60,856 nucleotides of DNA, taken from assembly GCA_009773005.1 (NCBI GenBank), contig WOUT01000024.1, positions 1 through 60,856 on the forward strand, given 5' to 3'. Made by a program: the position numbers and the translations under genes. This DNA comes from Chloroflexota bacterium (GTDB lineage: Bacteria; Chloroflexota; Anaerolineae; Anaerolineales; Anaerolineaceae). Positions 1 to 60,856 of the stretch are shown here, piece by piece. Numbering within the stretch: the stretch's first letter is position 1; the number at the start of each line of letters is the position of its first letter. The notes under the pieces are model-generated. The model did no database searches and was not told the DNA's origin. It worked only from the letters and a program-made list of their open reading frames with translations.

Positions 1-213
1 CAAGGTTGTCTAATATCATAAAGAAATTTTAACAGCCTATGACAAAAATTAATAGGTTTCAGTTTCTTTTCGTTTTCCCCTATTTATTGAGATGATACGA
101 CATTTTTAATTAAAACATTAGAATTCTCAAAATTGATTACTTAAGCTGGTTAAACGCCAAACTCAGTGCGATATTTCCAGTGCCTGGTTTGCACACAACT
201 AAATACTGCAGAT
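1..213. other. AT-rich non-coding DNA downstream of lysS
   Basis: This stretch lies downstream of the lysS stop codon (lysS is on the minus strand). It is AT-rich. I see no coding region, RNA gene or clear terminator hairpin in it. Confidence 0.5.
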
Positions 214-1731
214 TTATTCCTCGTCACGTTCCCTCAGGTGCGGGAAGAGCAGTACTTCGCGAATCGTTCGCCGGTCGGTAAGCAGCATGCACAAGCGGTC
301 GATGCCCATACCAAACCCGCCCTGCGGCGGCATGCCGTACGACATGGCGCGCAAATAATCTTCATCCATGGGGTGACGTTCTTCATCGTCAGCCTTATAT
401 TCGCGCCCCATTTCCAAAAACCTTTCTTCCTGCTCAAACGGATCATTCAACTCGGTAAACGCATTGCATAGTTCCATCCCGCCTGCAAACCCTTCAAAGC
501 GTTCAACGGTAGCGGGATCGCCTGGTTTATTTTTTGCCAGCGGCGAAATGTCGCGCGGGTAATCATATAGAAAGGTGGGTTGGATGAAAGAAGGCTCAAG
601 GTACTCGCCCAGCAAATGATCGATCAGCTTTCCGCGCGCGCCATCAGGCTTGAACTTCATGCCCTTTGCCAGCATGGCAGACGAGAGTGTCTCAGCGGTC
701 GGATACTGGTTTATGTCAATGCCGCAGGCGTCGATCAAACCCTGCCGCAGATCCACACGCTGCCAGGGCGGATTGAAATCGATTTCTTTACCATCAAATA
801 CCACTTTGCGCGTGCCTAGCACTTTGTCGCAGACTGCAGCAATCATTTGCTCGGTCAGTTCCATCACTTTCAAGTAGTCGGCATAAGCCCAATAGAATTC
901 AAGCTGGGTGAATTCAGGGTTGTGTTTAAAAGAAACACCCTCGTTGCGGAAGTCCCGGCCAATCTCGTAGACCCGGTCAAACCCGCCGACGGTCAAGCGT
1001 TTAAGATAAAGCTCGAACGAAATACGCAGATAAAGATCCTGTTTTAGCTGGTTATGGTGGGTCACAAACGGTTTCGCCGCCGCGCCGCCATAGATCGGCT
1101 GTAAAATCGGGGTTTCAACTTCAATGAAGTCGTGATCATCCAAAAAGTCACGCATGGCTTTGACGATCGCGGCGCGGGTGCGGAACACTCTGCGAACCTC
1201 TTCATTGACTGCCAGGTCTGCATAGCGCTGGCGATAACGTGTCTCCGGGTCAGCCAAAGTGGCATGTCTGACGAGTACTCCGTCGACCATTTCATCTTTC
1301 GCGGCAGGCAGCGGAGTAATGGCTTTCGCCAGCATCTTGAAATCTCTAACCTGCAGGCTGATCTCGCCTGTGCGGGTGCGCACAACATCACCGCTCGTCT
1401 GAATGTAGTCACCTAGATCAAAATGATCCTTGAAACGCAGCATGGCTTCCTCACCCAACTCGTTCACTCTCAAAAATAGTTGAATGCGCCCTGAACCATC
1501 TTCAATATGCGCGAATGCCAGTTTTCCCATCAATCTGGAAGCGCGCAGCCGGCCGCCGATGGTGGTTGAAATCACCTCGCCTGAACCTGCTGCTTCTGCT
1601 TTCTCGAAAGCCTTGATCGCTTCCGCGATGGTTTGTGTAACCTCTGATCGGGTAGGATACGGTTCAATCCCGGCCGAGCGCATTTTCTGAATTTTTTCAA
1701 ACCTGATCTTTTCGAGATCGGATAATTCCAT
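214..1731 (-). CDS. lysS: Lysyl-tRNA synthetase, class II
   Basis: Charges tRNA-Lys with lysine in the cytoplasm. The 505-residue length is typical of class II bacterial LysRS. An OB-fold anticodon-binding domain occupies about residues 55-140 (TIGGRL, GRIQLFL, GDYIQTSG). The catalytic core shows motif 1 (IVKAMRDFLDDHDFIEVETP, about 189-208), motif 2 (RDFRNEGVSFKHNPEFTQLE, about 259-278) and motif 3 (GFGMGIDRL, about 472-480, then FPHLR near the C-terminus). The ATG at 1731 follows an AAGGG ribosome site. It lies about 120 bp downstream of greA on the same strand, separated by a terminator hairpin, so it probably has its own promoter or depends on readthrough. Confidence 0.98.
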   Translation of the reverse strand: MELSDLEKIRFEKIQKMRSAGIEPYPTRSEVTQTIAEAIKAFEKAEAAGSGEVISTTIGGRLRASRLMGKLAFAHIEDGSGRIQLFLRVNELGEEAMLRFKDHFDLGDYIQTSGDVVRTRTGEISLQVRDFKMLAKAITPLPAAKDEMVDGVLVRHATLADPETRYRQRYADLAVNEEVRRVFRTRAAIVKAMRDFLDDHDFIEVETPILQPIYGGAAAKPFVTHHNQLKQDLYLRISFELYLKRLTVGGFDRVYEIGRDFRNEGVSFKHNPEFTQLEFYWAYADYLKVMELTEQMIAAVCDKVLGTRKVVFDGKEIDFNPPWQRVDLRQGLIDACGIDINQYPTAETLSSAMLAKGMKFKPDGARGKLIDHLLGEYLEPSFIQPTFLYDYPRDISPLAKNKPGDPATVERFEGFAGGMELCNAFTELNDPFEQEERFLEMGREYKADDEERHPMDEDYLRAMSYGMPPQGGFGMGIDRLCMLLTDRRTIREVLLFPHLRERDEE

Positions 1732-1750
1732 GTTGCCCTTCTTTCATAAT

Positions 1751-1782
1751 AAAAACCTGCCCCTAAGATTTTGGGGGCAGGC
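1751..1782 (-). terminator. Rho-independent terminator after greA
   Basis: Read on the minus strand, the arms CCTGCCCC and GGGGCAGG form an 8-bp GC-rich stem with a short AT-rich loop. It is followed by a run of T (TTTTTATT), the usual signature of intrinsic termination. It lies between the greA stop and the lysS start. Confidence 0.85.
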
Positions 1783-1849
1783 CTCTGTTTGTTTGGTCAG
1801 AGTGTTGGTCACCCAGCGCTCTCGATAAACACGACCCCCGAAATTGAGG

Positions 1850-2317
1850 TTAGTTCACCTTAAGGATCTTAACTAGAAAAGCGCCAACCGGGGCATCTAC
1901 TTGCACTTTGTCGCCTTCTTTATGATTGAATAATGCCTTTCCAAGCGGGGATTCATTTGAGATCTTGCCTTTGCCTGGGTCAGCCTCAGCAGCGCCGACA
2001 ATGGTGTACTCCTCTTTATCCTTGCTGCCTTCTTCCTGAATGACAACTTTCGTGCCTATCTGGACGCTATCCGGGTGTATATTCTTATCGTCGATCACAC
2101 GGGCAGTGGCAAGCAGGATTTCCAACTCTTTGATGCGCCCTTCAACAAAAGCTTGTTCATTTTTGGCTGCCTCAAGTTCAGCGTTGTCCAACAATTCACC
2201 GCCTTCAATGGCTTCATGCAGCCGGATGGCGATCTGTTCCCGCTTGTCAGTGCGCAAGAAAACCAGTTCTTCTTGCAGTTTTTCGTACCCTTCACGAGTC
2301 AAGAATGAGGTAGGCAT
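1850..2317 (-). CDS. greA: Transcription elongation factor GreA
   Basis: Binds the RNA polymerase secondary channel and stimulates transcript cleavage to rescue backtracked complexes. The 155-residue length fits GreA. The N-terminal half is the antiparallel coiled coil (LTREGYEKLQEELVFLRTDK, then IRLHEAIEGGELLDNAELEAA), whose tip carries the acidic residues that act in cleavage. The C-terminal half is the FKBP-like domain (VGAAEADPGKGKISNESPLG, then GDKVQV and a final FLVKI). The start at 2317 has a GAAGGA ribosome site. It sits upstream of lysS in the same orientation, as in many bacteria. Confidence 0.97.
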   Translation of the reverse strand: MPTSFLTREGYEKLQEELVFLRTDKREQIAIRLHEAIEGGELLDNAELEAAKNEQAFVEGRIKELEILLATARVIDDKNIHPDSVQIGTKVVIQEEGSKDKEEYTIVGAAEADPGKGKISNESPLGKALFNHKEGDKVQVDAPVGAFLVKILKVN

Positions 2318-2674
2318 GTTGTTTTTCCTTCTTTGTGCTTTTGATCAGAATTTTCCCCGACCATCCAACTTTTTATTAAAGCATAGTAGAAACAAAAACC
2401 ACTCCTTTTGGAGCGATTTCGATTTGGGTGGAGAGAAGGTTCTCATGATTCTCTCTGATGTTGAAATAATATATCATAATTTAAATCGATTTGCAAGCAA
2501 ATTTTGGCAGTCTCCACAGTTGCCCGACACAGCCATTGGATGTGAAAGTTTTTTACAACCTTAATGCCACACAGATATACTGTTTGCGCTCGTCGTGCGC
2601 TCTCCTACACTGTTTCGTAGTTCCAGGGCTGTATTTAATAATGCCGCTCAGGCAGGCTCTTGATAATCCATTAT
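2318..2674. other. Intergenic region between greA and the FMN protein gene
   Basis: About 357 bp without a gene. It should hold the greA promoter (minus strand). A small hairpin near 2400-2414 is listed separately. The rest is AT-rich, and the reading frames in it are not gene-like. Confidence 0.5.
2392..2415 (-). terminator. Possible terminator downstream of the DHODH-like gene
   Basis: On the minus strand CGCTCC and GGAGTG pair around an AAAA loop (6 bp with one G-T pair), followed by GGTTTTTGTTTC. It is a weak but plausible intrinsic terminator for the gene ending at 2675, located about 260 nt downstream of its stop. Confidence 0.4.
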
Positions 2675-3787
2675 CTATCGGGGTCGTAATGCCAGAGCGC
2701 CAAATGGACATACAGAAACGCATAATCCGCATGAGACACAAGCATTCACATCAACATGCGCAATTTGCTTGGAGGGTGCATGAAGAGCATCATATTGGCA
2801 AACCTTTTCGCATAAACTGCAAGCCTTGCAGCGGGTTTCATCTACCCGGGCAGTTTGCACAATCTCTGTTACCACGCGCTGCCCGTTGCGATATTTTTCA
2901 AGATACAACCCTTTGATCTCAGCGATATCCTGATAACCATGAGCGTCGAGCCATCGGTCCGTTTCGGAGGCAATTTTTCCATAAATCCCGGGGCCGTTCA
3001 AGACAGCGGCAGTACAGACCCCAACAAGAGATGCGCCAGCCATAAAGAATTCGATCACATCTTCACCACGTGTGACACCCCCAACACCAATAACTGGTTT
3101 TTCCGTTTCTCGGGCAACTTCGAATACAGAACGTAAAGCCAGGGGTTTTACGGCTGGACCAGAAATCCAGCCATATCCATATTGTGAACCTAGTGGGGAT
3201 TGGATTTTTTCAATATCGATCAAGAGAGTGGGACCAAAACTATTGATGCAGGCAAACCCGTCAACATATGGGTCCAGCAAACGCGCAATTTCGCCCAGAT
3301 CTCCGGCATGGGGACTGAGTTTTGCAATGATGGGGATTGAAACAGCATTTCGCAGTGAGCTGGCCGTGCTGGTCAGCCGCTGCGCATCCACGTAATGAAT
3401 GGAAAACTCGATCAATTCGATCCCTTTTTGTTCCAGCTTTGGACCCAGCTCTACGAGGTCATCTGCATCGTAACCGATACTGGCGATCAAAGGGAGTTGA
3501 TGTTTACGCGCGGCGGCGATCGCAATGTCATATTCGCGCTCGAACCACTCCTGCGGAGGGAGTTCACTCCATAATTCTGTGTTGAGCAGATTATCCTTGC
3601 CAAACCGCACCATGTTGGGATGCGGAACCTGGGCGGCTCTGGTTGAAATTGTTTTGGCTAATAATCCCCCGGCGCCACCCTCAGCAGCCTTTGCAATCAA
3701 TGTGCCTGAACCAACGTTCGGACCTGCCGCAGGAATGATTGGGTTTTTAAACACCTTGCCTAACACCCGGGTTGAGAGATTTGCCAT
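2675..3787 (-). CDS. Dihydroorotate-dehydrogenase-like FMN protein with two C-terminal 4Fe-4S clusters (PreA-like)
   Basis: A 370-residue flavoprotein. Residues 1-300 form a DHODH-type TIM barrel (FKNPIIPAAG start, glycine-rich VIGVGGVTRG, then ASLVGVCTAA for FMN phosphate binding). Residues about 315-370 hold a bacterial 2x4Fe-4S ferredoxin domain with CKACSLCEKVC and CVSCGLCVSVCPFGA. This architecture is that of PreA, the NAD-dependent dihydropyrimidine dehydrogenase subunit, and related uncharacterised proteins. No PreT partner is adjacent, so pyrimidine reduction is only a possibility. It lies next to a ferredoxin-dependent oxidoreductase operon on the same strand, which suggests a ferredoxin-linked redox role. 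The ATG at 3787 follows AAAGGA. Confidence 0.85.
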   Translation of the reverse strand: MANLSTRVLGKVFKNPIIPAAGPNVGSGTLIAKAAEGGAGGLLAKTISTRAAQVPHPNMVRFGKDNLLNTELWSELPPQEWFEREYDIAIAAARKHQLPLIASIGYDADDLVELGPKLEQKGIELIEFSIHYVDAQRLTSTASSLRNAVSIPIIAKLSPHAGDLGEIARLLDPYVDGFACINSFGPTLLIDIEKIQSPLGSQYGYGWISGPAVKPLALRSVFEVARETEKPVIGVGGVTRGEDVIEFFMAGASLVGVCTAAVLNGPGIYGKIASETDRWLDAHGYQDIAEIKGLYLEKYRNGQRVVTEIVQTARVDETRCKACSLCEKVCQYDALHAPSKQIAHVDVNACVSCGLCVSVCPFGALALRPR

Positions 3788-3910
3788 AATGAATCAATCC
3801 TTTAATAAAAGTTAAATCTGATTGAGCAGTAACCAAATCAAAGCTGAAGCGAGCATTATACCTTAACAAACAAATGGTGTTAAACACCGTTTTTTGGCGA
3901 TTTACTTAAA

Positions 3911-3948
3911 AGGAAAACCTGACAGGCTTTTCGAAACCTGTCAGGTTG
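3911..3948 (-). terminator. Terminator of the 2-oxoacid oxidoreductase operon
   Basis: Perfect 11-bp inverted repeat, AACCTGACAGG and CCTGTCAGGTT, around a 10-nt loop. On the minus strand it is followed by TTTTCCTTTT. It begins about 16 nt after the stop codon of the gamma-subunit gene at 3964. Confidence 0.85.
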
Positions 3949-3963
3949 TTGTTATAAAAAAAA

Positions 3964-4503
3964 CTATTTTGCCTTGTGTTTCGCGCCTTCGCTCAGCGCT
4001 TCGTAGTTCTTGGGCAGCAGCTTGTGATGGCGCTCGGGTAAATGCCCTTTGAGCGCTTTTTCAATGGCTGCTTGCGGCAACACCGGCAGGTTCGCCAGCA
4101 GCGCGCCCAAGAGCACCATATTGGTCATGCGCTTGTCGCCCAACTTTTCTGCTATCCCGTTGGCGTCCACTTCCACGACCTTGATATCTGTGCGATTCAC
4201 GGGTCGATCAACAATCGAAGCATTAACCACCAAAACACCGCCAGGTTTGACCTGGTCTTCATATTTATCCAGTGAAGGGCGGTTCATGGCGATCACAGCC
4301 GACGGGTTGCGCACCAGCGGAGAACCGATCTCTTCATCAGAAACGATCACTGTGCAGTTCGCCGTGCCGCCGCGCATTTCAGGTCCATAAGAGGGGATCC
4401 AGGTCACGTTCTTGCCTTCATCCATCCCGGCGTAAGCCAGAAGCTGCCCGGCAAAGAGCACGCCTTGTCCTCCAAAACCAGCTATGATGATCTCTGTTTG
4501 CAT
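3964..4503 (-). CDS. 2-oxoacid:ferredoxin oxidoreductase, gamma subunit
   Basis: Gamma (catalytic-domain) subunit of a 2-oxoacid:ferredoxin oxidoreductase, which oxidatively decarboxylates a 2-oxoacid to acyl-CoA and reduces ferredoxin. The 179 residues match the family length. The start (MQTEIIIAGFGGQGVLFAG) carries the conserved GxGGQG turn, and SYGPEMRGGTANCTVIVSD is the family hallmark. It is the last gene of the operon, 12 nt after the beta subunit and before a strong terminator. Substrate choice among 2-oxoglutarate, branched-chain oxoacids and pyruvate cannot be read from this subunit. Confidence 0.93.
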   Translation of the reverse strand: MQTEIIIAGFGGQGVLFAGQLLAYAGMDEGKNVTWIPSYGPEMRGGTANCTVIVSDEEIGSPLVRNPSAVIAMNRPSLDKYEDQVKPGGVLVVNASIVDRPVNRTDIKVVEVDANGIAEKLGDKRMTNMVLLGALLANLPVLPQAAIEKALKGHLPERHHKLLPKNYEALSEGAKHKAK

Positions 4504-4515
4504 AAGTCCCTCGCC

Positions 4516-5298
4516 TTAGATCTTGATCTCGGCAACGGCCGGGTGAACTTTGTAATCGCCTAACGGGTAATAAGGCACCATTTTTTCTTCCAGCCACTGC
4601 AGCGAATTGAGCGGTGTCATACCCCAATTGGTCGGGCATATGGATAGTAATTCAACCATGGAGAAACCCAGCCCACGCACCTGTGTCTCAAATGCCATGC
4701 GAATGGCTTTCTTGGCAAGGCGGATATTCTTGGCGTCATGCAGAGAACGGCGCACAACGTACGAAGCTCCGTCCAGCGTCGAGAGCAGCTCGGATACCTT
4801 GATCGGATAACCTTGGGTTTCGACATCACGTCCGTTGGGGGACGAGGTGGTTTTTTGACCGGGCAAGGTGGTCGGAGCCATCTGTCCGCCGGTCATGCCG
4901 TAGTTGGCATTGTTCAAAAAGAACACCGAGATGTTCTCACCGCGGGCAGCCGCGTGCACGATCTCAGCCATCCCGATGGAAGCCAGATCGCCGTCACCCT
5001 GGTAGGTCATCACGATGCGGTCTGGCAGCACACGCTTGACACCGGTCGCCATGGCTGGAGCGCGTCCGTGGGGAGCTTGGACGAAGTCAAAATCAAAATA
5101 ATTATAAGCAAACACTGAGCAGCCCACAGACGCCACGCCGATGGTTTTATCGCGTAATCCCATTTCATCGATCACTTCCGCGATCAAGCGGTGTGCGGTT
5201 CCGTGAGTGCAGCCGGGGCAGTAATGGGTTATTCCATTGGTCAACGCCTCGGGACGTTCATATACCATTGTTTCCATTTCAGATTCGTTGAGCGCCAT
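4516..5298 (-). CDS. 2-oxoacid:ferredoxin oxidoreductase, beta subunit (TPP-binding)
   Basis: Thiamine-diphosphate-binding subunit. It has [13 protein letters not shown] near residue 28, as in Vor/Kor beta subunits. The TPP/Mg motif is [20 protein letters not shown], with [16 protein letters not shown] completing the cofactor site. The ATG at 5298 is chosen over a GTG two codons upstream because AGGAG sits 5 nt before it. The gene begins 10 nt after the alpha-subunit stop and is followed 12 nt later by the gamma subunit, so one mRNA is likely. It carries no ferredoxin domain of its own; that role falls to the small delta subunit. Confidence 0.94.
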
Positions 5299-5308
5299 TC
5301 TCACTCCT

Positions 5309-6421
5309 CTACTTCTTATGCGCGGTGCGATTCAACCAGCGGTCACGCGGGTGACCTTCGGTTGTCAGGGGACCTTTCACCATGCGGTGGATCTCATTCA
5401 AAACTTCATCCGGGAAGGGGACAATCCCACCCATGCGGGCAAAGAACTCGATCGGTGTCTGATATTTTGTGGCTGCCAGCACATCTTCGAGCATTTGACC
5501 GGCATTCATCTCGACTACCAGGATTCCTTCAACTTTTTTGACGATCTCGGCATATACTTTTATGGGGAATGGATTGACGGTGATTGGTCGTATTAAGCCG
5601 ACCTTGATACCCTCGGCGCGCGCAGCCCTGACGGCAGTCAACGCCACACGTCCGCTGGAGCCAAAACCAGTGACTACAAATTGCGCGTCATCCATGAAAT
5701 ATTCTTTGTAGCGCACTTCATTGGCTTCCACTTCCTGCCAGCGGCGCATTAACCTGAAGTTCATCTCCTCCTGCATGGATGGGTCGAGATTGATCGAGCT
5801 TAAGGACCGGCGTTCTCTTCCTTCAGAGCCGGTCACTGACCATTCGGGGAAGCTGGTTTTCAATGGCTGCATCGGAGGAAGTTCGCAGGGTTCCATCATT
5901 TGACCGAGCGAGCCGTCGGTTAATACCACAGCGACGGAACGATACTTATCCGCGAGGTCAAATGCCAGCACGGTCAAATCTACGGATTCCTGTACGCTGG
6001 CAGGGGCAAGCACGATCGGTCGATAGTCGCCGTGACCGCCGCCGTGCACCATTTGATTGTAATCAGCCTGGGCAGGAGCGATATTGCCAAGACCCGGTCC
6101 GCCGCGCATTACATCCACCATTACCATGGGGATTTCAGTGCCGGCGATGTAAGAAATGCCCTCGAGCATCAGGCTGACGCCAGGGCTGGAGGACGAGCTC
6201 ATCACACGCTTGCCGGTGCAAGCAGCGCCATAGACCATGTTGATGGCGCCTAATTCACTTTCTGCTTGAACAAATGCCCTTCCAAGTTCGGGCATACGAC
6301 GGGACATATATTCCAGTAATTCGGTCTGCGGGGTGATCGGGTAACCAAAATAAGCTTCCACTCCTGCCCGCACCGCGGCTTCCGCTACGGCTTCGTTGCC
6401 CTTCATGAGTTCTCGAGCCAT
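5309..6421 (-). CDS. vorB: 2-oxoacid:ferredoxin oxidoreductase, alpha subunit (VorB type)
   Basis: Alpha subunit, with the pyrimidine-binding TPP domain followed by the transketolase C-terminal-like domain II. The start [20 protein letters not shown] and [16 protein letters not shown], plus [19 protein letters not shown] and MRGGPGLGN, match the subunit usually annotated as 3-methyl-2-oxobutanoate dehydrogenase VorB, which favours branched-chain 2-oxoacids as substrates. This is a family resemblance, not proof. I choose the ATG at 6421 (370 residues). The frame is open further upstream, but only by overlapping the ferredoxin gene, and the extension has no family similarity. It lies 10 nt after the delta subunit. 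Confidence 0.92.
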
Positions 6422-6431
6422 GCTGCGCCTC

Positions 6432-6674
6432 CTATGCGGGGATCCGGTTCGCACCGGTCTTTTCACGATAAACGGTGATCGCGGCTTCGGGGCAAACGAT
6501 GGAGCAGATCGCGCAACCCGTGCAGCCTTCAGCAATTATTGTAGCAGGGTGATACCCTTTGGCAGTGATGTGATCATTCGCGAGAGCCAGCACTTCTTGC
6601 GGGCAAGAAGCAATACAAAGTTCGCAGCCCTTGCAATACATCTCGTTGACAACGATCCGACCCTTTGGGGGCAT
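6432..6674 (-). CDS. 2-oxoacid:ferredoxin oxidoreductase, delta subunit (2x4Fe-4S ferredoxin)
   Basis: An 80-residue bacterial-type ferredoxin with two CxxCxxCxxxCP motifs (CKGCELCIASCP and CTGCAICSIVCP). It passes electrons from the TPP active site to free ferredoxin. It is the first gene of the operon, with the best ribosome site of the four (AGGAGG 5 nt before ATG). The delta-alpha-beta-gamma order is that of Kor/Vor enzymes. Confidence 0.95.
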   Translation of the reverse strand: MPPKGRIVVNEMYCKGCELCIASCPQEVLALANDHITAKGYHPATIIAEGCTGCAICSIVCPEAAITVYREKTGANRIPA

Positions 6675-6855
6675 TCAAACCTCCTGAAAAATGATCCCGT
6701 TGCCGGGGTTATGATGAGGAAATTTAAGGTCTCCTCAAGCCAGTCCTATTATCATCGCAACCGGTAAAAATGGGAAGTGTTACTCGTCACCTCCCGCATA
6801 GCAGTTATTCCACTGAACAAGTTTTGAAATCTGCTTCAAAATTGTAGATCATTTT

Positions 6856-7420
6856 TTACCATGGCGTAACTGGTTCCTCCCTGACCCTTGCATAATGACA
6901 TTTGACCAATGATGATCTGTAAGTCTCAGTCTTTATCAGGTTGAATTTGAGAGTCGCCTGCAATTTCCCGAATAATGGAACGCCATCCCCAAGCAGCACA
7001 GGAACCCTGGTAATGATCATTTCATCAATGTAGGTCTTCCTGGAGGAAGCTCTGTATCAATTTTCCCCCATCTATATACAAATTGCAGTACCCTTGAGCA
7101 ATCAATTCCTCCACAACTTTATAAGGTTCCCCTATTACGATTTCTACTTTTCCTTTTAACGCTTCAGGTATCTCAATATGGGAATGACTGAACACAAAAA
7201 CAGGCACCGGATACGGCCAGTCATTAAATATCAATACCTTCTCATAGGTTTTTCGACCCATGACAACGGCGTCCATTTTTTCGATAAATTCCGCATATCC
7301 ATAATCACTTTGATCTGGATTGGGAATTCCAAATAACCAATCAAGTCCTCCATCCGGCGTTGCGATGAAGCCGTCAAGACTTGTGGCAATGTAAACAAAG
7401 TTTGGCATTTGCCTGCTCAT
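6856..7420 (-). pseudogene. Dihydrofolate-reductase-family (RibD C-terminal) protein, frameshifted
   Basis: The first 131 codons (7420 to 7025) encode a RibD-C/DHFR-fold protein of the YyaP/YwjB type: NFVYIATSLDGFIATPDGGL start, VVMGRKTYE, and NLYIDGGKLIQSFLQEDL. That frame stops at 7025-7027. The expected continuation (IDEMIITRVPVLLGDGVPLF, then FNLIKTETY and a terminal TPW) is present in the next frame down to a TAA at 6856-6858. A single extra base around 7026-7030 explains the break. Without it the protein would be about 187 residues, the family's usual length. It could be a recent pseudogene or a sequencing/assembly error. Confidence 0.85.
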
Positions 7421-7448
7421 ATTTACTTATGATAAGACTTTCGAGTAG

Positions 7449-8666
7449 CTATCCTATCCATTCCACGATGGTCGCTTCGCCCTGCCCGACACCCACGCAC
7501 AGCGCCGCCAGCCCATAGAACGGCCGTGATGCACCGGGTGCACGTTTCTTCATTTCATGGAACAACGTAGTCAAAATGCGCGCACCAGAGCAGCCCAGCG
7601 GGTGACCCAGAGCAATCGCGCCGCCGTTCACGTTGGTAGTAGACTCATCCAGACCCAACTTGCGGATAACCGCCAAGGCTTGTACGGCAAAGGCTTCATT
7701 CAGCTCAGCCAGTTGAATATCATTAATGGTTAGTTTCGCCCTTGAAAGCGCTTTCTGCACTGCCGGCACGGGCCCCATTCCCATAATGCGCGGTTCCACC
7801 CCGGCTGAAGCCGAAGAAACGATGCGAGCCAGCGGCTTAAACCCAAGCTGCCTGGCTTTTTCGGCGCTCATGAGCAGCAGCGCCGCGGCGCCGTCATTCA
7901 TGCCCGAGGAGTTTCCAGCCGTAACACTGCCACCCTGCCGGAATGCCGGTTTCAGTTTCGCCATCGATTCCAGCGAGGCATCCCGCCGTGGTCGCTCGTC
8001 AGTATCTATTAAAATTTGATCGCCCTTCTTTTGCGATACAGGCACCGGGATGATCTCATCCTTGAACCTGCCCGAGTCAATAGCCGCCACTGCCCTGCGT
8101 TGGCTTTCTACTGCAAACTGATCCTGTTCTTCGCGTGTGATCCCGGTTTCAGCGGCGATATTTTCCGCGGTCTCTCCCATTGGCTCAGTGCCGTACAACT
8201 CTGCAATGCGTGGATTCGGGTAACGCCATCCGAGCGCTGTGTCGTAAGCAGTCTGATTCCCAAATTGAAAACCAGTCTCAGCTTTCGGGAAGGAATAAGG
8301 AGCGCGCGACATGCTCTCGACTCCGCCAGCGATGAACACTTCCCCTTCGCCGGCGCGAATGGCATGAAAAGCAGCATTGACCGCGCTTAACCCTGACGCG
8401 CACAATCGGTTAAAGGTCACCGCCGGCACGCTCACAGGGAACCCCGCCAGCAGGACAGCCATGCGCGCGATGTTGCGGTTATCTTCACCCGCCTGGTTGG
8501 CACATCCCAGATACACTTCATCGATCAAGGCGGGGTCAAATTTATTGCGCGCAACGATCTTGTGTAAAATCAAAGCCGCCAAATCATCAGGTCGAACGCG
8601 TGAAAGCGCCCCCCCTAGCGCTCCGATCGGGGTTCGCACTGCATCAATGATCATCACATCAACCAT
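7449..8666 (-). CDS. Acetyl-CoA C-acyltransferase (thiolase)
   Basis: A 405-residue thiolase II family enzyme that condenses or cleaves acyl-CoA. All catalytic elements are present: the nucleophilic Cys in [12 protein letters not shown] (about residue 90), the His in [17 protein letters not shown] and the second Cys in ALCVGVGQG. The sequence resembles PcaF/FadA-like enzymes ([18 protein letters not shown] start). The ATG at 8666 is preceded by GGAGG and is preferred to the longer frame. It is a single gene, so it may serve fatty-acid or aromatic degradation. It may also supply acetoacetyl-CoA to the mevalonate cluster 40 kb away, whose own thiolase homologue lacks catalytic residues. Confidence 0.93.
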
Positions 8667-8839
8667 GAATCGCCTCCAGAGAGAATTCGTTAACCTTGAT
8701 TCTACCATTTATGAACTTGCCAATAAAACATATAACTTTAATAAATTCTGTCAGTTATTTGCAAAACCGGTAATTGTCATTTCATTTATAATAAATAAAG
8801 GCGTTTTTGTTGCAGCGGTTTTAACGCCAGCGGCCAATC

Positions 8840-10321
8840 ATGGAGCCAATGAACTTAACAAAAAGCGGTCGCTTGATCACATGGTTACTCATTCTTCTCG
8901 CAATCAGTCTGTTCCTTGCGGGGTGCAGCGGCGCGCGAAGTTATAGGAACGCGGCTGCGTCCGGAAAAACCTACGAAGTCTCGCCTGGTTTCCGTGAATT
9001 CTATAACTCACTGGGTGGTGAAGTTATTTTGGGTCCTGCTATCTCTCAGAATTTTAACTATCAATCTTACGAATGCCAATACACGGCGAACGCCCTGATG
9101 TGTTTGAACCCGGTGGTGCTTGGCGCTGGTCGTTTCGGTCTCTTTCCGCTAGGAACCGCGCTAAATGTGCGCGAAGACCCCTCGGAAAACGCCTCCAATT
9201 CAGGCAGCCGGGTGGTCAACGGATACACCATCTATGAGGAATTTGTAACGCTTTATGACCAACTGTCCGGAGTGGTATATACCGGCAATCCACTCACCCA
9301 GGTGCATTTAAATTACCCACAGCAGCGCATTGAGCAATTCTTTGAAAATGTGGGACTCTACCGCAAATTCAGCGACCCGCCCGGCACAGTCCGGTTATTG
9401 GCTTATGGCGCGGCTAGTTGTACAAAAGAATGCAACTACCATCCCGCGCTTGAAGCCATGATCCTGGATTCCTCGAATACCATCTCCGATCAATCCTTAC
9501 TCGAAGGACTCGGCAAAGTTGGTAATTCTTCCGTTTTCGGACAGCCGCTCACCCAACCTTATCTGGCGATGGACGGGAAGCAGGAACAGGTTTATGAAAA
9601 TGTTGTACTTTATACCGAAGGGAATTCCGGCACTGTGAAATTACGCCCGCTCTCTATCTTGTTAAACATGCTCACAATGGAGCCAGGTGAAAAGGTTTAT
9701 GGCAATCAAAACGGTGTGGTATTCTATTCTGTAAAAGACGGTTTGGGATATCATGTACCGATCGTCTTTGATGAATTCATCAGCGCTCACGGCGGCACAA
9801 TCCTTTCAGGCGATCCGATCGCTGACGTGATCGAATATCAATCCGGTATTTACCGCCAGTGCTTTACGAATTACTGTCTGGATTACGCCCCCAGTGCCCC
9901 TGAAGATCAACGCGTGACCATCGCCCCGCTCGGAAGTCTCTATCTGGAACAAATGCAAAAATCGGTTACTTTGCAGCAGCCCACCGTGATTTCTCCTGAC
10001 ACAGTGGCATTACAATTATCTGAGCAATACAAACAGCTCCCCTCTACAGAGCCTCAAAAGATCGATTTGTTCGTCTATCGGAAAGAAGATCAACAGCCTC
10101 TCGCGGGCTTTGAATCGTATCTGCAATTAAACCTGCCAGACGGATCGACTTACAACTCTGTTCTGCCAGTCACTCAATCAGATGGACGTTCCACGGTCAT
10201 CATTCCCTCTATGAAAAATATCCCCAATGGCTCTATCCTGACATATCAGGTTTGCCTGAAAAGCGCGTCTACCCAGCCAATCTGCGCCGCCGGAAGTTAC
10301 CTGGTTTGGAAAATCCCTTGA
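8840..10321 (+). CDS. Repeat-containing lipoprotein of unknown function
   Basis: A secreted lipoprotein of about 493 residues. The signal peptide WLLILLAISLFLAGC ends in a lipobox (LAGC). The mature part has about four repeats resembling LGFP-like units: FYNSLGGEVILGPAIS, LSGVVYTGNPLTQ with IEQFFENVGLY, SSVFGQPLTQPYL with QVYENVVLY, and SAHGGTILSGDPIADVIEYQ. A beta-rich Ig-like C-terminal segment follows. Proteins of this type are common in Chloroflexota, but I know no biochemical role. Either ATG (8840 or 8849) could start; GGAG before 8849 favours the second. Its stop codon directly abuts that of the convergent LysM gene within a perfect palindrome. Confidence 0.8.
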   Translation: MEPMNLTKSGRLITWLLILLAISLFLAGCSGARSYRNAAASGKTYEVSPGFREFYNSLGGEVILGPAISQNFNYQSYECQYTANALMCLNPVVLGAGRFGLFPLGTALNVREDPSENASNSGSRVVNGYTIYEEFVTLYDQLSGVVYTGNPLTQVHLNYPQQRIEQFFENVGLYRKFSDPPGTVRLLAYGAASCTKECNYHPALEAMILDSSNTISDQSLLEGLGKVGNSSVFGQPLTQPYLAMDGKQEQVYENVVLYTEGNSGTVKLRPLSILLNMLTMEPGEKVYGNQNGVVFYSVKDGLGYHVPIVFDEFISAHGGTILSGDPIADVIEYQSGIYRQCFTNYCLDYAPSAPEDQRVTIAPLGSLYLEQMQKSVTLQQPTVISPDTVALQLSEQYKQLPSTEPQKIDLFVYRKEDQQPLAGFESYLQLNLPDGSTYNSVLPVTQSDGRSTVIIPSMKNIPNGSILTYQVCLKSASTQPICAAGSYLVWKIP

Positions 10322-10330
10322 TCAAGGGAT
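10313..10330. repeat. Perfect palindrome spanning two abutting stop codons
   Basis: ATCCCTTGATCAAGGGAT is an 18-bp perfect palindrome. Its centre TGATCA contains the TGA of the plus-strand lipoprotein gene (10319-10321) and the TGA of the minus-strand LysM gene (10324-10322). Both proteins therefore end in Ile-Pro. There is no intergenic space and no T-run, so it is not a normal terminator. Confidence 0.9.
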
Positions 10331-11302
10331 AGCTTCCCCAAAAAGGTCCACCCGCGCGATCTTGCCCCCAATGCTGTAAATATTCAGAGAGAATGTTGTG
10401 ATTTCACCCGGTTTTACAACTGCAGGGCTTTCATACCGGCGTATCCCGATGATTTGATCTTGTGCGTCAAACGCCACTGCCGCGATCCAGAGCGTGCCGG
10501 CCTTTGCTTCCGCGCTTTCCAGCGCCGCTTGCGCATTGACCACTGCTGATAAGCCATTTTCCGCAATCTTGATTTCTTGCCCGTCGATACGCACCTTCAT
10601 TATTTGCAAGTTGTCCTGATTAAACCTCATCGCGGTTTGAAGCTGCAGCGTCACACCTGGATTTAAATAAACCGGCGGCGGGAAGTATGCAAACAATGGC
10701 AGCGTGGTTCCCGGAACGATGCGACTTAATGGGAGTAAAGCCTTTTGAGTGACCACTTCGCCAGACTGCGGGTTGGTCAATCTGAATTCAGCTGTGATGT
10801 TATCAAGGTCGAATTCCTGTTCATTTTGTATTTGAACGAAACAGTATAAACCACCGGATAGAGCTGGCGTGCATTTTGGTTCATAAACAGTTAACGGAAA
10901 TGGCGTCGGAGTAGGCGCGTTTTGCGTCGCAGCAGTTCCTTTTGGAGCCGGGATCAACAAGGTCATTCCAACAGTCAGCAAATAAGGGTCAATATCAGGG
11001 TTCGCCGCTTTCAACTCATCAAGGGTAATCCCGTTTTTGAATGCGATCACGATCATGGTGTCTTTGTCTTTGACTTGATATGTTCTCGGGGTTGGCGTCA
11101 TGGTAGGCGCCAGCGTGGCGGTGGGCGCATTTTTGGGCGTCGCCGTCACAGTGGGGGTTAATGTGATAGTGGCATAAGGGGTTATTTTTTCACCCGAGAA
11201 CATCGAAACCGGGGTCTTCGTTTGTTCCACCCGGCATGAGGTCAATAAAATTGTCAACCCAAATAATAAATAAACCCGAAATATCGTCTTCATCCTCCGC
11301 AT
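10322..11302 (-). CDS. LysM-domain lipoprotein
   Basis: About 326 residues. The signal peptide (IFRVYLLFGLTILLTSC) ends in a lipobox. A Thr/Pro-rich linker follows, then a LysM peptidoglycan/chitin-binding domain (YQVKDKDTMIVIAFKNGITL, with NPDIDPYLLTVGMTLLIP), a second Pro-rich linker and a C-terminal beta-rich domain of about 190 residues (FxLDNITAEFRLTNPQSGEV) likely of FxLYD/Ig type. I start at the ATG at 11302. The ATG at 11293 is also possible, because GGAGG directly abuts it. It is divergent from the TPR gene at 11357 and probably shares a short promoter region with it. Likely function: envelope-bound protein attached to a cell-wall polymer. Confidence 0.78.
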   Translation of the reverse strand: MRRMKTIFRVYLLFGLTILLTSCRVEQTKTPVSMFSGEKITPYATITLTPTVTATPKNAPTATLAPTMTPTPRTYQVKDKDTMIVIAFKNGITLDELKAANPDIDPYLLTVGMTLLIPAPKGTAATQNAPTPTPFPLTVYEPKCTPALSGGLYCFVQIQNEQEFDLDNITAEFRLTNPQSGEVVTQKALLPLSRIVPGTTLPLFAYFPPPVYLNPGVTLQLQTAMRFNQDNLQIMKVRIDGQEIKIAENGLSAVVNAQAALESAEAKAGTLWIAAVAFDAQDQIIGIRRYESPAVVKPGEITTFSLNIYSIGGKIARVDLFGEAIP

Positions 11303-11356
11303 TATACCGCGAGATTCGAACTTGCTCAGGTGCATGCCATATGCTAAACTCAAGAC

Positions 11357-13225
11357 ATGACCCCCGAGGAACTACTCTATAAAGAAGCCAACGAAGCCTT
11401 GCAAAAAGGTGATCTGGTGCAAGCCCGCGAACTTTTCACTCGTTTGCTTAAAATAAACCGCGCAAATCCAGAATATTGGCTATGGATGAGTGCGGTCGTA
11501 GAGACCAAAAAGGAACGGGGGTATTGCCTCAAAGAAGTGTTAAACCTCGACCCGGGAAATGTTGACGCGATCCGCGGGTTGCGGCTTATGGGTGAAAACT
11601 ATGAAGATCCTGGTCCTGTTGTCACGCTGAACCAACTACGCAATGACTGGAAAACCAGCCTGGAAATGGAGCCCGTCAAAAAAGTTTCCACAGGCAGGAT
11701 GCAAAGCAAAATCCTGGGCTTTACAGTGTTGGGGATGGTAGTCGTGGCAGCCATTGTAGGCGGGATCTTTTTAGCGCTACGTCCCAAGTATTATCAGGAT
11801 ACATCTCCCATCATGCGTTGGTCGCTCACCCCGCCAGCCACACTGACCGCCACGGCCCTGGAAAAATATTTAACCCCTGTGGGTACGCTCCCGCTCTCGG
11901 CGCTGCTTGAACATACATTCACGCCAACTCCATTTTATGTCGCCACACCTCATAACCGCACCGAGGCTTACAAAGTAGCGATCAAGGCATTCAACAACCA
12001 GGAATGGGGCAAGGCAATTGAATATTTTCAGCAAGTACTCGTTGTTGAACCCAATTCCGCGGATATTCAATTTCTGATCGGTGAAGCCTACCGGTCTCAA
12101 AAATCATACAAGAACGCTTCCGCCGCCTACGATGCTGCGCTCAAAATCAACCCTTCTTTTGGGCCTGCTTATCTTGGAAAGGGTCGGGTGTACCTTCAAT
12201 CAAGCCCCCCGAAATTGGCGGAGGCTAATACAAATTTTCAAAAAGCAATTGAGAATGACCCGAATCTGACAGAAGCGCTGCTTGAACTTGCAAACCTCAG
12301 CCTTCAAAGCGGCAATGCAATCGCAGCCTTGGGTTGGTTGGAAAAAATGCCGTCTCCATTTGTAATCACCGCCCCTGTGGAATATACAAGAGCAAGAGCC
12401 TATTCGATCCTTGGTGAAAATAGTAAGGCATTAGAGAGTATCGAAAAAGCAAATACAATGGATCGTTCTTATCTGCCTGTTTACAAGTTATGGGGTCAAA
12501 TCTTGCAGCAAAAAGGGCAGTTTGCAGCGTCGATCCCTCCTTTATTAATCTATCAAACCTATGACCCGCTGGACATGGGTTCAGATGTGCTATTGGCAAA
12601 AGCTTATACTGATGGCGGAGAATTGGAAAAAGCGCTCACCGCGGTGAACGCAGCCATCAGCGCAGATAATAAATATCTGGAGGCATTTGTCACCCGCGGA
12701 GATATTTATATGCTGCAAGGCGAGATCGAATTGGCAGTTAAAGATTATGATTCTGCATTGCGATTAAACTATACTTCGTTTGAAGCAACGATCGGCAAAG
12801 GCCGGACGCAGCTCGCAGTAACCTATGCCGGCAGCGCTTATAATTATTTCTTGCGGGCGCAAGATTACGCAAAAACAGATACGCAAAAAGCCGTTTTACT
12901 TTACTGGCGGGCTGCAGCCCTGGTTGGTTTGAAAGAGATCAATGCTGCGATCCGTGACTACGAGGCATTCCTGGCTCTTCCTGCTGAAAACGTTCCGGCA
13001 TCGCTAAGGTCAACTGCCTTGGTTGAATACAACAGCATTATTACAGCCACTCCAACCCTTACTCCAACGATAACTTCCACGCCAACGCTCACAACCACGA
13101 ACACTCTCACGGCAACAATCACCGTGACACCTACGATCACGAAAACCCCCACCATGACAAAAACGGTGACGGTTACTTTGACAAACACTAAAACAGTAAA
13201 ACCAACCGCCACTCCAACCAAATAG
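11357..13225 (+). CDS. Membrane-anchored TPR protein with Thr/Pro-rich tail
   Basis: 622 residues. A cytoplasmic N-terminal TPR-like segment (residues 1-75) precedes one transmembrane helix (about 117-141, ILGFTVLGMVVVAAIVGGIF). Outside the membrane lie about eight TPR units (about 205-560, such as WGKAIEYFQQVLVVEPNSAD and LAVKDYDSALRLN). The last 60 residues are a low-complexity Thr-rich tail (TPTLTPTITSTPT). TPR proteins scaffold complexes; the partner is unknown. The gene ends 10 nt before the PBP-like gene and is probably cotranscribed with it, which suggests an envelope-assembly role. Confidence 0.8.
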   Translation: MTPEELLYKEANEALQKGDLVQARELFTRLLKINRANPEYWLWMSAVVETKKERGYCLKEVLNLDPGNVDAIRGLRLMGENYEDPGPVVTLNQLRNDWKTSLEMEPVKKVSTGRMQSKILGFTVLGMVVVAAIVGGIFLALRPKYYQDTSPIMRWSLTPPATLTATALEKYLTPVGTLPLSALLEHTFTPTPFYVATPHNRTEAYKVAIKAFNNQEWGKAIEYFQQVLVVEPNSADIQFLIGEAYRSQKSYKNASAAYDAALKINPSFGPAYLGKGRVYLQSSPPKLAEANTNFQKAIENDPNLTEALLELANLSLQSGNAIAALGWLEKMPSPFVITAPVEYTRARAYSILGENSKALESIEKANTMDRSYLPVYKLWGQILQQKGQFAASIPPLLIYQTYDPLDMGSDVLLAKAYTDGGELEKALTAVNAAISADNKYLEAFVTRGDIYMLQGEIELAVKDYDSALRLNYTSFEATIGKGRTQLAVTYAGSAYNYFLRAQDYAKTDTQKAVLLYWRAAALVGLKEINAAIRDYEAFLALPAENVPASLRSTALVEYNSIITATPTLTPTITSTPTLTTTNTLTATITVTPTITKTPTMTKTVTVTLTNTKTVKPTATPTK

Positions 13226-13235
13226 AAAAACTGTT

Positions 13236-16115
13236 GTGCGAAAAATCGACCTTGTCCTGCTCCTGAAAAACCGCCGTAAAAACCGTTATTCCGGCCCCCG
13301 GAAAGCGCAAATGATCATCCATCCGCTTGGAATCGGGTTGATGGCAATTTCGCTCATTCTGCTGGTAGGCGTTACTTTGGCAGCGGGAGTGTACTATGCG
13401 CACATCTCTGCTGACCTGCCCTCCCTTGATGTGCTGCCTGTCCTTTTAAATCCGGACAATGGCGAACTCTTGCAACCCACCCGCATAATGGACCGTGACA
13501 ACCAGGTTGTGCTCTTCAATTTAGATAACCCGGGGATTGAACGGCGTTATCTGGCGGTTAACCCGGATGAACCTGTCCATTTCAACCCGCAATTGATCCG
13601 GGCAGTTGTTAATAAACTCGATCCTACTTTTTGGCAGAATCCGGGTTACTCTCTTGAAAACTGGCGTAATTCGGCGCCAACCACAATTGCTGAAAGATTA
13701 GTCAGCGATCTTTTGCTGTGGGATGAACCACCTTCGTCTAGTCGTCCGCTGAGAATGCGCTTGCTTGCGGCACAAGTCGTCTCCAGATTTGGGCGCACCC
13801 AGGTGCTTGAATGGTTTTTGAACAGCGCCTATTTTGGGCACCGCGCCTATGGAGCTGAAAGCGCTGCACGATTGTATTTTTACAAATCAGCCCAAGACCT
13901 CACTCTGGCGGAATCTGCGATGCTGGCGGTTCTGATCGAATCGCCTGCATTGAATCCGCTGGACGCCGTCTTCAATACACTTGAATTGCAACGGCAATTC
14001 CTCGCAGACTTAACGGAAAACCAGGTCATCACCACAGAAGAATTTTCCATAGCTGTGAGACAAAAACTGAACTTAAGAACTGAAATTGAAGAACCTTCTT
14101 CAATGGCGCCGGCATTCACTCACCGGATGCTGATGCAACTTGAGCCAGCCTTTGGACAAAACAGGTTGGGCCGTGGTGGTTTGGTCATTCTGAGCAGCCT
14201 TGATCTGGAGCTGCAGACGCAGTTTCAGTGCGCGGCGCAGGTGCAGATGATTCGTTTGCTAGGAACCTCCGCGTCCGGTTTCGCATTCGATGAACAGCAA
14301 TGCCAAGCCGCGCTCTTGTTGCCGACCCAGATCTTCCCCGGTATTGATATTCAAGGGCTGACCACAGCGGGACTGGTCATGAATCCGCAAAACGGTGAAG
14401 TTCTTCTATATGTTGAACCAACTACTTTTAAAGGCTCCCGTCAATCGGATACCGGGTATGAACCAGGTTCGCTGCTAACTCCCTTTTACGCTTTGGCTGG
14501 TTTCGCGCGCGGTCTCTCTCCTGCTTCATTGAAATGGGATGTACCGATCAATCTATCTGATCCCTCTCTGGTTTATCAAAATCCTGACGGCAGTTACCAC
14601 GGACCAGTCAGCATCAGGTCAGCAGTAGCCAATGATTACCTCATCCCAATGGTTGAAGTGACCAACCAGGTTGGCACATCCAGTGTTTGGAACCTGGCAT
14701 CTGCTCTCGGTTTTAACCCGACCACAGATGAGTCTGATCCGGCGGCAATCTTGTTTTCTGGGGGAACCACAACACTGCTGGATATCGGATCAGCATACAG
14801 CACATTGGCAAATTCAGGCGTTAGAACCGGTGTGTTGAACACCACATCCAATGAAATTAAGCCAAATATGGTTTTACAAGTAATAACCATCACGCAACGG
14901 ATCATCCTTGATCGGACACCGCCGGCAACAAGCGCTGTATTAAGCGAACCTTTGGCATATCTGATCAACAATGTTCTGAGTGACGAAAGCGCCCGCTGGC
15001 CAAGTCTCGGATATCCAAATCCGCTTGAGATCGGTCAACCCGTAGCAGCAAAAATTGGTCAAACTAGTGCAAAAAACCAGGTTTGGATGGTTGGATACAC
15101 TCCCCAACGCCTGGCGCTGGTGTGGATGGGAAAGCCACAAACTGACCAAGCGACAGAGAATCTTGATCCACGCATGGCAGCCGGGATATGGCACGCCGTG
15201 ATCAAAATGGCTGTGAATGATTTACCCAAGCTTGACTGGACGATTCCTCAAGGTATTATCCGTGTGAATGTTTGCATTCCATCCGGGATGTTGCCATCTG
15301 CGGTTTGCCCAAACACGATGGAAGAAGTGTTTTTAAAGGGAAATGAACCATCGATTGCGGATACCCTATATCAAAAGATCAAGGTGAACCGTGAAACTGG
15401 TCAACGCGCCACAGTCTTCACAGCCCCCGAACTCATCGAAGATCAAATTTTCATTAATGTTCCTGCTGAAGCCCGCCAGTGGGCAATCGACGCGGGTCTG
15501 GCAGTCGCCCCATCCGGCTACGACTCCATCCCGACCACCCAGTTAAACCCAGATGTAATGATAAAAGAACCTGTGATCTTCTCCCCTGTTAGAGGAAAGG
15601 TCACAATTCGTGGAACGGCTTCAGGAAACAGTTTCAGCTCCTACACAGTCCAAATCGGCGATGGAATCAATCCCGCATCCTGGCAGCAAATAGGCAATAC
15701 TGGAACAACCCCGGTCAACAATGACGAGTTGGCGGTTTGGAATACAACCGGACTCAACGGGTTGTTTGCCGTACGGTTGAATGTTGTTGACTCTAACCAG
15801 GGCATCTTGTCCGCAGTGATCCAGGTCACCGTGGATAATAAACCCCCGCAGGTACGAATTACTTACCCGAAGCCAAGCCAGACCATTCAACCCGTGCGCG
15901 GTTCGGTCACGCTATCAGCAGAAATTCAGGATGCGGTGGGTCTAAACAAGGTAGAGTGGTGGGTGGATGGTAAACTGGTATCGACTCAAACAAATGCGCC
16001 GTTTGTCTATATTATGAATGCGGTTACAGGAAAGCATACCCTTCAGATCCACGCCTGGGATGCCGCCGGGAACAAAACCACGTCGGAGAAAATTCAATTT
16101 TCAATTTTAAAATAA
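13236..16115 (+). CDS. Class A penicillin-binding-protein homologue with degenerate catalytic motifs
   Basis: 959 residues laid out like PBP1c: one N-terminal membrane helix (about 28-54), a GT51 glycosyltransferase-like domain (about 75-245), a transpeptidase-like domain (about 370-680) and two Ig-like C-terminal domains (about 775-959). The fold is clear from QVLEWFLNSAYFGHRAYGAE and WMVGYTPQRLALVWMG. The catalytic motifs are changed. EDxxF is LDPTF (129-133), GGSTIxQQ is APTTIAER (147-154), SxxK is SLLT (412-415), SxN is DYL (467-469) and KTG(T) is KIGQ (606-609). It may therefore be a structural pseudoenzyme. Start is a GTG with a weak ribosome site; the ATG at codon 26 is an alternative. 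Confidence 0.85.
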   Translation: MRKIDLVLLLKNRRKNRYSGPRKAQMIIHPLGIGLMAISLILLVGVTLAAGVYYAHISADLPSLDVLPVLLNPDNGELLQPTRIMDRDNQVVLFNLDNPGIERRYLAVNPDEPVHFNPQLIRAVVNKLDPTFWQNPGYSLENWRNSAPTTIAERLVSDLLLWDEPPSSSRPLRMRLLAAQVVSRFGRTQVLEWFLNSAYFGHRAYGAESAARLYFYKSAQDLTLAESAMLAVLIESPALNPLDAVFNTLELQRQFLADLTENQVITTEEFSIAVRQKLNLRTEIEEPSSMAPAFTHRMLMQLEPAFGQNRLGRGGLVILSSLDLELQTQFQCAAQVQMIRLLGTSASGFAFDEQQCQAALLLPTQIFPGIDIQGLTTAGLVMNPQNGEVLLYVEPTTFKGSRQSDTGYEPGSLLTPFYALAGFARGLSPASLKWDVPINLSDPSLVYQNPDGSYHGPVSIRSAVANDYLIPMVEVTNQVGTSSVWNLASALGFNPTTDESDPAAILFSGGTTTLLDIGSAYSTLANSGVRTGVLNTTSNEIKPNMVLQVITITQRIILDRTPPATSAVLSEPLAYLINNVLSDESARWPSLGYPNPLEIGQPVAAKIGQTSAKNQVWMVGYTPQRLALVWMGKPQTDQATENLDPRMAAGIWHAVIKMAVNDLPKLDWTIPQGIIRVNVCIPSGMLPSAVCPNTMEEVFLKGNEPSIADTLYQKIKVNRETGQRATVFTAPELIEDQIFINVPAEARQWAIDAGLAVAPSGYDSIPTTQLNPDVMIKEPVIFSPVRGKVTIRGTASGNSFSSYTVQIGDGINPASWQQIGNTGTTPVNNDELAVWNTTGLNGLFAVRLNVVDSNQGILSAVIQVTVDNKPPQVRITYPKPSQTIQPVRGSVTLSAEIQDAVGLNKVEWWVDGKLVSTQTNAPFVYIMNAVTGKHTLQIHAWDAAGNKTTSEKIQFSILK

Positions 16116-16314
16116 CCATTTCAAAAAATGGAATGATTAGTAGACAATCATTAACCCTCTTCAAAGGATCTCTTACGGGATTTTCAAGACCCTCGTTCAA
16201 TTAACTTGTTTCTAAATGAGCCCCCGCAGCTAATAATAAGACGATGTATCGTTGCGGGTACAGCTGCATTTTGAACCGGGTTTGTCGTGTATTTTTTTTG
16301 ATCAATAGCCAGCC
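16116..16314. other. Convergent intergenic region
   Basis: This is the 3' junction between the PBP-like gene (plus) and the RACo-like gene (minus). An imperfect hairpin, AATGATT and AATCATT around a 7-nt loop near 16132-16154, could help terminate transcription, but no strong T-run follows. Nothing else is recognisable. Confidence 0.4.
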
Positions 16315-18141
16315 CTATTCCAGACCAATTGCATTCATAAAAATATCTGAATAATTGCTGACAGTTGTTAATTCGATATATTCAATTTTTTCAATCAATT
16401 TTTCAGCTTCTCTACGTTTGAAAGTTGAAAGCAGCATTTCACGAGCTCCCGCTCCGGCAGCATTGCCTACCTGCCGAAACCGCTCAAGAGGAAGGCGCGG
16501 AAACATACCAATTTGAATTGCATTATTTAGATCAAGGTAAGAGCCAAATGCCCCTGCTACAAAGAAGAGGTTAATATCAGCCGCACAAATTTGAGCTTCT
16601 TCCATCAAAACTTCTATCCCCGAACGGATGGCTGCTTTGGCAAGTTGAATTTCATTAATATCCTTGCGATTAAGACCAATCTCTCTACCAAGCCCGCTGT
16701 CTTGCGCAGTTATGAGCACAAATTCATATTTTCCGTCTCGCACCTTCAGGCGTGTATCCTCCTTGATGAAAGAACCACGCGCATCAATCAGGTTTTCTTT
16801 TCGTAGCCCTGCCACTGTATCGAGGATACCCGAACCACAAATGCCGATAGCAGGTTTACCGTCAATCGTCTGTAATTGGATTGAGTTTTTTTCGAGGTGC
16901 ACCCGCTCAATAGCGCCAGGAATAGCTCGTAAACCGTCTCGAATATGCGCCCCTTCAAAGGCCGGTCCTGACGCACACGAGCAAGTATAATGGCGACCTT
17001 TGTGAATGAGACTGATCTCAGTATTCGTGCCAATATCCAGAGCGGCTACAGTTTTTTTCTGTTTTGCTGCCCGGGTAGCCAACAACATAGCTACATGGTC
17101 ACTACCCACGAAACCAGCAATGTTTGGTGGAAGGTAAACAAAGGCACCGTCAGCCAAGGTTAAGCCAATCTCTCTGGCTGGAAAGTTCATTGAGCGAATC
17201 ATCGAAGCCACATAAGGAGCAGTCCCTAATGAATGAACAGGGAGACCTGCCAGCAGATGGTGCATTACGGTATTGCCGACCATCACACTGTCAACAACCT
17301 GATCAAGGGTTGCGCCAGCCTGCCGACATAGATCAGTTAAAAGAGCATTTATAGCTTGGATAAGAATCATCTGCAATACTTCGCTTCCTTGTGAATGCTC
17401 GTCGGCATATTTAATCCGGCTGATGACATCTTCACCGTAAGCGATTTGCGGATTTGTAATTCCACCTGAAGCCATTGTCTGACTCGTTTGCAAGTCCACC
17501 AAATAACCAGCAACCTTGGTAGTGCCTATATCGACAGCAAAACCAAATAATCTTCTTCCAGGTGGCAGAGCAGTAATTAGTTCAAGTTGATTCCATACTA
17601 ATGAAATAGTACCTTTGTGCTCTTGCAAACTCTTTAACAAAACAGGATTTAATTCTGGAGAGATGTGAATTTGTAAATATTTTTTTTTATTCAGAGCCTC
17701 CTGCACCCGCTCAACCTCTGTCTTAATATCTGATTGCAAAGCAGGCGTCAGAGTAATCTCCGCCCATTGCACTGCCGGATGTAAAGAGACGATGTTCTGC
17801 GTGCCTTCCAATTGCAGCCTCTGCAAGGTAGAGAGAGATTCTGGAGGAAATTGAACTGTGCAGTCTGAAAGTATCCGGGTATGACAGGCCAGACGCATCC
17901 CGGTTTTTTTTTCGGTCGGCTGCAACTGCTTTTGTTCAGAATTAGATAATGAAGAGAAATTACCAAAGATCGGCAAAACTTTACACATTCCACACGAGCC
18001 ATTGCCCCCGCAAACCGCCAACAGGTCTATGCCGGCTTTCTGAGCAGCTTCGAGCACAGATGTGTCTGAGCTGACTTCAACCCTGCGCCCTACAGGTTCA
18101 AGTGTTATCCAATATTGCATTTCTTTGAGAGGGGTATTCAT
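16315..18141 (-). CDS. RACo-type reductive activator of corrinoid protein (2Fe-2S + ASKHA ATPase)
   Basis: 608 residues of the DUF4445/RACo family, which use ATP to reduce inactive Co(II) corrinoid back to Co(I). The N-terminal plant-type 2Fe-2S domain has CGGNGSCGMC (about 44-53) and a fourth Cys in MRLACHT. A linker and middle domain follow. The C-terminal ASKHA ATPase shows GFAVDIGTTKVAGYLVDLQT, ALDIGTNTEISL, ICGSGILDTVAGL and FFVAGAFGSYLD. The start at 18141 is fixed by a 4-bp ATGA overlap with the upstream DUF1638 gene. It works with the corrinoid protein encoded at 19098-19739. Confidence 0.92.
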   Translation of the reverse strand: MNTPLKEMQYWITLEPVGRRVEVSSDTSVLEAAQKAGIDLLAVCGGNGSCGMCKVLPIFGNFSSLSNSEQKQLQPTEKKTGMRLACHTRILSDCTVQFPPESLSTLQRLQLEGTQNIVSLHPAVQWAEITLTPALQSDIKTEVERVQEALNKKKYLQIHISPELNPVLLKSLQEHKGTISLVWNQLELITALPPGRRLFGFAVDIGTTKVAGYLVDLQTSQTMASGGITNPQIAYGEDVISRIKYADEHSQGSEVLQMILIQAINALLTDLCRQAGATLDQVVDSVMVGNTVMHHLLAGLPVHSLGTAPYVASMIRSMNFPAREIGLTLADGAFVYLPPNIAGFVGSDHVAMLLATRAAKQKKTVAALDIGTNTEISLIHKGRHYTCSCASGPAFEGAHIRDGLRAIPGAIERVHLEKNSIQLQTIDGKPAIGICGSGILDTVAGLRKENLIDARGSFIKEDTRLKVRDGKYEFVLITAQDSGLGREIGLNRKDINEIQLAKAAIRSGIEVLMEEAQICAADINLFFVAGAFGSYLDLNNAIQIGMFPRLPLERFRQVGNAAGAGAREMLLSTFKRREAEKLIEKIEYIELTTVSNYSDIFMNAIGLE

Positions 18142-18890
18142 AAGGGGTCACAACGAAAAATACACTCATCGTAAGTTAATCCGACGGAATGGTTGGGAGG
18201 AACAACGATGAAATTAGATGCGTCATTCTGAGACCATTCTCCATTTAACAATTGACGAAATAGTACCAAGTCTCCCACCAAAGTCTCAAACATCCAACCT
18301 CTATGCTTCGCTCCTAATTGGACTCTTTTTTTTGATTTGTCTACATTTGCAAGCCCCATATCAATAAAAGCTGCGCGTTTATAATGGGTTTGCCATGCGC
18401 CCATTACCTCCATCAGGTAATCGGCGTTCTCTTTGCCATACTTCTCTAAAAAGACTTCATACTTTTTTGCCAACTCAGTATCAGAAATTGGCCCCATCGT
18501 TGTGAATGTATTTATATCATCTGTTCGTTCCAGGAAATCTTGTGAATACCAATAAGTTCCAGGGTTTTGATCGAACTGTTCTTGATAACGTAGCGGGTCA
18601 CCCAACAATAACGCAATACAATCATGTAAACGAGGGAGCACCAATTTAATTGAGCGGGCGTGTAACCCTGCTGTCCCATTCCCGCACAATCCATATCCCA
18701 ACAGAATCGCCTGGTAACCTCGTCCCTCAGCATGGTCGATATGATCTTGAATACCTGCCTGAAGTTTATCTGGTTGGTTGTGCAATCCGCGTTGGATTAA
18801 CTCAACATCAACTACATGAGTAGAGAAAGCCGCAGAAAGGTAAATTGGCCGGGCGAATACTTCACAGGCAATACACAAAAATCGTGTCAA
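18138..18890 (-). CDS. DUF1638 protein
   Basis: 250 residues of the DUF1638 family, typically found beside corrinoid methyltransferase genes. Recognisable are FLCIACEVFARP at the start, AILLGYGLCGNGTAGLHAR and the PRLHDCIALLLGD block. Its biochemical role is not established; its repeated linkage to corrinoid proteins suggests a part in methyl transfer or cobamide handling. Its stop overlaps the start of the RACo-like gene, so the two are translationally coupled. It lies about 207 nt downstream of the corrinoid protein gene. Confidence 0.87.
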   Translation of the reverse strand: MTRFLCIACEVFARPIYLSAAFSTHVVDVELIQRGLHNQPDKLQAGIQDHIDHAEGRGYQAILLGYGLCGNGTAGLHARSIKLVLPRLHDCIALLLGDPLRYQEQFDQNPGTYWYSQDFLERTDDINTFTTMGPISDTELAKKYEVFLEKYGKENADYLMEVMGAWQTHYKRAAFIDMGLANVDKSKKRVQLGAKHRGWMFETLVGDLVLFRQLLNGEWSQNDASNFIVVPPNHSVGLTYDECIFRCDPL

Positions 18891-19097
18891 TCAGCGTAAT
18901 CTCCAAATTTCGTAATGAATAAATCCAAATTCTCAACAGAGATAATAGGGTGTATGTAACAACCCAAGAACAAAGAAATTACTTATACCTCAGCGGGAGT
19001 CAAATTAATGCCTATTCCGAGATGAATTCGCTATAGCGCTCACACTATAAAAATAAATCTTGAGTCGCAAATTTCCGGTCGGGTTTTCATATACAGG
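18891..19097. other. Gap within the corrinoid gene group
   Basis: About 207 nt separate the corrinoid protein gene from the DUF1638 gene on the same strand. There is no gene-like frame and no obvious terminator. It may carry a separate promoter for the DUF1638-RACo pair. Confidence 0.4.
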
Positions 19098-19739
19098 TTA
19101 AGCCACTCCCATCAAATGTTTTGAAACAACAGCCGCCTGACTGGCATCTGGCGCAAATCCGTCTGCTCCAATTTCATCCGCATATTTCTGGGTGACGGGA
19201 GCGCCACCAATAATTACCTTAAAACCATTACGCACCTCGTTCTCTTCGAAGTATCGCAAGGTCTTTTCAATATTGGTCATGGTGGTGGTCAACAAGGCAG
19301 ACATCCCCACAATATCCGGTTGGTGAGTGTTAATCGCCTCGAGGAATTTTTCAGGGGCAACATCGGTACCCAGGTCGACAATCTGGAATCCAGCCCCTTC
19401 AAGCATCATGCTGACAAGATTCTTGCCTATATCATGCAAATCACCCTTAACTGTTCCAATGACCACTTTGCCGATTGGCTTGATATCCTGCTCCACAAGA
19501 ATTGGCCGTAAAATCACCATCCCTGATTGCATTGCGCGCGCTGAAATCAACATCTCAGGAACAAAGTACTCACCTTCTTCAAATAATTGACCCACCTCTT
19601 TCATGGCGGCGATCAAACCTTTGTTTAACAACTCTTCAACCGGGACTCCGTTATCCAGGGCAGCCTGGATTTTTTGTTTAACACCGCTTGCATTTCCGTT
19701 TACGACAGCAGTATAGATTCCTTGAATGAGATCTTCCAT
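19098..19739 (-). CDS. Methyltransferase-type corrinoid protein (MtbC/MtmC-like)
   Basis: 213 residues. The N-terminal four-helix cap domain (about 1-85) is followed by a Rossmann B12-binding domain. That domain has the base-off/His-on signature GDLHDIGKNLVSMMLEGAGF, in which the His ligates cobalt, then VDLGTDVAPEKFLEAI, MSALLTTTM and VIIGGAPVT. It carries a methyl group between a substrate-specific methyltransferase and a second acceptor such as tetrahydrofolate. It is the first gene of a group with DUF1638 and the RACo-like activator. No MttB or MtrH-type methyltransferase gene lies in the window, so the methyl donor is unknown. Confidence 0.94.
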   Translation of the reverse strand: MEDLIQGIYTAVVNGNASGVKQKIQAALDNGVPVEELLNKGLIAAMKEVGQLFEEGEYFVPEMLISARAMQSGMVILRPILVEQDIKPIGKVVIGTVKGDLHDIGKNLVSMMLEGAGFQIVDLGTDVAPEKFLEAINTHQPDIVGMSALLTTTMTNIEKTLRYFEENEVRNGFKVIIGGAPVTQKYADEIGADGFAPDASQAAVVSKHLMGVA

Positions 19740-19960
19740 TATTCCTCCAGTAATTTCTCGACGATTGGTGTTTTACCGAAAACAGATGAACGAATCCCGG
19801 AAGAAGAATACCTCTCCAGGATGTTTAATTGTGACCGGCATTAAACTCACGACAATTGACATTGTACACTTTCTTAACGAATAGCTTGTGCGCTTTTTGT
19901 TACTGAGTACAAGAAATCAAATCTGCCATTCCATCCAAATTGGATTATCTTTTTGGCGTT

Positions 19961-20635
19961 TTATTCAAATAACTTCTTGAGTTCGATCAAGTCTTTTAAG
20001 ATGATGTCAGCCCCGGCTTTTAGTAATTCTTTTTCGGTACCAAACCCGCAAAGTAAACCTATCGTTTGCGCTCCTGCCGCCTTGCCAGCGAGAATATCCA
20101 CAGTAGTGTCACCGATCATCACGCACGATTCAGGGTTCAATCCCATGGCTTGTGCTGCGTGCCGCACCGGGTGTGGAAAAGGTTTGGTATATTCGCAGGT
20201 TTGAGAAGTCACCACCTTACTAAAATAGGTATTTAACTCATATTGGTCCAGAAACCGCTGGGTGGATAAACTGTCACGCGCGCTGACCACGGTTAAGACA
20301 TGATTGCCCTGAACCAGGTCAAGCAGTTCACGCGCCCCCTTCATAAGTTGAAATGGATGGGGTTTTCTCATCCTTTTTTGAGACAGTCGGCTGTAGAGCC
20401 GAGCGAATTCATCATCGAGACTGAGTCGGTCAAGCAGATGATAAACTCCATTCATGGGTGACTCTGTAACCATCACAAGCCATCGAGCAAATGTTATCGG
20501 GTTACCGTTGGTAAAGAGAAATGGCGCGTGAGAGAATAACGCTGTCATGCGAGATACCCATTCGTCGTCAGTGTCGCTGAGTGTTCCGTCAATGTCGAAA
20601 CACAGCCCTTTTACCCGCCCAAGATCAATCACCAT
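19961..20635 (-). CDS. HAD-superfamily hydrolase
   Basis: 224 residues. The HAD motifs are intact: FDIDGTLSDT (nucleophile Asp), a Ser in VVSAR, Lys in TKPFPHPV and the acidic motif CVMIGDTTVDILAGKAAGA. It has an alpha-helical cap of the phosphoglycolate-phosphatase-like C1 type. Substrate unknown. The ATG at 20635 lies one base after the TAA of the upstream peptidase-like gene, indicating translational coupling; the longer frame would overlap that gene. Confidence 0.87.
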   Translation of the reverse strand: MVIDLGRVKGLCFDIDGTLSDTDDEWVSRMTALFSHAPFLFTNGNPITFARWLVMVTESPMNGVYHLLDRLSLDDEFARLYSRLSQKRMRKPHPFQLMKGARELLDLVQGNHVLTVVSARDSLSTQRFLDQYELNTYFSKVVTSQTCEYTKPFPHPVRHAAQAMGLNPESCVMIGDTTVDILAGKAAGAQTIGLLCGFGTEKELLKAGADIILKDLIELKKLFE

Positions 20636-20636
20636 C

Positions 20637-21980
20637 TTATTCTCTAAAATCAGTGAAGCCGGATAATACATTCGTATAAGCTGCCTGGTCATTGCTCATC
20701 ACCCAGAGGACGTCTTTCCCGGATTTGCGTATCGTAATTGTTCCATCCACATCGGTTGTCCAGATGACGCTGCTAATATTGTCTGTTGAAGGAGCGCCCC
20801 AGCGCGCAAGCCCATAATCCCGGCTAGTCGAAAAGAATTCTCCTGTATCGGCAACCGAATCCCAGGCGCTGCGCCATGCAAACAAGTAGCGGTCTGTCGC
20901 ATCAAACGAATAATAAACATAGGTATCGCCCCCCCAACCCGCCGCGGCTGTTTTTGCGGTCTCATCTGAAACTCTGAATTGAGAGTTGATCCCTGACGAA
21001 AAAACCAGGTAAGAGTACCACTCTCCCATTACATTGCGGTCGATCTCTGTCCAACCCGTGCCTAATATTGGCAGCAAGTCAGGGATGCTTACAAGTACCG
21101 GCTTTTCTAGCGGATATTTCTCAGGGTGAAGGATTTGTTCGGTAGAAACGGGAGGATTCTTAAAAGCGTCGTCAATGGATTGCCACTTCTTGCGCCCGTA
21201 AAGCTGGTTTACAAAATCAAAGCCTTGCTGGTAAGGGAAAAGGAAATCATTTTTCATATATAACGGCGCGGAATCATACACCGGGCTTTTATATGTTTGT
21301 TGAAATTGACTGACCTGATTTTTATCCAGGTCTGTGCTGTACTGAAGAAACCAAAATTGGTCAGATAGCGTGGCGTCACCTTCAACCAGCGCACTCACTG
21401 CAGCGCAATATTCTGTCTCCAGCTGGCAATAATCATCATTGAGCTTTAGCCCATTCTCCAGATCATAGTTTTGATCTTGAAGTGCATGGGTAAACTCGTG
21501 TGCGTAGGTCATGCGCTCTAACCCGCCAAAATTCCCGTCGGCGATAACATACATTTCTTTGCTCGAGCTGTCATAATAGCCCGCCACCTGCTCTGTATAT
21601 AAATCCAAATAGAACTGCCGCAAGTCAAAACCTGGTTTTAGCAACCCCAGTGTACTCAGTACCTCTGCATCGTTTTGCGCATCTTCCGGTGTGTAATCTT
21701 TAAAGAAATCATTGACAACGGTTTCTTTCAATTCTGTTGGAGTCATCAGGGCGCGATTCAGATCTGTTTTAAGGCTCAATCCGCGGATTGCCGTGACTTC
21801 CTGCTGAATTTGGTCCATTTGTGTTTCAATTTCCGGAGATTCAGTAACAACCACGGCTGGCGGAATATAATTCTTCTGGGCTTGAAACAGGAAATATACA
21901 CCAACCATCAACCCGATGCTTAGCAGAACGCATCCAGCGACGATCAAAGCAAGCAGAGATAACGCGACCTTTTTTTTCAT
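20637..21980 (-). CDS. Membrane-anchored HExxH metallopeptidase-like protein
   Basis: 447 residues. An N-terminal hydrophobic anchor (about 5-33, SLLALIVAGCVLLSIGLMVG) is followed by an extracytoplasmic domain. A zinc-binding helix YAHEFTHALQDQNYD (HEFTH) lies near residue 163, and a downstream LVEGDAT could supply the third ligand Glu, as in gluzincins. The rest matches no family I can name, although similar proteins occur in Chloroflexota. It is probably a secreted protease fixed to the membrane. It is coupled to the HAD hydrolase gene. Confidence 0.78.
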   Translation of the reverse strand: MKKKVALSLLALIVAGCVLLSIGLMVGVYFLFQAQKNYIPPAVVVTESPEIETQMDQIQQEVTAIRGLSLKTDLNRALMTPTELKETVVNDFFKDYTPEDAQNDAEVLSTLGLLKPGFDLRQFYLDLYTEQVAGYYDSSSKEMYVIADGNFGGLERMTYAHEFTHALQDQNYDLENGLKLNDDYCQLETEYCAAVSALVEGDATLSDQFWFLQYSTDLDKNQVSQFQQTYKSPVYDSAPLYMKNDFLFPYQQGFDFVNQLYGRKKWQSIDDAFKNPPVSTEQILHPEKYPLEKPVLVSIPDLLPILGTGWTEIDRNVMGEWYSYLVFSSGINSQFRVSDETAKTAAAGWGGDTYVYYSFDATDRYLFAWRSAWDSVADTGEFFSTSRDYGLARWGAPSTDNISSVIWTTDVDGTITIRKSGKDVLWVMSNDQAAYTNVLSGFTDFRE

Positions 21981-22209
21981 CGGATTTAAGTTCCAATTCT
22001 TGGCTGTAATTTACGAAAGATTATTCCTAATAAAGTAGAAATATATCACGAACTGTTATTTGATAGTGGTTAATATTATTTTGCCTTGCTGTTAAACTTC
22101 GTCATTTAATTCCTGTTATTTTATTGAAATTTGATTAAACTAAATTTAACTTACAAATTTAGACATTTTTAGGGGGATTTGGATTCGTTTTCTTGTTATA
22201 ATCAGCGCC
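21981..22209. other. AT-rich divergent promoter region
   Basis: About 229 bp between the divergent peptidase-like gene and miaB. It is very AT-rich and should contain both promoters. The miaB -10 box is listed separately. Confidence 0.55.
22197..22202 (+). promoter_or_regulatory. -10 box close to the miaB start (leaderless candidate)
   Basis: TATAAT lies 7 nt before the miaB ATG at 22210. A transcript starting 6-8 nt downstream of this box would begin at or next to the ATG. No Shine-Dalgarno sequence is present. I see no good -35 hexamer at 16-18 nt. Confidence 0.55.
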
Positions 22210-23523
22210 ATGAAATATCATGTATGGACAGAAGGTTGTCAGATGAATGTGGCGGATTCCGAGCGGGTTTCTTCCGCATTGGAACACTTGGGATACGCCT
22301 TTTCCCCGGTTATTGAAGAAGCTGATGTGATCGTCCTCAACACGTGCGTGATCAGGCAATCTGCCGAAGAAAAAGCATACGGCCGTTTAACATCCTTATG
22401 GCCTGTAAAGCGCGACCGCCCGGAAGTGGTCATCAATTTGATGGGCTGCCTGGTTGGTATCAAAGATAACCAACCTCTGCGAAAACGCTTTCCTTATGTT
22501 GATGTTTTTTCTGCCCCATCAGATCCCTCTCCATTGGTCGAGTTTCTTATTCAACGTCATGCGCACGAAACCGAAAAGGCTGAAACCGCCCGCCGTTATG
22601 CCGTAATGGATGGTGACCTGCTTCTTCCACATCCCAATATTGGACAGCAAGTCATTGGCTGGATCCCGGTGGTTTATGGTTGTTCACACGCCTGCACATA
22701 TTGCATCATTCCCTACCAGCGCGGTATCGAACGCAGCCGTCCAGCTGAAGAGATCCTCAAAGAGGCGCATTCGCTGGCTGCCCAAGGGGTCAAAGAGATC
22801 ACTTTGCTTGGGCAGATCGTAGACCGCTATGGTCTGGATCAGCCGGGTTATCCTTCTTTGGCTGATCTATTGAAACAGCTCAGCGAAATTGAAGGAATTG
22901 AACGACTACGATTTCTCACTTCACACCCAAACTGGATGAACGATGAGTTGCTGAATTGTGTTGCTGAATTACCAAAAGTCATGCCGCACATCGAAATCCC
23001 CAATCAATCCGGAGATGACCAGGTGCTGGAAGCCATGAAACGGGGCTACACCACCGAGCAATACCGCGAACTGGTGCAGAGGATCCGCGCCCGTATACCG
23101 GGAGTATCCATCGCGTCAGATATCATCGTCGGTTTTCCGGGAGAGACTGAAACTCAATTCCAGAACACTTACAACTTGCTGGAAGAATTGAAACTGGATA
23201 TTGTGCATCTGGCGCGTTACTCATCCCGCACCGGCACTGTTTCTGAACGGTTGCTGGTGGATGACGTATCGGATGATGAAAAGTGGGTCCGCTTCCGCGC
23301 CCTGGAAAAACTGCAGGAAAAGATCATCCGCGAAATTCACGCAACCTATCTCAACACAACGGTTCTAATACTTTTTGAAGAGAAGGTGAAAAACCGCTGG
23401 AAGGGACGAACTCCTACAAATAAGCTGGTGTTTGTCGAGAGCGAAGAGAATCTGATCGGGCAAATTCGCCCGGTACGCATCCGCTGGACAGGACCCTGGT
23501 CAATGCTTGGCAATCTCGAGTAG
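22210..23523 (+). CDS. miaB: tRNA-2-methylthio-N6-dimethylallyladenosine synthase
   Basis: 437 residues. Methylthiolates i6A37 in tRNAs reading UNN codons. The N-terminal UPF0004 domain has the three cluster-binding Cys (TEGCQMN, NTCVIRQSAEEK, LMGCLVG). The radical-SAM domain has VYGCSHACTYCIIPYQRG (CxxxCxxC) near residue 160 and later IASDIIVGFPGET. A C-terminal TRAM domain follows (LFEEKVKNRWKGRTPTNKLV). MiaB is preferred over MtaB or RimO by the TEGCQMN/NTCVIRQ pattern. It begins the plus-strand run followed 3 nt later by the M23-like gene. Confidence 0.94.
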   Translation: MKYHVWTEGCQMNVADSERVSSALEHLGYAFSPVIEEADVIVLNTCVIRQSAEEKAYGRLTSLWPVKRDRPEVVINLMGCLVGIKDNQPLRKRFPYVDVFSAPSDPSPLVEFLIQRHAHETEKAETARRYAVMDGDLLLPHPNIGQQVIGWIPVVYGCSHACTYCIIPYQRGIERSRPAEEILKEAHSLAAQGVKEITLLGQIVDRYGLDQPGYPSLADLLKQLSEIEGIERLRFLTSHPNWMNDELLNCVAELPKVMPHIEIPNQSGDDQVLEAMKRGYTTEQYRELVQRIRARIPGVSIASDIIVGFPGETETQFQNTYNLLEELKLDIVHLARYSSRTGTVSERLLVDDVSDDEKWVRFRALEKLQEKIIREIHATYLNTTVLILFEEKVKNRWKGRTPTNKLVFVESEENLIGQIRPVRIRWTGPWSMLGNLE

Positions 23524-23526
23524 CAC

Positions 23527-24237
23527 ATGGTGAAACGGGTTCTAGTTGTTTTGTTTTCAATGCTTTTCGTTATTACGATTGTTGCTGGGTATTTTATTTT
23601 TCTTTCACCCAACAGAATTAATCTCAACGCTGCTTATGTGATCCCGTGGATCCGAAATCCATCTGCTCACCCGGATTGGGCAGTCACAGCGCTTGAAATT
23701 TGCCAGGACTCCCCCTTTGTGATGCCGACCAGCGGGTTGATAGGTTATATCTGGGGCGATTCCTTCCGGCCAGGTCACCGGCATCAGGGCATCGATATTT
23801 TTGGCAGACAGGTTGCTGGGGTAACCCCCGTCTACGCTGTTGCAGATGGATACTTAAGCCGTCTGGCTGATTGGAAATCAACCGTCATCATCCGCATCCC
23901 GTCTGACCCGTTTTTGCCCAGCCGTCAAATTTGGACGTATTACACGCATATGGCTGACTCCTCTGGTACGACATACATTGTCTCTGATTTTCCACCAGGA
24001 ACAGTCGAAACATTTGTGAAAGCCGGCACACTGCTTGGTTACCAAGGAAATTATTCCGGCGCTGCAGGAAACCCGGTTGGTGTTCACCTCCATTTTTCGA
24101 TCGTGCGCGATAACGGAAATGGAAAATTCTTGAATGAGCTTGATTTTTTTGATACGTTAGACCCATCCCCATATTTTGGTCTCTCTTTGAATAAAAAATT
24201 TGGTGTGGTTTTCCCAATTAAGTGCAGCGGCAAATGA
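23527..24237 (+). CDS. M23-family (LytM-like) metallopeptidase, membrane-anchored
   Basis: 236 residues. An N-terminal signal anchor (VLVVLFSMLFVITIVAGYFI) precedes a LytM/M23 domain. The zinc ligands of the family are visible: His and Asp in HRHQGIDIFG, and HLHF near residue 191. The second catalytic His is in YYTHMAD. M23 enzymes cut peptide cross-links of the cell wall or act as non-catalytic regulators; the ligands here look intact. The ATG starts 3 nt after the miaB stop, so the two are probably cotranscribed. Confidence 0.85.
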   Translation: MVKRVLVVLFSMLFVITIVAGYFIFLSPNRINLNAAYVIPWIRNPSAHPDWAVTALEICQDSPFVMPTSGLIGYIWGDSFRPGHRHQGIDIFGRQVAGVTPVYAVADGYLSRLADWKSTVIIRIPSDPFLPSRQIWTYYTHMADSSGTTYIVSDFPPGTVETFVKAGTLLGYQGNYSGAAGNPVGVHLHFSIVRDNGNGKFLNELDFFDTLDPSPYFGLSLNKKFGVVFPIKCSGK

Positions 24238-24306
24238 TATCGTGTATCGTTTTTTTTGGTAGAATTATGGTAGTTACTGATTAATTTATTGTTAGGGGAG
24301 AAATTG

Positions 24307-25098
24307 ATGATTGCTTTTCACGATGTTGCATCAGGTATAAAGTCATTAGCGCTTGAATCACATTTGCCCGTCATCGCTCATATTTCAGATTCCTCTTTGG
24401 ATGAGATCAAAGGTGGCGCTGATACCGTACTTGGCGCATTACTAGGTGCAGTAGATACTTTGATGATGCCTTCTTTTACCTTAAAGTGCATGATCATTCC
24501 ACAAGCTGGTCCAGTTGACAACGCATTAAACTATGGAAGTGGAAATGAAAACAACTCGCTTGCAGAGTTTTTCACCCCCCGATTACCTTCTGATTCCTTG
24601 ATGGGGGTCGCAGCTGAGCGTCTGCGTCTGATGCCAGAAGCCGTCCGTTCGAATCATCCTCTACTATCCTTTGCAGGTATAGGGGTTGATGCAGCGATCA
24701 AAACCCAAACCCTCAACAATCCGCTTTCTCCATTGCAAGCGCTTGGCGATCTTGGTGCATCAATTTTATTATTTGGAGTGGATCAGTCTGCCAATTTCAG
24801 CATTCACCTCGCGGAAAAACTGGCTGGGCGCAAGCAGTTCATCCGCTGGGCGCTAACCCCGGCTGGCGTGCTGGAATGCCCAGGGTTCCCCGGCTGCAAC
24901 CATGGATTTAATCAGGCGAGCCGGTTGACTGAACCTGTCTCGCGCCAGATGCTGATCGGTACTTCGACAATCAAGGTAATTCCATTGCTCCCGATGGTAC
25001 AAATTCTGCAACAGAAAATATTAAAAGATCCTGAATTCTTGTTATGTGACCGTAGCGATTGTGATTTCTGCACGGCTATACGTACGTCATTGAGTTAA
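24307..25098 (+). CDS. AAC(3)-family N-acetyltransferase-like protein
   Basis: 263 residues resembling the aminoglycoside 3-N-acetyltransferase / YokD fold: LPVIAHISDSSLDEIKGGAD, DTLMMPSFTLKCMIIPQAGP and EAVRSNHPLLSFAGIGVDA, where the HP pair corresponds to the conserved catalytic region. Acceptor substrate unknown; chromosomal members are often not resistance genes. The ATG at 24307 is chosen because GGGGAG lies 7 nt before it, rather than the TTG six codons upstream. Cysteines near the C-terminus (CDRSDCDFC) are an unexplained addition. Confidence 0.75.
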   Translation: MIAFHDVASGIKSLALESHLPVIAHISDSSLDEIKGGADTVLGALLGAVDTLMMPSFTLKCMIIPQAGPVDNALNYGSGNENNSLAEFFTPRLPSDSLMGVAAERLRLMPEAVRSNHPLLSFAGIGVDAAIKTQTLNNPLSPLQALGDLGASILLFGVDQSANFSIHLAEKLAGRKQFIRWALTPAGVLECPGFPGCNHGFNQASRLTEPVSRQMLIGTSTIKVIPLLPMVQILQQKILKDPEFLLCDRSDCDFCTAIRTSLS

Positions 25099-25137
25099 TA
25101 ATCAAGGTCCCCTCCTTATGCTATACTGGTTGATAAG

Positions 25138-26304
25138 ATGAAGCCCTTAGTCTCAAATCGATACCGCCTGGTCTGCCCGGTTTGTGGTTCACAATTTGAC
25201 CCCACAATTGTTCAAACCTATTGTTCTTCTTGTAACTCACCGATTTTAACAGAATATGATCTCGGTTCACTTGGAAAAATCCTTGAACCGGAGACGGTCG
25301 CAGAGCGTCCAAGAGGGATTTGGCGTTGGCGCGAGCTGCTGCCGATCAACGAGGAGAAAAATTGTCTAACCCTGGGCGAAGGGGATACTCCCCTTTTGCA
25401 GCTTAATAATCTCGGCGTCAGGCTGGGTTTTCCAAATCTATTTGTCAAGGACGAATCAACTAACGCAACTGGTACTTTTAAAGCCCGCGGTATGGTCGTT
25501 GCGATTTCAAAAGCCATAGAACTGGGTATTCGCGAGTTCGTGATCCCGACTGCTGGCAACGCTGGTGGCGCGCTGGCTGCCTATGCCGCCAGCGCTGGCT
25601 GTAAAGCACATATCTACATGCCTGAAGATACGCCCAAAGCCATTAAAATTGAGGTTCAGATGATGGGCGCTGATCTGCATCTGATTAAGGGATTGCTCAC
25701 CGATGCTGCCAATGCTGCTCATGCAAATGCCGTGAATAACGGTTGGTTTGATGTGTCCACGTTCAAAGAACCTTTCCGAGTCGAAGGAAAGAAAACGATG
25801 GGATTTGAACTTGCTCAAGCTTTCCAGTGGGATCTGCCGGATGTCATCATCTACCCGACCGGAGGCGGAACTGGATTGGTTGGGATGTGGAAAGCCTTTG
25901 CAGAACTCGAAACCCTCGGTTGGATTAGTTATAAAAGACCACGCATGGTTTCTGTCCAAGCGGAGGGGTGCGCTCCCGTTGTAAAAGCATTTCAAAAGGG
26001 GGCAGAACGCACTGAAGTATGGCAAAATGCCACAACGATAGCCTCGGGGTTGCGCGTACCTTCCGTTTTTGCAGACCGGTTGATCCTCAAAGCGCTGCGC
26101 GAGAGTAATGGAACTGCTCTTACGGTCTCAGATAGTGAAATCCTCAGCGCGCAAAAGGAATTTGCCGCTCAGGAAGGAATTTTCGCTGCCCCTGAAGGCG
26201 CCGCCACTCTCGCGTGTTTGAAAAAACTTAAACATCAAGGCTGGCTGCAAAAAAATAACCGCATCGTTTTGTTTAACACCGGGACAGGTTTGAAGTATAT
26301 TTAA
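25138..26304 (+). CDS. thrC: Threonine synthase
   Basis: 388 residues, PLP fold type II. Converts O-phosphohomoserine to threonine. A short N-terminal zinc-ribbon-like segment (CPVCGSQF, then CSSCNSP) precedes the catalytic domain with the Schiff-base Lys in NATGTFKARGM (about 119) and the phosphate-binding loop PTAGNAGGALAAYAA. YPTGGGTGLVGMWKAF and a C-terminal NTGTGLKY complete the site. The ATG at 25138 is preceded by TATACT 10 nt upstream and no ribosome site. The kinase gene follows after 12 nt. Confidence 0.92.
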   Translation: MKPLVSNRYRLVCPVCGSQFDPTIVQTYCSSCNSPILTEYDLGSLGKILEPETVAERPRGIWRWRELLPINEEKNCLTLGEGDTPLLQLNNLGVRLGFPNLFVKDESTNATGTFKARGMVVAISKAIELGIREFVIPTAGNAGGALAAYAASAGCKAHIYMPEDTPKAIKIEVQMMGADLHLIKGLLTDAANAAHANAVNNGWFDVSTFKEPFRVEGKKTMGFELAQAFQWDLPDVIIYPTGGGTGLVGMWKAFAELETLGWISYKRPRMVSVQAEGCAPVVKAFQKGAERTEVWQNATTIASGLRVPSVFADRLILKALRESNGTALTVSDSEILSAQKEFAAQEGIFAAPEGAATLACLKKLKHQGWLQKNNRIVLFNTGTGLKYI

Positions 26305-26316
26305 AGAAGAGTAAAT

Positions 26317-27879
26317 ATGAACGAAGAAATCACACGTACCTCTTTAGAGATCCTTTTCTCCATCAGCCGGGAGCTGGCAACCACTCTTGACCTTCATAAA
26401 GTGCTGGCAAGGGTGCTCTCGCTCTCGACTGAAAACATGGGTGCAGAACGGGCCAGCCTCATCGTGTTGGATGGCTCAGGAAAACCGGTCGATGCCGCTG
26501 TGATTTTTAATGGCGTGCTGACTCCACACACAGTGGAACAGATGCAAGACGTTGTTACCTCAGGGTTGGCAGGATGGGTCGTTCAAAAGAAAAAATCTGT
26601 TTTAATCCATAACACAAATAAAGACCATCGTTGGCTCATGCGCCCAGACGAAGACAGCGATACAAATGCAGCCAAATCAGCACTGTGCGTCCCATTAATG
26701 GCTCGAGATACCCTGGTGGGAGTGCTCACAATTGTTCACCCCAAGGTGAATTTCTTTAGTGATGAACAGTTTAATTTTCAACAAGCCATCGCAGGCCTGG
26801 CAGGAATCGCCATCCACAACGCCCAATTATATGAAGACGTTCAGGCCGCACATCACCGTTACCACGATCTCTTTGAAGACAGCATTGATCCCATTTTTAT
26901 TACGTCAATGGAAGGAGAGATAATCGAAGCAAACCATCAGGCTGCTCTCACAACAGGTATCGACCAGAATGAACTGCCAATGATGATGATATCTGATCTT
27001 CAAGACCTGCCGCCTGAAATGATTGGAAGCAAGTTTGAACCAACAGGAGCGACCGAATCGCTTACTTATGAATCGATCCTTACTTGCCGAAAATGCGATA
27101 AAATTCCGGTCGAAGTGCATGTTTCCACAATTAACATTCAGGGAAATCAGTATCTTCAATGGATTTTCAGGGATATTAGCGAACGCAAAAATCTGGATTC
27201 CTTACGTGAAGATCTTTCGGCAATGATCTATCACGACCTTCGTTCTCCTTTAGCAAATATCATCTCAAGTCTGGAGATCCTGCGAAGCATGCTCCCCCTC
27301 GAAGAGAATTCATCTATTAAGCAATTATTCGAGATCTCCACCCGCTCCTCTGAACGCATGCAGCGATTGATCAGTTCACTCCTGGACATCAACCGCCTGG
27401 AAGCCGGGCAGCAAATCACAGATAAACAATTTGTCGATGTGGACAAAATGATAAATGAAGCTGTAGAAACCATCCTGCCAAACGCCAATAGCAAGGAATT
27501 AGACATTGAGAAAATGGTCCTCGGAAAAATCCCTTCCATCTTTGTAGATGGTGACATGATTCGCAGAGTGTTGATCAATTTACTGGAAAATGCGGTTAAA
27601 TTCTCACCGCAGAATTCGAAAATTACTGTTGGGGCAAAATTGAATGGAGATCAGGTGACGATGTGGGTAGAAGACCACGGTCCTGGAATACCCGTCGAAG
27701 CAAAAGAAAGAATTTTCAATAAATTTGTTCGTGTGCACGGCGAGGGGATTGCAAAAGGCCTTGGGCTGGGTCTTGCTTTTTGCCGGATAGCAGTACAATC
27801 TCACGGTGGTAAAATTTGGGTTGAAAATGTCACCGAGGGCGGCTCACGGTTTATCTTAACCCTTTCCGCTGCGGTTTAG
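26317..27879 (+). CDS. Sensor histidine kinase (GAF-PAS-HisKA-HATPase)
   Basis: 520 residues, no membrane helix, so a cytoplasmic sensor. A GAF domain (about 20-170; STENMGAERASLIVLDGSG, SALCVPLMARDTLVGVL) is followed by a PAS domain (about 185-290; PIFITSMEGEIIEANHQAA). HisKA has the phosphoacceptor His306 in MIYHDLRSPLANIISSLEIL. The HATPase has the N box LLENAVKFS, G1 EDHGPGIP and G2 GLGLGLAFCRIAVQSHGGKI. No response regulator gene is adjacent; the nearest, at 31242, is divergent and not clearly linked. Ligand unknown. Confidence 0.92.
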   Translation: MNEEITRTSLEILFSISRELATTLDLHKVLARVLSLSTENMGAERASLIVLDGSGKPVDAAVIFNGVLTPHTVEQMQDVVTSGLAGWVVQKKKSVLIHNTNKDHRWLMRPDEDSDTNAAKSALCVPLMARDTLVGVLTIVHPKVNFFSDEQFNFQQAIAGLAGIAIHNAQLYEDVQAAHHRYHDLFEDSIDPIFITSMEGEIIEANHQAALTTGIDQNELPMMMISDLQDLPPEMIGSKFEPTGATESLTYESILTCRKCDKIPVEVHVSTINIQGNQYLQWIFRDISERKNLDSLREDLSAMIYHDLRSPLANIISSLEILRSMLPLEENSSIKQLFEISTRSSERMQRLISSLLDINRLEAGQQITDKQFVDVDKMINEAVETILPNANSKELDIEKMVLGKIPSIFVDGDMIRRVLINLLENAVKFSPQNSKITVGAKLNGDQVTMWVEDHGPGIPVEAKERIFNKFVRVHGEGIAKGLGLGLAFCRIAVQSHGGKIWVENVTEGGSRFILTLSAAV

Positions 27880-27906
27880 ATCAACCAATACGTCTTAAGG
27901 AGTCTC

Positions 27907-28755
27907 ATGCAAGAAATCGCGCCACATATCTTTATTGAAACATCTTATCCAGGGGTCACATTGGGAGCTATCAACTGGCCGCACGGTTTAATCCTTATTG
28001 ATGCCCCGCTTCGCCCGGATGATATCCGATTATGGCGCGCCACGTTAGCAAATATGAACGGGGGAATTGATCGCCTGTTGGTCAACCTTGACGAGCATTT
28101 CGACCGCACGATTGGCTCACGACAAGTGGAGTGTATGGTAGCAGGGCATGAAAAGATGAACGTGCTTTTTAGGGACCGCCCTGTAACCTTTAAATCGCAG
28201 ACTGTGGAAACCGGCGCTGATTGGGAGCTGGAAAATGGTCTCGGAAGCATCCGTTGGGCGCCACCGGAAATTTCCTTCAGTCATCAGCTAGAGATCAACT
28301 GGGACGCGCACCCAATAAAACTTGAATACCATCCCGGACCATCTGCCTGTTCCATATGGGTGGAATTGCCAGATCAAAAGATCGTTTTTGTTGGTGATAC
28401 GGTTGTGCCATCAGCCCCGCCTTTTCTGGCCAGCGCCGATATCCCTGGATGGAAAGCATCCTTGACCCATCTACTATCTCCGGAATTCAGAGAATTTACA
28501 ATCATCTCCGGCCGCGGGGGAGTGGTCGAACAAGCAGAAGTAAAAACTCAGTTCAAGTTCCTTGAAAAAGTGGAACACCAACTTGAAAGGATCATCGAAA
28601 AAAAGCAAACACTAGAAGAGATTGAAAGATCAGCACACACTCTTTTAAAGAATTTTGAATTTGCCTCTGAAAAGGAAAGCCATTATTTATTACGCTTGTC
28701 ATGGGGACTCCAGCAATATTTAAAACACCATATTGAGCTTATACTTACCGCTTAG
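27907..28755 (+). CDS. Metallo-beta-lactamase-fold protein with degenerate metal site
   Basis: 282 residues with MBL-fold features: GLILIDAPLRPDDIRLWRA in place of the usual start strand and KIVFVGDTVV as the later Asp strand. The HxHxDH metal motif reads NLDEHFDR, keeping one His and the Asp, so metal binding is probably weak or altered. A C-terminal helical region follows (FLEKVEHQLERIIEKKQTLE). AAGGAG precedes the ATG. Function unknown; it may have lost hydrolase activity. Confidence 0.7.
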   Translation: MQEIAPHIFIETSYPGVTLGAINWPHGLILIDAPLRPDDIRLWRATLANMNGGIDRLLVNLDEHFDRTIGSRQVECMVAGHEKMNVLFRDRPVTFKSQTVETGADWELENGLGSIRWAPPEISFSHQLEINWDAHPIKLEYHPGPSACSIWVELPDQKIVFVGDTVVPSAPPFLASADIPGWKASLTHLLSPEFREFTIISGRGGVVEQAEVKTQFKFLEKVEHQLERIIEKKQTLEEIERSAHTLLKNFEFASEKESHYLLRLSWGLQQYLKHHIELILTA

Positions 28756-28774
28756 GCGACCCTGTCGATTTTTG

Positions 28775-29452
28775 ATGCCTAGCGATGATTTAATTCCCAA
28801 TCAAATCAATTTGGTCTTGCACCGCCTGGAAAAGGTTTATGGGTTTCCGACATGGCGAGACCCTCTGCCGCCAATCGACGAACTCATCTCTACTATCCTT
28901 TCACAAAACACAAACGATCACAACCGGGATCAGGCATTTTACAAGCTCAAATCACGCTTTAATACCTGGGAGCAAGCAAGGGACGCTCCTGAAACTGAGA
29001 TCATTGAGGCGATCCGCATTGCCGGACTAGCCAACCTGAAAGGACCGCGTATCAAAGCGGTTTTGAATGAGATTTATCAGGAACGCGGAAACTTCGACCT
29101 TTCTTTCCTGGCTGACCTGCCGTTGGAAGAAGCGCGTAAATGGCTGCTTAAATTCAAAGGGGTCGGCAGAAAGACAGCCGCCATCGTGCTGCAATTCTCG
29201 CTTAACCGACCGGCTTTTCCGGTGGATACCCACATTTACCGCGTCACTGGCAGGCTGGGCGTTCGCCCTGAAAAGATGAGTGTAGAACAAACCCACTTTC
29301 TTATGGAAATAATGGTGGAGCCAAAAGATTATTACGCCGGTCACCTAAACCTCATCCGGCTTGGCCGTGAAAGTTGCCACCCGCGCAACCCGGACTGCGC
29401 AAATTGCCCGATTAACCAACTATGTAATTTCAACCGAATCAAATCAAATTAG
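28775..29452 (+). CDS. nth: Endonuclease III (DNA glycosylase/AP lyase)
   Basis: 225 residues. Removes oxidised pyrimidines in base-excision repair. The helix-hairpin-helix LLKFKGVGRKTAAIVLQFSL carries the catalytic Lys, and FPVDTHIYRV carries the catalytic Asp. The C-terminal 4Fe-4S loop has CHPRNPDCANCPINQLC (Cx6Cx2Cx5C). The start is taken at the ATG at 28775, 19 nt after the previous stop; an in-frame upstream extension overlaps that gene and has no family similarity. Confidence 0.92.
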   Translation: MPSDDLIPNQINLVLHRLEKVYGFPTWRDPLPPIDELISTILSQNTNDHNRDQAFYKLKSRFNTWEQARDAPETEIIEAIRIAGLANLKGPRIKAVLNEIYQERGNFDLSFLADLPLEEARKWLLKFKGVGRKTAAIVLQFSLNRPAFPVDTHIYRVTGRLGVRPEKMSVEQTHFLMEIMVEPKDYYAGHLNLIRLGRESCHPRNPDCANCPINQLCNFNRIKSN

Positions 29453-29499
29453 GCATGCGACTAATCAGGGCTGCGACTTCACTAAACTGATTACGAAGG

Positions 29500-29505
29500 T
29501 ATAAT
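29500..29505 (+). promoter_or_regulatory. -10 box close to the phosphatase start (leaderless candidate)
   Basis: TATAAT ends 8 nt before the ATG at 29514, with TTCACT as a weak -35 (29478-29483, spacer 16). There is no Shine-Dalgarno sequence between box and ATG. Confidence 0.55.
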
Positions 29506-29513
29506 CCCTCTTC

Positions 29514-30113
29514 ATGACTGAATTCTGGTTGGTAAGACATGGACAAACCGATTGGAACATCGCACGCCGCTATCAGGGACATGCGGATATTCCACTAAAC
29601 CAGGTTGGAATTGACCAGGCTTTTGCACTTGCAAAGCTATTCGCCGCAGAAACCTTCATTGCAATTTATTCCAGTGACCTGAGCCGGGCGTCTCAGACCG
29701 CAACGATCGTTGGCCACCGCCTTGGTTTATCGGTATTTATAGATTCTCGCTTGAGGGAAATCTGTCAAGGTGATTGGGAAGGTATGAGTCTGGACGAGGT
29801 GAAGGAGAATTACGCGGCAGATTTTTCGCGTGGCGCGAGCGATCCGAGTTCCACACGCGCCCCTGGGGGCGAATCTGTATCTGAAGTCGCAGCACGTATG
29901 GCTCAAGTCGCTAATGAAATCCAGCAGAAACATCCTGCCGGGAAAGTCCTGATCATCTCTCATGGATTGGCAGTTTCTACTCTTTATTGTCAGGCTGCAG
30001 GAATTTCGCTCACACAGGTGTATCACCACATTCCTGACAATGCAGTGCCCATGATTATCACCTGGAAGCCTTATCATTCACAGAGTAAATCAGCACTTGA
30101 TTTAATAAAATAA
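29514..30113 (+). CDS. Histidine phosphatase family protein
   Basis: 199 residues of the phosphoglycerate-mutase-like branch. The phosphohistidine motif is LVRHGQTDWN at the N-terminus. RYQGHADIPLNQVGIDQA, YSSDLSRASQTATIVG and VLIISHGLAVSTLYC (second His) complete the site. The substrate could be a small phosphate ester such as alpha-ribazole phosphate (CobC-like), but nothing local supports a particular choice. Confidence 0.9.
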   Translation: MTEFWLVRHGQTDWNIARRYQGHADIPLNQVGIDQAFALAKLFAAETFIAIYSSDLSRASQTATIVGHRLGLSVFIDSRLREICQGDWEGMSLDEVKENYAADFSRGASDPSSTRAPGGESVSEVAARMAQVANEIQQKHPAGKVLIISHGLAVSTLYCQAAGISLTQVYHHIPDNAVPMIITWKPYHSQSKSALDLIK

Positions 30114-30181
30114 TGTTCTATAATGAATTTAGAACAAATTCTCTAAACCTATTGACTTTTTAGAATTATTGTTCTATAATG
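30114..30181 (+). promoter_or_regulatory. Near-consensus sigma-70 promoter with repeated operator-like elements
   Basis: -35 TTGACT (30152-30157) and -10 TATAAT (30175-30180) are separated by exactly 17 bp. TGTTCTATAATG occurs twice (30114-30125 and 30170-30181), 56 bp apart. Between them are two dyads, TTAGA-N8-TCTAA (about 30129-30146) and AGAA-N6-TTCT overlapping the -10 spacer. This suggests a strong, repressible promoter for the membrane protein gene at 30231. The repressor is not identified. Confidence 0.8.
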
Positions 30182-30230
30182 TGACTGTTCGATTGAATCG
30201 TCGGCTTTGCATCTTTCAGGAGGAACAGTC

Positions 30231-30983
30231 ATGAACCTAACCACTACCCGCTCGCTCTTTCGTAATCCTCTCCAGGCGATATCAAGGTCCAGTGTCCGGT
30301 CTGGAACGGTCTACGGCGCGATTATAATTCTTGCCATGGTCGCGTTTGAAGCATTTAATTACGGAACCACTGCATATGCACTTCGTGATCTACTGGGTGA
30401 CCTGCGTTTCGCAGGCATTCCCTGGGCAACCTTGATGGCTTTGGCATTCTGCGGTCTTGATTTCGCCGGAATTGCACGCCTAATCACCCAGAATGACAGA
30501 CAAGAAAGCCCCAAAGAATCGTGGTATCTCTTTGGCGCGTGGTTGATTGCCGCCACATTTAACGCAGCCCTCACCTGGTGGGGCGTATCCATTGCTATCA
30601 CCGGACACGCACTAAAAAGCGCTGCAGTGGTCAATATTCAAACCCTGACCACAGTCGTGCCAGTGCTGGTTGCGATTATGGTTTGGGTCATTCGTATTCT
30701 CATTATCGGGTCACTTTCGAGCGCATTGGAACGTATTAATCATTCACGACGCCCACCCTCATCAAACCGGCAATCCTCAACTCCCTTAAATAGTTTTCCT
30801 GTCCACGGGGAACATCCATCTTCTTCTTATACCCGCCCCGTTCCTTCAAATCGACCTTCCAACTCGGTTGCCGCCCAAGCGCGAGTTGAACCAACCTATC
30901 ATAAATTCTCTTCAACATCAACGAGTACAACAAGACCTGTTGAAACAATGGGACAGAATGAACGGCAGGCGCGAAATCTGTAA
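30231..30983 (+). CDS. Polytopic membrane protein of unknown function
   Basis: 250 residues with about four hydrophobic segments: VYGAIIILAMVAFEAFNYG, WATLMALAFCGLDFAG, WYLFGAWLIAATFNAALTWW and TVVPVLVAIMVWVIRILIIG. A soluble, Ser/Pro-rich C-terminal tail of about 70 residues follows. I do not recognise the family. The ATG at 30231 has AGGAGG 9 nt before it; an upstream frame start lacks this. It is a single-gene unit with a near-consensus promoter and a strong terminator, so it is likely well expressed and conditionally controlled. Confidence 0.7.
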   Translation: MNLTTTRSLFRNPLQAISRSSVRSGTVYGAIIILAMVAFEAFNYGTTAYALRDLLGDLRFAGIPWATLMALAFCGLDFAGIARLITQNDRQESPKESWYLFGAWLIAATFNAALTWWGVSIAITGHALKSAAVVNIQTLTTVVPVLVAIMVWVIRILIIGSLSSALERINHSRRPPSSNRQSSTPLNSFPVHGEHPSSSYTRPVPSNRPSNSVAAQARVEPTYHKFSSTSTSTTRPVETMGQNERQARNL

Positions 30984-31004
30984 CAATCAGAGCTATTAAC
31001 AATA

Positions 31005-31036
31005 AAACAGCCCGGATGAATATCCGGGCTGTTTTA
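31005..31036 (+). terminator. Rho-independent terminator
   Basis: AAACAGCCCGGAT and ATCCGGGCTGTTTT form a stem of about 12 bp with a tiny loop and a T-run. It lies 20 nt after the membrane protein stop. The reverse strand also gives a T-rich end. Confidence 0.9.
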
Positions 31037-31241
31037 TATCGTAACGATTCATAGCACAATGACTATCATTCAGATCTATTTTTGAATTGACCTCTATTAT
31101 CCGACGGTGTTTCACAACATTTCACCTGCATTAGCAAACCCCAAGCCTTAATCTTGAGAAGAACTCCGAGAGTGCAGCTTGCTTCTCCGGCAAGGATTTA
31201 CAAAAAATGGCAAATTGAAACATTAATGGCATTCGTCAAGG

Positions 31242-31919
31242 TCAGGCGGTTTCGCGCATCACATAACCCACACTGCGAACAGTGTGGATAAGCCGGGTTT
31301 CGCCTGCCGCTTCCAATTTTTGCCTGAGATAGCGAATATAGACATCCAGCACATTGCTTTCACCGCCAAAATCATACCCCCACACTCGATCAAAAATGAT
31401 CTCGCGTGTTAACACCAGCCGCGGGTGCCTCATGAACATTTCAAGCAGATCATATTCCTTGGCAGTCAACTTAATCGTTCGGTTCTTTCTCGCAGCTCGC
31501 CTTGTTGAGGTATCCAACACAAGATCGTTGAAGGTTAACATAGGAACACGTTGTACTTGGCTGCGGCGAAGCAGCTCCCGAATACGTGCGAGCAGTTCAT
31601 CCAGTTCAAATGGTTTTACAACAAAATCATCAGCGCCAGCATCCAAACCTTGTACCTGGTCTTCAGTCACATCTTTGGCAGTGAGCATAAGCACAGGCTG
31701 TTTGCCTAATTCTCGAAGTCTGCGGCATACTTCCAATCCGCCCATTCCGGGCAGCGACCAGTCAAGGATCACCAGCGCAGGGCGATTATCGCGAGAAAGA
31801 TTTAATCCAATTTCTCCATCTCTAGCGGTGTCAACCTGGTATCCCTCATAGACTAGCGAACGCCTCAGGATCTTCAGGATTTGTTCGTCGTCTTCGATGA
31901 TCAGTATTCTCTCTTTCAT
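31242..31919 (-). CDS. OmpR/PhoB-family response regulator
   Basis: 225 residues. The receiver domain (1-120) has the acidic pocket IEDDE and phosphoacceptor Asp53 in VILDWSLPGMGG, then LTAKD and the switch Lys in VVKPFEL. The C-terminal winged-helix DNA-binding domain (about 130-225) ends with VWGYDFGGESNVLDVYIRYL and TVRSVGYVMR. No kinase gene is adjacent, so it is an orphan in this window; the soluble kinase at 26317 is a possible but unsupported partner. Confidence 0.94.
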   Translation of the reverse strand: MKERILIIEDDEQILKILRRSLVYEGYQVDTARDGEIGLNLSRDNRPALVILDWSLPGMGGLEVCRRLRELGKQPVLMLTAKDVTEDQVQGLDAGADDFVVKPFELDELLARIRELLRRSQVQRVPMLTFNDLVLDTSTRRAARKNRTIKLTAKEYDLLEMFMRHPRLVLTREIIFDRVWGYDFGGESNVLDVYIRYLRQKLEAAGETRLIHTVRSVGYVMRETA

Positions 31920-32062
31920 TTTGCCTCCCCTGTCTTATAGGCAGGTAAATCATGATACCGGATTTATGTATCTATCTTAAGGATATATAAACCCTCATAA
32001 AAAATCAATACCTGGTTTCAGAGAGGTTTCAAGAGTGTAAACGAATATAAGGTCAACAAGGT

Positions 32063-32068
32063 TATAAT
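32063..32068 (+). promoter_or_regulatory. -10 box close to the rnd start (leaderless candidate)
   Basis: TATAAT lies 6 nt upstream of the ATG at 32075. The spacer TCCCCT has no ribosome site. No clear -35 hexamer is seen. Confidence 0.5.
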
Positions 32069-32074
32069 TCCCCT

Positions 32075-33217
32075 ATGGAACTTCAACCAGCGAATCCGCC
32101 GTTATGGGTGAACACAGCTCAAACATTGAAAGAAGCTATTTACGCCATCGGAGGTGAACCCCGGATAGCTGTGGACACAGAATCCAACAGTCTTTTTGCG
32201 TACAAAGAAGAAGTCTGTCTGATCCAAATATCCATCCCGGAAACGGATTTCTTGTTTGATCCGTTTGAGTTACACGACCTCTCACCTCTTGGAACCTTGT
32301 TTAATAACCCAAAACAGGAAAAAATCTTTCACGCTTCTGAATATGATTTAATATGTTTGAAACGGGATTTCCATTTCGATTTCGCGAATATTTTTGACAC
32401 GATGATTGCAGCGAGAATCCTCGGCGAACCCCAAGTGGGGTTGGGCTCTTTACTAAAAAATAAATTTGATATTGATCTCGACAAACGCTATCAACGCGCC
32501 AACTGGGGGATCAGACCTCTTTCGGCTGCCATGCTGGATTATGCCAGATTAGACACCCATTATTTGTTCCAGTTAAGAGATTATCTTGAATCCAAGTTAA
32601 AAACTCAAGGCTTGTTTGACCTGGCTAAAGAAGATTTTCGCCTTGCGTGTAAAGTTGAAGCACACCCCCCTGTCACGAATCACTTTGGTTGCTGGAAGGT
32701 AGCAGGCGCAAATCACATTGACGCAAGGCAGGCGGCTATTCTTCAGGAATTGTGCCTTTACCGTGATGTACAGGCACAAAAAGCGAACCTTCCACACTTT
32801 AAAGTACTCTCCAATCAACTTCTCCTGGAACTCAGTACGCAAAAACCGCATACGCTTGAGGAGTTGAGTGTCATTCCGGGATGTTCGGAAAAAATCATTA
32901 ATCGGCACGGAACCGGTTTGTTGCGAGCTTTATCCAAAGGCGAAAACGTTGCTCCAGTCATCCGGCAGCGCCCTGTCCGACCTGACGATAACTTCTTGAA
33001 ACGGCTCGAGAGCTTAAAGGCATGGCGAAAGATCAAAGCCAAGGAACTTAAAGTCGAATCGGATGTTGTGCTGCCAAAAGAGGTCATGGAACACATCGCG
33101 TCCGCGAACCCAACCCGCGAATCAGAATTAGCGAAGGTTATGATCGAAAACCCTTTACGTTTTAAGAAATTCGGCACCTTTATCCTTGAAGTTCTGTTGC
33201 CAAAGGAGAACGAATGA
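32075..33217 (+). CDS. rnd: Ribonuclease D
   Basis: 380 residues. A 3'-5' exonuclease that matures tRNA 3' ends. The DEDD exonuclease domain shows motif I AVDTESNSLFAY, motif II FHASEYDLICLKRDFHF and motif III YARLDTHYLFQLRDYL. A HRDC domain (about 210-290) and a second HRDC-like C-terminal region follow. It overlaps the next nuclease gene by 4 nt (ATGA), so the two RNA-processing enzymes are coupled. The unit leads to tRNA-Ser. Confidence 0.92.
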   Translation: MELQPANPPLWVNTAQTLKEAIYAIGGEPRIAVDTESNSLFAYKEEVCLIQISIPETDFLFDPFELHDLSPLGTLFNNPKQEKIFHASEYDLICLKRDFHFDFANIFDTMIAARILGEPQVGLGSLLKNKFDIDLDKRYQRANWGIRPLSAAMLDYARLDTHYLFQLRDYLESKLKTQGLFDLAKEDFRLACKVEAHPPVTNHFGCWKVAGANHIDARQAAILQELCLYRDVQAQKANLPHFKVLSNQLLLELSTQKPHTLEELSVIPGCSEKIINRHGTGLLRALSKGENVAPVIRQRPVRPDDNFLKRLESLKAWRKIKAKELKVESDVVLPKEVMEHIASANPTRESELAKVMIENPLRFKKFGTFILEVLLPKENE

Positions 33218-34608
33218 AAATATTTTTTGATGGAGCCGCCCAAACCGTTACTGGTTCCAAACATTTATTAGAGATCAACGGTAGAAAACTGTTGCTAGAC
33301 TGTGGTTTGTTTCAAGGTAAACGCGCCGAATATTATGAAAGGAACCAGAATTTCGATTTTGACCCAGCTACAGTTGACGCGGTAATCCTTTCCCATGCCC
33401 ACATCGACCATAGCGGTAACCTACCAAACCTGGTAAAGAACGGATTCACGGGTCCCATCTACGCAACTCCGCCTACGGTCACACTTGGTAATATCATGCT
33501 GCAAGACTCTGCCCACATTCAGCAAGGCGATATTCTCTACTTGAACAAGAAGCGCGCCCGCCGCGGGGAACCTTTGGCTGTGCCGTTGTACACCATAGCG
33601 GATGCACTTGAGGCTATCGACCATTATTATCCGGTGAAATATGATGAAGCGTTTTCTCCAATTCCAGGGGTCACGGTTCAATTCAAGAATGCTGGTCACA
33701 TTTTAGGTTCAGCAGCCATACGTATTGACATTATCGAAAACGGTTCAAAAAAGAGCATCTGGTTCTCCGGGGATATAGGTCGCAAAGATCTACCCCTCAT
33801 CCCTGAACCAGTATTGCCCTCGGATGTGGATTACCTGCTCATGGAATGTACTTATGGCGACCAATCTCACGATAGTGTTGATCAGGCTTATCAGAAGTTC
33901 AAAGAAGTCGTGACTAAAACGATCAAACGGGGCGGCAAGGTGATCATCCCCGCTTTTGCCGTAGGTCGTACGCAGGAGATCGTATATTTCCTGAATCAGA
34001 TGATCTCTGAAGACGGCATTGGTCGACTGCCAGTCTATGTCGACAGCCCGTTGGCAGTCGAAGCCTCCAGGATTTTCAAACAATATCCCGAGTATTTTGA
34101 CGAAGAGACTTTTGACTTCATCAGAAAAGAAAAGCACCCTGCCCTGGATTTTAGAGATTTGAAGTATGTCAGCTCCGTGGAAGAGTCAAAAAGCCTGAAT
34201 GACCTTCAAGGACCAATGGTCATCATCTCAGCATCGGGGATGGCAGAGGCAGGTCGAATTTTGCACCATCTGAAAAACAATATTGAGGAGAAGCGCAATA
34301 CGGTGTTGATCGTTGGCTGGCAGGCGCCGAACACGCTGGGTCGCCGAATCGCAGATAAAGACCCTCAGGTGCGGATCTTCGGCGAAGAATACCGCTTGCG
34401 CGCCGAGGTAGAAACGATCACGGGGCTATCAGCTCACGCAGGTCAGGACTTCTTATTAAAATACGCTCGTGCCGTAAAAGAACGTGTGAAAAAAATCTAC
34501 CTGGTGCATGGCGAGCCGGATGCAGCTGGGGTTTTCCAGGAAAAATTGAAAGCCGAAAGGATCGGTCCGGCAGAGTACCCCACATTCAAACAGGAAGTAG
34601 AAATATAA
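33214..34608 (+). CDS. Beta-CASP metallo-beta-lactamase ribonuclease
   Basis: 464 residues of the CPSF73/Ysh1-like RNA-specific MBL family. The zinc motif is LSHAHIDHSG, with later ligands in NAGHILGSAAI and FSGDIGRKDLPL. The beta-CASP domain shows GGKVIIPAFAVGRTQEIVYF and ISASGMAEAGRILHHL; the C-terminal RMMBL region shows ITGLSAHAGQDFLL and YLVHGEPDA. It cleaves RNA endonucleolytically, perhaps in mRNA or tRNA processing. It is coupled to rnd. Confidence 0.92.
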   Translation: MKIFFDGAAQTVTGSKHLLEINGRKLLLDCGLFQGKRAEYYERNQNFDFDPATVDAVILSHAHIDHSGNLPNLVKNGFTGPIYATPPTVTLGNIMLQDSAHIQQGDILYLNKKRARRGEPLAVPLYTIADALEAIDHYYPVKYDEAFSPIPGVTVQFKNAGHILGSAAIRIDIIENGSKKSIWFSGDIGRKDLPLIPEPVLPSDVDYLLMECTYGDQSHDSVDQAYQKFKEVVTKTIKRGGKVIIPAFAVGRTQEIVYFLNQMISEDGIGRLPVYVDSPLAVEASRIFKQYPEYFDEETFDFIRKEKHPALDFRDLKYVSSVEESKSLNDLQGPMVIISASGMAEAGRILHHLKNNIEEKRNTVLIVGWQAPNTLGRRIADKDPQVRIFGEEYRLRAEVETITGLSAHAGQDFLLKYARAVKERVKKIYLVHGEPDAAGVFQEKLKAERIGPAEYPTFKQEVEI

Positions 34609-34619
34609 CGGTTTTCGGT

Positions 34620-34625
34620 TATAAT
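34620..34625 (+). promoter_or_regulatory. -10 box of tRNA-Ser
   Basis: TATAAT ends 10 nt before the first base of the tRNA. No convincing -35 box is seen, as for several other promoters in this window. Confidence 0.5.
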
Positions 34626-34635
34626 TTCGGCGTCC

Positions 34636-34723
34636 GGAGAGGTGCCAGAGTGGTTGAATGGGGCGGTCTCGAAAACCGTTGTGGCTCTTTGGGTCACCGT
34701 GGGTTCAAATCCCACCCTCTCCG
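34636..34723 (+). tRNA. tRNA-Ser(CGA)
   Basis: 88 nt. The acceptor arms GGAGAGG and CCTCTCC pair perfectly. The anticodon loop CTCGAAA gives anticodon CGA (codon UCG). A long class II variable arm (GTGGCTCTTTGGGTCAC region) precedes a T arm GTGGG-TTCAAAT-CCCAC. The discriminator is G, as expected for serine, and CCA is not encoded. The 3' end is duplicated downstream. Confidence 0.96.
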
Positions 34724-34834
34724 CCTGATTTCAAAATATATTTCGTCCATTCAATGTCTAGGGTGCTGCGCGACCCTCTCCGCCTGATTTCATCAATGTC
34801 TAGGGTGCTGCGCGACCCTCTCCGCCTGATTTCA
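34714..34834 (+). repeat. Three copies of the tRNA-Ser 3' end, two inside a 42-bp tandem repeat
   Basis: The 20-nt segment ACCCTCTCCGCCTGATTTCA occurs at 34714-34733 (tRNA 3' end), 34773-34792 and 34815-34834. The last two are in an exact 42-bp tandem repeat (34751-34792, 34793-34834) that begins TCAATGTCTAGGGTGCTGCG. Copies 1 and 3 also share AAA after the unit. Duplication of a tRNA 3' end is the usual mark of a tRNA-targeting integrative element. Slippage could have amplified it. Confidence 0.9.
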
Positions 34835-35007
34835 AAACCAACGACCTTTTGTCGATTCCAGTGTAACTATAAAATAAATGAATTTCTATTAAATTAGTAG
34901 AAGTGTGTCTTTAATTATTCCGGGGTATTTTACGAAAACAATTTATTGCTAAACCGTTTAATCTAAAACCACTTTAATTTTGATCAAACCTAAATGTGAT
35001 TTTTATG
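34835..35007. other. AT-rich intergenic DNA
   Basis: Non-coding, strongly AT-rich DNA between the tRNA repeats and the operator of the FmdB-like gene. I see nothing else in it. Confidence 0.4.
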
Positions 35008-35031
35008 CTATACTAGAGTATAGTATATAAT
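35008..35031 (+). promoter_or_regulatory. Promoter with palindromic operator before the FmdB-CsoR-OsmC genes
   Basis: CTATACTAGAGTATAG (35008-35023, 7-bp arms around AG) sits directly upstream of TATAAT (35026-35031), where a repressor would block RNA polymerase. The ATG of the first gene is at 35050. CsoR-family repressors bind palindromes overlapping promoters, so the regulator encoded two genes downstream may bind here, although this site lacks the G/C tract of classical CsoR operators. Confidence 0.55.
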
Positions 35032-35049
35032 AATAAAGGTAATAACCCT

Positions 35050-35262
35050 ATGCCCATTTACGAATATCGTTGTAACGAATGTGGGGAAGCATTTGAAAAA
35101 ATTGTTCGCTTTACTGAAGCGGATCAAATTCCTGCTTGTCCTAGATGTGAGAGTGTAAACACTCACAAGAGAATTTCAACAATCGCGTCTTTTGGAACTT
35201 CTCCCTCAGGCACCTTAAATTCATCCAGCAGCAGTTGTGGTTCACGGGGAAGTTTTACCTGA
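35050..35262 (+). CDS. FmdB-like zinc-ribbon protein
   Basis: 70 residues with MPIYEYRCNECGEAFEKI and CPRCES, giving two CxxC knuckles of the putative regulatory FmdB family. A Ser/Gly-rich tail ends in Cys-Gly-Ser-Arg. Its role is unknown; it may bind nucleic acid or metal. It heads the CsoR-OsmC gene set, 53 nt upstream of the regulator. Confidence 0.85.
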   Translation: MPIYEYRCNECGEAFEKIVRFTEADQIPACPRCESVNTHKRISTIASFGTSPSGTLNSSSSSCGSRGSFT

Positions 35263-35314
35263 GGTGGATAATCTATTTTCGGCCGTGTGCCGTTAATCAT
35301 AAGAGGCAAAACAA

Positions 35315-35617
35315 TTGAAAATCCAAAAAGTTGAAACGAAAGTAAAGCTCATCCAACGCCTAAGAAAAATCGAAGGGCAAGTCCGTGGCGTGCAAACGAT
35401 GCTGAATGAAGAAAGAGATTGTCAGGAGATCATGCAACAACTCGCTGCAATTCACTCTGCCGTTCAGTCTTCGAGTCGCATCTTTTTGCAGGATTACGCA
35501 ACCCTCTGCCTTGCGGAAATGGATGAGGAGGTTCTTCGTAATCCAGGATCCAATCTTCAGAATAAACGCGAGAAGGTGATCCAAGATATGATTCTTTTAC
35601 TCGACAAAACGCCGTAA
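35315..35617 (+). CDS. CsoR/CstR-family transcriptional repressor
   Basis: 100 residues of the DUF156 all-helical family (LRKIEGQVRGVQTMLNEERD). CsoR copper sensors use Cys36, His61 and Cys65. Here the same positions are Cys36, Tyr61 and Cys65, in FLQDYATLC. The missing His is also absent in CstR-type persulfide sensors, which use only the Cys pair. I infer a persulfide or electrophile sensor rather than a copper sensor. Start is TTG with AGAGG 8 nt upstream. It lies between FmdB-like and OsmC genes, the latter fitting a thiol or peroxide response. Confidence 0.85.
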   Translation: MKIQKVETKVKLIQRLRKIEGQVRGVQTMLNEERDCQEIMQQLAAIHSAVQSSSRIFLQDYATLCLAEMDEEVLRNPGSNLQNKREKVIQDMILLLDKTP

Positions 35618-35636
35618 AGAAATTAAAAGGAGCGCC

Positions 35637-36053
35637 ATGGGAACGGCAACGGTCAAATGGATCGGCGGCAAACAATTTGTCGGAATTGACTCGACTCACC
35701 ACTCAGTCGTTCTCTCCACGCCTGATGAAGGAGTTGGGATCAAGCCGTCTGAACTTCTGCTCATTGCAGTGGCATCGTGTTCAACAGTGGATGTCGTAGA
35801 GATTCTTGAAAAGAAACGCATGCTACTGACGTACCTGGAAATCAGTGTCAGTGGTGTGCAAGACCAGGACCCCCCCTGGACGTATCGAAAAATCCATATC
35901 CATTATCGGGTTGGCGGAAAAAATTTGACCGAAAAAGCAGTGTCTCAGGCTATCCAACTATCAGAAGAAAAATATTGTTCGGTCGCTGCTACGATCCGCG
36001 CAACTGCTCAAATTACAACCGAGTTTGAAATCCTTGAGAAAATAACGACCTAA
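35637..36053 (+). CDS. OsmC-family protein
   Basis: 138 residues. The OsmC/Ohr fold has two conserved Cys, in LIAVASCSTVDVVEIL (about 58) and KYCSVAATIRATAQI (about 118). These usually form a peroxidatic pair reducing organic hydroperoxides; some members act on persulfides. AAGGAG precedes the ATG. It is 19 nt after the CsoR-like gene and likely under its control. Confidence 0.9.
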   Translation: MGTATVKWIGGKQFVGIDSTHHSVVLSTPDEGVGIKPSELLLIAVASCSTVDVVEILEKKRMLLTYLEISVSGVQDQDPPWTYRKIHIHYRVGGKNLTEKAVSQAIQLSEEKYCSVAATIRATAQITTEFEILEKITT

Positions 36054-36104
36054 CCTCTTACTTTAAATGAATATTCACAATTCTCATCATAAGTCATCTT
36101 AGAT

Positions 36105-36154
36105 ATCAATCAGACATCACCCTTCAATTTCATTACAGGCAATGTCTGATTGAT
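36105..36154. repeat. 13-bp perfect inverted repeat
   Basis: ATCAATCAGACAT (36105-36117) and ATGTCTGATTGAT (36142-36154) form a perfect stem with a 24-nt loop. It lies between convergent genes (OsmC and methyltransferase). There is no T-run, so it is not a clear terminator. It might be a protein-binding site, an mRNA 3'-end stabiliser or an element end. Confidence 0.85.
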
Positions 36155-36211
36155 TACGGTTTGCATCATCCAACTAACATTTATCTTGTATTAAGATCCA
36201 TTGATAAAACT

Positions 36212-36757
36212 CTATTGATCAAGCAAGTAAAGAATAAGACTCGTCAACCGCATCTGGTTGACCTGCTTGAATCCAACTTGTTTGGCAACCGATATAATTT
36301 TCTCAAATGACAACCTATGCTCACGCGGTGGACCAAAAGACTGTTCTTCGTCCGGCCATTCCAGAATCGCCAATCGTTTGAGAGCTACCCGGTGCGCTTC
36401 GCTTAAAGCCGCCAGGATATCATCAGTTTCATGCAGTAATAATCCCATGAAGACCAGGTCGAAGGAGCCATCCAGAAAAGGCAGCATTTCAGCAGCCCCT
36501 TCCCGAAATATCCCCGATGGTAGGTACTGTTGGGCAATCGCCAGCATTTCCGGATTAACATCCAGACCGGTGACCTGTAACCCTCTGGCCTCGAACTGCT
36601 CTGCAAATAAACCGGATCCGGTACCAATATCCAGCATAGTCCGCATAACTTTCATGTCTTCCAAAACTAAATTGGCAACTCGTTCTACCTCAAGGCGGGC
36701 AATCCTCTCCGGGTCGCGCAGTCTTTCAATTTCTCGATTAAACCGTCGTTCATGCAT
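36212..36757 (-). CDS. Class I SAM-dependent methyltransferase
   Basis: 181 residues with motif I MLDIGTGSGLFAEQF, motif II/acidic GLDVNPEMLAIAQ and the post-motif FDLVFMGLLLHET. The substrate is unknown; small members of this type methylate metalloids or small molecules. GAGGTGAA lies before the ATG. It is convergent to the OsmC gene. Confidence 0.85.
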   Translation of the reverse strand: MHERRFNREIERLRDPERIARLEVERVANLVLEDMKVMRTMLDIGTGSGLFAEQFEARGLQVTGLDVNPEMLAIAQQYLPSGIFREGAAEMLPFLDGSFDLVFMGLLLHETDDILAALSEAHRVALKRLAILEWPDEEQSFGPPREHRLSFEKIISVAKQVGFKQVNQMRLTSLILYLLDQ

Positions 36758-37090
36758 TTCACCTCGCTTAATAAAATCAGATCGTTTGATAAATTTTCAA
36801 ATAATCAGCTCACCTCAATCATAATCCTGGGTTGGTCGATTTCTTCTGCGTGTTTTTATTACCAGCCTTTCTATGGCAGCGAGCATTGAACTCAATAAAT
36901 ATTAGCCAATTTGATTTTCCAATAATTAGATGAAATACCAGGCGTTTGGTTACACAATTCCAGAAATGTCGCTCTTTATTCCGGTATTTTGGATGGGTCT
37001 TGAATAACGTGTAACTTTTTGAATTTCTTTGCATCAAAAGTTAGTGGAATCGAATTATTTAGAAACTAACCCTTTTTTTCAGGAGTGAAT
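36758..37090. other. Intergenic region, no recognisable gene
   Basis: About 330 bp between the divergent methyltransferase gene and the small ORF before trxA. It probably holds both promoters. A 72-codon minus-strand frame here has no features of a real gene. Confidence 0.4.
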
Positions 37091-37225
37091 TTGCAAACTA
37101 CCGATTCCATTGATGAGGATGTGCACATCAACGATGATGGGTATGCCGGCATCAGTGCAGTTGCCTGCTCTTACCGCACTGGTTTAAAGTCACTTGAAAA
37201 GCCAGCCAATCACAAACAAAAATAA
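37091..37225 (+). CDS. Possible small protein upstream of thioredoxin
   Basis: A 44-codon frame (TTG start, MQTTDSIDEDVHINDDGYAG onward, containing one Cys). AGGAG lies 5 nt before the TTG; a GTG two codons earlier is an alternative. It ends 28 nt before trxA. I do not recognise it. It could be a leader peptide or a remnant. Confidence 0.35.
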   Translation: MQTTDSIDEDVHINDDGYAGISAVACSYRTGLKSLEKPANHKQK

Positions 37226-37253
37226 TCTAATCATTTGAAATGGAGTAATGATC

Positions 37254-37598
37254 ATGAACGAACCAGTACACGTAACCGACGCCGCATTTGAGAAAGTTGT
37301 TTTGCAGTCAAAATTACCCGTGATAGTAGATTTCTGGGCGCCCTGGTGTGGGCCCTGTCGAATGGTTGCCCCAATTCTTGACAAGATTGCCAAAGAACAA
37401 GATGGGAAGATGGTTATTGCCAAAGTGAATACCAATGAGCATAATCAGTGGGCAATAAAATACGGCGTGCAGGGTATTCCGACCATGCTGTTCATCGCCA
37501 ATGGGAAAGTCATTCAAAAGCAGGTAGGAGCATTGCCTGAACATATGCTTCGCCAGGTTTTAGACAAGTTCCTAATAGACACCACTTCAGCAAATTAG
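37254..37598 (+). CDS. trxA: Thioredoxin
   Basis: 114 residues. A thioredoxin fold with the active site WAPWCGPCRMVAPIL near residue 30 and cis-Pro in GIPTMLF. It reduces protein disulfides and could support the OsmC peroxidase encoded nearby. The ATG at 37254 is preferred to 37248 because GGAG is 8 nt before it. Confidence 0.94.
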   Translation: MNEPVHVTDAAFEKVVLQSKLPVIVDFWAPWCGPCRMVAPILDKIAKEQDGKMVIAKVNTNEHNQWAIKYGVQGIPTMLFIANGKVIQKQVGALPEHMLRQVLDKFLIDTTSAN

Positions 37599-37794
37599 TA
37601 CATATTTTTCTCTCCCACTGGTCAGAAAAACCGGCGGGCGGAATACCTGATGTTTGCAGGAGCTTGCCGCAACAATTGACCTGGGCAGCCATGTTGGCCA
37701 TAATTACAAAAATGAAAATGAATGAGTCAAGTTTTGTCGAATGCTCCGGCTAGTCCCTGGAGTGGGATTACTTGATCTTTACTTTACTTAAGTT

Positions 37795-37920
37795 GTTCAT
37801 GGTTGGTCAGGAATTGTTCTTGGTATTCCGGGCGCAATTGCCATGATTACCGGAGTGATAGGTTTTTGCCCACTGGTAAATTTGCAAAAAATTCGCGCTA
37901 ACAAAAGCTGGATGTTTCGA
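37795..37920 (+). pseudogene. DUF2892 (YgaP-like membrane) remnant
   Basis: A short frame reads GIVLGIPGAIAMITGVIGFC followed by PLVNLQKIRAN, matching the CPLY-containing core of DUF2892, a two-helix membrane protein often fused or linked to rhodaneses and sulfur-transfer genes. A stop codon directly precedes it and there is no start codon. Its presence beside CstR-like, OsmC and thioredoxin genes supports a former sulfur/persulfide gene set. Confidence 0.6.
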
Positions 37921-38004
37921 AGGATAATAATTCTATTCGGGGATGCAATTCAGCGCCCCTGATTCGTAATGCGAAGGCAAAGTCAGCAACCCTGAACCTT
38001 CACC

Positions 38005-38240
38005 CTAATGGAAGTCTATAACCTCCAGAAAAGCCTTCACGACCGCCGGATCAAAGTGGGAGCCGGAACCTTCCTTGATATGCACCAGGGTTTTTCCTTC
38101 GACCAGGCTTTGCGGTATGGACGGTCGGAAGTGAGAGCATTGTAAACATCCACAATGGCGAAGACGCGCCCTGGCAGCAATCCATCTCTTTTTCCCGTAC
38201 ACCCCAGGAATTCTTCCGGCAGAATAAGGAGGGTGTGCAA
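38005..38240 (-). pseudogene. HD-GYP phosphodiesterase C-terminal fragment, frameshifted
   Basis: The minus strand encodes [20 protein letters not shown] followed by KAWSKEK in one frame, then [20 protein letters not shown] and FLEVI in another: the C-terminal part of an HD-GYP cyclic-di-GMP phosphodiesterase. A frameshift lies near 38080-38090, and the HD and GYP active-site part is missing upstream. It ends where the IstB remnant begins, so insertion and deletion probably destroyed it. Confidence 0.75.
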
Positions 38241-39029
38241 TGATCTCCACCCTTCCTTTGCATCCCAAACTCAAACAATTGAAACTTTCCGCTATGCTCA
38301 ATTCTCTGGAATTACGTGCTGAACGTTTATCACAAAAACAACTCTCACCACTGGAGTTTTTCTCTTTGATATTAGATGATGAGCTGTAATCACGAGAACA
38401 AAATCGTATAGCCTATAGCCTGGAGGCACAGGTTGCAATCCTTCTAAAACTCTCTCTCAATTTGATTTCTCTGCGGCTGTGGTGGTGAACCGATCTTTTA
38501 TCGCTGACCTTTCAGCTTGTAGTTTCGTCCAGCGCCATGAGAATGTATTGTTCCGCTGTCCTACCGGGGTGGGTAAAACTCATTTGTCTAATGCATTGGG
38601 AATAGAAGCCATGAAACATGACTTTCGTGTAATCTCTAAACCTACTCATCGATTGCTGGCTGATCTGAAAGCATCCAGAGCCAACGGTTCTTACAATTGC
38701 TACATCACATCCATTCCCCTCTGTGGTTTGTTGATCCTGGATGATTTTGGTCTTCAAACCTCAACTCCTGCCTCAATTCAATACCTCTACGAAATTATCT
38801 GCGAACGGTATGAGACTGGTTCGATTTTGGTTACATCCAACCGGGCTTTTGAGGAATGGGCAGAGATATTTAACGATGACTTACTTTCTTATCTGCCTTG
38901 GATCGCGTGACTCATCATGCTCATTCTCTGATCATCCAAGGAGAAAGTTACCGCCAACTCTCCCGAAGGGCGGCCTCTTTATTGTTTCGCTCGCTTCTCT
39001 CGCTCAACAGGCAAAAGCCCATTAAATAA
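38240..39029 (+). pseudogene. IstB-like transposition ATPase (IS21 family), degraded
   Basis: Starts at ATG 38240 with a good AAGGAGG. The N-terminal part (LKLSAMLNSLELRAERLSQK) is cut by TAA at 38387. The frame then shifts and continues with the ATPase core RCPTGVGKTHLSNALGIEAM (Walker A), LLILDDFGL (Walker B) and ILVTSNRAFEEW. A second shift near 38900 gives THHAHSLIIQGESYRQLSRR in a frame that ends at 39027-39029. At least three lesions make it inactive. No IstA gene is adjacent. It marks past IS21 activity. Confidence 0.85.
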
Positions 39030-39060
39030 AGCCCTGACATCCAAACCTGTCAGGGCTTTT
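39027..39060. terminator. Bidirectional terminator hairpin
   Basis: AAAGCCCTGACA and TGTCAGGGCTTTT form a 12-bp stem around a 9-nt loop, with A- and T-runs at the two sides. It lies between the IstB remnant and the convergent SWIM protein gene and can serve both. Confidence 0.88.
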
Positions 39061-39076
39061 CGTTCAACAACATAAT

Positions 39077-39328
39077 TTATGAGGCTACCTGCACTTCAGT
39101 TGGTTTCGCCATTCCTTCAAGGATGGTTTCAAGCGCCATGGTATGCACACAGCGTCCACGGGTCATAAAAAACTCGCAATCACATTCCCATTTCCCCTCT
39201 TCATACTTCACTTGATGTGAATTATTGTCACCCTTGATGGTTACTGAAAAGGAATGAAACTCGAACCGGTTTCGCTCTTGAGAATAGCGTTTCGCTTTTT
39301 CAATCTTGCCGATCATGCTGTAATCCAT
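39077..39328 (-). CDS. Small SWIM zinc-finger protein
   Basis: 83 residues. The C-terminal half holds CDCEFFMTRGRCVHTMA, a SWIM motif (CxCxnCxH) that binds zinc and nucleic acid or protein partners. The N-terminal part is RFEFHSFSVTIKGDNNSHQV. AAGGAG precedes the chosen ATG at 39328. Function unknown; such short SWIM proteins are common in Chloroflexota. Confidence 0.75.
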   Translation of the reverse strand: MDYSMIGKIEKAKRYSQERNRFEFHSFSVTIKGDNNSHQVKYEEGKWECDCEFFMTRGRCVHTMALETILEGMAKPTEVQVAS

Positions 39329-39504
39329 GAGCTGTTGTTCTCCTTTGTAAGGAATATGGGTAACAAAAGGCACGCAGAAATATTGCGTGCCTCTAAAGAC
39401 TAACCTCAATTATTTTTACAGCAAATACTCGCATAATGATCACAACTCCTGTGTGTTATTATATTATTACTTCTTCCAGTGTTTGTCAACAACGATCACC
39501 CTAT

Positions 39505-39948
39505 TGTTATTTGAAATTGAAAAGTGAACTGTTTTAAGTTGAAAAGTGAACTCAAAAAAACTTCAAAAGTGAACTCTTGTCGTGGTACATGATGAACCAG
39601 AATGGAAGTCATTATGATGCAAGTTCACAGTTGAGCAAATCACGATGCTATTTACCGCATCCGAACCTGGCTATATCAGCCGAGCCGAAATAGAAAACAC
39701 GCTGGTGATCGGAAAATCACAAATGCCAGGCTGGCGTTTCAGATTCCAGTGATTCACCCAAGAGAGGATCTTGATTTATATTTCATGCCAGACGAGAGAA
39801 AGGCCTCGTTGAAATTCGTTTTTGGGCTTCTGGTATAGTCGTCCATGCCGCTAGTCTTTCACTGGATTCTCCGAAAAGGTTAATTCAATTTTAAAGTCTT
39901 GTTCATAGTTAAGAAATTTTCGAGTTCACTTTTCAACTTTTCCTAACA
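39505..39948. mobile_element. 444-bp insertion-sequence relic with terminal inverted repeats and CTAT target duplication
   Basis: The left end (39505-39530) and right end (39923-39948) are 26-bp inverted repeats starting TGTTA and ending TTGAAAAGTGAACT, with about 21 of 26 positions identical. CTAT flanks both sides (39501-39504 and 39949-39952), a 4-bp target duplication. The left end has two extra copies of the AAAAGTGAACT core (about 39539-39552 and 39562-39575) at 22-23 bp spacing, as in IS21-like multi-repeat ends. The interior has only a broken transposase-like fragment (frame reading GLVEIRFW near 39805-39830). Confidence 0.8.
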
Positions 39949-39952
39949 CTAT

Positions 39953-40129
39953 TGTCAGCCAATTAATCACTTCATTAGCAGTTGGATGTGATAAAAAAGA
40001 CCCGCCTCGGTGCATATGCTCAGCAGTGACGCTCTGCCGCATGACGCGGGTATAATGAATAAATTGAACTAGGATTTGATTTATACCACTTTTGAACATC
40101 TATCGTTTAGAGGTAGAGTAACGAGAAAA
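39953..40129. other. Upstream region of the YbaN-like gene
   Basis: Non-coding. It contains GGTATAAT near 40047-40054, a possible -10 box. Nothing else is recognisable. Confidence 0.4.
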
Positions 40130-40507
40130 ATGAAAAGTCTGACGAAAACCCTGCTGATTATCTGCGGTTCGCTTTGTGTGTCGCTAGGCATTCTTGGTAT
40201 ATTCTTGCCGGTGTTACCAACCACTCCTTTTCTGCTCTTGGCCGCCGTTTGTTATGGTCGCAGTTCGAAACGGTTCTACAACTGGTTAATCACCAATCGC
40301 TGGAGTGGCGCATACATCAGGAACTATCGGGAAAACAGAGGCATGACTCTCAAGCATAAAATACTTGAGATTTCACTATTGTGGCTTGCAATCGGTTACA
40401 CCGCCTGGTTTATTGTGCCGCTCTGGTGGGTGAAAATCATTATGTTAGGTGTTGCTGTCAGCGTTACTCTTCATCTGGTAAAGATAAAGACATGTAAACC
40501 TGAATGA
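40130..40507 (+). CDS. DUF454 (YbaN-like) inner membrane protein
   Basis: 125 residues. LLIICGSLCVSLGILGIFLP followed by VLPTTPFLLLAAVCYGRSS is the DUF454 signature. Two to four membrane helices are present (also WLAIGYTAWFIVPLWWVKII). Function unknown; some YbaN genes neighbour haem genes elsewhere. The ATG at 40130 begins the conserved region, so the longer frame is not used. Confidence 0.88.
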   Translation: MKSLTKTLLIICGSLCVSLGILGIFLPVLPTTPFLLLAAVCYGRSSKRFYNWLITNRWSGAYIRNYRENRGMTLKHKILEISLLWLAIGYTAWFIVPLWWVKIIMLGVAVSVTLHLVKIKTCKPE

Positions 40508-40636
40508 TGAACACCATATCAGGGATAATTCCAGGTTAAGGGAATATCCTGAATAGCAATCTTCACTTGGAGATAAGAGAATTTAATTAACATCATCCAT
40601 GCAATAAGGAGGGTGTTACCCTACATTGACCACCGC

Positions 40637-41089
40637 TCACAATTTCTTTTGTAATACCAGTCCGTCTTCTCCCCCGTCATAATATTCTTTCCATATCTCG
40701 ATTTGCTGATACCCTCTCTCAAAGTATAAGTTCTGGGCGCTTGCATTCGACCGTCTGACTGTTAGTTTAACGACCGGCATACCCATTTCCCGCTCGCACC
40801 GATCGAGTAAGGCAGATGCAATCCCGAAGCGCCGGCACTGCGGCAAAACACCCAAAGTAGTGATCCAGCCAACACCATCAGAGCGGTGAGCATCGCCGCC
40901 TACAAACCCGACCATTCGATGATCAACTTCCGCTTTTACTTTGACCAAACCAGGCAGCATTAATACGGCGATCAATTCAATCAAAGGCCAGGCATCCAAC
41001 GGAAAACACACTTTCTCGATAACTCTTAATTGAGAAAGGTCGCCTAACCCTGCCGGAAGCAATTCAAAATGTGGGTGTATTTCACTCAT
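40637..41089 (-). CDS. GNAT-family N-acetyltransferase
   Basis: 150 residues. The acetyl-CoA site is seen in GWITTLGVLPQCRRFGIASA (motif A, Q/RxxGxA) and VRRSNASAQNLYFERGYQQI (motif B). It resembles RimI-type enzymes (KLTVRRSNASAQNLYFERGY), but a ribosomal S18 substrate is not established. No linked genes suggest a substrate. Confidence 0.88.
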   Translation of the reverse strand: MSEIHPHFELLPAGLGDLSQLRVIEKVCFPLDAWPLIELIAVLMLPGLVKVKAEVDHRMVGFVGGDAHRSDGVGWITTLGVLPQCRRFGIASALLDRCEREMGMPVVKLTVRRSNASAQNLYFERGYQQIEIWKEYYDGGEDGLVLQKKL

Positions 41090-41161
41090 CTGAAGGCAAG
41101 ACTGTGGGTTGGATGCGCTTTACACCCAACCCACAGAATTTATGGTTTCATAAACCGTAGT

Positions 41162-42070
41162 TTATTTATCTTTTGAGCCCTTCTTGACGAAATCACTGAT
41201 GAGACTGGTAAATTCCATCGGGAAGATGTATTTGGTAGACGGGCTGGCAGCCATACTCTTCAAGGTTTCAAAGTATTGCAGGGTCATGGTCTGCTGGTCA
41301 ATTTGCTTGGCAGCAACATAGATCGCTTCCAAAGCCTTTTGGTAACCTTCAGCGCGCAGCAATTGAGCCTGTTTCTCACCTTCAGCACGAAGGATCGCGG
41401 CTTGCTTTTCGCCTTCCGCCTTAAGGATATTGGACTGCTTGTCACCTTGGGCAACATTGATCGCGGCTTCGCGGGTACCCGTGGATTCAGTAACTACGGC
41501 ACGGCGGGTTCGTTCAGCAGTCAACTGGCGGTTCATGGAATCCTGAACATCGCGTGGAGGCACGATTTCGCGGATCTCAACATTGGTAACTTTCACACCC
41601 CAACGTTCGGTGACTTCATCCAGACGGGCCCGCAAGGAAGTATTGATTTTCTCGCGTTCAGAAAGAACACCGTCAAGCAGAATACCGCCAATGACTGAAC
41701 GGAGTGTGGTTGTAGCAATACCTTGCGCGGCGAGCTCAAAATTCTGCACCTGCAAGACTGATTGCACGGGATCAAATACTTTGTAATACCACAAGAAATC
41801 GATCGAGAGGGGAGCGTTATCCTGGGTAATGGATTGTTGTGCCGGGATCTCACGGACTTGCTCTCGCAGATCCACCATAACGGGCCGGTCAACGAACGGG
41901 ATCAAAATTACCAGACCCGGACCCTTCGGTCCGATACAACGGCCGAGACGGAAAACAACCACCCGGCGGTATTCGGGGACGATTTTAATGGCTGAAGCCA
42001 GAAAAATGATCAGCAGGAATAAAACCACCCCGATCAAACAAATCAACGACAGTTGCGCGCTTTCAAACAT
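41162..42070 (-). CDS. Slipin / stomatin-like SPFH (Band 7) protein
   Basis: 302 residues. One N-terminal membrane hairpin/helix (LICLIGVVLFLLIIFLASAI) is followed by an SPFH domain (VPEYRRVVVFRLGRCIGPKG, PGLVILIPFVD, then ALSEREKIN-like GVLSEREKIN). A long coiled coil has repeats of AEGEKQAAILRAEGEKQAQL. Slipins form membrane-associated oligomers with NfeD partners, and the NfeD gene is directly upstream. AGGAGG precedes the ATG at 42070. Confidence 0.94.
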   Translation of the reverse strand: MFESAQLSLICLIGVVLFLLIIFLASAIKIVPEYRRVVVFRLGRCIGPKGPGLVILIPFVDRPVMVDLREQVREIPAQQSITQDNAPLSIDFLWYYKVFDPVQSVLQVQNFELAAQGIATTTLRSVIGGILLDGVLSEREKINTSLRARLDEVTERWGVKVTNVEIREIVPPRDVQDSMNRQLTAERTRRAVVTESTGTREAAINVAQGDKQSNILKAEGEKQAAILRAEGEKQAQLLRAEGYQKALEAIYVAAKQIDQQTMTLQYFETLKSMAASPSTKYIFPMEFTSLISDFVKKGSKDK

Positions 42071-42118
42071 CCTTCTCCTCCTTCTGAATAAACTGGGCAA
42101 ACCCCTGATTAATTTCTG

Positions 42119-42709
42119 TTACACCGGTTCCACTAATAATACCAATCCTTCTCGTCCAACAACTTTTACTAGAGCGCCGCCGTGGATTTTCTTTTCACTT
42201 CTCGCAGACCAGTCTTCCCCACCCACATAAACGGTTCCCTCCAGATATACATCTGTCCGCGCTTCGCCAATTGTCCCGATCAGTTTTGACAGATCTTGAG
42301 ATGGAAGCGTGCTCATCGCGTCGATGGTTTTTCGGCCAATGAACCAGAGAAATACGGTAGCGATTATGCTCACCAGAATAGCCAGGATCGGATTGATGGC
42401 GGGCGCGCCGGAATCAGTACGAAAAAGAAAAACAGACCCCACAATGATCGAAACGTTCGCTGGGATCAGCCAATACCATTGTTTATATTTTCTCAGAGCG
42501 ATGATGAATGGCACAACTCCCACCACCAACAAGATCAACGCCCACACATTGACAGGCAGGGTATAAACCGCATAACCAGCCAGGAACATCGCAAACAACG
42601 CCCCGATTTCCAGGATTCCTGTGCCAGGCGTGAAGAGGGCTAATACACCTAAAATAAAACCCAAAACGAGCATAAGGTAGGCAACATTGGGGTCAAGCAG
42701 TAAATTCAT
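42119..42709 (-). CDS. NfeD-family membrane protein
   Basis: 196 residues. About four membrane helices (VAYLMLVLGFILGVLALFTP, LILLVVGVVPFIIAL, NVSIIVGSVFLF, LAILVSIIATVFLWFIG) are followed by an OB-fold C-terminus (GTIGEARTDVYLEGTVYVGG, ALVKVVGREGLVLLVEP). It is the standard partner of the slipin encoded 48 nt downstream and probably forms a membrane microdomain complex with it. Confidence 0.92.
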   Translation of the reverse strand: MNLLLDPNVAYLMLVLGFILGVLALFTPGTGILEIGALFAMFLAGYAVYTLPVNVWALILLVVGVVPFIIALRKYKQWYWLIPANVSIIVGSVFLFRTDSGAPAINPILAILVSIIATVFLWFIGRKTIDAMSTLPSQDLSKLIGTIGEARTDVYLEGTVYVGGEDWSARSEKKIHGGALVKVVGREGLVLLVEPV

Positions 42710-43344
42710 TTTTTTCTCCCAAAGTCAATGTTATCAAGCGGCTAAATTGATTATACACTATTGAAAATATGATTTGTACCCGCATTCCACGTCAATTAAT
42801 CAAAAAACAGACAAAACACACTAGGTTCACGTTTTATGCGACCCTCAACGATGTTATCAATATAACCATGGGTAGGATGCAAAACAGGCTTCAAAAAAGA
42901 CTTTTTTAAACCCCCATGAAAACCTTTGACAAATCTTATAAATTTTATTCGTGGATATAGAACCCCTTTTACGAATAAAATATAATTTCGTATTATCTCT
43001 TGCAGGTTTGCAGCTTAATATGGTCTCCTTAACTTGCAGTCCATTTTTTCTGGGGAAGTTCAGGTGGATAGTATGGAATATCATCCTGGAACATGAAGGT
43101 ATCGAACTTAGTGTTGATCTTTGGTAGTTCGTTTCCGAGTAATTTGAATTCACATCAAGTTTTAATATCTAACCTTTTTTTGTAAGCCTTAATAACGGGG
43201 AATCATTTTACTTTTGAAAATTGTTCGCTATAATTTAATTAAAGCGACGCTTATTTCAACGATAAATTTATTCGCAACTAATATAAATGAAACAGTCTGA
43301 TGTGTTAGTTAAGAATTATTTGCTCGATTAATAAGGAATAAACC
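42710..43344. other. 635-bp intergenic region without recognisable gene
   Basis: AT-rich DNA between the divergent NfeD and wHTH genes, likely holding both promoters. A 98-codon minus-strand frame at 42857-43153 has no start signal, domain or composition expected of a gene. I see no RNA gene. Confidence 0.45.
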
Positions 43345-44253
43345 ATGGATATTAGAGAGCTATACCCAGCTTTGGAGTCTGCTCATTATGCTCTCGACGC
43401 GTTATCACATCAAGCGATTTTCACAGACGCCTCCCTTGCGGGCATAAATAAATCAGAGATCGGTCTGCTGGTTTTCTTGCCGAACTTAGAGCCAAACCCC
43501 ATTACCCCCACCCTTTTACATACTCGTTATCCAAATATTTCATCGGACTTGTTCCTTTCATCCTTAATTTCGTTATACAAATCTGGATTACTTGTGCAAT
43601 TGCCAGCAAATGAATTCCATATAAGCAACATTGGATCACAAACAATTCATCGTCTTGAGAAAAGGACCTCTGACATCCTGGCTGGTATTTCGCCACTACC
43701 GGTAAATGATTTAATGGATCTTGCCAGCCGACTTAAGGAAATTGCTGATGCCTGCTTTAACGCGGGGACGCCGCCAGGAAATTGGTGCATTCAGTTCGCA
43801 AGAAAACACTCTGCGGGATCAGGTTCACCGGTCATGTGCCGTATCGAACAGTTTCTAAAAGAATTGATGGCGTTCCGGGATGACGCCAAACTATGTGTCT
43901 GGAAAGCGTACAGCGTCAGCGGTCACGCTTGGGATATTCTAACCGTCCTTTGGCTTGAACAAAAATTGCAAACTCAGCAGTTGATTACTAAAATAGAAAG
44001 TCGTGGATTTTCAACCGAACAAACATTTCAAGCGTTAGATCAAATGTCTAAAAAGGGGTTAGTTTTGACAGGAAATGAGGAAATCCGCATTGCGCCATTT
44101 GGAGCCGAAGTTCGAAAAATTGCTGAAGATACAATTGACCGTTATTATTACGCCACTTGGAAAAGTTTTCCGGAAAAGGAGTTGGAACAGTTGTTGCATT
44201 TATTGAATTTGTTTCATAAAAATATTCCTGTCTTGAGTGAAATTTCTTATTAA
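43345..44253 (+). CDS. Winged-helix domain protein linked to DinB
   Basis: 302 residues, no membrane segment. It looks like two winged-helix-type halves. The first (about 30-110) has GLLVFLPNLEP and DLFLSSLISLYKSGLLVQLP; the second (about 195-280) has AWDILTVLWLEQKLQTQQLI and QALDQMSKKGLVLTGNEEIR. It resembles SCO6745-like helix-turn-helix proteins. It may regulate or act with the DinB gene 25 nt downstream. The assignment is from pattern only. Confidence 0.6.
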   Translation: MDIRELYPALESAHYALDALSHQAIFTDASLAGINKSEIGLLVFLPNLEPNPITPTLLHTRYPNISSDLFLSSLISLYKSGLLVQLPANEFHISNIGSQTIHRLEKRTSDILAGISPLPVNDLMDLASRLKEIADACFNAGTPPGNWCIQFARKHSAGSGSPVMCRIEQFLKELMAFRDDAKLCVWKAYSVSGHAWDILTVLWLEQKLQTQQLITKIESRGFSTEQTFQALDQMSKKGLVLTGNEEIRIAPFGAEVRKIAEDTIDRYYYATWKSFPEKELEQLLHLLNLFHKNIPVLSEISY

Positions 44254-44278
44254 ATCAATTTCATACTAAGGATAATCA

Positions 44279-44728
44279 ATGAAACCATCAATGATCTTTT
44301 ATCCATGGAAAAAGATCCGCAAACAATTAATTGAAATGCTGGATCAATTCGGTGAATCAAACCTGGATTACCAACCTTTTCCTTCCTCGTGGTCGATCGG
44401 CAAGATATTTCTGCATATCGCGGAGTGTGAAGATTACTGGATCCACTATGTGGTTCGTAAAGAGCTCCCGCCGAAGATCCGGTATGAATTAAAGGATTAT
44501 CCAAGTTTGAACGCGATAAAAATGAAATTAAAAATATCGCAGGAGCGGACGGAATCATTCCTGGAAACTTTAAAAGAACAAGATCTCGACTGGCGATTTA
44601 AAACTCCCGCAGGAGAATCTCTGACGTTATACGAAATCTTCTGGCACGTGCTCGAACATGAAATACATCATCGCGGCGAACTTTCGATGATCTTGGGGAC
44701 GTTGGGGCAAAAAGGTCTGGACGTTTAA
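44279..44728 (+). CDS. DinB-family protein
   Basis: 149 residues. A four-helix bundle with the metal-binding His triad positions in FLHIAECEDYWIHY and HVLEHEIHHRGELSMILGTL. DinB/YfiT-like enzymes are often thiol-dependent transferases (bacillithiol or similar); the local partner thiol is unknown. It starts 25 nt after the wHTH gene and ends 13 nt before the UPF0173 gene. Confidence 0.88.
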   Translation: MKPSMIFYPWKKIRKQLIEMLDQFGESNLDYQPFPSSWSIGKIFLHIAECEDYWIHYVVRKELPPKIRYELKDYPSLNAIKMKLKISQERTESFLETLKEQDLDWRFKTPAGESLTLYEIFWHVLEHEIHHRGELSMILGTLGQKGLDV

Positions 44729-44741
44729 TGGAAGGGTTGAA

Positions 44742-45425
44742 ATGACTACAGAGATTACATGGTACGGACACGCCGCCATTGGAATTAAAACGGGGCGGTT
44801 TTCCATACTTGTTGACCCATTCTTCACCGGCAACCCACAAGCGAGTTCAAAACATGAGGATGTATGTGCAGATTACCTCCTCGTTTCACATGGTCATGGT
44901 GATCATGTGGGAGACACCGTTGCGATCGCCAAACGCACCGGAGCGACCGTGATCAGTAACGCTGAAATCTGCGGCTGGCTCTCGCGCCAGGGAGTGAAAA
45001 CGCACGGTCAGCACCTGGGCGGCGGTTATCACCATCCTTTCGGGTACCTCAAAATGACATTTGCCCTGCACGGCTCCGCCCTGCCAGATGGATCAAATGG
45101 CGGTAACCCGGGTGGCTTTTTATTGACCACGCCTGAGAATCAAAAGATCTATTGTGCAGGCGACACGGGATTGTTTGGAGATATGCGCCTGATCGGAGAA
45201 GAAGGTCTCGATCTTGCCATTCTGCCAATTGGCGATAATTACACCATGGGACCAGATGACGCCCTGCGCGCCGTGAAACTGTTATCTCCTAAAGCCATCA
45301 TCCCGATCCATTACAATACCTTTCCGGTCATCAAGCAGGACGTCCAGGACTGGGCGCAGCGAGTGACCTCTGAGACTGGTATATCCGTTCATCTGTTGAA
45401 ACCCGGCGACCTCCTCACAATCTAG
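44742..45425 (+). CDS. UPF0173 metal-dependent hydrolase (MBL fold)
   Basis: 227 residues. The family start ITWYGHAAIGIKTGRFSILV is followed by DPFFTGNP, the metal motif VSHGHGDHVGD, and later CAGDTGLFGDM and IIPIHYNTFP. All MBL ligands are present, unlike the homologue at 27907. Substrate unknown. Last gene of the wHTH-DinB-MBL set. Confidence 0.93.
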   Translation: MTTEITWYGHAAIGIKTGRFSILVDPFFTGNPQASSKHEDVCADYLLVSHGHGDHVGDTVAIAKRTGATVISNAEICGWLSRQGVKTHGQHLGGGYHHPFGYLKMTFALHGSALPDGSNGGNPGGFLLTTPENQKIYCAGDTGLFGDMRLIGEEGLDLAILPIGDNYTMGPDDALRAVKLLSPKAIIPIHYNTFPVIKQDVQDWAQRVTSETGISVHLLKPGDLLTI

Positions 45426-45504
45426 ATTTCCTTTATCGTAAGTACCATTCTGGCATCAATCATGCAACTATATCAACGCAAATAAATAATGCGGAGGTAT
45501 AGGT

Positions 45505-46479
45505 ATGAATACATTCCTTGAACTATTAATTACCGTTGGCCGGTTTGTGGTCGGTCTTTGGCCACTGATGTTCCTGGCCGTCCTGGTCGGTGTGCTCAAA
45601 CGCCGTAAGGGATTTGGCGAAGCCCTGCGCGCCTCCATCAAGGGACTCATGCTTGCGTGGGCATTCTTTGCGCTGTTAAACCTGGCCTTCTTCATTTTCA
45701 GGATGGACACTTTCCATCTCTTTCCCGAAGAAGTGAATATGAAATACTTCCTGGCTATTGGTCTGATCCTCTTGCCTTTGGAGTTTGCCATCGTTTTGGA
45801 AGAACGTCACAAGAAAATTAATGCAAACACGATTGAAGAGATGCGTGCCTTATCTCCCTCCGAATTCGAGAGCCTCGTGGCGGATACCTACCGCGCGCAG
45901 GGGCACACGGTGGAAGTTATCGGCGCCTCCGGCGACCACGGTATTGATCTGGTCATCCAAACCCGCAGGGGTGAGACCTGGCTGGTGCAGTGCAAAAAAT
46001 ATCGCGGCAAAGTCGGCGAACCCGTAATTCGTGATTTTTATGGAGCGCTTCGGGCTGCCAATGCTGACGCTGGCGCCGTTGTCACCACCGGAACGATCAC
46101 TGCCCAAGCCCGCCTTTGGGCAGAGGGCAAACCGCTATTCCTTTATGATGGTGATGAATTCCTGAAGATAATTCAAACCACCCGCATCCATAAATCGCTG
46201 CCCGTGGAAGCAAAAAAGAAACGAGCGCAAAACATATTCGTCCCGGAGCCAGTCTTCCAGCCAGCTTATGCTGCCGCATCCCACACCGCATCAGTGGAAG
46301 TCGACCCCTATCCTCCGCAGGATAAACGACCCTTCATGAATATGAATGAAGCGCCGGACTGCCCCGCCTGTGGTTTACCCATGCTTTTGCATACGCAAAA
46401 ACGATTCCTGTTTAAACCCAGTCAGATCTATATCTGTCAAAACGCGCCGTCTTGTGACGAAACACACCCGGTAGACTGA
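45505..46479 (+). CDS. Membrane-anchored Mrr-like restriction endonuclease domain protein
   Basis: 324 residues. Two or three N-terminal membrane helices (LWPLMFLAVLVGVL, LAWAFFALLNLAFFIF, YFLAIGLILLPLEFAIVL) are followed by an Mrr_cat domain of the PD-(D/E)xK type (GDHGIDLVIQTRRGETWLVQ then CKKYRG). The Asp and the QxK pair are visible. The C-terminus has a topoisomerase-like zinc ribbon (CPACGLPM with a later CQNAPSC). It could restrict modified foreign DNA at the membrane; a housekeeping role is equally possible. Confidence 0.85.
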   Translation: MNTFLELLITVGRFVVGLWPLMFLAVLVGVLKRRKGFGEALRASIKGLMLAWAFFALLNLAFFIFRMDTFHLFPEEVNMKYFLAIGLILLPLEFAIVLEERHKKINANTIEEMRALSPSEFESLVADTYRAQGHTVEVIGASGDHGIDLVIQTRRGETWLVQCKKYRGKVGEPVIRDFYGALRAANADAGAVVTTGTITAQARLWAEGKPLFLYDGDEFLKIIQTTRIHKSLPVEAKKKRAQNIFVPEPVFQPAYAAASHTASVEVDPYPPQDKRPFMNMNEAPDCPACGLPMLLHTQKRFLFKPSQIYICQNAPSCDETHPVD

Positions 46480-46687
46480 TCACCGCCATCATCGGTCAAA
46501 GGCGTTTTATACTGAATAATTTCTAGTGTCGTCACTTATTTCAAAAAACACGGGGTAAGTCATAAAAAGGATCGGTTTTTTTGAAGCAGGTTGAGCGTTA
46601 CGTCTCCGATTCCGGCAAAAAAAATATCGTTATGCATATGATCGAACCGAGAAGTTTGACCGAATATATTTTCATTACTAAGCCAAT
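46480..46687. other. Convergent intergenic region
   Basis: About 208 bp between the nuclease gene and the convergent exchanger gene. I see no clear terminator or gene. Confidence 0.4.
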
Positions 46688-47674
46688 TTATGCAATTCCC
46701 CGTTGATAAAGTAACCACATTCCTGAAAAATAAAGAATGAAGAGGAGAAGAGAATCGATCTCGATAACCCATATTCGTTTTTCAAGTTTAGCCAGGTTCC
46801 CTAATAAACCAATGGCAGTCATTAGCAGCCCCAGCATGCCAACCAATGCAAAAGATGGGTCGATCACTGCCAAAAATCTGCCTTTCGTGTAGAAAAGATC
46901 AGTTAACCCAAGCGCAAACATATTGAACATGTTGCTGCCAAACAGATTTCCGATAGCCATATCAGGAGCGCCAATGCGAATGGCGGCTATGGTAGTCACA
47001 AGCTCAGGCAAAGAAGTAACCATCGCCACGAGGGTCGTACCAACGAAGGTAGCGCCTAACCCGGTGATCACCGCAATTTCATTGCTGCTGCGCACCATCA
47101 GGGGAGTAATCGCTATCAGAATACCAGCCGAAATGATAAATCCAACCAAACCGACCCACAACTTAGGAGTTCCATAAGGAATCTCCACAACATTTTTTTT
47201 ATCGGTTTTTGTATCCGTTGAGATCAACCTGACTGCAAAGATGTAGGTGGCAAGGATGATCAATCCATCCAATCCTACCCATCCGATCTTAATATCAATA
47301 TTCGCCAGCAGTAAATACAGAACCAGTCCAATCAATAGAATTGCCAAACTGCCCGTCAATGCATGACGTTGCGCAGATTTACGCAGAATCCGTTGACTGC
47401 GGTGTGAGATATCAAGAATTGCCAAAAGTAGCATGTTGAAAGCATTGCTGCCCAACAGGTTGCCTGCGGCGATGTTTGGGGTGTTCAGATTCACCGAACT
47501 GATGGAGGTAAGAACCTCCGGTAGAGATGTCGCACCAGCTAAAAGAAGCACCCCTATGAACATTCCTCCCAGCCGGGTACGGACAGCGATGATATCGCCA
47601 GCCTTCGCCAGGTAATTAGCCGCGAAAACGATCACCGCGGCCGAAAAAATAAATGAAACCCAGACCATGATCAA
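46688..47674 (-). CDS. Calcium/sodium antiporter (CaCA family)
   Basis: 328 residues with about ten membrane helices in two inverted halves. The alpha repeats are GVLLLAGATSLPEVLTSISS with GNLLGSNAFNMLLLA, and GATFVGTTLVAMVTSLPELV with GNLFGSNMFNMFALG. It resembles YrbG/CaxA-type exchangers. Its start overlaps the stop of the PII-like gene by 4 nt (ATGA), so the two are coupled and the PII-like protein may regulate transport. Confidence 0.93.
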   Translation of the reverse strand: MIMVWVSFIFSAAVIVFAANYLAKAGDIIAVRTRLGGMFIGVLLLAGATSLPEVLTSISSVNLNTPNIAAGNLLGSNAFNMLLLAILDISHRSQRILRKSAQRHALTGSLAILLIGLVLYLLLANIDIKIGWVGLDGLIILATYIFAVRLISTDTKTDKKNVVEIPYGTPKLWVGLVGFIISAGILIAITPLMVRSSNEIAVITGLGATFVGTTLVAMVTSLPELVTTIAAIRIGAPDMAIGNLFGSNMFNMFALGLTDLFYTKGRFLAVIDPSFALVGMLGLLMTAIGLLGNLAKLEKRIWVIEIDSLLLFILYFSGMWLLYQRGIA

Positions 47675-48021
47675 TCGCCTTCCGAATCTTTGTTGCCGGA
47701 TATCCCTTTAACATAACTCAATGGCCAAGCTGCAAAAACTCCCGTGTTCGGCTCATTCAGATCACCAACTACAGATTCAATCAACGCCAGACAGTGATCT
47801 GAAGCCTCTTTGTCATCAACAATAGCGAAAATTGTGACGTTATCTTTTTCATCCGCGAGCGGACTAGAATAGAGATACCGCATAGGAATCAACTTTCGCT
47901 GGTGGCGGTGTAAACCTGTGGATTCTATGACAGTTGCGCCTTTAATCCCGCCTTCAGTCCATGCTGTCAGAATTTTGTCCAGACGGCTTGGGTCATCCAA
48001 AACAAACAAGACTATATACAT
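47671..48021 (-). CDS. PII-like (ferredoxin-fold) protein
   Basis: 116 residues. A PII/CutA-like beta-alpha-beta fold is suggested by MYIVLFVLDDPSRLDKILTA, WTEGGIKGATVIESTGLHRH and VTIFAIVDDKEASDHCLALI. The usual uridylylation Tyr of the GlnB T-loop is not evident. GGAGAG precedes the ATG at 48021. Because it overlaps the exchanger gene, I infer a sensor subunit of that transporter. Confidence 0.7.
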   Translation of the reverse strand: MYIVLFVLDDPSRLDKILTAWTEGGIKGATVIESTGLHRHQRKLIPMRYLYSSPLADEKDNVTIFAIVDDKEASDHCLALIESVVGDLNEPNTGVFAAWPLSYVKGISGNKDSEGD

Positions 48022-48057
48022 GTTTATCTCTCCAGAACTAATTCTCATCCCTTGCAT

Positions 48058-48337
48058 ATTAAAAAATTATTCATCGATCCGGCATCTTCCTGCATAAATT
48101 CAAGTTTGAACTCATCTACACAGTAAGAGAATGCTTTCTCCAGGTTCTATCATCCTGCAGTTAGTGCAAATAAGGGTATTGAAAGTTCAACAACTTTGAA
48201 GTCGTCGTGGATTCATTATACAGAAAACCATAATATTTTTGATAATTCTGTTGCCGAATAGAGATGAAACAATTCTGATAGGTTTTGCCAGTTCTCAAAG
48301 ATTAAGATTGGCTTGTCATTATGACATTGGAGTTTGC
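48058..48337. other. Divergent promoter region of the PII-like and HMG-CoA reductase genes
   Basis: About 280 bp, AT-rich at the start. It probably holds promoters in both directions. No conserved site is recognised. Confidence 0.4.
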
Positions 48338-49621
48338 ATGCCTGACGAATCTGATGTGAAATTTTACGAATTAAGTCTATCCGATCGCCTTGAACAATTA
48401 AGCAAGGAAAGCGGTGTTCCGCTGGAAGCGCTAAAGGTATTGACTGGTGAAGCCAGCCTCAGCCCTGAGCAAGCCAACCACATGGTTGAAAATGCGATTG
48501 GTGTTTTCGTTTTACCTTTGGGGGTCGCCCGCAACTTTATCGTCAATGGGCGCGAATTGTTGGTCCCCATGGCGATCGAAGAACCTTCGGTCATCGCGGG
48601 AGCCTCTTTCATGGCAAAGCTCGCCCGTTCGGGCGGCGGCTTTACCGCAGAAACGACTCAGCCCGAGATGATCGGGCAGCTTCAGCTTCTTGATGTATCT
48701 GACCTGGAACAAACCCGCAAAAAGATTTTGGATCACCGCGACGACCTGCTTAAGTTGGCAGCCGGGGTCGACCCCGTGTTGTTGCGATTCGGTGGAGGAC
48801 CGCGCGATTTGATCGTGCGCACTATCGAAGATTCCGCCATCGGGGCGTTCCTGGTGGTTCACCTGATTTATGACGTGCGGGACGCGATGGGCGCGAACGC
48901 CATTAACACCGCACTCGAAAAAATCGCTCCAAAGGTTGCCGAGATCAGCGGCGCGCGTGTGCATTTGCGCATCCTTTCCAACCTCGCCGACCGGCGGCTG
49001 GCTCGCGCCACCTGCACCATTCCGCTGGCTGACCTGGCATTTGGGGATTATTCCGCCGAAATGGTACGCGACGGCATTCTGGAAGCCTGGGCGTTTGCGG
49101 AGGCCGACCCCTACCGCGCCGCCACGCATAACAAAGGTATTATGAACGGCGTGGACGCAGTTGTCCTCGCCACCGGTAATGACTGGCGCGCGGTTGAAGC
49201 CGGCGCGCATGCCTACGCTGCCCGCAACGGACGCTACACCAGCCTGTCTACTTGGACAAAAGATAAAGCTGGCAACCTATGTGGCTTCCTTGAGATGCCG
49301 ATGGCAGTTGGCATTGTGGGCGGCGCCACCCGGGTGCACCCGGCTGCGCAAGTCGCCTTGAAACTGATGAAAGTGGAAACAGCAGCCCAACTTGCCGAAG
49401 TCATCGTCTCGGTCGGGCTGGCGCAAAACCTGGCCGCCCTGCGCGCCCTCGCCACCGAGGGCATCCAACGCGGGCACATGGGCCTGCATGCCCGCCAGGT
49501 GGCTGTTGCCGCAGGGGCGGTAGGCAGCGAGATCGACCGCCTTGCCAACCAATTGACACAAGAAAAAACCATCCGCACCGACCGCGCGGAGCAAATCCTC
49601 AAAGAGTGGAGAAAGCAATAA
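48338..49621 (+). CDS. Hydroxymethylglutaryl-CoA reductase, class II
   Basis: 427 residues. Class II (degradative-type fold) HMG-CoA reductase, used in bacteria also for mevalonate synthesis. Seen: [20 protein letters not shown] at the substrate site, [20 protein letters not shown] in the nucleotide-binding domain, [20 protein letters not shown] and the catalytic His in [16 protein letters not shown]. The ATG at 48338 follows TTGGAG and starts at the conserved region. Its TAA overlaps the ATG of HMG-CoA synthase (TAATG), so they are cotranslated. It makes mevalonate for isoprenoids. Confidence 0.93.
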
Positions 49622-50706
49622 TGACCCAATTAACCTCTTCGGACGCAGACAATCTCTTGTTACGAACCGATCGCAAGACCGGCATCATCGGCTATGGCGC
49701 TTATGTGCCGCGTTACCGCCTGCCGGGCAGCGAAGTCTCCCGGGTGTGGACGGGCGGAAAAGGCGGTTCACCCGTCAAAGAAAAATCCGTGGCAGGTCTG
49801 GATGAAGACGTAGTCACTATGTCCATCGAAGCCGCCCGCAACGCTCTTGCCCGAGCCGGGATTGAGCCGTGCGAATTGCGAGCCGTGTGGGTGGGTTCTG
49901 AATCACACCCTTATGCGGTGAAACCCTCAGGAACTGTGGTGGCTGAAGCCATCGGGGCTTCCCACAACATCCAGTCTGGCGATTGGGAATTTGCCTGCAA
50001 AGCTGGAACAGAAGCCATGGTTGCCGCAACCGCTTTGGTCGGCTCAGGCATGGCAAAATACGCGCTCGCCATCGGCATGGATACCGCGCAGGGCAAACCC
50101 GGAGACGCGCTCGAATACACCGCCAGCAGCGGTGGAGCAGCCTTCGTCATCGGTCCGGCCGAGGAAGCTGCCGTCTTGATCGAAGCTTCTTATTCATATG
50201 TGTCTGACACGCCCGATTTCTGGCGTCGCCCCGAACAAAAGTACCCCGAACACGGACAGCGTTTTACTGGCGAACCGGCATACTTTAAGCATGTTGAAAC
50301 CGCAGGTAGAGTAATGTTGCAACAGATGAAGCGCACCCCTGCGGATTACAACTACGTCGTTTTTCACCAGCCCAACCCCAAATTCCCGCAGAAAGCCGGA
50401 GCAACGCTCGGCTTCACCCCGGAGCAGATCAAACCCGGGTTGCTGGTGTCGACCATCGGCAATACCTATGCGGGCGCTTCTCTGATCGGGCTGACGGCTG
50501 TGCTGGATATCGCCAAACCCGGCGACAAAATATTGATGGTTTCCTACGGCTCCGGAGCAGGGTCAGACGCTTTTTCCCTCGTGGTTACCGACAAGATCAC
50601 CGCCCGGCGCGGTCTCGCCCCTTCCACCGCGGATTATATCGCCCGGCGTACCCAGATTGATTACGCCATGTATACGCGCTTCCGCGACAAGATCGACATG
50701 GGATAG
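49621..50706 (+). CDS. Hydroxymethylglutaryl-CoA synthase, archaeal type
   Basis: 361 residues. Condenses acetyl-CoA with acetoacetyl-CoA. The general acid Glu is in [16 protein letters not shown], the nucleophilic Cys in [15 protein letters not shown] and the His in [15 protein letters not shown]; all are intact. The sequence is of the archaeal DUF35-associated type rather than the longer Gram-positive MvaS. Start ATG 49621 overlaps the reductase stop. Followed after 11 nt by the thiolase-fold gene. Confidence 0.93.
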
Positions 50707-50717
50707 GGGGAGACGCC

Positions 50718-51881
50718 ATGACAGATGTTGTTATCGCGGGCATCGGCGAGATCCCGGTTGGCGAACATTACGACCTCAGCTTGCGCCAGATGGGCGTGCG
50801 CGCGCTGCTGGCTGCCATCAAAGACAGCGGGGGTCTGAAACCGCAAGCCCTCTATATTGGCAACATGCTTGCCTCCATCGTTTCACACCAAACCAATTTA
50901 GGCGCACTCTTCACCGATTATGCCAGCCTGGACGGGATTGAAGCATATACCACCGAAGCCTCCGGCGCTTCTGGCGCAGCGGCTTTACGCATGGCTTACC
51001 TCGCCATCCTCTCTGGGTATGTGGATACAGTGGCCGTGCTCGGCGTCGAAAAATGGACCGACATGGCGCATAGCGAATCTGAGACTGCCGCTGCTTATGG
51101 GCTGGATTATGATTACGAGGGCATGCAGGGACTCAGCGAAGCCGGCCAGGCCGGATTGCTGATGCGGCGCTATTTGCACGAGCACAACCTGCCTGCTGAC
51201 GCGCTGGGCGGATTCGCCGTTCAGGCGCACGCTAACGGGGTCAACAATCCAAACGCCTTTTTCAGAAAGGCGATTAGTTATGAAACCTACAGCAATGCTG
51301 ACAAGGTCAACGACCCGTTGAACCTGTTCGACGCCGCCCCCTGCGCGGATGGCGCCGCCGCGCTCATCTTCACCCGCCGCGACCTGCTTCCCAAAGGATA
51401 CCCTCACGCGGTGGTGCGCCTGCTGGGCTCCAGCGTCTCGATTGACACGCTCGCCCTGCATGACCGCAAAGATCCGCTGGCGTTTGAAGCCGCTAGGCAA
51501 GCTGTGGAGCAGGCTTGCGCGCAAGCAGGCATTATGCCCGTCTATACGGACTTGTTTGAGCTGGACGATTCCTATTCCATCTACGCTGCCCTCACGCTGG
51601 AAGCCTGCGGTTATACCGACCCTGGCGCGGCTCCGCAGATGGCTCGCGATGGATTGTTAGCCCCCACAGCCAAGCTGCCTGCGCTCACCATGGGTGGCTG
51701 CAAGGCGCGCGGTAACCCCATCGGCGCCAAGGGGGTTTATCAGGCGGTTGAATCAACGCTGCAGCTGCGCGGACTGGCAGGCAAGAACCAGGTGAAAGAC
51801 GCGCGCATCGCCCTCACCCTGGCGCTGGGCGGACCCGCCTCCACCGCCATCGCGCATGTGTTCGACAGGGCCGAAAGCTGA
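50718..51881 (+). CDS. Thiolase-fold protein of the mevalonate complex, catalytic Cys and His missing
   Basis: 387 residues of the archaeal acetoacetyl-CoA thiolase / SCP-x-like family. The fold is clear (AILSGYVDTVAVLGVEKWTD, LFDAAPCADGAAALIFTRRD, ALGGPAST). The position of the nucleophilic Cys reads EASGASGAAAL, with Gly83 (codon GGC at 50964) where Cys is expected. The GHP motif reads ARGNPIGAKG, with Asn333 for His. It may therefore be non-catalytic and act as a structural or channelling subunit between HMG-CoA synthase and the DUF35 protein, as the archaeal complex is built from these three components. GGGGGAGA precedes the ATG. Confidence 0.85.
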   Translation: MTDVVIAGIGEIPVGEHYDLSLRQMGVRALLAAIKDSGGLKPQALYIGNMLASIVSHQTNLGALFTDYASLDGIEAYTTEASGASGAAALRMAYLAILSGYVDTVAVLGVEKWTDMAHSESETAAAYGLDYDYEGMQGLSEAGQAGLLMRRYLHEHNLPADALGGFAVQAHANGVNNPNAFFRKAISYETYSNADKVNDPLNLFDAAPCADGAAALIFTRRDLLPKGYPHAVVRLLGSSVSIDTLALHDRKDPLAFEAARQAVEQACAQAGIMPVYTDLFELDDSYSIYAALTLEACGYTDPGAAPQMARDGLLAPTAKLPALTMGGCKARGNPIGAKGVYQAVESTLQLRGLAGKNQVKDARIALTLALGGPASTAIAHVFDRAES

Positions 51882-52084
51882 TAACCGAAATTTGAGAATC
51901 GAGATTCGTAAGGCCAAAGTCTTAACGGGTTTCCGATCCTTGACCACGGTTCTTGATCTTTGCTCTCCACGGTTCTCTGTTTTCAGTTCTCGACTCTCGG
52001 CTCTACCACCAACCTGATAGCATTTGATAGTTACCTGCATCTAAACTTACCCTTGCAGTAACTTATTGGATAAACGGAGTTAAA
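51882..52084. other. Gap before the DUF35 gene
   Basis: About 203 bp with pyrimidine-rich stretches (TTCTC/CTCTC repeats near 51950-52005). No hairpin terminator or gene is seen. The DUF35 gene may have its own promoter here. Confidence 0.4.
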
Positions 52085-52486
52085 ATGGAAATTCCTCGCC
52101 ACTGGCGCTTAAAACAACAAAGATATGCCCTGATGGGCGAAGTATGCCCGCACTGCGAAGTCAAGATCTTCCCCCCGCGCGACGTGTGCCCCGAATGCGG
52201 CGGCGAAGCTAAGACCCGTTTCGCTTTCAGCGGAAAAGGCAAAATCTACTCTTATACCGTGATGCGCGATGCGCCTTCAGGGTATGAGCAGAACGCCCCT
52301 TACACCGTGGCGGTGGTCGCATTGGAAGAAGGCCCCATGGTCACCGCGCAGCTCACCGACCTCGGTGAAGAACCGGTTGCCATCGGCATGCCGGTGGAGA
52401 TGGTCACGCGCAAGATCAGAGAAGACGGCGAGCGTAAAGGCATGATCGTGTACGGGTATAAGTTTAGACCGGCTCTTCGAGCCTAG
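52085..52486 (+). CDS. DUF35 Zn-ribbon/OB-fold protein of the HMG-CoA synthase complex
   Basis: 133 residues. The rubredoxin-like zinc ribbon has CPHC and CPEC (GEVCPHCEVKIFPPRDVCPE), followed by an OB fold (GKGKIYSYTVMRDAPSGYEQ, PYTVAVVALEEGPMVTAQLT). In archaea such proteins hold thiolase and HMG-CoA synthase together and share the CoA-binding site, which this gene order supports. The 3' end coding for VYGYKFRP is nearly identical to the dispersed repeat found downstream. Ribosome site CGGAG precedes the ATG. Confidence 0.92.
   Translation: MEIPRHWRLKQQRYALMGEVCPHCEVKIFPPRDVCPECGGEAKTRFAFSGKGKIYSYTVMRDAPSGYEQNAPYTVAVVALEEGPMVTAQLTDLGEEPVAIGMPVEMVTRKIREDGERKGMIVYGYKFRPALRA
52449..52472 (+). 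repeat. Accessory-region repeat, copy a (inside the DUF35 3' end)
   Basis: GTACGGGTATAAGTTTAGAC followed by CGG matches copy d at 57766-57785 over 20+ nt with one mismatch. This copy is translated (VYGYKFRP), which suggests that it could be the origin of the family. A terminator starts about 56 nt downstream of the core. Confidence 0.75.
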
Positions 52487-52513
52487 AACAAAGAGAGTAT
52501 TAATGGATCAGAG

Positions 52514-52541
52514 ACGCACTCTATTTCAAGAGAGCGTTTTC
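52514..52541 (+). terminator. First terminator after the DUF35 gene
   Basis: CGCACTCT and AGAGAGCG pair with one mismatch around an ATTTCA loop, followed by TTTTC. It begins 28 nt after the stop codon. Confidence 0.65.
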
Positions 52542-52550
52542 AATTAAATT

Positions 52551-52588
52551 AAAAACTTCCGAGTTTTACTGAACCCGGGAGTTTTTTT
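52551..52588 (+). terminator. Second terminator after the DUF35 gene
   Basis: AACTTCCG and CGGGAGTT form an 8-bp stem with one G-T pair, followed by seven T. Together with the preceding hairpin it closes the mevalonate unit. Confidence 0.8.
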
Positions 52589-52658
52589 ATCTGCTCCTAT
52601 CGAACGGATTATCGCCACTGAATAGGCTAAATGGATGCAATCTCCATCTGCAAGCCCA

Positions 52659-53075
52659 CTAACTTGCGATTCCAGCCGATTTGTGGAAGTGCACAATCCG
52701 CCAACTCGCTTCGCGCTTTTCCACTATCCAAGTGCATCGTAGGGGTAACTCAAAGTTTTGTCCATCTTTTTGGGCACAGAACATCCATTGGTTTGTCACC
52801 CAGGCAAAGTGCTCATCTGGTGAGGTGTGGATTGTCTCTTCCGTCACTTTTATCTGGATGTTGTGTAAAGCATTATTCTGAGCTTGTATTGCTTTTTTGA
52901 GCTCAGCATAACCGCGCAACCAGTCTTCCTTATCGGTTCCAATCCAAACAAGATCCTGATCCTGATATACAACTTCTGGCAGCTTGGAAATCTCACATCC
53001 TTCAATGGCATCGATCCATCTCATTAGAGCAGCATGGATGTCTTCCTCCAGCATGGTTTTCAAATCTGTGTTCAT
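52659..53075 (-). CDS. NTF2-like (SnoaL/DUF4440-type) protein
   Basis: 138 residues with the cone-shaped NTF2-like fold pattern: an N-terminal helix (HAALMRWIDAIEGCEISKLP), DQDLVWIGTDKEDWLRGYAE and paired strands HFAWVTNQWMFCAQ and CTWIVEKREASWRIVHFHKS. Many such proteins bind or hydrolyse small ligands; the role here is unknown. AGAGGA precedes the ATG at 53075; the longer frame overlaps the next gene's 3' end. Confidence 0.75.
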   Translation of the reverse strand: MNTDLKTMLEEDIHAALMRWIDAIEGCEISKLPEVVYQDQDLVWIGTDKEDWLRGYAELKKAIQAQNNALHNIQIKVTEETIHTSPDEHFAWVTNQWMFCAQKDGQNFELPLRCTWIVEKREASWRIVHFHKSAGIAS

Positions 53076-53118
53076 GTAATTCCTCTCATATCGCCTGGGA
53101 AACAACAACCCAAGCCTC

Positions 53119-53556
53119 TCATGGAGTAAAGAAATATTTTCCACTCACAGAGAAGGTCATAGTTTCCCAGCTAATGGTGGCTACCTTGCCGATCAAATGT
53201 AAGTTCTTTAGAGAACCCGTGCCAGGAAGAAGAGTGTAATAGCCCCTGTCCTTCACCCACCGGACATGACCGGTCGCCTGGCTGCCGTCACTGGCTGTAA
53301 CCAGCACCGTAGCGCTCTCGATCACCATTCCAGCCGGGTTCTGGAAATATGCATGGTCGAAATACTCGATCGTTCCTCCGTTCAACACCGCAAACGGAGC
53401 AGCAGCGTTTTGAATGACACAAATATTTGGATCCACTGAGCCGTCACATACCTTCTCAAAGTAGAAGGTTGAGTGCGGTGCTGCCTGGACGGGGTTGGTC
53501 ACTGCCACCAACATCGCTATGCAGAGTACCATGACAAAAATAGACATCTTTTTCAT
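53119..53556 (-). CDS. Small secreted protein, allene-oxide-cyclase-barrel-like
   Basis: 145 residues. A clear Sec signal peptide (MSIFVMVLCIAMLVAVTNPV then QAA) gives a mature protein of about 120 residues. It is strand-rich with two Cys (VCDGS, ICVIQ) that could form a disulfide. TGHVRWVKDRGYYTLLPGTG and VATISWETMTFSVSGKYFF fit a beta-barrel of the allene oxide cyclase / dirigent kind, but this is a pattern impression. It sits 44 nt upstream of the NTF2-like gene, likely in one unit. Confidence 0.65.
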   Translation of the reverse strand: MKKMSIFVMVLCIAMLVAVTNPVQAAPHSTFYFEKVCDGSVDPNICVIQNAAAPFAVLNGGTIEYFDHAYFQNPAGMVIESATVLVTASDGSQATGHVRWVKDRGYYTLLPGTGSLKNLHLIGKVATISWETMTFSVSGKYFFTP

Positions 53557-53649
53557 TACTATTTCTCCTTTCTTTTCAAGTAATAGACCAGATCTTCACG
53601 GGTACATCTTCTTAATGTACAGCATAATCTTAGGAGAATCACCGCATCC

Positions 53650-53673
53650 TTGGGTACCCTTTTGGGATACAAT
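53650..53673 (+). promoter_or_regulatory. Operator-like direct repeats in the XRE-STAND promoter
   Basis: TTGGGTAC (53650-53657) and TTGGGATAC (53662-53670) are spaced 12 bp apart and lead into TACAAT (53668-53673), a possible -10 box 37 nt before the ATG. The XRE domain encoded downstream may bind here. Confidence 0.4.
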
Positions 53674-53710
53674 ATGAATACAATTCGTTCTCCTTATTCC
53701 GGTGGGCAAT

Positions 53711-56197
53711 ATGAGTTTGATTTATTCTTTCGGAGATTGGATTCGGCGTAGGCGGAAATCTCTCGATCTCACACAGGCTGTTTTAGCCATCCAGGTGGGC
53801 TGCTCGGTAGTGACCATCAAAAAGATCGAGCAAGATGAGCGCCGTCCTTCCCGCTTGATGGCAGAGAGGCTGGCAGATTGCTTGTGCATACCTATCCCTG
53901 AACAACCCTCATTTATCCGGGCAGCCCTGTCCGAGCTTTCCCCAGATCGCTTATTTCCTCCTGCGACTGAATTTCCAGCCTCCAAGATTTTCACTCATTT
54001 GCCACAACCCTTCACACCGCTAATTGGTCGAAGGAAAGAAATTTCGGAAGCCATACATCAGCTTCGACACCAGACGCGCCTGCTGACATTAACCGGGATT
54101 GGAGGTGTGGGGAAGACCCGCCTGGCGCTGGCTATAGCGCTTGAGATTATCAATGAGTTCCGGAATGGAGTTGTTTTTGTCTCGCTGGCTTCTATTCAGG
54201 ATCACGTACTGGTGGCAGCCAAAATCGCCATGGACCTGGGTCTGAAAGAAAGCGGCGAGCAATCAATACGGGAAATTCTGACCAGTTTCTTATCAAATCA
54301 ACAAATCCTCCTGGTATTAGACAACTTCGAGCACTTGCTCCCATCCGCGCCGTTGCTTGCAGATCTATTACTAACTGCACCTGAACTACGCCTGCTGGTA
54401 ACCAGCCGGGCGCTGCTACATCTTTCTGGCGAAGCTGTGCTGACCATCCTGCCTTTCAACCTGCCGGAAACTTCAACGACTCTCGACTCTAATCAATATT
54501 TCCATAGGATCTCACGCTCAGATGCCGTTCGCTTGTTTGTAACTCGCGCCAGAGCCAGATATCCGGTTTTTCGCTTGGTGAAAGAGAACAGCCATCAGGT
54601 GGTTGAAATATGTCGTAAGCTGGATGGCCTTCCGCTGGCGATCGAACTGGCTGCTTCTCGTGTTAGCGAATACCCGCTGGAAACACTGCATGAGGGATTA
54701 TTACGCCGGTTAGATCTGCTCACCGATGGTTATCTTGATCTACCTGCCCGTCAGCAGACCCTACGCGGCACTTTCGATTGGAGCTTCGCTCACCTGGATG
54801 CCATCGAGCAGGATCTGTTTGCAAGTTTCGGTGTGTTCTCCGGAGGTTTTACTCTAGAAGCTGCCCTAGCCGTCTGCGGCTCCTATTCCAGGTACGATCT
54901 GCTCACAGGGATCAGAGGTCTTGTGGATAAGAATATGGTCGTGCGGGCAGGAGAAGAACGTTACAATATGCTCGAAACGGCTCATGAGTATGCTCTTGAA
55001 CGATTGGAAATTGCTGAGCAGACCCTGTATTCACGGCGAACTCACCTCGCTTACTTTATGCAGCTGGCTAATCAAGCAGCACCACACCTGTGGGATAAAG
55101 AGCAGGGAGAATGGCTCCGGAGGTTGACGGTGGAGATTGATAATTTCAGGGGGGCATTGCGTTGGGCGCTAAATCGAGAAATAACTGATCCAGAAGAAGT
55201 TGATATGGGAGCACGGATAGCGGCATCCCTGTGGTATTTCTGGTATCTTACTGGAAGATTGCAAGAAGGACAAAATTGGCTGATACTTGCTCTCAACCTC
55301 GTCCCACAATTAAATCGAACCCGAGCCCGATTGCTCATGGCAGATGGCACGCTTCTTTGGCAGCAGGGCAAGCTTCCAATGGCAGATAGTAGATTACAAG
55401 AGTCAATCGATCTCTTAAGTTTTCTGGAAGATGAGGCTGGTCTAGCTGAAGCCATCCATATGCACGGACATATCGTTTTTGATCAACGAAACTATGAAGA
55501 AGCTAAGAATATCTTCCAAAAAAGTCTTTCCACCTATGAAGCTCTTGGCGATTGCGTAATTCGAATTACACTATTGGGAGATCTTGGTCTCGTTGCTTGC
55601 CATCAGGGTGACCTGGTATCTGCCCGGGCATATTATGAGCAGTGCATGGAACTGTACATTATGTATGAAATAAAGGATGGCGAAGCGCAAACTTACATTC
55701 GTCTGGGTGATGTGGCTCGTCTTGAGGGCGATTACGAAAAGGCAGGTGGTTTCTACGAGAAGAGTCTGTTGATCAACCGTGGACTAAAGATATCTCTAGA
55801 AATTGCCTGCTCGCTCCATAAGCTGGGCTTTTCTGCTCTGCATAAGGGTGAACTTCATCAGGCACAGGCACTATTCCGGGAAAGCCTGGCTCTGCAGCAT
55901 GAGTTTGGCAACCAGCAGGGTATGGCGGAGTGTCTTGCAGGTTTAGCAAGCGTGGACGTATATGTTGGGAGATATGAGGAGGCTGCGCGGAATTTTTGTG
56001 CAGCCAGACGAATCCTTACAAAGACCGGCTTACCCATAGGACCAGCTGATTTGGCTGAATGGCAACGAGACGAGGAAAAAGCGAGATCAAAATGTGGTTC
56101 CAAACAGTTCGAGCTGGCTTGGTCAAAGGGGATGGATGATCCTGTAGAATTTATCATAAAATCGGTGCTTCCTGAGGTTCCATTGCTGAAATCATGA
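53711..56197 (+). CDS. XRE-type regulator with STAND/NB-ARC ATPase and TPR domains
   Basis: 828 residues. An N-terminal XRE helix-turn-helix (about 5-65; DWIRRRRKSLDLTQAVLAIQ, VGCSVVTIKKIEQDERRPSR) precedes a STAND NTPase core. Its Walker A is LTGIGGVGKTRLALA (about residue 130) and Walker B QILLVLDNFEHLL; GLPLAIELAASRV is the GxP motif. A winged helix and about seven TPR units follow (about 570-800; YEEAKNIFQKSLSTYEALGD, LHQAQALFRESLALQHEFGN). This is the MalT/AfsR-like signal-responsive layout common in Chloroflexota. It could be a regulator or a defence STAND sensor. The GTG three codons upstream is less likely. Confidence 0.88.
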   Translation: MSLIYSFGDWIRRRRKSLDLTQAVLAIQVGCSVVTIKKIEQDERRPSRLMAERLADCLCIPIPEQPSFIRAALSELSPDRLFPPATEFPASKIFTHLPQPFTPLIGRRKEISEAIHQLRHQTRLLTLTGIGGVGKTRLALAIALEIINEFRNGVVFVSLASIQDHVLVAAKIAMDLGLKESGEQSIREILTSFLSNQQILLVLDNFEHLLPSAPLLADLLLTAPELRLLVTSRALLHLSGEAVLTILPFNLPETSTTLDSNQYFHRISRSDAVRLFVTRARARYPVFRLVKENSHQVVEICRKLDGLPLAIELAASRVSEYPLETLHEGLLRRLDLLTDGYLDLPARQQTLRGTFDWSFAHLDAIEQDLFASFGVFSGGFTLEAALAVCGSYSRYDLLTGIRGLVDKNMVVRAGEERYNMLETAHEYALERLEIAEQTLYSRRTHLAYFMQLANQAAPHLWDKEQGEWLRRLTVEIDNFRGALRWALNREITDPEEVDMGARIAASLWYFWYLTGRLQEGQNWLILALNLVPQLNRTRARLLMADGTLLWQQGKLPMADSRLQESIDLLSFLEDEAGLAEAIHMHGHIVFDQRNYEEAKNIFQKSLSTYEALGDCVIRITLLGDLGLVACHQGDLVSARAYYEQCMELYIMYEIKDGEAQTYIRLGDVARLEGDYEKAGGFYEKSLLINRGLKISLEIACSLHKLGFSALHKGELHQAQALFRESLALQHEFGNQQGMAECLAGLASVDVYVGRYEEAARNFCAARRILTKTGLPIGPADLAEWQRDEEKARSKCGSKQFELAWSKGMDDPVEFIIKSVLPEVPLLKS

Positions 56198-56302
56198 TCA
56201 GGAAAAAGCATCCCACCGGCGCACTTCAAAGGATGACTTATAAATCTCGTTATAAAACCACTCTCACCTCCGCCGCGCGGATCGCGTCAGCATCCCCTTG
56301 GG

Positions 56303-56345
56303 GGACCGAGTCGTATATACGTGTATAAATTTAGACCGGTGATGT
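56303..56345 (+). repeat. Accessory-region repeat, copy b
   Basis: GGACCGAGTCGTATATACGT then GTATAAATTTAGACCGGTGA. It shares the upstream half (GACYRAGTCGTA) with copies d and e and the core with all copies. It is non-coding here. Confidence 0.85.
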
Positions 56346-56390
56346 GAGCTGTTTAAGCAAATGATTGTGTACACCAATCGAGGGTGAAGG

Positions 56391-56415
56391 CGGGTATAAA
56401 TTTAGGCCGGTAATG
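56391..56415 (+). repeat. Accessory-region repeat, copy c
   Basis: CGGGTATAAATTTAGGCCGG followed by TAATG. It lies 71 bp after copy b and about 51 bp before a terminator. Upstream it shares TGTACAC and GAAGGCG with copy e. Confidence 0.85.
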
Positions 56416-56446
56416 GCACACTAAACTAAAGGATCAAGAAGCTGAG

Positions 56447-56478
56447 AAGCGCTCTCCTATGAAGGAGTGTGCTTTTTT
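56447..56478 (+). terminator. Terminator following repeat copy c
   Basis: AAGCGCTCTCC and GGAGTGTGCTT pair (one mismatch, one G-T) around TATGAA, followed by TTTTTT. The stem sequence resembles those at 58692 and 59097. Confidence 0.82.
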
Positions 56479-56672
56479 GTTATGTGGCATAATTGAATTG
56501 CATCAAGTGCCAGCTTAATTTGGAGTTGGGAAGAACCTTGCGCTCAAACCCTTTGTGCGTTTTCCGAAATTGGTTTATGCATCAAGTTGGTGTTGCGTTT
56601 TGTAGATCAAGTTCTATCTCAAAAAGAGCATAAATCTTAATTATATCGAGGTAATGAAACCATGGAGAAAGT

Positions 56673-57275
56673 ATGAAAAAGAAATTCGCGCTTCCAATCT
56701 TGTTGGCTACCATATTGCTTACGCTGGCTTGTGGGGTTGGTTTAGAGGGAATTAGTTTCGGCGATGAACAAGAACGGATTAATCCCATAAAGGAAATGTT
56801 TGAGAAGGAAACCATGGTGGCTATGCTGACCCTGACTGAGGAGTCAGGGTCAGCGCTTGCTGAAGCCACTTCAGAGCCCAAATACCAATCCGTTACACAG
56901 CCAGGTTCAGATATGGAGAGGACTGTTGCCGGTTCGCATGAATACTCGGTGATTGCAACCAACTTCGAGTGTACTTGCCAGGCAACCGCGAATATGACCG
57001 TGGATTTCAATTTCACAGGTGATCAGGTTGAAATTACAAATGGCGGTGGCGGTGCAACGATGGTTTATGAAAAAATCAGCGAGAACCAATACCAAAATTC
57101 ATCTATGGGGTACTACATTTTGTCGAGCGGAGAAGGGGATCAAACCACGCAGACCAAGGTGGAAGAGGAAAATCGTACGTTGATAAACTTGAACGGCAAT
57201 GGGTATGTCATGGAGTTTTATAAAGGATCTTCTAGTACACCATGTTGTTTCTATACCTTCAAAATTGAAAAATAG
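56673..57275 (+). CDS. Small lipoprotein of unknown function
   Basis: 200 residues. The signal peptide FALPILLATILLTLAC ends in a lipobox. The mature part has a charged linker and a beta-rich domain (SVIATNFECTCQATANMTVD, VEITNGGGGATMVYEKISEN) with paired Cys (CTC, and CC near the C-terminus). I do not recognise the family. GGAGAAAGT precedes the ATG. Confidence 0.7.
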   Translation: MKKKFALPILLATILLTLACGVGLEGISFGDEQERINPIKEMFEKETMVAMLTLTEESGSALAEATSEPKYQSVTQPGSDMERTVAGSHEYSVIATNFECTCQATANMTVDFNFTGDQVEITNGGGGATMVYEKISENQYQNSSMGYYILSSGEGDQTTQTKVEEENRTLINLNGNGYVMEFYKGSSSTPCCFYTFKIEK

Positions 57276-57750
57276 TTTCACCCATGGACGGAATCAAAGG
57301 CCTAAAATCCAGGCCTGACCTGCGGGCATAGATGACCGCTCGCACGATCCGACCGGATGCGGATAAGATGGAAACCGGTGAAGAGGATCTGATGCTGGAC
57401 ATTGAAGGATACAGCCCTCTCCCGGTGTCGCTGCTGCGGCAGGGTTCGGTTACGCAATACAGCCCTTCTTTCACCAGCCCCAAAACATTCATCCCCCACC
57501 AGGAGGTCAAATGCGACCAGGAATTGTGCCAGAGCGCTGATCTGGTTCACCTCAGGCAGGAAGCCGGTCAGGGTCGTCACCCCCACCGACGCGCCTAAAT
57601 AGCGTCCCAGTTGGACCAGATCGTTCAATACGGTGCGGTCTGCGCAGCGAGCCTAATGTTGATTTCGGAATCTTGAGGTTTTCCCTCTACATCCTGCCCA
57701 TGCCAGCGAATGCCAAGCCGTTAGATAACTGCCTTTATCTCCCCAATGCG
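57276..57750. other. Region without convincing gene, GC-richer than its surroundings
   Basis: Short overlapping frames exist on both strands (for example 88 codons on plus from 57332 and 108 on minus to 57628), none with a domain I recognise. The minus frame reads LGRYLGASVGVTTLTGFLPE, which looks protein-like, and may be a broken gene. The base composition is visibly richer in G and C than the lipoprotein gene before it, so it may be a foreign remnant. Confidence 0.4.
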
Positions 57751-57787
57751 GACTAAGTCGTAACTACGGGTATAAATTTAGACCGGT
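57751..57787 (+). repeat. Accessory-region repeat, copy d
   Basis: GACTAAGTCGTAACTACGGG then TATAAATTTAGACCGGT. It is the closest match to copies a and b and lies about 56 nt before a terminator. Confidence 0.87.
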
Positions 57788-57827
57788 GCTAGTTGGCCCG
57801 CGTTAAGTTCAAAGAGTTAAGATTTCT

Positions 57828-57861
57828 TCCCTGGTATCGCTGTACGCCAGGGATTTTTCTT
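57828..57861 (+). terminator. Terminator following repeat copy d
   Basis: TCCCTGG and CCAGGGA form a perfect 7-bp stem around a 12-nt loop, followed by TTTTTCTT. It isolates the higBA operon from upstream transcription. Confidence 0.82.
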
Positions 57862-57872
57862 AACAAACCTTG

Positions 57873-57901
57873 TTACCAATTTGGTAATATTGTGATATAA
57901 T
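57873..57901 (+). promoter_or_regulatory. higBA promoter and operator
   Basis: TTACCAATTTGGTAA (57873-57887) is a palindrome with 7-bp arms. Its first six bases (TTACCA) form a -35 element 17 bp from TATAAT (57896-57901). A repressor on the palindrome would block the promoter, as HigA autorepression requires. The -10 box ends 6 nt before the higB ATG, so the transcript is probably leaderless. Confidence 0.8.
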
Positions 57902-57907
57902 CATTTT

Positions 57908-58201
57908 ATGATAATCATCAGCCGGCGCATGCTGCGAGAATTCTGGGAAAAACACCCGGATTCATCAATTGCATTGCAGACCTGGTTCCATGATGTGGAG
58001 CACGCTACATGGAACACCCCGGCAGACATCAAAGCAGTTTACAAGAATGCCAGTTTTGTGGCAAACAACCGGGTTGTGTTTAATATCAAAGGCAATCATT
58101 TGCGGTTGGTGGTTATCGTGATATATCAACATGGCGTGATATACATCCGGTTCGTGGGAACACACGAAGAATATGATCGCATCAATGTCGCCACGATATA
58201 A
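57908..58201 (+). CDS. higB: HigB-family toxin (type II toxin-antitoxin)
   Basis: 97 residues of the HigB/RelE-like mRNA interferase family: MIIISRRMLREFWEKHPDSS, WFHDVEHATWNTPADIKAVY, NNRVVFNIKGNHLRLVVIVI and IRFVGTHEEYDRI. It cuts mRNA at the ribosome when freed from its antitoxin. Toxin-first order and the 10-nt gap to the antitoxin are typical of higBA. Confidence 0.9.
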   Translation: MIIISRRMLREFWEKHPDSSIALQTWFHDVEHATWNTPADIKAVYKNASFVANNRVVFNIKGNHLRLVVIVIYQHGVIYIRFVGTHEEYDRINVATI

Positions 58202-58211
58202 GGAGTGAATA

Positions 58212-58661
58212 ATGGAAATCAAACCCGTTCGCAATGAAGCCGACTATCAGGCAGCGTTGAAAGAAATCGAAAAGCTGATGGAGTCACAACCCGGAACTCC
58301 GGAAGGCGACCGGATGGATGTGTTGGTGACTTTGGTAGAAGCCTATGAAGACAGGCATTTCGCGATTCCCGAACCGGATGACCCGGTGCAGGTGCTGGAA
58401 TATTACATGGAAAGCCGTGGGTTAAGCCGTACCGATCTGATCGAATACCTGGGAAGCAAAGAACGGGTTTCGGAAGTGCTAAACCGAAAACGCGGGCTTT
58501 CACTTGAGATGATCCGGCGACTACATAATGGACTGGGGATTCCTGCCGACTTGATCATTGGAAAACATGCTCGCAGCTACACGCATAACAATCCAGCCCG
58601 GACCAAGCCGCAAGTACGTGTACACGAAGTGCGCCCGAAAGGCGTAAATTTAGGCCAGTGA
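58212..58661 (+). CDS. higA: HigA-family antitoxin with repeat-derived C-terminal tail
   Basis: 149 residues. An N-terminal toxin-binding segment (RNEADYQAALKEIEKLMESQ) is followed by a helix-turn-helix (VLEYYMESRGLSRTDLIEYL, SKERVSEVLNRKRGLSLEMI, RRLHNGLGIPADLII). Family members normally end soon after this. The last 30 residues (KPQVRVHEVRPKGVNLGQ at the end) are encoded by repeat copy e, so the tail is an acquired extension. AAGGAG precedes the ATG. It represses its own promoter through the palindrome at 57873. Confidence 0.88.
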   Translation: MEIKPVRNEADYQAALKEIEKLMESQPGTPEGDRMDVLVTLVEAYEDRHFAIPEPDDPVQVLEYYMESRGLSRTDLIEYLGSKERVSEVLNRKRGLSLEMIRRLHNGLGIPADLIIGKHARSYTHNNPARTKPQVRVHEVRPKGVNLGQ

Positions 58662-58664
58662 TGC
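58610..58664 (+). repeat. Accessory-region repeat, copy e (in the higA 3' end)
   Basis: GACCAAGCCGCAAGTACGTG starts the copy, and TAAATTTAGGCCAGTGATG (58645-58663) ends it. An insertion of about 22 nt sits between the halves relative to copy b. The higA stop codon TGA lies inside the end of the core. Confidence 0.8.
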
Positions 58665-58691
58665 AAGGGCAATTACTTTTGAGAATATTAG

Positions 58692-58723
58692 AAGCGCCTT
58701 CCAGAGATGGAGGACGTTTTTTT
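58692..58723 (+). terminator. higBA terminator
   Basis: AAGCGCCTTCC and GGAGGACGTTT pair with one mismatch around AGAGAT, followed by TTTTTTTG. The stem is similar to that at 56447. Confidence 0.8.
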
Positions 58724-58785
58724 GTTGGCTATGATTTACGGAGATTCGATTCCACTTTTCGTTTAAATTAAAAAATGGAGACGAA

Positions 58786-58875
58786 TGAAAACGAATCAGT
58801 ATTGGCGGCGATGTTTGGTCGAGTGGGTAGTTGAAGATGATGTGCTTCAAAATACTGCTCCCTTCAATGCTTGAG
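58786..58875 (+). CDS. Possible 29-residue ORF
   Basis: ATG preceded by GGAGACGA; reads MKTNQYWRRCLVEWVVEDDV and ends after nine more residues. No recognisable domain. It may be the start of a lost gene. Confidence 0.2.
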
Positions 58876-58896
58876 GATGGAAAATTAAGATAATCT

Positions 58897-59016
58897 ATGC
58901 AAAACCATCATCTCACAAAAAGGTGGGAAATGTACCTTGCCCGTTTGGCAGGTTTTAAGGGTAAAACTTGCCAAATTGGCAAGTTTTATAAAGAATTTTA
59001 TAAATTGAAGATCTGA
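58897..59016 (+). CDS. Possible 39-residue basic ORF containing palindromes
   Basis: ATG at 58897, reading MQNHHLTKRWEMYLARLAGF and ending in FYKLKI before TGA. It is rich in Lys and Arg. It overlaps the palindromic sites at 58931-58987, so coding and operator functions compete; coding is uncertain. Confidence 0.25.
   Translation: MQNHHLTKRWEMYLARLAGFKGKTCQIGKFYKEFYKLKI
58931..58987. promoter_or_regulatory. Tandem palindromic operator-like sites
   Basis: A perfect palindrome with 12-nt arms AAAACTTGCCAA and TTGGCAAGTTTT around one base occupies 58963-58987. An imperfect copy of its core (ACCTTGCCCGTTTGGCAGGT) lies at about 58935-58954. Centre spacing is about 30 bp, near three DNA turns. 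Such tandem dyads usually bind a dimeric repressor cooperatively; no regulator gene is adjacent. Confidence 0.7.
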
Positions 59017-59049
59017 GAAGACTGCAAGCCAAAGGAATAATCTCAGCCT

Positions 59050-59072
59050 GATTCAAGTTCAAGCCGATGATG
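59050..59072 (+). repeat. Accessory-region repeat, degenerate copy g
   Basis: ATTCAAGTTCAAGCCGATGA then TGC aligns with ATAAATTTAGGCCGGTGATGC with several substitutions. It sits about 47 nt before the terminator at 59097, the same spacing as in the other copies. Confidence 0.45.
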
Positions 59073-59096
59073 CACAGGTAACAACACATAATTTGG

Positions 59097-59131
59097 AAAG
59101 CGCTCACCAAAAATGGGGGGTGCTTTTTTGA
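59097..59131 (+). terminator. Terminator following repeat copy g
   Basis: AAAGCGCTCACC and GGGGGGTGCTTT pair around AAAAAT, followed by TTTTTTG. The stem and the following TATGCCATAATTG resemble the module at 56447-56494. Confidence 0.8.
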
Positions 59132-59260
59132 TTTCTATGCCATAATTGCAGCATATCAGGAATCCGTATAATAAATAGTTGGGCGGCTGAAATGTCATCA
59201 TAAAGTTATGCGGCTCTCTTGAGGAGCCGTTGGGTGCGCCCATGATAGCGCAGGAGAACC

Positions 59261-59917
59261 ATGAAAACAAAGCAACACGTCATAGCAATTCTTGTTTTAG
59301 CCATGAGTTTGATAATATCAAGTTGTGTGCCATGGCGGTTATTTGGTTCAACCGTTACTCCAATTCCCACCCAAACACCTTTGCCAACATCTACATTAAC
59401 CCCAGTTCCGCCCACGCCAACGTCTACAACAACCCCAGTTCTACCCTCGCCCGCGCCTGAGCAAACAACTGCGCCTGCCGTACAGACCAGCCCAACCTCA
59501 ACCCAGCAGACGGCACCTCAGAAACCTCCTGTCGAGATAACTGTTTATTGTGCGGAATTTGGCCTGTCTCCCAGTTATGCGGAAGTAGACCAACCAATAG
59601 TATTGAAATGGGCATGGGGAGCCACAACTGAGGCTTATCGCCAAGACTACATAAGTGCCGCTTCCTTCTCAGTCCAGATTGATGGACAATTCGCTGATGT
59701 TTCGTCGGCCTGGCTGACCTTGAGCTATGAATCTGGGCAGTATGTTGCAAGATGGCGTCTACCACCTAGAATTTTATCTGTGGGTACACATCAACTCATC
59801 AGCGCGGTGACACTCAGCCGTCAGATTACAGACGGGCTCGACTCTAATGGTGATGGCAACCTCGATACCTTTGGGCCAGGTACTACGACACATCCCTGCG
59901 AAATTATTGTGAGATGA
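59261..59917 (+). CDS. Lipoprotein with Thr/Pro-rich linker
   Basis: 218 residues. The signal peptide VIAILVLAMSLIISSC ends in a lipobox. Residues about 30-95 are a Thr/Pro/Gln-rich linker typical of Chloroflexota surface proteins. The C-terminal domain is beta-rich (VDQPIVLKWAWGATTEAYRQ, LSYESGQYVARWRLPPRILS, STHQL-like GTHQLISAVTLSR) with two Cys. Family not recognised. AGGAG lies 7 nt before the ATG. It ends 36 bp before the attC-like element, as a cassette gene would. Confidence 0.72.
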   Translation: MKTKQHVIAILVLAMSLIISSCVPWRLFGSTVTPIPTQTPLPTSTLTPVPPTPTSTTTPVLPSPAPEQTTAPAVQTSPTSTQQTAPQKPPVEITVYCAEFGLSPSYAEVDQPIVLKWAWGATTEAYRQDYISAASFSVQIDGQFADVSSAWLTLSYESGQYVARWRLPPRILSVGTHQLISAVTLSRQITDGLDSNGDGNLDTFGPGTTTHPCEIIVR

Positions 59918-59952
59918 TGATGTTGTAAGGAGTACCTGCCCCTATCGAACCG

Positions 59953-60063
59953 CCGCCCAACCCCGCGTGCAGTCGACGCCGCCAAGGCCGCGCAATTCCG
60001 GCGCTCAGACTTCCGCGAAGTAACTTCACGGCGGCGGCGCGGCTGACGCTGACCGTTAGGCGG
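59953..60063 (+). repeat. Integron attC-like palindromic site
   Basis: The outer boxes are GCCCAAC (59955-59961, RYYYAAC) and GTTAGGC (60055-60061, GTTRRRY), within the paired ends CCGCCCAAC and GTTAGGCGG. Inner arms also pair (GTGCAGTCGACGCCGCC with GGCGGCGCGGCTGACGC, imperfect). The site is about 111 nt and GC-rich in contrast to its AT-richer flanks. These are the features of an integron recombination site. Only one is present and no integrase gene is in the window. Confidence 0.65.
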
Positions 60064-60093
60064 GTATTACGAGCATCGTAATGGAGATAAAAC

Positions 60094-60669
60094 TTGAAAG
60101 ATGAAACAAGACAGACTCTTATGCTTCTGGTTGAGAAAGCAAACCGACTGAAATCTTTCAAGTTCGATGAGCATGTGAAACAGGTTGGACTTGGTTTCAA
60201 AGGTACACGCAACGACGATGATGAATGGATTATTGAGTTTGGACTTCCTGATGATGAAAAAATTGACATCTTTATCCTCACATTCCGCTTTTTCTATCAA
60301 GACGGTGAGTCTATCTCTTTCTCAAGCTTGAGAAGATTCCTCAATGATCCAGAGTTATCTTCCGAATGGAAAGACGGTGTTTCAAAGTCCCGTAAGGCAT
60401 ATTTTGTTTACTTAAAAGGCTATTCGGTTTACACAGTCGAGCTGTTCGAAGGGCACCCAAGTCGGCACGAAATACTGGATACGGTTTTATATGGGCAGGC
60501 AACACACGCAAACCCTGAAAAACTTAAGCGGCTTAAACAATGGACAGCCGATGGCATACGAGCCAACTTGTTGCAGCAAGAATTTACTGGAATGCTTGTT
60601 CAGATTCTTGTTTTTATCAAGTACATTGGCGAATTAAGCGAACACGAGCTAGCGTTGAAACCCGCTTAA
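60094..60669 (+). CDS. Unknown 191-residue protein after the attC-like site
   Basis: Cytoplasmic, no signal or membrane segment, mixed alpha/beta: DETRQTLMLLVEKANRLKSF, DDEWIIEFGLPDDEKIDIFI, KAYFVYLKGYSVYTVELFEG and LLQQEFTGMLVQILVFIKYI. I do not recognise the family. The start is TTG with GGAGAT 8 nt upstream. Its position directly after an attC-like site is that of the next gene in a cassette array; hypothetical proteins of this size are typical there. Confidence 0.6.
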   Translation: MKDETRQTLMLLVEKANRLKSFKFDEHVKQVGLGFKGTRNDDDEWIIEFGLPDDEKIDIFILTFRFFYQDGESISFSSLRRFLNDPELSSEWKDGVSKSRKAYFVYLKGYSVYTVELFEGHPSRHEILDTVLYGQATHANPEKLKRLKQWTADGIRANLLQQEFTGMLVQILVFIKYIGELSEHELALKPA

Positions 60670-60736
60670 CCCAGCGTTCTCAGAAACCGCCCTCGTATCA
60701 AGGTGACTGAGTTTTATCCTAACTGATCGATTCACA

Positions 60737-60752
60737 TAAATTTAGAGCCATT
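60737..60752 (+). repeat. Accessory-region repeat, degenerate copy f
   Basis: ATAAATTTAGAGCC keeps the core of the family with one extra G. It lies about 60 nt before the terminator at 60799, repeating the module layout. Confidence 0.5.
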
Positions 60753-60798
60753 CAACAAAAAAACAATCAGAATCTCGATCCCAATTAAACGCAAAGCA

Positions 60799-60834
60799 GG
60801 CGTTCTTCTCGTGAGGACGCCTTTTGTTTTCATG
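60799..60834 (+). terminator. Terminator at the window end
   Basis: GGCGTTCTT and GAGGACGCC pair (9 bp, two G-T) around CTCGT, followed by TTTTGTTTTC. It closes the unit of the 191-residue protein. Confidence 0.82.
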
Positions 60835-60856
60835 TCCCTGGTGCTCAGGCCGGGAC

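Follow-up and report, generated by a model that had tools for sequence, protein, structure and literature searches.

The window, meaning the whole stretch of 60,856 nucleotides that was analysed here, carries in a mevalonate operon a thiolase-like gene whose product appears to be non-catalytic as a thiolase, a conclusion well supported by the loss of three catalytic residues, the lack of a substitute Cys, the same Gly and Asp without His333 in the four closest relatives, and a loss older than the family. With a probability of roughly two in three, this protein is a pseudoenzyme that derives from an active acetoacetyl-CoA thiolase and that likely occupies the thiolase seat of a complex with HMG-CoA synthase (HMGCS) and a DUF35 protein, the substrate being made elsewhere. 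The initial annotation had proposed a non-catalytic assembly subunit. The non-catalytic part of this proposal is well supported at the level of residues, and the assembly role is the best reading, which we infer from the fold, a precedent, the retention of the gene in its operon and the purifying selection on it. The features concerned are collected in Table 1.

Table 1. Features of the window discussed in the text (window coordinates).
Feature	Position	Strand	Basis or remark
Cys-less thiolase-like protein, 387 aa	50718..51881	+	ATG start, intact ORF; proposed non-catalytic HMGCS/DUF35-complex subunit
Codon 83, GGC = Gly, place of nucleophilic Cys	50964..50966	+	Alignments, codon reading
Codon 283, GAC = Asp, place of HDAF-motif His	51564..51566	+	Alignments, codon reading
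Codon 333, AAC = Asn, place of GHP His	51714..51716	+	Alignments, codon reading
Codon 369, GCG = Ala; intact copies mostly Asn (QNIGG)	51822..51824	+	Alignment
HMG-CoA reductase (HMGR)	48239..49621	+	TIGR00532 over cut-off
HMG-CoA synthase (HMGCS), archaeal type	49606..50706	+	TIGR00748 over cut-off; Glu99, Cys131, His254 and Asn286, presumably its catalytic residues, kept
DUF35/ChsH2-type protein, zinc ribbon and OB fold	52085..52486	+	Four zinc Cys kept
Classical thiolase P0002	7449..8666	-	CASG, NEAF, GHP and C-terminal CxG, which we take to be classical thiolase motifs, read from sequence
Three-part 2-oxoacid:ferredoxin oxidoreductase genes	3967-6535	-	Near P0002
Antibiotic_NAT family protein (aminoglycoside 3-N-acetyltransferase)	24289-25095	+	PF02522, 89 bits

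Alignments with 7yvy, 6esq and 22 relatives placed Gly83 and Asn333 on the nucleophilic Cys and the GHP His, and the codons agreed, which upholds both assignments of the initial annotation. Its count of two catalytic losses was too low: both are real, and Asp283 on the HDAF His, in a protein that reads DDSY at 283-286, is the third. A further position, 369, is Asn in 50 of the 61 intact operonic copies and Ala in the window gene. The four Cys of the window protein (209, 267, 297 and 328) all lie away from the nucleophile's place, and no other Cys takes that place in these alignments with archaeal thiolases and relatives. The closest named relatives are Anaerolineaceae/Chloroflexi MAGs at 80-83% identity, so that the window presumably belongs to class Anaerolineae; the nearest four have the same Gly and Asp, lack His333 and share Cys328 in a GGCKARGN stretch with the window gene, and the window's genus group is without all three catalytic residues. 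Pfam Thiolase_N and Thiolase_C_1 scored above cut-off in the window protein, and none of the NCBIfam thiolase models reached its curated cut-off (NF053570, 264.3 of 600 bits; NF004720, the best, 332.3 of 420 bits). A pseudogene or an assembly error was ruled out for the window gene and for its clade as a whole by open frames in many genomes and by dN/dS; one Cys-less copy, in a genome that is 63% complete (G345), is broken over two frames.

The operon runs in the order HMGR, HMGCS, thiolase-like gene and DUF35, with 11 bases from the HMGCS stop to the thiolase-like start and 203 bases from the end of that gene to the DUF35 start. The earlier description of an intact gene kept between HMGCS and DUF35 genes thus holds, as the frame of 387 codons is open and both neighbours were identified. 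The true start of HMGR probably lies downstream of the listed TTG, the match beginning at residue 40. The genome (2.86 Mb, 97.5% complete) contains a single HMGCS match and a single DUF35 match at E <= 0.001, as well as five GHMP-kinase matches. No match to DXR (PF08436) was found in it by a search whose control matched in 9 of 14 known genomes, and mevalonate is therefore probably the sole isoprenoid route. No steroid side-chain hydratase was found as a neighbour; apart from HMGR, HMGCS and DUF35, the scanned flanking genes belong to other Pfam families or to none. The archaeal complex was reportedly described by Vogeli et al. (2018) as one in which a fused CoA-binding site channels acetoacetyl-CoA from the thiolase to HMGCS, and an archaeal mevalonate pathway in Ca. 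Promineifilum breve is said to have been treated by Kanno (2024).

The AlphaFold2 model of the window protein, built from 23 sequences, reached a pLDDT of 90.6 and a pTM of 0.92, and a single-sequence prediction with a pLDDT of 35.3 was set aside. Ranked by Z, 6esq_A is the best solved match to the predicted fold (Z 60.7, rmsd 1.6, 384 residues aligned, 32% identity), followed by 6et9 (60.6) and 7yvy (58.4); Foldseek placed 7yvy first and then 6et9/6esq. The archaeal thiolase/HMGCS/DUF35 complex of M. thermolithotrophicus (6ESQ, 6ET9) therefore offers the same fold, and the window gene adjoins HMGCS and DUF35 genes, from which a corresponding complex may be presumed; unlike the 6ESQ thiolase, the window protein is without the nucleophilic Cys and both catalytic His. 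The closest sequence in the PDB, PFC_04095 of Pyrococcus furiosus (7YVY; 287 bits, 43% identity over 364 residues), retains the Cys as well as HDAF and GHP, whereas the window protein lacks all three residues. ST0096 of Sulfolobus tokodaii (4YZO) also has the archaeal-type fold without Cys, its Ser76 aligning with Gly83, but both His are kept there.

A precedent for a subunit of such an assembly without catalytic residues is PhlACB/PpATase (5M3K), which combines an HMGCS-like, a thiolase-like and a DUF35 component and has one thiolase-fold subunit without catalytic residues, according to the excerpt of PMC6392133. In the same excerpt, PhlA carries Gly115 in place of the key Cys and Cys83 in place of the key Glu, acyl transfer uses only residues of PhlC, the authors suggest that PhlA takes no direct part, and proper folding of the complex is said to depend, very likely, on PhlA and PhlB; the CoA in 6ESQ is placed at the interface of all three proteins. 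The window operon is the reverse of PhlACB, where the HMGCS-like PhlA is the inactive partner and the thiolase PhlC the active one: as with PhlA, one subunit has lost its catalytic residues, and here HMGCS keeps its own. The steroid aldolases Ltp2 and Sal (6OK1, 9MYR) are thiolase folds bound to DUF35, with Gly at the Cys place in Sal (excerpt of PMC12329534). They use YDHF or YDCY, whereas the window protein has DDSY and lies in a mevalonate operon; its membership of the Ltp2/Sal aldolases was rejected, the Cys being absent as in these enzymes but the YDHF/YDCY motif absent as well.

In a quick tree, the largest Cys-less clade around the window gene comprised 87 rows (SH-aLRT 99), and the clade of intact solo copies had an SH-aLRT of 87; this tree was built without the catalytic columns, and the 87-row clade is Cys-less by definition, whereas its shortage of His at 333 and 283 does not follow from how it was chosen. 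All but one of its members (86/87) lie near a co-oriented HMGCS and/or DUF35 gene, within the flank examined. Among the 87, position 83 is occupied by Gly in 55, Asp in 18, Glu in 7, Gln in 4, Ser in 2 and Asn in 1; position 283 by His in 48, Tyr in 12, Phe in 11, Asp in 8, Ser in 4, Trp in 3 and Thr in 1; and position 333 by Asn in 50, Phe in 22, His in 6, Asp in 5, Tyr in 2 and Glu in 1, with one gap. The 61 operonic copies chosen for their Cys, a set that excludes the solo clade and the archaeal outgroup, have His at 283 throughout and at 333 in 60, with Asn in the remaining one. This graded pattern fits a course in which the Cys would have been lost first and the rest have decayed later, though not everywhere, as L217 (family f6) keeps the Cys and yet has Asn at 333. 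In the lineages of the 48 members (of 87) with the HDAF His, catalysis of a partial or altered kind would be compatible with that residue.

Eight changes of Cys state were counted in the quick tree of 232 rows and nine in a careful tree of 78 rows, in which Cys-less sequences of families f11, f12, f55, f6 and f19 stand among intact copies; the placement of f19 differs, its three rows lying inside the 87-row clade in the quick tree. The careful tree puts families f44 and f20 beside the main clade, whose Cys loss they may share. A single origin of the Cys-less operonic copies was rejected with a p-AU of 4.5e-5 (39 rows versus 35), in a test in which the archaeal L019 was left out and the group had been defined after inspection of the tree. 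The count of changes has no direction of its own, and it is the intact outgroups that make a change a loss; on these trees, the Cys is judged to have been lost in several lineages independently. In the Hecatellales archaeon L019 (5650-6786), an HMGCS-thiolase-DUF35 cluster has Asp at the Cys place with Cys as the next residue, and GNP for GHP, which is probably a separate Cys loss in archaea.

The occurrence of the Cys-less type was followed in two samples. The order sample comprised 76 genomes, 70 of them with a match at 1e-30, and all matches were read except 13 weak or partial ones; 55 of its genomes were good, i.e., at least 90% complete and at most 5% contaminated. HMGCS was present in 52 of these 55 and a Cys-less copy in 42, from 13 families; the 42 divide into 21 that also have an intact Cys copy, 8 with only a Cys-to-Thr/Met copy in addition, and 13 with neither. 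The class sample comprised 298 genomes, of which 270 had a match at 1e-30; 109 of the 270 best matches were read, with a bias towards the window-like kind, and 47 were without Cys and 62 with it, counts that are biased to the closest sequences. Outside the window's order, the Cys was absent in 29 of 91 matches, and the families there were Cys-less only in 8 cases (three by one sequence), of both kinds in 4 and Cys only in 20. When the 245 aligned sequences from all samples were taken together (two without the region), copies near HMGCS or DUF35 lacked the Cys in 101 and had it in 78, solo copies had it in 48 and lacked it in 11, and 5 were of a separate NGP-motif type. A partial locus (L025) and repeat loci (L026, L027, L076-L083, L085-L090, L099, L151 of the class table, L184, L185 and L216) were dropped from the counts; the five NGP-type rows, L101, L102, L104, L105, the fragment L075.1, the broken L180 and rows shorter than 300 aa were left out of the trees.

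Several further types of thiolase-like protein were observed in these samples. Ten solo proteins (L017, L167, L169-L176) form a clade in which Thr (in nine) or Met (in one) replaces the Cys and the GHP His is kept in all ten; this Thr/Met type accompanies the Cys-less operonic copy in 8 good genomes that have no intact archaeal-type copy. The NGP type (L103, L179, L181, L182 and L183) is a family of about 35-38% identity that reads ENGPASG, with Pro at the Cys place, and keeps HDAF and GHP. Family f3 (L109, L120, L125, L137 and L138) has its one thiolase, an intact one, at the end of the gene order HMGR-HMGCS-DUF35-thiolase, and this sequence falls with the solo clade.

The window thiolase-like gene is under purifying selection, with dN/dS of about 0.06-0.11. 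Among the four closest relatives, the Cys-less gene gave NG86 estimates of 0.057-0.082, compared with 0.031-0.045 in HMGCS, 0.016-0.057 in DUF35 and 0.023-0.033 in the solo copy; pairs that included the window gene gave 0.083-0.114 at dS >1, and 12 of 14 further close pairs gave 0.027-0.110, two being saturated. In most pairs, dN/dS of the Cys-less gene was higher than that of HMGCS. Mean column entropy was 1.38 bits in Cys-less copies versus 1.00 and 0.99 in the intact groups. Of the 94 columns that hardly vary in either intact group, 48 are still near-invariant in the Cys-less clade and 21 are clearly freed, including 83, 283, 285, 286 and 333, and part of the stretch 113-141 is free too; columns kept in both operonic kinds and not in solo copies are few (23, 64, 73, 181 and 249). 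The partners remain intact by their residues, in counts that exclude shorter pieces: HMGCS beside Cys-less copies has the Cys, His and Asn in 91/91 and the Glu in 90 (one gap), HMGCS beside intact copies has all four catalytic residues in 67/67, and the four zinc Cys of DUF35 are present in 69-70 of 70 beside Cys-less copies and in 69/69 beside intact ones. Distances of the Cys-less gene correlated with those of HMGCS at a partial r of 0.64 versus 0.42 for the solo copy (27 genomes), and with those of DUF35 at 0.57 versus 0.33 (18 genomes), both of which are weak evidence.

As for the source of acetoacetyl-CoA, the initial annotation had pointed to another thiolase, for example P0002. That thiolase is complete and real, on the minus strand, and it is a possible source, but the likelier one is an intact archaeal-type paralogue outside the window (G000:C105:40676-41821), which is 43% identical to the window protein and carries EAACSSG, ELHDAF and KARGHPVG; no HMGCS or DUF35 was found within 1.5 kb on either side of it. 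P0002 scored over the general TIGR01930 cut-off, its best-scoring models being 3-oxoadipyl-CoA thiolases below their own cut-offs, and the 2-oxoacid:ferredoxin oxidoreductase genes nearby hint at a catabolic role. With P0002 as a query, in which alone the catalytic residues were checked, a match at 1e-60 was obtained in 34 of 35 chosen genomes. The exception is G305, whose Cys-less copy is its sole archaeal-type thiolase. Among the 13 good genomes with the Cys-less copy and neither an intact archaeal-type nor a Thr-type copy detected, 11 were searched and 10 had a classical thiolase at this threshold, G305 again having none.

In the proposed course of events, the ancestor would have been the thiolase of an archaeal-type thiolase/HMGCS/DUF35 complex that still made acetoacetyl-CoA; catalysis was then lost, as the residues show. 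The dead subunit would still fill the thiolase seat, hold HMGCS and DUF35 in place and complete the CoA groove common to the three subunits, by which HMGCS could bind acetoacetyl-CoA made elsewhere, in the window's genome likely by the intact paralogue, with P0002 as the second candidate. Direct channelling between two active sites would be lost, and HMG-CoA synthesis would use a free or separately delivered pool of acetoacetyl-CoA.

Other explanations of the same gene have to be weighed against such a subunit. A heteromeric thiolase, in which the Cys-less subunit would pair with the intact paralogue and the complex would keep a working thiolase half, could account for the presence of both genes throughout the sampled genomes of the window's family (7 of 7) and those of family f2 in the order sample (6 of 6), for their joint occurrence in half of the good genomes with a Cys-less copy, and for an operon in G300 (L151) that holds a Cys-less copy and, after DUF35, an intact one. 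This is unlikely, however, as 43 of 50 members of the intact clade are without HMGCS or DUF35 in the flank examined, and a general need for the intact paralogue is not borne out, an archaeal-type intact copy being undetected at 1e-30 in 21 of the 42 good genomes (among the 13 with neither copy type, G314 yields a truncated piece that includes HDAF and GHP, and G308 a weak match). It is also rather unlikely that the pocket, with Gly, Asp, Glu or Gln for Cys, has turned to other acyl-CoA chemistry, such as decarboxylation or retro-aldol cleavage of the Ltp2/Sal kind. The variety of residues at 283 and 333 leaves no common replacement motif, the window's own genus group lacks all three catalytic residues and the three adjoining genes are HMGR, HMGCS and DUF35, even though Ltp2 and Sal are enzymes that use residues other than the thiolase Cys (PMC12329534, in the excerpt), 5 of 6 copies in family f44 have both His together with Asp for Cys, and some members read YDA[FY] at 283-286.

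Purifying selection and retention in 42 of the 52 good HMGCS-bearing genomes of the order sample, across 13 families, make it improbable that the gene is a dispensable relic heading for deletion and kept mainly by linkage. What speaks for a relic is the weaker constraint in comparison with HMGCS and the finding of six sampled genomes from two genera (G320, G351, G359, G326, G347 and G354; L271-L276) in which HMGCS and DUF35 are adjacent without a thiolase between them, HMGR being seen in five of the six. These six indicate that the dead subunit is not always needed; five of them keep an intact solo copy, whereas G354, like G337, in which there is no thiolase near HMGCS, gave no match at 1e-30, and perhaps an intact copy takes the thiolase seat where the Cys-less gene has been lost. 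In several clade members, DUF35 is far from the operon (e.g., G243, G263, G358, G363, G365 and G366). Recruitment of another Cys as a new nucleophile is hardly credible: Cys328 is kept by the window gene and the four relatives closest to it, but position 328 is Leu in 56 of the 87 clade members and Cys in only 5, just 3 members have a Cys within 6 columns of position 83, and the window's group has also lost both catalytic His. A substitute nucleophile was thus rejected for the clade at large.

Parts of this picture were known before. Archaeal-type mevalonate genes in Chloroflexota are already on record (PMC13001223), as are the channelling of acetoacetyl-CoA from thiolase to HMGCS via a fused CoA-binding site in the archaeal complex and Cys-independent, DUF35-bound thiolase folds acting as aldolases (both in the excerpt of PMC12329534), and Ser is known to replace Cys in ST0096 (4YZO). 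Among the literature matches listed, judged by titles and the beginnings of abstracts, no report of a Cys-less or dead thiolase in a mevalonate operon was found.

The non-catalytic thiolase-seat subunit may also be one case of something broader. It is conceivable, though doubtful, that across the class operonic thiolases repeatedly became a subunit for docking or gating acyl-CoA, which would take up acetoacetyl-CoA from an outside thiolase and pass it on to HMGCS, or, where the His pair and Asp/Glu are present, an enzyme with a new reaction whose product supplies HMGCS; if true, this would be a recurrent, selected shift from a substrate-making subunit to a substrate-admitting or catalytically different one. 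The removal of the first active site in several lineages independently, with the three genes mostly kept together, amounts to a natural experiment, which poses the question of whether the complex is retained for channelling or for architecture. The annotation "thiolase" in these mevalonate operons is often wrong on activity, and such errors bear on flux models and on the borrowing of these operons for terpenoid engineering.
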